11,367 nt of DNA, taken from positions 1 to 11,367 of the forward strand of contig JAFWPT010000346.1 of the NCBI GenBank assembly GCA_017509375.1. Direction: 5' to 3'. Positions 1 to 11,367 of this stretch are shown piece after piece. The notes under the pieces are model-generated. The model had not been told where the DNA came from, did not search any database, and saw only the letters and a list, made by a program, of their open reading frames with translations. This DNA comes from Bacteroidales bacterium (GTDB lineage: Bacteria > Bacteroidota > Bacteroidia > Bacteroidales > UBA932). How positions within the stretch are numbered: position 1 is the first letter of the stretch; every line of letters begins with the position of its first letter. The translations under genes and the position numbers were made by a program.

Positions 1-544
1 ACATGCCGATAACCACTGAGGCTATGATGCCGACGGTGGCCGCGGTCATGGCCAGCGACTGCATTTCTTCCACTCCGTAAGCCGCAAAGGACTCCCCTAT
101 AGCCGCCGCGGTGCCGTGTCCTCCGCAGAAACCTGCCGGCATAGACAAACCCATTGCCGGATTGACCGGCCAGAACTGGCTGAGCACCCATATTCCGAAG
201 GCGCCTCCGAGGGCCCACTGAAGCAACATTCCGGCTTGCGAATAGGCCCACATACGTCCTATGCGGGAGCTGCCGTCATTTATACGCTTTCCTTCGGAAG
301 TGAGGGGGATACAGCTGAAGACCAGCGCGATAAGTATACCGGCATAGGTACCCATCTTGTCCGACAGAGGCAGCCACCCGAGCAACTCCGGCCCAAGTAC
401 CAGGCCCAGCAGGCCTGCCAGCAGGCTTGGAGGTATGAAGAATCGCTGTATCAGGCGCACCTTTGAGCGCAGCAGCTTTCCCAAAAGCAGCAGCACGGAA
501 ATGATGCCTACATCAATCAAAAGGGTCCAGGGGGTGAAACTCAT
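1..544 (-). CDS. gltS: Na+/glutamate symporter, GltS (ESS) family, 3'-truncated by window edge
   Basis: The first 181 residues of an inner-membrane carrier are visible; the rest lies beyond base 1. GltS-family proteins import glutamate with Na+. The sequence opens with a hydrophobic helix, then FIPPSLLAGLLGLVLGPELL (about residues 36-55), and further helices. The family hallmark is AGFCGGHGTAAAIGESF near residues 141-157, matching the Gly-Gly-His-Gly-Thr re-entrant segment of GltS. The ATG (544-542) overlaps the TGA of the upstream hydrolase (543-541) as ATGA, which implies translational coupling and fixes the start. Glutamate itself as substrate is inferred from the family, but would suit an operon that releases L-Glu-containing peptides. 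The rest of the gene is needed to confirm that it is intact. The symbol refers to family resemblance, not proven orthology. Confidence 0.8.
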   Translation of the reverse strand, partial: MSFTPWTLLIDVGIISVLLLLGKLLRSKVRLIQRFFIPPSLLAGLLGLVLGPELLGWLPLSDKMGTYAGILIALVFSCIPLTSEGKRINDGSSRIGRMWAYSQAGMLLQWALGGAFGIWVLSQFWPVNPAMGLSMPAGFCGGHGTAAAIGESFAAYGVEEMQSLAMTAATVGIIASVVIGM

Positions 545-1674
545 AGGTCAAACTGTGACTTGAACAATTCGAAACGGGCGTCTGCGCCTTTGTTGTATTG
601 CTCCAGAGCGGCGGCATCCAGCCCTCGTTCGCGGAACACCTTGTCCAGCTTGCGTCCGGCACGGAATTCATCGCGCTCGAAGCGTTTCACCAACTCTATA
701 GTCCGGCGTAGCGGCTTCACCTCCAGATAATGCTTGTCCCAGCTCAAAGTCCTCAGGGAAGACCGGAGGCTCTCGGCCAGCAGGTTCGCGGGCGCTTCTC
801 CGGTCATCATGACCGGGATACGGTCTCCGGCGGCCACCCAGACGGGAACGGCGTAGCTGCAGGGAGGGTAGCCTATGGCGCACCACATCAAGCCGCTGTC
901 GGCACGTTCTCCCGGCAGCACCCCCTCGATCACTATCGCCGAGCTGGTGCTTGCGCGCGGAATGAAATCGGCGTCGTAGATATATCCGGAACGGCGGGAG
1001 CGCAGCAGGTCCCCTCCCAGGTTCACGTTCACGAAGTCGCGCGAGCAAGCGAAAAAGAACTCGGGATCGAATTTGCGGGGCGCATGACGCTGCATCAGAT
1101 GCTCGATGTTAACGAAACGGGTACGGCCGGCCAGCCGCTCCGAGTCGCCTGAAAGGGAATAGTTGGTGCGGTAGAGGAATCCGCCCTCCGGCACGTCGTA
1201 GCGCACTACGGTGTCGTCGGAAACTTCGAAGTAGGCCGCTCCTCCCCCGGCATCGACCACGCCGAAGTTGGCGCTAAGGTTCCAGGGTTTCCGCTTAGCG
1301 GCCAGCATCGCTTCAAAGTCCTCCAGAGTGGCGCAGGATGCCAGAACCAGGGCCATGAAAACTCCGTTCTGGGGGTCGGTCTTCACGGAGTCCGGCCGCA
1401 CGTTGTAGGAGAGGTTGTTGATGATGCCGAAGCCGGCTTCGTTGATTCCGGCGTATGCCTTCTTATGCCCGGTATCCTCGGTGAGGAACAGGCCGGTGTA
1501 GCCGTACTTGCCTCCGCTGACGTAGGCCAGGCAGGTGTTCACGGCCCCGTCGCGCTGCTTCCACAGCATGGGACGGCCGCTTTTGCTGGCTCCGGCGGAG
1601 ACTATGGCGGTGGTGCAGCAGAGAGCCGGCAGAGCGGTCAGGCTGAGCAAGATGATGAGCAGGAGTCGTTTCAT
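541..1674 (-). CDS. Secreted Ntn hydrolase, peptidase C45 / acyltransferase-like (377 aa)
   Basis: Predicted exported amide hydrolase of the N-terminal-nucleophile superfamily (C45 acyl-CoA:6-APA acyltransferase/linear amide hydrolase group). The start is the ATG at 1674-1672, because MKRLLLIILLSLTALPALC is a clear signal peptide; the open frame extends upstream but that part is charged and overlaps the transporter gene. Cleavage would expose Cys20 (or Cys19) of CCTTAIVS as the catalytic N-terminal Cys. Arg41-Asp42 in PMLWKQRDG match the conserved Arg/Asp near the nucleophile in this superfamily. GINEAGFGIINN (76-87) and NFGVVDAGGGAAYFE further on are typical family segments. No pro-segment follows the signal peptide, so signal peptidase probably does the maturation. 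The ATG overlaps the transporter's TGA (ATGA), and its own TGA overlaps gltS. Role inferred: cleaving an amide or peptide bond in imported or periplasmic wall fragments. The actual substrate cannot be read from the sequence. Confidence 0.8.
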   Translation of the reverse strand: MKRLLLIILLSLTALPALCCTTAIVSAGASKSGRPMLWKQRDGAVNTCLAYVSGGKYGYTGLFLTEDTGHKKAYAGINEAGFGIINNLSYNVRPDSVKTDPQNGVFMALVLASCATLEDFEAMLAAKRKPWNLSANFGVVDAGGGAAYFEVSDDTVVRYDVPEGGFLYRTNYSLSGDSERLAGRTRFVNIEHLMQRHAPRKFDPEFFFACSRDFVNVNLGGDLLRSRRSGYIYDADFIPRASTSSAIVIEGVLPGERADSGLMWCAIGYPPCSYAVPVWVAAGDRIPVMMTGEAPANLLAESLRSSLRTLSWDKHYLEVKPLRRTIELVKRFERDEFRAGRKLDKVFRERGLDAAALEQYNKGADARFELFKSQFDL

Positions 1675-2861
1675 TTGCGAATCTTGTATCCGAAATAGGC
1701 GTAATACATAATGAGCAGGTAAAAAGGCAGGCAGATCCAGTAGGCGTTCTGCATACCTACCCAGTCCTTCATGGCACCGAATAGCAGCGGAATGAGGGCG
1801 CCGCCGCCGATGGAGGCCACGAGCAGCGAAGAGCCCTTCTTGGTAAACTTGCCGAGGTCCACAATGGCCAGGGGCCAGATGGCGGGATACATCAGCGAGC
1901 AGGCGAAGCTGAGCAGGGCCACGCACCACACGGACACCTGCGGAGGAGTGAGCACTATAAGCAGCGAATCGATGACCGCCACCCAGGTGCAGATACGCAG
2001 GGCCTTCACCTGGGAAATGACCTTAGGAATGCACAGGATGCCGATAATGTAGCCCGCCGCCATGCCTATTCCGGGCCACACGGTGTAGCTTTCCGGATTC
2101 GGGAGCCCGAGGCCCTGGGCATAATCCAGCACGGTAAGCAGGGCGAGATTCTCCACTCCCACGTACACGAAGAGCGCCAGCGCCCCGAGCACCAGGTGCG
2201 GGAATTGCCAGATGTTCTTCTTGCCGGCGGCGTAGGGGCAATCCTCCTCGTTCTCCTCTCCCTCGGCCTTGATTTCTTCCAGCGGGGCGAAAATGGTCAC
2301 GATGCCCAGGATGGCCACCACAGCAATGATGATAATCAGCGGTTTGTCCAGGTCCACCAGGCCCACTGCCTCGATGGGCTTGCGGGTCACGGCGGCTATG
2401 AACACCGACGGCAGAGCGAGGGCGCAGGAGTTGCAGATGCCCATGATGCTGATGCGCCGGGCGGCGCTGTCTATGGGTCCCAGGATGGTCACGTAGGGGT
2501 TGATGGCGGCCTGCAACACGGTGTTGGCCGTGCCGCTGATGAAGCAGGCCAGAAGATAGAGCGGGAAGCTCTCCAGGCGGGCCGCCGGGATGAAGAGGGC
2601 GAATGCCGCAGCGAACATGAAGAACGAGAGCGACATGGTCTTCTTGTAGCCTATCTTCGCAATAATGCTGGAGGCCGGGAAACTGAACACCAGGAATGCG
2701 AGGAAGGTGGCGGCTATGACGAGGTAGCTCTGAGCCGAAGTCAGGTGCAGGTTGTTTTCCAGGAACGGCACGAAATACCCGTTGATACCCGTGGCAAACC
2801 CCACGGTGAAAAACATCATCCCTATAAACGCCAGGGGAATTATGTACTTGTTGTTAGCCAT
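1671..2861 (-). CDS. MFS sugar transporter, FucP/NagP-type (396 aa)
   Basis: Twelve-helix major-facilitator protein of the fucose/glucose-galactose/GlcNAc symporter group, expected in the inner membrane. It starts with MANNKYIIPLAFIGMMFF and the first helix. QAAINPYVTILGP at residues 117-129 is the hallmark of the FucP/GluP/NagP group. A long acidic cytoplasmic loop (EEIKAEGEENEED) separates the two six-helix halves. The length is normal. The ATG lies inside the end of the kinase gene (8-base overlap, 2854-2861) and the stop overlaps the hydrolase start. Pairing with a BadF-type kinase suggests the cargo is an N-acetylated amino sugar such as GlcNAc, phosphorylated after entry. In Tannerella a MurNAc transporter and kinase are paired in a comparable way, so a peptidoglycan-recycling role is the main alternative. 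The family call is firm; the substrate is inferred. Confidence 0.88.
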   Translation of the reverse strand: MANNKYIIPLAFIGMMFFTVGFATGINGYFVPFLENNLHLTSAQSYLVIAATFLAFLVFSFPASSIIAKIGYKKTMSLSFFMFAAAFALFIPAARLESFPLYLLACFISGTANTVLQAAINPYVTILGPIDSAARRISIMGICNSCALALPSVFIAAVTRKPIEAVGLVDLDKPLIIIIAVVAILGIVTIFAPLEEIKAEGEENEEDCPYAAGKKNIWQFPHLVLGALALFVYVGVENLALLTVLDYAQGLGLPNPESYTVWPGIGMAAGYIIGILCIPKVISQVKALRICTWVAVIDSLLIVLTPPQVSVWCVALLSFACSLMYPAIWPLAIVDLGKFTKKGSSLLVASIGGGALIPLLFGAMKDWVGMQNAYWICLPFYLLIMYYAYFGYKIRK

Positions 2862-3705
2862 TGTTGAGATGATATTTGATTAGTCCTTCCATCGGAGCTT
2901 TCAGAATGGTACCCATCTTCATGCCGAACTCCTCCACTACGGGTTGCAGCAGAGGCTTGAAGTAGTAGGCTACGCTGCCCACGGCGTTGAAGGTATATTT
3001 CTGATAATCAGGGTAATGGGTGACTATCAGCTTGAAAAACTGGCGGAAGGCGTCGGTTACAAGCTCCGGGAAATAGGGGTCGAAGTCCAAGTGCTCGTTG
3101 ATGAACTTGGCGTACTGGGCGCAGAAGCGGTTGGGGAAGGGCTTCGTGTAGATGACGTCCAGCAGTTCGTCGTTATTGCGGCCCAGCTCCTTGCCCACAA
3201 GTTCGTAAACCTTGGGGGGCATGTTGCGGCGTATGTAGTCGGTTATCATGCGCTTGCCGAGGTTGCCTCCGGAACCCTCGTCGCCGAGGATAAAGCCGCA
3301 GCTGTCCACGTTCAGGCCCTCGTTGCAGCCGTCGTACAGGCAGCTGTTCGCCCCAGTCCCGAGGATAGCGGCAAAGCCTGGCTTGTCTTGCAGCAGGGCG
3401 CGGCATGAAGCCAAGGTATCCATGGCTATGAACACCTTGCCGGCCTTCGTGAACACCTCCCGGAGGGTTTTCTCCATGAAGGGGTACTGGAGGGGGGTGA
3501 CTCCGGCTCCGTAGAAGTAGATTTCATCCACGAGGGTGGGGTCGAGTCCGGCCGGAAGGTTGGCGCGTATGTCGGCAACTATCTGAGTGCCGGTAATGTA
3601 GTTGGGGTTGTAGCCCTGGCTGTAGAAGCCGATACGGGTCTTTCCGTCCCTACTGACGCACCCCCACTCGGTCTTGGTAGCGCCACTGTCTGCGATTAGT
3701 ATCAT
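2854..3705 (-). CDS. BadF/BadG/BcrA-family amino-sugar kinase, GlcNAc/MurNAc kinase-like (283 aa)
   Basis: Cytoplasmic ASKHA-fold kinase that probably phosphorylates an imported amino sugar at the expense of ATP. The phosphate-1 loop is ADSGATKTEW (5-14). Asp96 in VFIAMDTLAS aligns by position with the catalytic Asp of N-acetylglucosamine kinase. The phosphate-2/adenosine region is ILGTGANSCLYDG (114-126), and GDEGSGGNLGKRM (141-153) is the strongest BadF/NAGK signature. The length and full set of motifs suggest an active enzyme. Known members of this family phosphorylate GlcNAc and sometimes MurNAc (for example MurK of Clostridium acetobutylicum). It follows the 761-residue lipoprotein gene by 26 bases and overlaps the transporter by 8, so uptake and phosphorylation are co-expressed. 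GlcNAc, one of the two pseudomurein sugars, is the simplest candidate substrate; N-acetyltalosaminuronic acid would be novel. Substrate is inference. Confidence 0.85.
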   Translation of the reverse strand: MILIADSGATKTEWGCVSRDGKTRIGFYSQGYNPNYITGTQIVADIRANLPAGLDPTLVDEIYFYGAGVTPLQYPFMEKTLREVFTKAGKVFIAMDTLASCRALLQDKPGFAAILGTGANSCLYDGCNEGLNVDSCGFILGDEGSGGNLGKRMITDYIRRNMPPKVYELVGKELGRNNDELLDVIYTKPFPNRFCAQYAKFINEHLDFDPYFPELVTDAFRQFFKLIVTHYPDYQKYTFNAVGSVAYYFKPLLQPVVEEFGMKMGTILKAPMEGLIKYHLNNG

Positions 3706-3731
3706 ATCTGTTTCTTATATAAACACACACA

Positions 3732-6017
3732 TCAGTCCCAAAGTCCGTTGAGGTCGGGAATGGCGCCGAGGCCGTAGCGGAAGAGTACGACGCCGGTGGC
3801 CGGGGTAGCGGCGAACATCTCGCAGTCGCTGCGTAATTCAGACGCGGAGAGCGGGGTAATACTGCCGTCGCTGCCGGAATAAGTCGTGAGTCCGGCCCAA
3901 ACCTCGGCAGGTGCGCCCTTTGTAGCAAAGTGGTTGGCTACGTTCCGTGCCCATGTAGTGCCTCCGCTGCTGTAGCCGTCGGTGCGGTAGTAAATCATCG
4001 GGATGAGGACATCCATGTACTGCCCCATCTGCGCGGGATCCTGGCCGTAATAGTACTCACTATTGGGCTCGGGCATGAGGGCTGCCGAGAGTATCACGTC
4101 GGGGTTCACTGCCTTCGTAGCCATGTTGATCTGCCTGCAGAACTCGGTAACGGCTCCGGTAGCGGTAATCTCCGCCGAGGGGTTATGCTGGTAGGCGGTG
4201 CCACCGAAGCGTATGTAGTCCAGGTGGATACCATCCACTCCGTAGCCCGCATAAGTCACCGCGCGCTCGATTACTTCGTCGAAGTACTCCTGCTTGTAGC
4301 GGTTGTTTTCGTCATCGACAGGATTTACCCAGTTGCCGTTGCTGTAGAAGCACTGCATCCATATATGTACTTTCAGGCCCTGATCCTGCGCCGATTTTAT
4401 AAAGGCACGGGTAGTGGATTCACCGTGGTTGGTGAAGGCAACCTCGTGAAGTAAGATGTGCTTGATGTCGTTGACGGCGAGAATGTCCAGGTTTACGGTG
4501 TGCATGTACTGTGACCAAAGCCAGATTCCGTTGTTGGAATTGGTTTCGGAGGTATAGCGGGGCTGGAAGAGCTCACAAGGAAGAAGCGTATCGTCGGAAA
4601 TCTCGGTCCCTTTGTCGTAGCCGTTGTCGAGCATATGCTTAAAGAAGAACGCATAAGTAATCAGCGCCCTCATGGAGCAGAAGCTGCCGGTGTAGCCCGT
4701 AATTGGATTACGGGGATATGTGCACATGTTGGATATGGGTTTGCCCTTATTGTAGTTCAGGGCCCTTTGAGCCCAGTTGTCAAGCACCTTTGTATCTACT
4801 ATGTGCGACACCTCATCCGTTGTACGGAAATAACCGCCGTTGCCAGGGGTCTCATTGTATGGCCAGTCACCCCAGCTGTAGCCGTGGGTATCGGGAACGG
4901 GCGTTTCGCTCATGCCCAAGGCGCCGCCATCCAGCGCCGCGATGGAGCCTGCGCCGTAATGACTGGTATCGAGACCGTTGTAGCCTCTTATCAGCAGATA
5001 GCTGCGAATGGCAGTTTCAAACATGTCTGCGGTGTTGTATGTCTTGCCTCCGACGGTAATCGTAGTGGTGGAAGGCACGTAGTGCGCTCCCGACACGTTC
5101 CATTCGCCGCCTTCGTAGTTTTCGCCCTTAAGCATGTCGATGGTGCCAACGGTATTCTGCCAAATATCCAGAATCTTTACATACTCCCGGGCGAAGTCTT
5201 CGACGGTCACCGTGCCGCTGAATGTAACTGCGGGCGTGCGGTAGATCGTTCCCTTAGTGAGGCTTGCGTTATCAACCTTCTTTATCATCGACAGGCCGTT
5301 GGTGTCCACTATCTTGACGGAGAATCCCTTGGTGTACTCTCCCGGCGGCACGGCAATGAACACAGTCGTGGGCTCGGAACTGAGGGCCTTTCCCACCTCG
5401 ACGCGGACCTTCCGGTCTTCGACAGCAGTTGAGGCTGGAGTCAGCGTTCCGCTTGAATAATCTATGCTGAAAGGGCCGCAGACTTGCTCGGAATTGCGTC
5501 CGGAGAATTCCACATAGTCTATCTCGTCGCTGCCTGAGCCTGCCAGAAGCCGGAGCTTAATGACGGCCGCCATATGCCTGAAACTGAGGTGATTGCCGGA
5601 TGCTGCGGAAGCGACCATGGGAATCGCTCCCTGGCCGAAGGATTCGTTGGTGCCGGCCGCTTGCAGGGAAGGGAGGTATACCGTGCCATCCGAGAGCCAG
5701 ATGCTCGCAGGGTAGACGGCATTCTTCGCCTCGGAAAGAGTGCCTGCGAAGGTAAAATCAGCAGATGCTGCCGGCGCGTCGAGGGCCAGAGGCTCTGAGG
5801 CCGTACCGTTTACGCAAATCGCGTCTCCGCTCTCCCAGTACACTTTTTTGCCATCCGACTGCAGGGCGACCTTACCGGTTTCAACTCCGGCGGTGATTAT
5901 TGTGACGGCCTCCTCTGCGGGGGCAGTTTCGATTACCAGTTCAATATCCTTAGTCGTGCAGCCCGCGGCAAAGGCGAGGGCTGCAAGCGCAAAAGAACAA
6001 TATCTAATTGTCTTCAT
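3732..6017 (-). CDS. Lipoprotein: fimbrillin-like domain, two pseudomurein-binding-like repeats, TIM-barrel glycoside hydrolase (761 aa)
   Basis: Large surface or periplasmic lipoprotein; Cys20 of AFAAGC is the likely lipidated residue. Residues about 37-267 are fimbrillin-like (KKVYWESGDAI at 57-67, AVYPASIW at 100-107, LSFRHMAAVIKL at 144-155). Residues about 272-345 form the first binding-like repeat: FAREYVKILD, then HYVP (312-315), VGGKTYNTADMFE and an AIRSYLLIRG helix. Residues about 408-465 form the second, with Cys432 and Cys447 and the helix ALITYAFFFKHML. Residues about 497-752 are a glycoside-hydrolase-like TIM barrel (GHL10/DUF187-like): GIWLWSQYM, VHIWMQCFY, GVDGIHLDYIRF with Asp595/Asp600, ALMPEP with Glu650, YYYGQD, VVLFRYGLG. 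Asp600 and Glu650 are the best catalytic candidates. The barrel is close to the stand-alone enzyme at 8629-9513. The likely role is to bind an archaeal-type wall and cut its glycan; the bond cleaved is unknown. Confidence 0.8.
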   Translation of the reverse strand: MKTIRYCSFALAALAFAAGCTTKDIELVIETAPAEEAVTIITAGVETGKVALQSDGKKVYWESGDAICVNGTASEPLALDAPAASADFTFAGTLSEAKNAVYPASIWLSDGTVYLPSLQAAGTNESFGQGAIPMVASAASGNHLSFRHMAAVIKLRLLAGSGSDEIDYVEFSGRNSEQVCGPFSIDYSSGTLTPASTAVEDRKVRVEVGKALSSEPTTVFIAVPPGEYTKGFSVKIVDTNGLSMIKKVDNASLTKGTIYRTPAVTFSGTVTVEDFAREYVKILDIWQNTVGTIDMLKGENYEGGEWNVSGAHYVPSTTTITVGGKTYNTADMFETAIRSYLLIRGYNGLDTSHYGAGSIAALDGGALGMSETPVPDTHGYSWGDWPYNETPGNGGYFRTTDEVSHIVDTKVLDNWAQRALNYNKGKPISNMCTYPRNPITGYTGSFCSMRALITYAFFFKHMLDNGYDKGTEISDDTLLPCELFQPRYTSETNSNNGIWLWSQYMHTVNLDILAVNDIKHILLHEVAFTNHGESTTRAFIKSAQDQGLKVHIWMQCFYSNGNWVNPVDDENNRYKQEYFDEVIERAVTYAGYGVDGIHLDYIRFGGTAYQHNPSAEITATGAVTEFCRQINMATKAVNPDVILSAALMPEPNSEYYYGQDPAQMGQYMDVLIPMIYYRTDGYSSGGTTWARNVANHFATKGAPAEVWAGLTTYSGSDGSITPLSASELRSDCEMFAATPATGVVLFRYGLGAIPDLNGLWD
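4569..5204 (-). repeat. Binding-repeat module (two PMBR-like units) in the 761-aa lipoprotein
   Basis: Codes for residues about 272-483. The unit pair recurs twice in the 803-residue protein and, more diverged, once in the transglutaminase-like protein. Shared landmarks are the FAxEYVxI helix, AHYVP, VGGKTYNTADM, a YLL(I/L/V)RG helix, (V/I)xETHGxS-like linker (here PDTHGYSWG), LDNWA(Q/M)R(A/S)LN, a Cys-Tyr-Pro segment and ALITYA(F/Y)FFK. The pattern Pro-x-x-x-x-V-x-G-G-K-x-(Y/S) followed by a helix is what I recall for the pseudomurein-binding repeat (Pfam PF09373). An HMM search would settle it. Confidence 0.7.
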
Positions 6018-6036
6018 AGGGGCATAGTTTGATTAC

Positions 6037-6074
6037 TTGGGAGCAGCAGGGGCGGTCAGGCCCCTGCTGCCAAA
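6037..6074. repeat. 38-bp intergenic repeat with perfect 11-bp hairpin, copy 2 in transcription order
   Basis: Bases 6043-6053 (GCAGCAGGGGC) pair exactly with 6060-6070 (GCCCCTGCTGC) around a 6-base loop. The whole 38-base block, including the flanking TTGGGA and CAAA, is identical to 10644-10681. It fills most of the gap between the 803-residue and 761-residue lipoprotein genes. No U-tract follows the stem on the minus strand (the transcript continues UCCCAAGUAAUC), so a classical intrinsic terminator is unlikely. A role in transcript processing, 3'-end protection or partial attenuation between operon segments fits better. It may also simply be a dispersed repeat. Confidence 0.85.
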
Positions 6075-6076
6075 TA

Positions 6077-8488
6077 CTATCCTTCGTTGCCGAAGAGTTC
6101 GGTACGAATGATTTCGCTCGTAAGGCTATCGGCCTTATCAAGATTATTGTCAAGCATATACTTGAAGAAGAAAGCATACGTAATGAGCGCACGCTGCGAG
6201 CAGAAGCAGCCGTAGTAGCCGGCAAGCTGGCTGCCGGCATAGCCGCAGAGGTTTGTAATGCTCTGGCCGTGCTGGTAGTTCAGCGAGCGCATGGCCCAGT
6301 TGTCAAGGGCATCGACTTTAACCTTGCAGTGCTCGTTATTGCTGCTGGTGCCCATTACAAAGTGACCGCCGTTGCCGGAAGTCTCGTTGTACGGGCTTGC
6401 ACCCCAGGAATATCCGTGTGTTTCAGGCACGGCGGTAGTACTCATCGAGACAGCGCCTCCGGCAAGTGCGGGAATGCTGCCCTTGCCGTACTTCTCGGTA
6501 TCGAGACCGTCGTATCCACGGACAAGGAGATAGCTGCGAAGGGCAGTTTCGAACATATCGGCAGTATTGTATATCTTTCCTCCGACTGTTATGGTGGTGG
6601 TAGAGGGCACATAGTGGGCATTCTGCACGTTATTGCTTCCTGCTGAATAGTTTTCGCCCTTCAGCATATCGATAGTACCCGTGGTGCTCTCCCAGACATC
6701 AAGTATCTTCACGTACTCCTGTGCAAAGTCCTTGATAGTGGGAATGACTTCGGTATACTCGGCTTGCCTGACGGTAATTACCAATCCGTCGGTAACATCA
6801 CCGCCAGTGATGGTCACGGTGCCTTCGCGTGCAGCGCCTGTGTTGGCCGCGGCGGTAATGCTCAAGGCATTGTCGCCCTCGCTGCCGCTGGAAGGACTGA
6901 CGGTAATCCAGCCGTCGGAGGCTGTAGCAGTCCAGGACGTATAAGCATAGAGGCCGGCATCCATAGTGCCGCCTTCGTAACCGAAATCCAGTTCGTTGGT
7001 AAATAACTGGATATCCTTTGTTTCAAGACCAAAGAGTTCGCTTCGTATTAACTCGCTGCCAGTCAAGCCGTCGGCACGGTCGAGGTCATTATCGAGCATG
7101 TACTTGAAGAAGTATGCGTAGGTGATAAGGGCTCGTCCGGAACTGAAGCAGCCACCGTAATTGGTGATGGGGCTACGGGGATAACCACAGAGATTGGTTA
7201 TCATATTAGAGTGAGTGAATGGCCAGTTCAGGGACCTCTGGGCCCAGTTGTCGAGGATTAACACGTCGGCCTGGCCATATACTTCATGCCCATTGATTGT
7301 TTTATATAAATAGCCTTCGTTACTGGACTCGACCAGCGGCGTGTTATATGAGAAACCATGTGTTTCGGGCACAGTTGTTTCGCTCATAGCAACAGGGGTG
7401 GCCGTGGGAATGTTTCCAAGTCCGGCCTTCTCGGTCTCGTTTCCATCCCAACCCCGGAGCAGGAGGTAAGAACGAAGAGCAGCCTCAAGCATGTCGGCCG
7501 TGTTGTAGGTTTTGCCTCCCACCTGAATTGTGAAGTCGTTGGGAACGTAGTGTGCATTCGCCACGACATCCTCGTCGCCATCTACCGCGAGAGCCCAGTT
7601 CGATACGCGGTTAATCGTACCAATGTGGTTTTTCCACTGATGAATTACCTCTACGTACTCCTGAGCAAAATCCTTGATGGTCACTTTGGGCGCGAAGGCG
7701 GTTTCGGGAGTGGGATAGATGGTGCCGGCTACAAGGGTGGTAGCTCCGACTTTCTTTGTCATGGCGAGGCCGTTAACGTCGACGACTTTCACGGTGAAGC
7801 CATTGGTATAGCTCCCCGGAGGCACGACTAAGAAAATCGCAGAGGCATCAGCCCCGAGAGCCTTTCCGACGTTGACTCGTACTACCTTGTCGGCCTCGGC
7901 AGTGGATGCTGACGTAAGTGCACCGGTAGAATAATCGACACTGAAGTTGCCGCTCACCTGTTCGCCGTTACGACCGGCGAATTCCACATAATCGATATTA
8001 TCGGTAGTGGTGCCTTCCTTGAGCATAAGTTTTACGACAGCAGCCACATGCGTAAACGAGAGCTTGTCGCCGGATGCTGTCCGGGCAACCATGGGCAGGA
8101 CTCCTTTGGCAAAGGACACATCCGTGCCGGCGGCTTGCTCGGCAGGCAGGCACACGGTGCCTTCGCTAACCCAGATACTTGCAGGGTAAACGGCATTCTT
8201 GGCATCGGCCAGAGCGGTGGAGAAACTAAAGTCGGCAGAAGCCGCAGGCGTTTCAATCGACAGGGCGGCGGAGGCTGTACCGTTCACCGAAATCGCATCT
8301 CCGTTTTCCCAGTAAACTTTCTTTCCGTCCGACTGAAGGGCCGCTTTTGTGTTCTGGATCCCGGCGGTGATGATGGTCACGGCTTCGTTGTCGATAACGG
8401 GCTCCTTTTCGGGTTCTGCAATCTTGTTGCAAGCTGCTGCCAGGGCAAGGGCAGCCATAGCAATGGGGAATAATCTAATCGTTTTCAT
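6077..8488 (-). CDS. Non-catalytic lipoprotein: fimbrillin-like domain, two pairs of pseudomurein-binding-like repeats, central BACON domain (803 aa)
   Basis: Predicted surface lipoprotein; Cys20 of ALAAAC is lipidated, followed by an acidic stretch (NKIAEPEKEP) typical of exposed Bacteroidota lipoproteins. Residues about 36-266 are a fimbrillin-like domain clearly paralogous to that of the 761-residue protein. Residues about 270-345 and 408-466 are the first pair of binding-like repeats. Residues about 497-576 form a BACON-type Ig-like domain: YTSWTATASDGWITVSPSSG, then AAANTGAAREGTVTITGG and the closing ITVRQAE. Residues about 584-657 and 725-783 are the second pair. The chain ends at 803 without any enzyme domain, so the protein most likely binds the polymer at the cell surface, like a surface glycan-binding protein in a PUL. 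Its ATG lies 3 bases after the stop of the 42-residue gene, implying coupled translation. Binding target is inferred from repeat resemblance; self-peptidoglycan or another polymer is the alternative. Confidence 0.8.
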   Translation of the reverse strand: MKTIRLFPIAMAALALAAACNKIAEPEKEPVIDNEAVTIITAGIQNTKAALQSDGKKVYWENGDAISVNGTASAALSIETPAASADFSFSTALADAKNAVYPASIWVSEGTVCLPAEQAAGTDVSFAKGVLPMVARTASGDKLSFTHVAAVVKLMLKEGTTTDNIDYVEFAGRNGEQVSGNFSVDYSTGALTSASTAEADKVVRVNVGKALGADASAIFLVVPPGSYTNGFTVKVVDVNGLAMTKKVGATTLVAGTIYPTPETAFAPKVTIKDFAQEYVEVIHQWKNHIGTINRVSNWALAVDGDEDVVANAHYVPNDFTIQVGGKTYNTADMLEAALRSYLLLRGWDGNETEKAGLGNIPTATPVAMSETTVPETHGFSYNTPLVESSNEGYLYKTINGHEVYGQADVLILDNWAQRSLNWPFTHSNMITNLCGYPRSPITNYGGCFSSGRALITYAYFFKYMLDNDLDRADGLTGSELIRSELFGLETKDIQLFTNELDFGYEGGTMDAGLYAYTSWTATASDGWITVSPSSGSEGDNALSITAAANTGAAREGTVTITGGDVTDGLVITVRQAEYTEVIPTIKDFAQEYVKILDVWESTTGTIDMLKGENYSAGSNNVQNAHYVPSTTTITVGGKIYNTADMFETALRSYLLVRGYDGLDTEKYGKGSIPALAGGAVSMSTTAVPETHGYSWGASPYNETSGNGGHFVMGTSSNNEHCKVKVDALDNWAMRSLNYQHGQSITNLCGYAGSQLAGYYGCFCSQRALITYAFFFKYMLDNNLDKADSLTSEIIRTELFGNEG
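6092..6739 (-). repeat. Binding-repeat module, second copy in the 803-aa lipoprotein
   Basis: Codes for residues about 584-799: FAQEYVKILDVW, AHYVP, VGGKIYNTADMFE, YLLVRGYDG, LDNWAMRSLNY, then CGYAGSQ and a pair of cysteines at 761 and 763, ALITYAFFFKYML. It is closer by eye to the module of the 761-residue protein than to its own first copy (both carry GTIDMLKGENY), which suggests duplication or gene conversion between neighbouring genes. Confidence 0.72.
7034..7681 (-). repeat. Binding-repeat module, first copy in the 803-aa lipoprotein
   Basis: Codes for residues about 270-485: FAQEYVEVIHQW, AHYVP, VGGKTYNTADMLE, YLLLRGWDG, LDNWAQRSLNW, CGYPRSPI, ALITYAYFFKYML. The linker after the first helix (GTINRVSNWALAVDGDED) differs from the other two modules. 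Between this copy and the second sits the BACON domain. Confidence 0.72.
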
Positions 8489-8491
8489 GGC

Positions 8492-8620
8492 TTACTCGTC
8501 CTCCCAATTAAGAATATCACCTTGTTGCATTTCCTGGATATCGCCGCTTGCGGCGAAAATCGAATAGGTCCTCAATTCCAGTATGTTGGCTTTAGGAGTT
8601 TGGTAATTAGTTTTATCCAT
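8492..8620 (-). CDS. Small acidic protein upstream of fimbrillin-like lipoprotein (42 aa)
   Basis: A 43-codon frame reads MDKTNYQTPKANILELRTYS at its start, continues SIFAASGDIQEMQQGDIL and ends NWEDE-TAA. It fills the otherwise unexplained 140-base gap between the glycoside hydrolase stop (8 bases upstream) and the 803-residue lipoprotein start (3 bases downstream), an arrangement expected of a real, translationally coupled gene. From memory, Bacteroidales genomes contain many short proteins with this plan (Tyr-x-x-Pro-Lys, a hydrophobic Val/Leu-rich strand, then Ala-Ser-Gly-Asp and an acidic C-terminus) just upstream of fimbrillin-like or other lipoprotein genes; their function is not known to me. 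There is no signal peptide or membrane segment. It may be a leader, a chaperone-like partner or simply a conserved small protein. It is not part of a neighbouring gene. Confidence 0.72.
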   Translation of the reverse strand: MDKTNYQTPKANILELRTYSIFAASGDIQEMQQGDILNWEDE

Positions 8621-8628
8621 ATTATGAA

Positions 8629-9513
8629 TTATTTGGTTTTTAAACTGTTGAGGTTGGGGAGCTCACCGAGACCGTAACGGAAGAGGACTACGCCTTCGGC
8701 CTTGGTGGAATCGATGAACATACGGCAGTCTTTAAGTATGCCTTCCGCATCCATCGGGACGACCTTCGTGGAATCGGTGTCGTAGTAGGTAGTGAGGCCG
8801 GCCCAGACCTTGGCGGGAGCGCCCTTTGTAGCGAAGTGGTCGGCGACCATCTGCGCCCAAGGCCTGCCGCCCTTGCGGTAGGAGTCGCAGTGGAAGTAGA
8901 TCATCGGCATCAGTATGTCGATGTACTGGCCCATCTGGGCGGGATCCTGGCCGTAGTAGTATTCGCTGTCAGGCTCGGGCATAAGGGCTGCGGAAAGGAT
9001 GATGTCCGGGTTGGCAGCCTTGGTGGCGGCGTTTATCTGGCGGCAGAACTCGGTCACGCAGCCGGTGGCGGTGATTTCCTCGGAAGGATTGTGCTTATGG
9101 GCGGTGCCGCCGAAACGTATATAGTCCAGATGGATGCCGTCCACGCCGTAATTCACGTATTTCACGGCACGTTCAATGACCTTGTCGAAGTATTCCTGGT
9201 CGTAGCAGTTGAGTGAATCCTTGACTGGATTGATCCACTTGCCCTCGTTGTAGAAAGCCTGGAACCAGATGTGGACCTTCATGCCCCGCTTGTGGGCCTC
9301 GCTCACGAAATCCAGGGTGGAGTCCACTCCGTGGCGTTCGAAAGCCACTTCGTGCAGGATGATGTTCTTGATGTCTTTGGCGGCGAGGGTGTCCAGATTG
9401 ACCTCGGTCATGAACTTGGACCAGAGCCAGATGCCGTTGAAATTGGGCTCCGCTGCCTTTTTGCAGGATGCAAGGGCCAGCAGGGCCAGTGCGATAACTA
9501 TGTATTTTTTCAT
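8629..9513 (-). CDS. Lipoprotein TIM-barrel glycoside hydrolase, GHL10/DUF187-like (294 aa)
   Basis: The start is the ATG at 9513-9511, because MKKYIVIALALLALASC is a lipoprotein signal peptide with Cys17 as the lipid site; an in-frame ATG at 9555 would put polar residues before it and overlap the upstream gene. The mature protein is almost entirely one catalytic domain (about 26-282). Motifs in order: GIWLWSKFM, ILHEVAFERHG, MKVHIWFQAFYNEGKWINPV (79-98), YGVDGIHLDYIRFGG (122-136), AALMPEPDSEYYYGQDP, LMPMIY, VWAGLTTY, VVLFRYGLGELP. Asp130 and Glu180 are the best acid/nucleophile candidates. The block 123-199 differs from the barrel of the 761-residue protein at only 10 of 77 positions by my count. 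It lacks the binding repeats, so it may act on released fragments while the larger enzyme works on the intact wall. Substrate unknown; pseudomurein glycan is the contextual guess. It follows the transglutaminase-like gene by 13 bases. Confidence 0.8.
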   Translation of the reverse strand: MKKYIVIALALLALASCKKAAEPNFNGIWLWSKFMTEVNLDTLAAKDIKNIILHEVAFERHGVDSTLDFVSEAHKRGMKVHIWFQAFYNEGKWINPVKDSLNCYDQEYFDKVIERAVKYVNYGVDGIHLDYIRFGGTAHKHNPSEEITATGCVTEFCRQINAATKAANPDIILSAALMPEPDSEYYYGQDPAQMGQYIDILMPMIYFHCDSYRKGGRPWAQMVADHFATKGAPAKVWAGLTTYYDTDSTKVVPMDAEGILKDCRMFIDSTKAEGVVLFRYGLGELPNLNSLKTK

Positions 9514-9526
9514 AAGTTGATGATAA

Positions 9527-10627
9527 TCAGAAAGGAAGAGTCTTGTATCGGCCATTGAACTTGTTCATGCCTTTCCAGACGGGGAAACCGAAAGTGGCGC
9601 TGTTGTTGGACGGGTCGCTTACCCACCAGCGGCCGCCGGCCCAGATTTCCGGGATAACGTGGCCAATCACACCGGAACTGAAGTAACATTGGCCGTGCAT
9701 ATAGCGGGCGGGTATGCCGGCTGCGCGGCACATGGCGAGCGTGGCGTGCGTGAGGTCGCAGCAGTTGCCTCCCTTGGCCTGGATGGTCTTCACCGAACCT
9801 TTATGGGTGTTGGCGTAATCCTCCCACTCCCATTGGTCGCGGGCATACTCGAAGATTGCCTTGGCCTTCTGCAGGTCGCTTGCATTCTGCGGCAGTCCGG
9901 CCAGCGCGGCATCCCTTGCGGCCAGGACCACCGGATCGTCTATGTCGCAATTAGTAACCTTGCGGAGGTAGTCGGAGCCCCAGGTGCAGACTTTATCGGG
10001 GAACTTCAAATTGTGCTTGTAGTAATAGAAGGCGCGGCAGAGGGCGGCGCCGTAGTCGCGGGAAATGAAATTGCCTATGTACTTCACACCGTCCTTGAAA
10101 GGATTGTCATAAGTATAGGTGTAGGTGCTGTCCGCCCCGCGAGAGGGACAGGTGATGGTGCCGAACGAGACATAATTGGGCATGGAGCCGTTCTTGATGC
10201 CATAGGCGAGAGCCTTGTCGGCAGCCCAGGTGAGGGCTTCGATGGAGATGGAATCTTGTTCGAATGTGTTGTTGGCATCGGCGCTGCCCCAGGTCATCCT
10301 GACCGGAACGTCCACCTCCTCATCCTCCCAGTGCTCAGGATCCTCCTGAATCTTTCGCAGGAGGGCGCATGCGGCAGCCATATACTGACCCTTGCCGTAG
10401 AGGATGCCCTCCACATTGACCGAGGCGGGCAGTTCATCCTTTTCCACGAAGATCTCGTAAGCCTTGGCGAATTCTTCCACGAAGAAACCGTTGTAACGCT
10501 GGGCAACGAATTCTTTGGGAGTATCGTCAGGCTTGTCTTCCGGCTGGTCCGGATTCTGCCTGGGCTGGCAGGCGCAGGTGGCAATAAGAATTGAGCAGGC
10601 CAATAAAACTAATGCAAACTTCTTCAT
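9527..10627 (-). CDS. Lipoprotein with pseudomurein-binding-like repeats and transglutaminase-like (peptidase C71-type) domain (366 aa)
   Basis: Candidate pseudomurein endoisopeptidase. The signal peptide ends near Cys18/Cys20 (SILIATCAC) and is followed by the acidic linker QPRQNPDQPEDKPDD. The first binding-like repeat is about 50-95: FAKAYEIFVEKDELPASVNV then a QYMAAACALLRKI helix. The second is about 128-207: ALAYGIKNGSMPNYVSFG (139-156), an inserted Cys/Tyr-rich stretch, then ISRDYGAALCRAFYYYKHN. Residues about 235-345 are a transglutaminase-like domain: Cys289 in GGNCCDLTHATLAMC, RAAGIPARYMHGQCYFSSG (301-319), His323 in GHVIPEIW, Asp338 in WWVSDPSNN. This gives the complete Cys-His-Asp triad. 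Repeats followed by such a domain is the layout of PeiW and PeiP, which cut the Ala-Lys isopeptide bond of pseudomurein. The fold is secure; the substrate is inferred. Alternative: a protease against another wall peptide. Confidence 0.85.
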   Translation of the reverse strand: MKKFALVLLACSILIATCACQPRQNPDQPEDKPDDTPKEFVAQRYNGFFVEEFAKAYEIFVEKDELPASVNVEGILYGKGQYMAAACALLRKIQEDPEHWEDEEVDVPVRMTWGSADANNTFEQDSISIEALTWAADKALAYGIKNGSMPNYVSFGTITCPSRGADSTYTYTYDNPFKDGVKYIGNFISRDYGAALCRAFYYYKHNLKFPDKVCTWGSDYLRKVTNCDIDDPVVLAARDAALAGLPQNASDLQKAKAIFEYARDQWEWEDYANTHKGSVKTIQAKGGNCCDLTHATLAMCRAAGIPARYMHGQCYFSSGVIGHVIPEIWAGGRWWVSDPSNNSATFGFPVWKGMNKFNGRYKTLPF

Positions 10628-10643
10628 TTTTCAATGGTTTAAA

Positions 10644-10681
10644 TTGGGAGCAGCAGGGGCGGTCAGGCCCCTGCTGCCAAA
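10644..10681. repeat. 38-bp intergenic repeat with perfect 11-bp hairpin, copy 1 in transcription order
   Basis: Identical to 6037-6074. Stem arms are 10650-10660 and 10667-10677 with a 6-base loop (GGTCAG on the plus strand). It occupies the gap between the DOMON-like gene and the transglutaminase-like gene. As in the other copy, the stem is not followed by a U-tract on the minus strand (UCCCAAUUUAAACC). On the minus strand it is preceded by five T residues (CTTTTTGGC), which is the wrong side for termination of minus-strand transcription. Confidence 0.85.
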
Positions 10682-10689
10682 AAGATGAA

Positions 10690-11283
10690 TTAATTAAGAG
10701 TAATCTGTACTTTTGCAGGTATACTCTGGGATGCCATACCAACCCTAACCCCGATGGTTGAGCCGGAAGCAGGTGAGCCGATCTTGGCACGAGGGATACT
10801 ATACTCGATAAGCGATGAGTCTCCGGATACTTTGCCCATAGAGCCGAGAGTATCGACCTTTGTTCCTATTGGACACTCTATCTTGCTGTCGTTTATAACC
10901 TCATTAGCTAGAACCGGATCTTCACCGGAGGCGTTGCTGAACGGGAATGTAACCGTAAGGGCTTCGTAGTCAGAGCCCAATCCATAGCCTGCATCTGCAC
11001 CGGTAGCTGAATTATTGTCGGTATCGAATGCCGCAACAAGATATGCATTCCATTTACCCCTGGATTTTGCCACAGAATTAGGGACTTTGAAGTAGAGGTA
11101 GATATTGTCAGCATCAGAGGTTACCTTCCATTCAGTAATTCTGTCACCAGTTCCAGCCTGCGCACCGATGCCATCCCAGTCGGATAGATCGCCGTCGATC
11201 TTGATGGATGCTGCAGCTGCAGGGCTCTGGCCGTAAAGGTCGAAGTCGAACTTCTTGTCCTTGATGGCGGAATAGACATACAT
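10690..11283 (-). CDS. DOMON/CBM9-like domain protein, probably missing its N-terminus (197 aa)
   Basis: One beta-sandwich domain of the CBM9/DOMON type is visible: SIKIDGDLSDWDGIG (26-40), EWKVTSDADNIYLYFKV (51-67), AFDTDNNSATGADAG (85-99) with a Ca-binding-like Asp pattern, and IEYSIPRAKIGSP (159-171). Such domains in Bacteroidota bind carbohydrate or stand at the end of surface lipoproteins; which applies here is not visible. The product begins MYVYSAIKDKKFDFDLYG, not a signal peptide, although every other polymer-handling protein here is a lipoprotein. An in-frame TGA sits at 11310-11308, only eight codons before the ATG. So either this is the 3' part of a longer gene broken by a stop, frameshift or rearrangement, or translation begins at an internal site. 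It ends 62 bases before the transglutaminase-like gene and is probably co-transcribed with it. No function is assigned. Confidence 0.6.
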   Translation of the reverse strand: MYVYSAIKDKKFDFDLYGQSPAAAASIKIDGDLSDWDGIGAQAGTGDRITEWKVTSDADNIYLYFKVPNSVAKSRGKWNAYLVAAFDTDNNSATGADAGYGLGSDYEALTVTFPFSNASGEDPVLANEVINDSKIECPIGTKVDTLGSMGKVSGDSSLIEYSIPRAKIGSPASGSTIGVRVGMASQSIPAKVQITLN

Positions 11284-11367
11284 TCCGAGATTTAGAATAC
11301 TATTGGTTCAATGAAAGAAACGTTTTCCCAGCTCCTGAATACGCCGCGACTTTTGTAGAAAATCATG
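11284..11367. other. Edge region upstream of the truncated DOMON-like gene
   Basis: All three minus-strand frames close before joining the gene: one gives an 18-residue tail ending QELGKRFFH-TGA at 11308, another runs from an ATG at 11366 and stops before the gene. I see no Bacteroidota-type promoter (TTTG around -33, TAnnTTTG around -7) and no lipoprotein signal sequence. The 18-residue tail could be the end of another gene entering from the right, but it is too short to identify. The break between this stretch and the DOMON-like gene may be a rearrangement point or sequencing error. Confidence 0.35.

Follow-up and report, generated by a model that had tools for sequence, protein, structure and literature searches.

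The stretch of DNA analyzed here (the window) is the 11,367-nt contig JAFWPT010000346.1 of assembly GCA_017509375.1, from a Bacteroidales bacterium (UBA932). Its genes form one co-directional set on the minus strand, overlapping or separated by short gaps (Table 1), and we recovered the operon described in a first-pass annotation of the same sequence: a transglutaminase lipoprotein (hereafter TG), a stand-alone and a fused hydrolase, a kinase, a permease, an Ntn hydrolase, and a GltS symporter. The stand-alone and fused glycoside hydrolases scored 35.2 and 32.2 bits against PF13200 (cut-off 27). The permease scored 214.4 bits against TIGR01272, over its cut-off of 202.6, and 273 bits against the NagP model, under the equivalog cut-off of 625. 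The C45-like Ntn hydrolase, whose start was chosen by eye, falls under both curated cut-offs. The partial GltS scored 44.5 bits against PF03616 (cut-off 26), and a full-length copy was found in the locus of a relative (L009, 15189-16520). The BACON lipoprotein has an N-terminal domain that resembles that of the module-GH lipoprotein, and it is likely a surface glycan-binding protein. Upstream of TG, the C-terminal domain of the large module/BACON lipoprotein, whose frame is broken near the window end, shares 95% and 93% identity with the sequence preceding TG in two related loci (L012 and L013). Scanning the window for Rfam families and tRNAs yielded no matches.

Table 1. Features of the window, with positions on the contig.
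Feature	Positions	Strand	Length or match
C-terminal domain of large module/BACON lipoprotein upstream of TG; frame broken near window end	10690..11283	-	
TG: lipoprotein with PMBR-type repeat region (four helices) and transglutaminase-like Cys protease domain	9527..10627	-	366 aa
Best single PMBR match within TG, residues 126-155	10163..10252	-	
Transglut_core match within TG, residues 249-339	9611..9883	-	
Stand-alone glycoside hydrolase lipoprotein (PF13200/DUF4015)	8629..9513	-	294 aa counted from MKKYIV start
BACON lipoprotein: N-terminal domain, module, BACON, module	6077..8488	-	PF13004 6.7e-12
Module 1 of BACON lipoprotein, about residues 266-482	7043..7693	-	
Module 2 of BACON lipoprotein, about residues 581-803	6080..6748	-	
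Module-GH lipoprotein: fimbrillin-like N-domain, module (about 4554-5213), glycoside hydrolase (about residues 491-761)	3732..6017	-	
BadF-type amino-sugar kinase, MurK/PG1100 group, altered lactyl pocket	2854..3705	-	
MFS permease, GluP/NagP type	1671..2861	-	TIGR01272
Secreted C45-like Ntn hydrolase; candidate Cys after signal peptide	541..1674	-	NF040521 5.1e-12, below cut-off
GltS-type Na/glutamate symporter, partial, runs off window	2..544	-	PF03616 1.1e-11

A Sus-type locus is conserved across the 44 Bacteroidales/Bacteroidia loci that we gathered, and the window corresponds to its distal part. The 44 loci were fetched using the transglutaminase (TGase) protein, so that TG is present in them by design, and two of them (L016 and L022) share one contig. 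Many of the loci are named from the rumen or other animal guts. Upstream, the relatives possess SusC, SusD, two GH20 enzymes and a MurQ-like etherase (MurQ'), none of which is in the window. Adjacent SusC and SusD genes were identified in one genome (G001; TIGR04056 885 bits, PF07980 4.9e-44) and upstream in all four of the further genomes that we extended; the window itself stops short of this pair. The locus in relatives is a SusC/SusD polysaccharide utilization locus (PUL), in agreement with the class proposed by the first-pass annotation. It resembles other Sus-type PULs of Bacteroidota in its SusC/SusD pair, surface binding lipoproteins, glycoside hydrolases and permease, but differs in that one of its surface enzymes is, by kinship, a wall peptidase of archaeal type. 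In many loci, peptide-handling genes (C45, M20/C1 and GltS) lie beside the sugar genes, and relatives' loci also present a ceramidase-like hydrolase and an LTD-GH protein. It has to be considered whether such a locus serves adhesion rather than feeding: the lipoproteins would dock the cell to methanogens so that hydrogen can be transferred, and the protease would trim the site of contact. The presence of several large lipoproteins at the surface, with their repeated modules and BACON domains, would suit this role, as would the several record titles that indicate the guts of ruminants or other animals. SusC/SusD, a permease, a kinase, an etherase and peptidases, all encoded in the same direction, indicate uptake and catabolism instead, and we regard docking as very improbable.

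Pseudomurein is built of GlcNAc and N-acetyltalosaminuronic acid with Glu/Ala/Lys peptides, and the pseudomurein-binding repeat (PMBR) followed by a C71 transglutaminase-like domain is the layout of methanogen-virus pseudomurein endoisopeptidases. The transglutaminase domain of TG matched PF01841 (E = 3.7e-18). The match of the window's own TG to PF09373 (PMBR) is weak (E = 0.0034, 17.8 bits, under the cut-off of 24.9), but 28 of the 37 aligned members of the TG family matched this profile at E ≤ 0.01 (best 1.5e-10). An HMM built from methanogen repeats only matched 30/37 members and none of 370 shuffled sequences, and a chance match was rejected on this count. This HMM, seeded with Pfam-located repeats after PeiP-repeat seeds did not find the methanogen repeats, is a narrow probe that did not recover PeiP (5.7 bits). 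The PMBR regions of TG and of methanogens were also aligned to each other (hhalign E = 2.1e-6, probability 89%; control 0.041). Judged from these profiles, PMBR is present in the TG family, as had been anticipated, and its repeat region is homologous to that of methanogens. Across Bacteroidota, in a sample that takes in the carrier genome at its centre, PMBR matches at E ≤ 1e-3 were found in 4/395, and none of them passed the cut-off; one of the four is the TG of G001 and another (L098) lies in a helicase-like frame.

Cys-289, His-323 and Asp-338 of TG (288, 322 and 337 in alignment A1, which lacks Met-1) are unvarying in all 37 members and were assigned as a triad by motif. PeiP ranked first when the AlphaFold model of TG (pLDDT 89.6) was searched with Foldseek, and together with the PMBR profile matches this goes against the refuting outcome named in the first-pass annotation (no PMBR similarity by profile or structure); the superposition on whole PeiP is loose. 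Motif and model together place a Cys-His-Asp triad on a transglutaminase-like fold. PF12386 (C71) presented no match in the window at E ≤ 1 and none among the 37 family members at E ≤ 0.01, which puts TG outside MEROPS C71 by Pfam's definition. The predicted layout stands insofar as PMBR precedes a transglutaminase-like domain of methanogen/virus type, whereas its assignment to C71 does not. TG further differs from PeiP and PeiW, the methanogen-virus enzymes of that family, which cleave the Ala-epsilon-Lys isopeptide bond of pseudomurein, in being a secreted bacterial lipoprotein within a PUL.

An HMM built only from the TGase domains of Bacteroidales loci scored up to 133 bits in methanogens (median 122), against at most 47 bits in the other Clostridia and 44 bits in the other Bacteroidales that we fetched. 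A broader profile (A3), which also includes one Methanosphaera row and one Clostridia row, matched 60/60 sampled Methanobacteriota genomes at E ≤ 1.2e-32; beyond the central carrier genomes, its best match was 4.6e-16 in 244 Clostridia and 4e-13 in 246 Bacteroidales, each of the three samples including the carrier genome used as its centre. Among 50,697 phage records, the best match of TG was a 'pseudomurein-binding repeat protein' of Methanobacterium virus Drs3 (39.6% identity over query residues 220-366, 1e-22). This protein (ORF_00035) combines PMBR and PF01841, reaches the pseudomurein endoisopeptidase PHROG and is near-threshold for PF12386 (20.7 bits, cut-off 22). The viral scan yielded one match among 49 candidate stretches with A3 and none with the methanogen alignment A5. 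In the TGase tree, the locus proteins, methanogens, two viruses and one Clostridia genome were set apart from other bacterial TGases (100/95) when six long-branch rows were left out; with these rows and without viruses the split was 99/99 and two further Clostridia rows fell inside. Both the HMM scores and the tree led us to reject an ordinary bacterial transglutaminase. On sequence kinship, the protease domain of TG is of the methanogen/methanogen-virus type, far from the other bacterial TGases sampled, and TG is by this kinship of a wall-peptidase type. It shares with the Methanobacteriota and Drs3 proteins the TGase domain family, the PMBR region and, in most rows, a ...LPF end, but forms a separate clade (99/93), carries a lipoprotein anchor and lies beside sugar and peptide catabolism genes.

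The first-pass annotation had assigned the same binding repeat to three lipoproteins, which holds for TG and far less directly for the other two. The methanogen PMBR HMM matched 2/19 rows of the module alignment A2 and 0/35 rows of A4, 17 of whose rows hold the module motif. Window-type modules alone compared poorly with the TG repeat region (profile E = 0.015, probability 3%), whereas pooling them with the more divergent modules of relatives gave E = 1.6e-5 and a probability of 79% (control 0.048); against the methanogen repeat region, values ranged from 0.011 to 0.24. Two AlphaFold models present a common helix/beta-hairpin/helix layout, as judged from secondary-structure strings. A single identical module in all three lipoproteins was rejected, and the large modules appear to be only distant relatives of the PMBR region. 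Alternatively, such modules may be general carbohydrate binders in a PUL for another 3-O-substituted-GlcNAc glycoconjugate, such as a glycan of the host or one on the surface of methanogens or of other cells in the gut. The diversity and distant PMBR likeness of the modules agree with this, and the GH20 enzymes, the ceramidase-like hydrolase and the LTD-GH protein would suit several substrates. Against it, the kinship of TG points to a wall peptidase, and in many loci the sugar genes are found alongside those for C45, M20/C1 and GltS; we consider such a substrate improbable.

The cytoplasmic enzymes bear on a further alternative, namely that the locus is a PUL for murein salvage in which MurK/MurQ-type enzymes degrade MurNAc, the GH20 and PF13200 enzymes cut murein, and a PMBR-TGase taken from archaea or their viruses acts on murein fragments. 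The window kinase is close to PG1100 (E = 1.5e-61) and Tannerella forsythia MurK (E = 2.7e-53), and its closest structures are PG1100, 1zxo, K1058 and MurK. Four MurQ' copies passed the NCBIfam subfamily PRK05441 (283-297 bits, cut-off 168) and one of the four passed PRK12570; none passed the equivalog TIGR00274 (224-248 vs. 302 bits), which two canonical copies in carrier genomes also narrowly missed (290 and 299). The catalytic Glu is kept in MurQ'. At first, this pair argues for murein. However, the lactyl pocket of MurK (Ser-Pro-Leu with Thr-94) is replaced in the locus kinases: the window presents Asp-Ser-Cys for Ser-Pro-Leu, and 38/38 loci present Asp-Ser-Cys (37) or Asp-Ser-Leu (1) with Met for Thr-94. 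The paralogue K1058 shows that other pocket residues can be tolerated. The etherase motif is altered in all 32 MurQ' sequences read, whereas other Bacteroidales MurQs present the canonical motif in 23/24 loci (the 24th, L154, reads TSGR...SEIFPT), the pattern used to count MurQ' being one that would also catch the canonical motif. In both enzymes the altered sites are those that handle the lactyl group of MurNAc, and they are altered in every locus copy read.

MurQ' was found in 31 of the 33 loci that extend 6.5 kb or more beyond TG on its upstream side, all but L022 and L024, and additionally in L037. It forms a clade (100/100) on a long stem, and no MurQ at least 60% identical to it was found in 246 other Bacteroidales genomes, the next being 52%. 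A second kinase is present elsewhere in 10/10 carrier genomes (readable by pattern in 6/10 loci) and a second MurQ in 6/10, the separate copies being adjacent in four of the ten. The altered motifs and the second copies together suggest a different 3-O-substituted GlcNAc as substrate, and with the long stem of MurQ' they disfavor a plain MurNAc operon, which we retain as a rival. According to two reports (PMC5790795, PMC10465942), the murTKQ MurNAc salvage operon of T. forsythia likewise joins a permease, a BadF-type kinase and a MurQ-type etherase; the permease likeness is one of type. The present locus differs from that operon in its lactyl pocket and etherase motif, in the second kinase/etherase copies elsewhere in the genome, and in its association with genes for SusCD, GH20, PMBR-TGase and PF13200.

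Murein also finds some agreement in the glycoside hydrolase, whose nearest fold is Clostridium difficile Cwp19 (matches to PDB sequences being weak only), and in one Clostridia genome, presumably murein-walled, that holds 27 PMBR matches. PMB domains bind lysozyme-treated bacterial spheroplasts, but 3-motif PMB-GFP bound neither purified murein particles nor intact bacteria (PMC3124540). Moreover, NlpC/P60, N-acetylmuramoyl amidase and lytic transglycosylase families were absent among the locus genes scanned, and the TGase domain differs from those of the other bacterial proteins sampled. Murein salvage is the main rival reading, and we judge it unlikely.

We favor the reading that the locus is a Sus-type PUL of gut Bacteroidales whose predicted substrate is methanogen pseudomurein, to which we attach a probability of about 0.6. 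The analysis shows which parts make up the locus, that their order is conserved, how they are related and that the kinase and etherase have diverged. By homology, the module lipoproteins and PMBR repeats would hold the methanogen wall at the cell surface, where the PMBR-transglutaminase lipoprotein would cut its peptide cross-links. Based on their families, the PF13200 hydrolases and the two GH20 enzymes would cleave the chain of amino sugars, import of the fragments would fall to SusC/SusD and the MFS permease, and the C45 and M20/C1 enzymes and GltS would deal with amide bonds, peptides and glutamate. The diverged MurK-like kinase and MurQ-like etherase would then process a GlcNAc-type sugar in the cytoplasm. 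More speculatively, and with little confidence, we propose that this sugar is the acidic disaccharide N-acetyltalosaminuronic acid-(1->3)-GlcNAc, imported once digestion outside the cell has released it, that the kinase phosphorylates C6 of its GlcNAc, and that the MurQ-like enzyme eliminates the whole 3-O-linked uronic sugar to leave GlcNAc-6-phosphate. Such an elimination, doubtful together with the disaccharide itself, would mirror the removal of lactate by MurQ. Since O3 of GlcNAc carries an acid-bearing group in MurNAc as well as in this disaccharide, the proposal would explain changes at the lactyl sites with the catalytic Glu kept.

In the open-licence literature searched, we recognized no bacterial route for the use of pseudomurein, and among the papers listed we recognized none in which Bacteroidales prey on methanogens. 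Gut Bacteroidales with this locus may feed on methanogen cell walls. If so, some of them prey on or scavenge methanogens, which would fill in a trophic link so far missing for the rumen and relevant to methane, and their enzymes would extend the set of tools for lysing methanogens beyond viral PeiW, PeiP and PeiR. Should murein prove to be the target, 'pseudomurein-binding repeat' is a misleading name for what is then a wall binder of a more general kind.

All nine genes of the window lie on the minus strand, and overlaps of 4 to 8 bases join the kinase, permease, C45 and GltS genes, as in an operon. Compared with the related locus L012, the first gene loses its reading frame over the final ~80 bases of the window (11284-11367), which probably reflects an assembly edge.

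Genes of the window in their order of reading
Feature	Position	Strand	Order
Large module lipoprotein, end only	10690-11283	-	first
TG lipoprotein	9527-10627	-	second
Stand-alone GH	8629-9513	-	third
Module-BACON-module lipoprotein	6077-8488	-	fourth
Module-GH lipoprotein	3732-6017	-	fifth
Kinase (MurK-like)	2854-3705	-	sixth
MFS permease		-	seventh
C45-like hydrolase		-	eighth
GltS		-	ninth

The first-pass annotation had described this gene set and its pseudomurein-binding repeats (PMBR, PF09373), an observation that held in outline. Judged from sequence, PMBR is firm in the family of TG, the lipoprotein with a transglutaminase-like (TGase) protease domain, though the Pfam match in the window's own protein is sub-threshold (E 0.0034). 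Our search found 161 homologues, and 24 of the 120 listed carried PF09373 in precomputed annotation. When 36 of these 120 were aligned with TG, 28/37 members matched PF09373 at E<=0.01. An HMM built from methanogen repeats only matched 30/37 members vs 0/370 shuffled sequences; PeiP, a methanogen-virus pseudomurein endoisopeptidase, was not recovered with it (5.7 bits). Profile-profile comparison of the TG repeat region with that of methanogen PMBR-TGase proteins gave E 2.1e-6 (0.041 when a GH served as control), and the repeat region is modeled as four helices with a beta hairpin ahead of two of them.

A pattern-based scan across 84,980 species genomes yielded 46 loci: 44 are Bacteroidales, Bacteroidia or Cryptobacteroides by title, one is Methanosphaera and one Clostridia. 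Rumen, omasum or reticulum is named in 12 of these 44 titles, whilst goat caecum, horse faeces, reindeer or a caecum sample appears in others; many of the 44 come from the RUG series, which we take to be rumen genomes. Gene order is kept across the relatives. Upstream, beyond the span of the window, they carry SusC and SusD together with a ceramidase-like hydrolase, two GH20, a MurQ-like etherase and an LTD-GH protein, as well as the large module lipoprotein; past GltS lies a fusion of an M20 amidohydrolase with a C1-type peptidase. SusC/SusD were identified in one genome (G001) and turned up in all four others that we extended (4/4); 11/44 fetched loci include them in whole or in part. Synteny suggests that the window's genome possesses these flanking genes as well. 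The locus is a conserved polysaccharide-utilisation locus (PUL) with a surface protease and repeats of methanogen-wall type.

L022 and L016 lie on one contig with two TG genes ~18 kb apart, the second directly upstream of the SusC/SusD heading the first locus; in L017, TG is likewise directly upstream of SusC. The conserved ceramidase-like (PF04734) protein (L101:3-1052 with L009:1-447; L035:413-3406), fused to GH20 in L035, is possibly an amidase of wall glycopeptide. A putative GHL10-type hydrolase lies directly beyond the locus on the opposite strand (L009:19194-20609).

Our best reading is that this PUL uses pseudomurein (probability about 0.6); the main alternative, use of bacterial murein, appears unlikely. 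The etherase and kinase are at first sight pointers to MurNAc. Four locus MurQ-like proteins passed the subfamily cut-off, and the best PDB relatives of the kinase are PG1100, 1zxo, Tannerella forsythia K1058 and MurK. This kinship in itself favors murein. The pseudomurein-degradation role initially proposed is supported in part. According to PMC10465942, Ser-Pro-Leu 133-135 and Thr-94 of MurK make room for the lactyl ether. Among 38 loci with a readable kinase, the Ser-Pro-Leu site is Asp-Ser-Cys in 37 and Asp-Ser-Leu in one, and Thr-94 is Met in 38/38, which argues against murein, although K1058 tolerates other residues. The etherase motif argues likewise: other Bacteroidales MurQs present GAGTSGR...SE(I/C/V)PPT in 23/24 loci (the 24th differs at one place), whereas all 32 locus copies present GxGTGG(K/R)...E(V/L/I)PNT, retaining the Glu that presumably handles the leaving lactate. 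The locus etherases formed one clade in our tree (support 100/100) with a long stem, as would be expected of a gene whose job changed and then stayed constant.

Also against murein, carrier genomes possess a second kinase elsewhere (10/10 tested) and a second, canonical-type etherase (6/10), adjacent in four, counts from draft genomes in which some copies may be missing. Our scans of locus genes brought up no family of N-acetylmuramoyl amidase, NlpC/P60 or lytic transglycosylase. An all-L peptide, which is the kind present in pseudomurein, would suit GltS and the peptidases of the locus. In PMC3124540, PMB-GFP bound neither purified murein particles nor intact bacteria, but did bind lysozyme-treated bacterial spheroplasts, a point for murein. 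Among the open-licence papers that our literature searches listed, none was seen to describe a pseudomurein locus in bacteria.

Outside Bacteroidales, a Clostridia genome from goat colon (G005, locus L047) gave 27 matches to PMBR and encodes five strong domains of the PMBR-TGase type, the latter nested weakly among methanogen sequences (94/59 in the tree); a PMBR match at E<=1e-3 was absent from all 244 other Clostridia of the sample centred on it. Finally, a viral contig encodes a PG_binding_1 protein with a methanogen-type TGase (L228:7611-8372) near an integrase-like gene, in what looks like an endolysin position; it is possibly a methanogen-virus lysin whose binding domain is of bacterial type.
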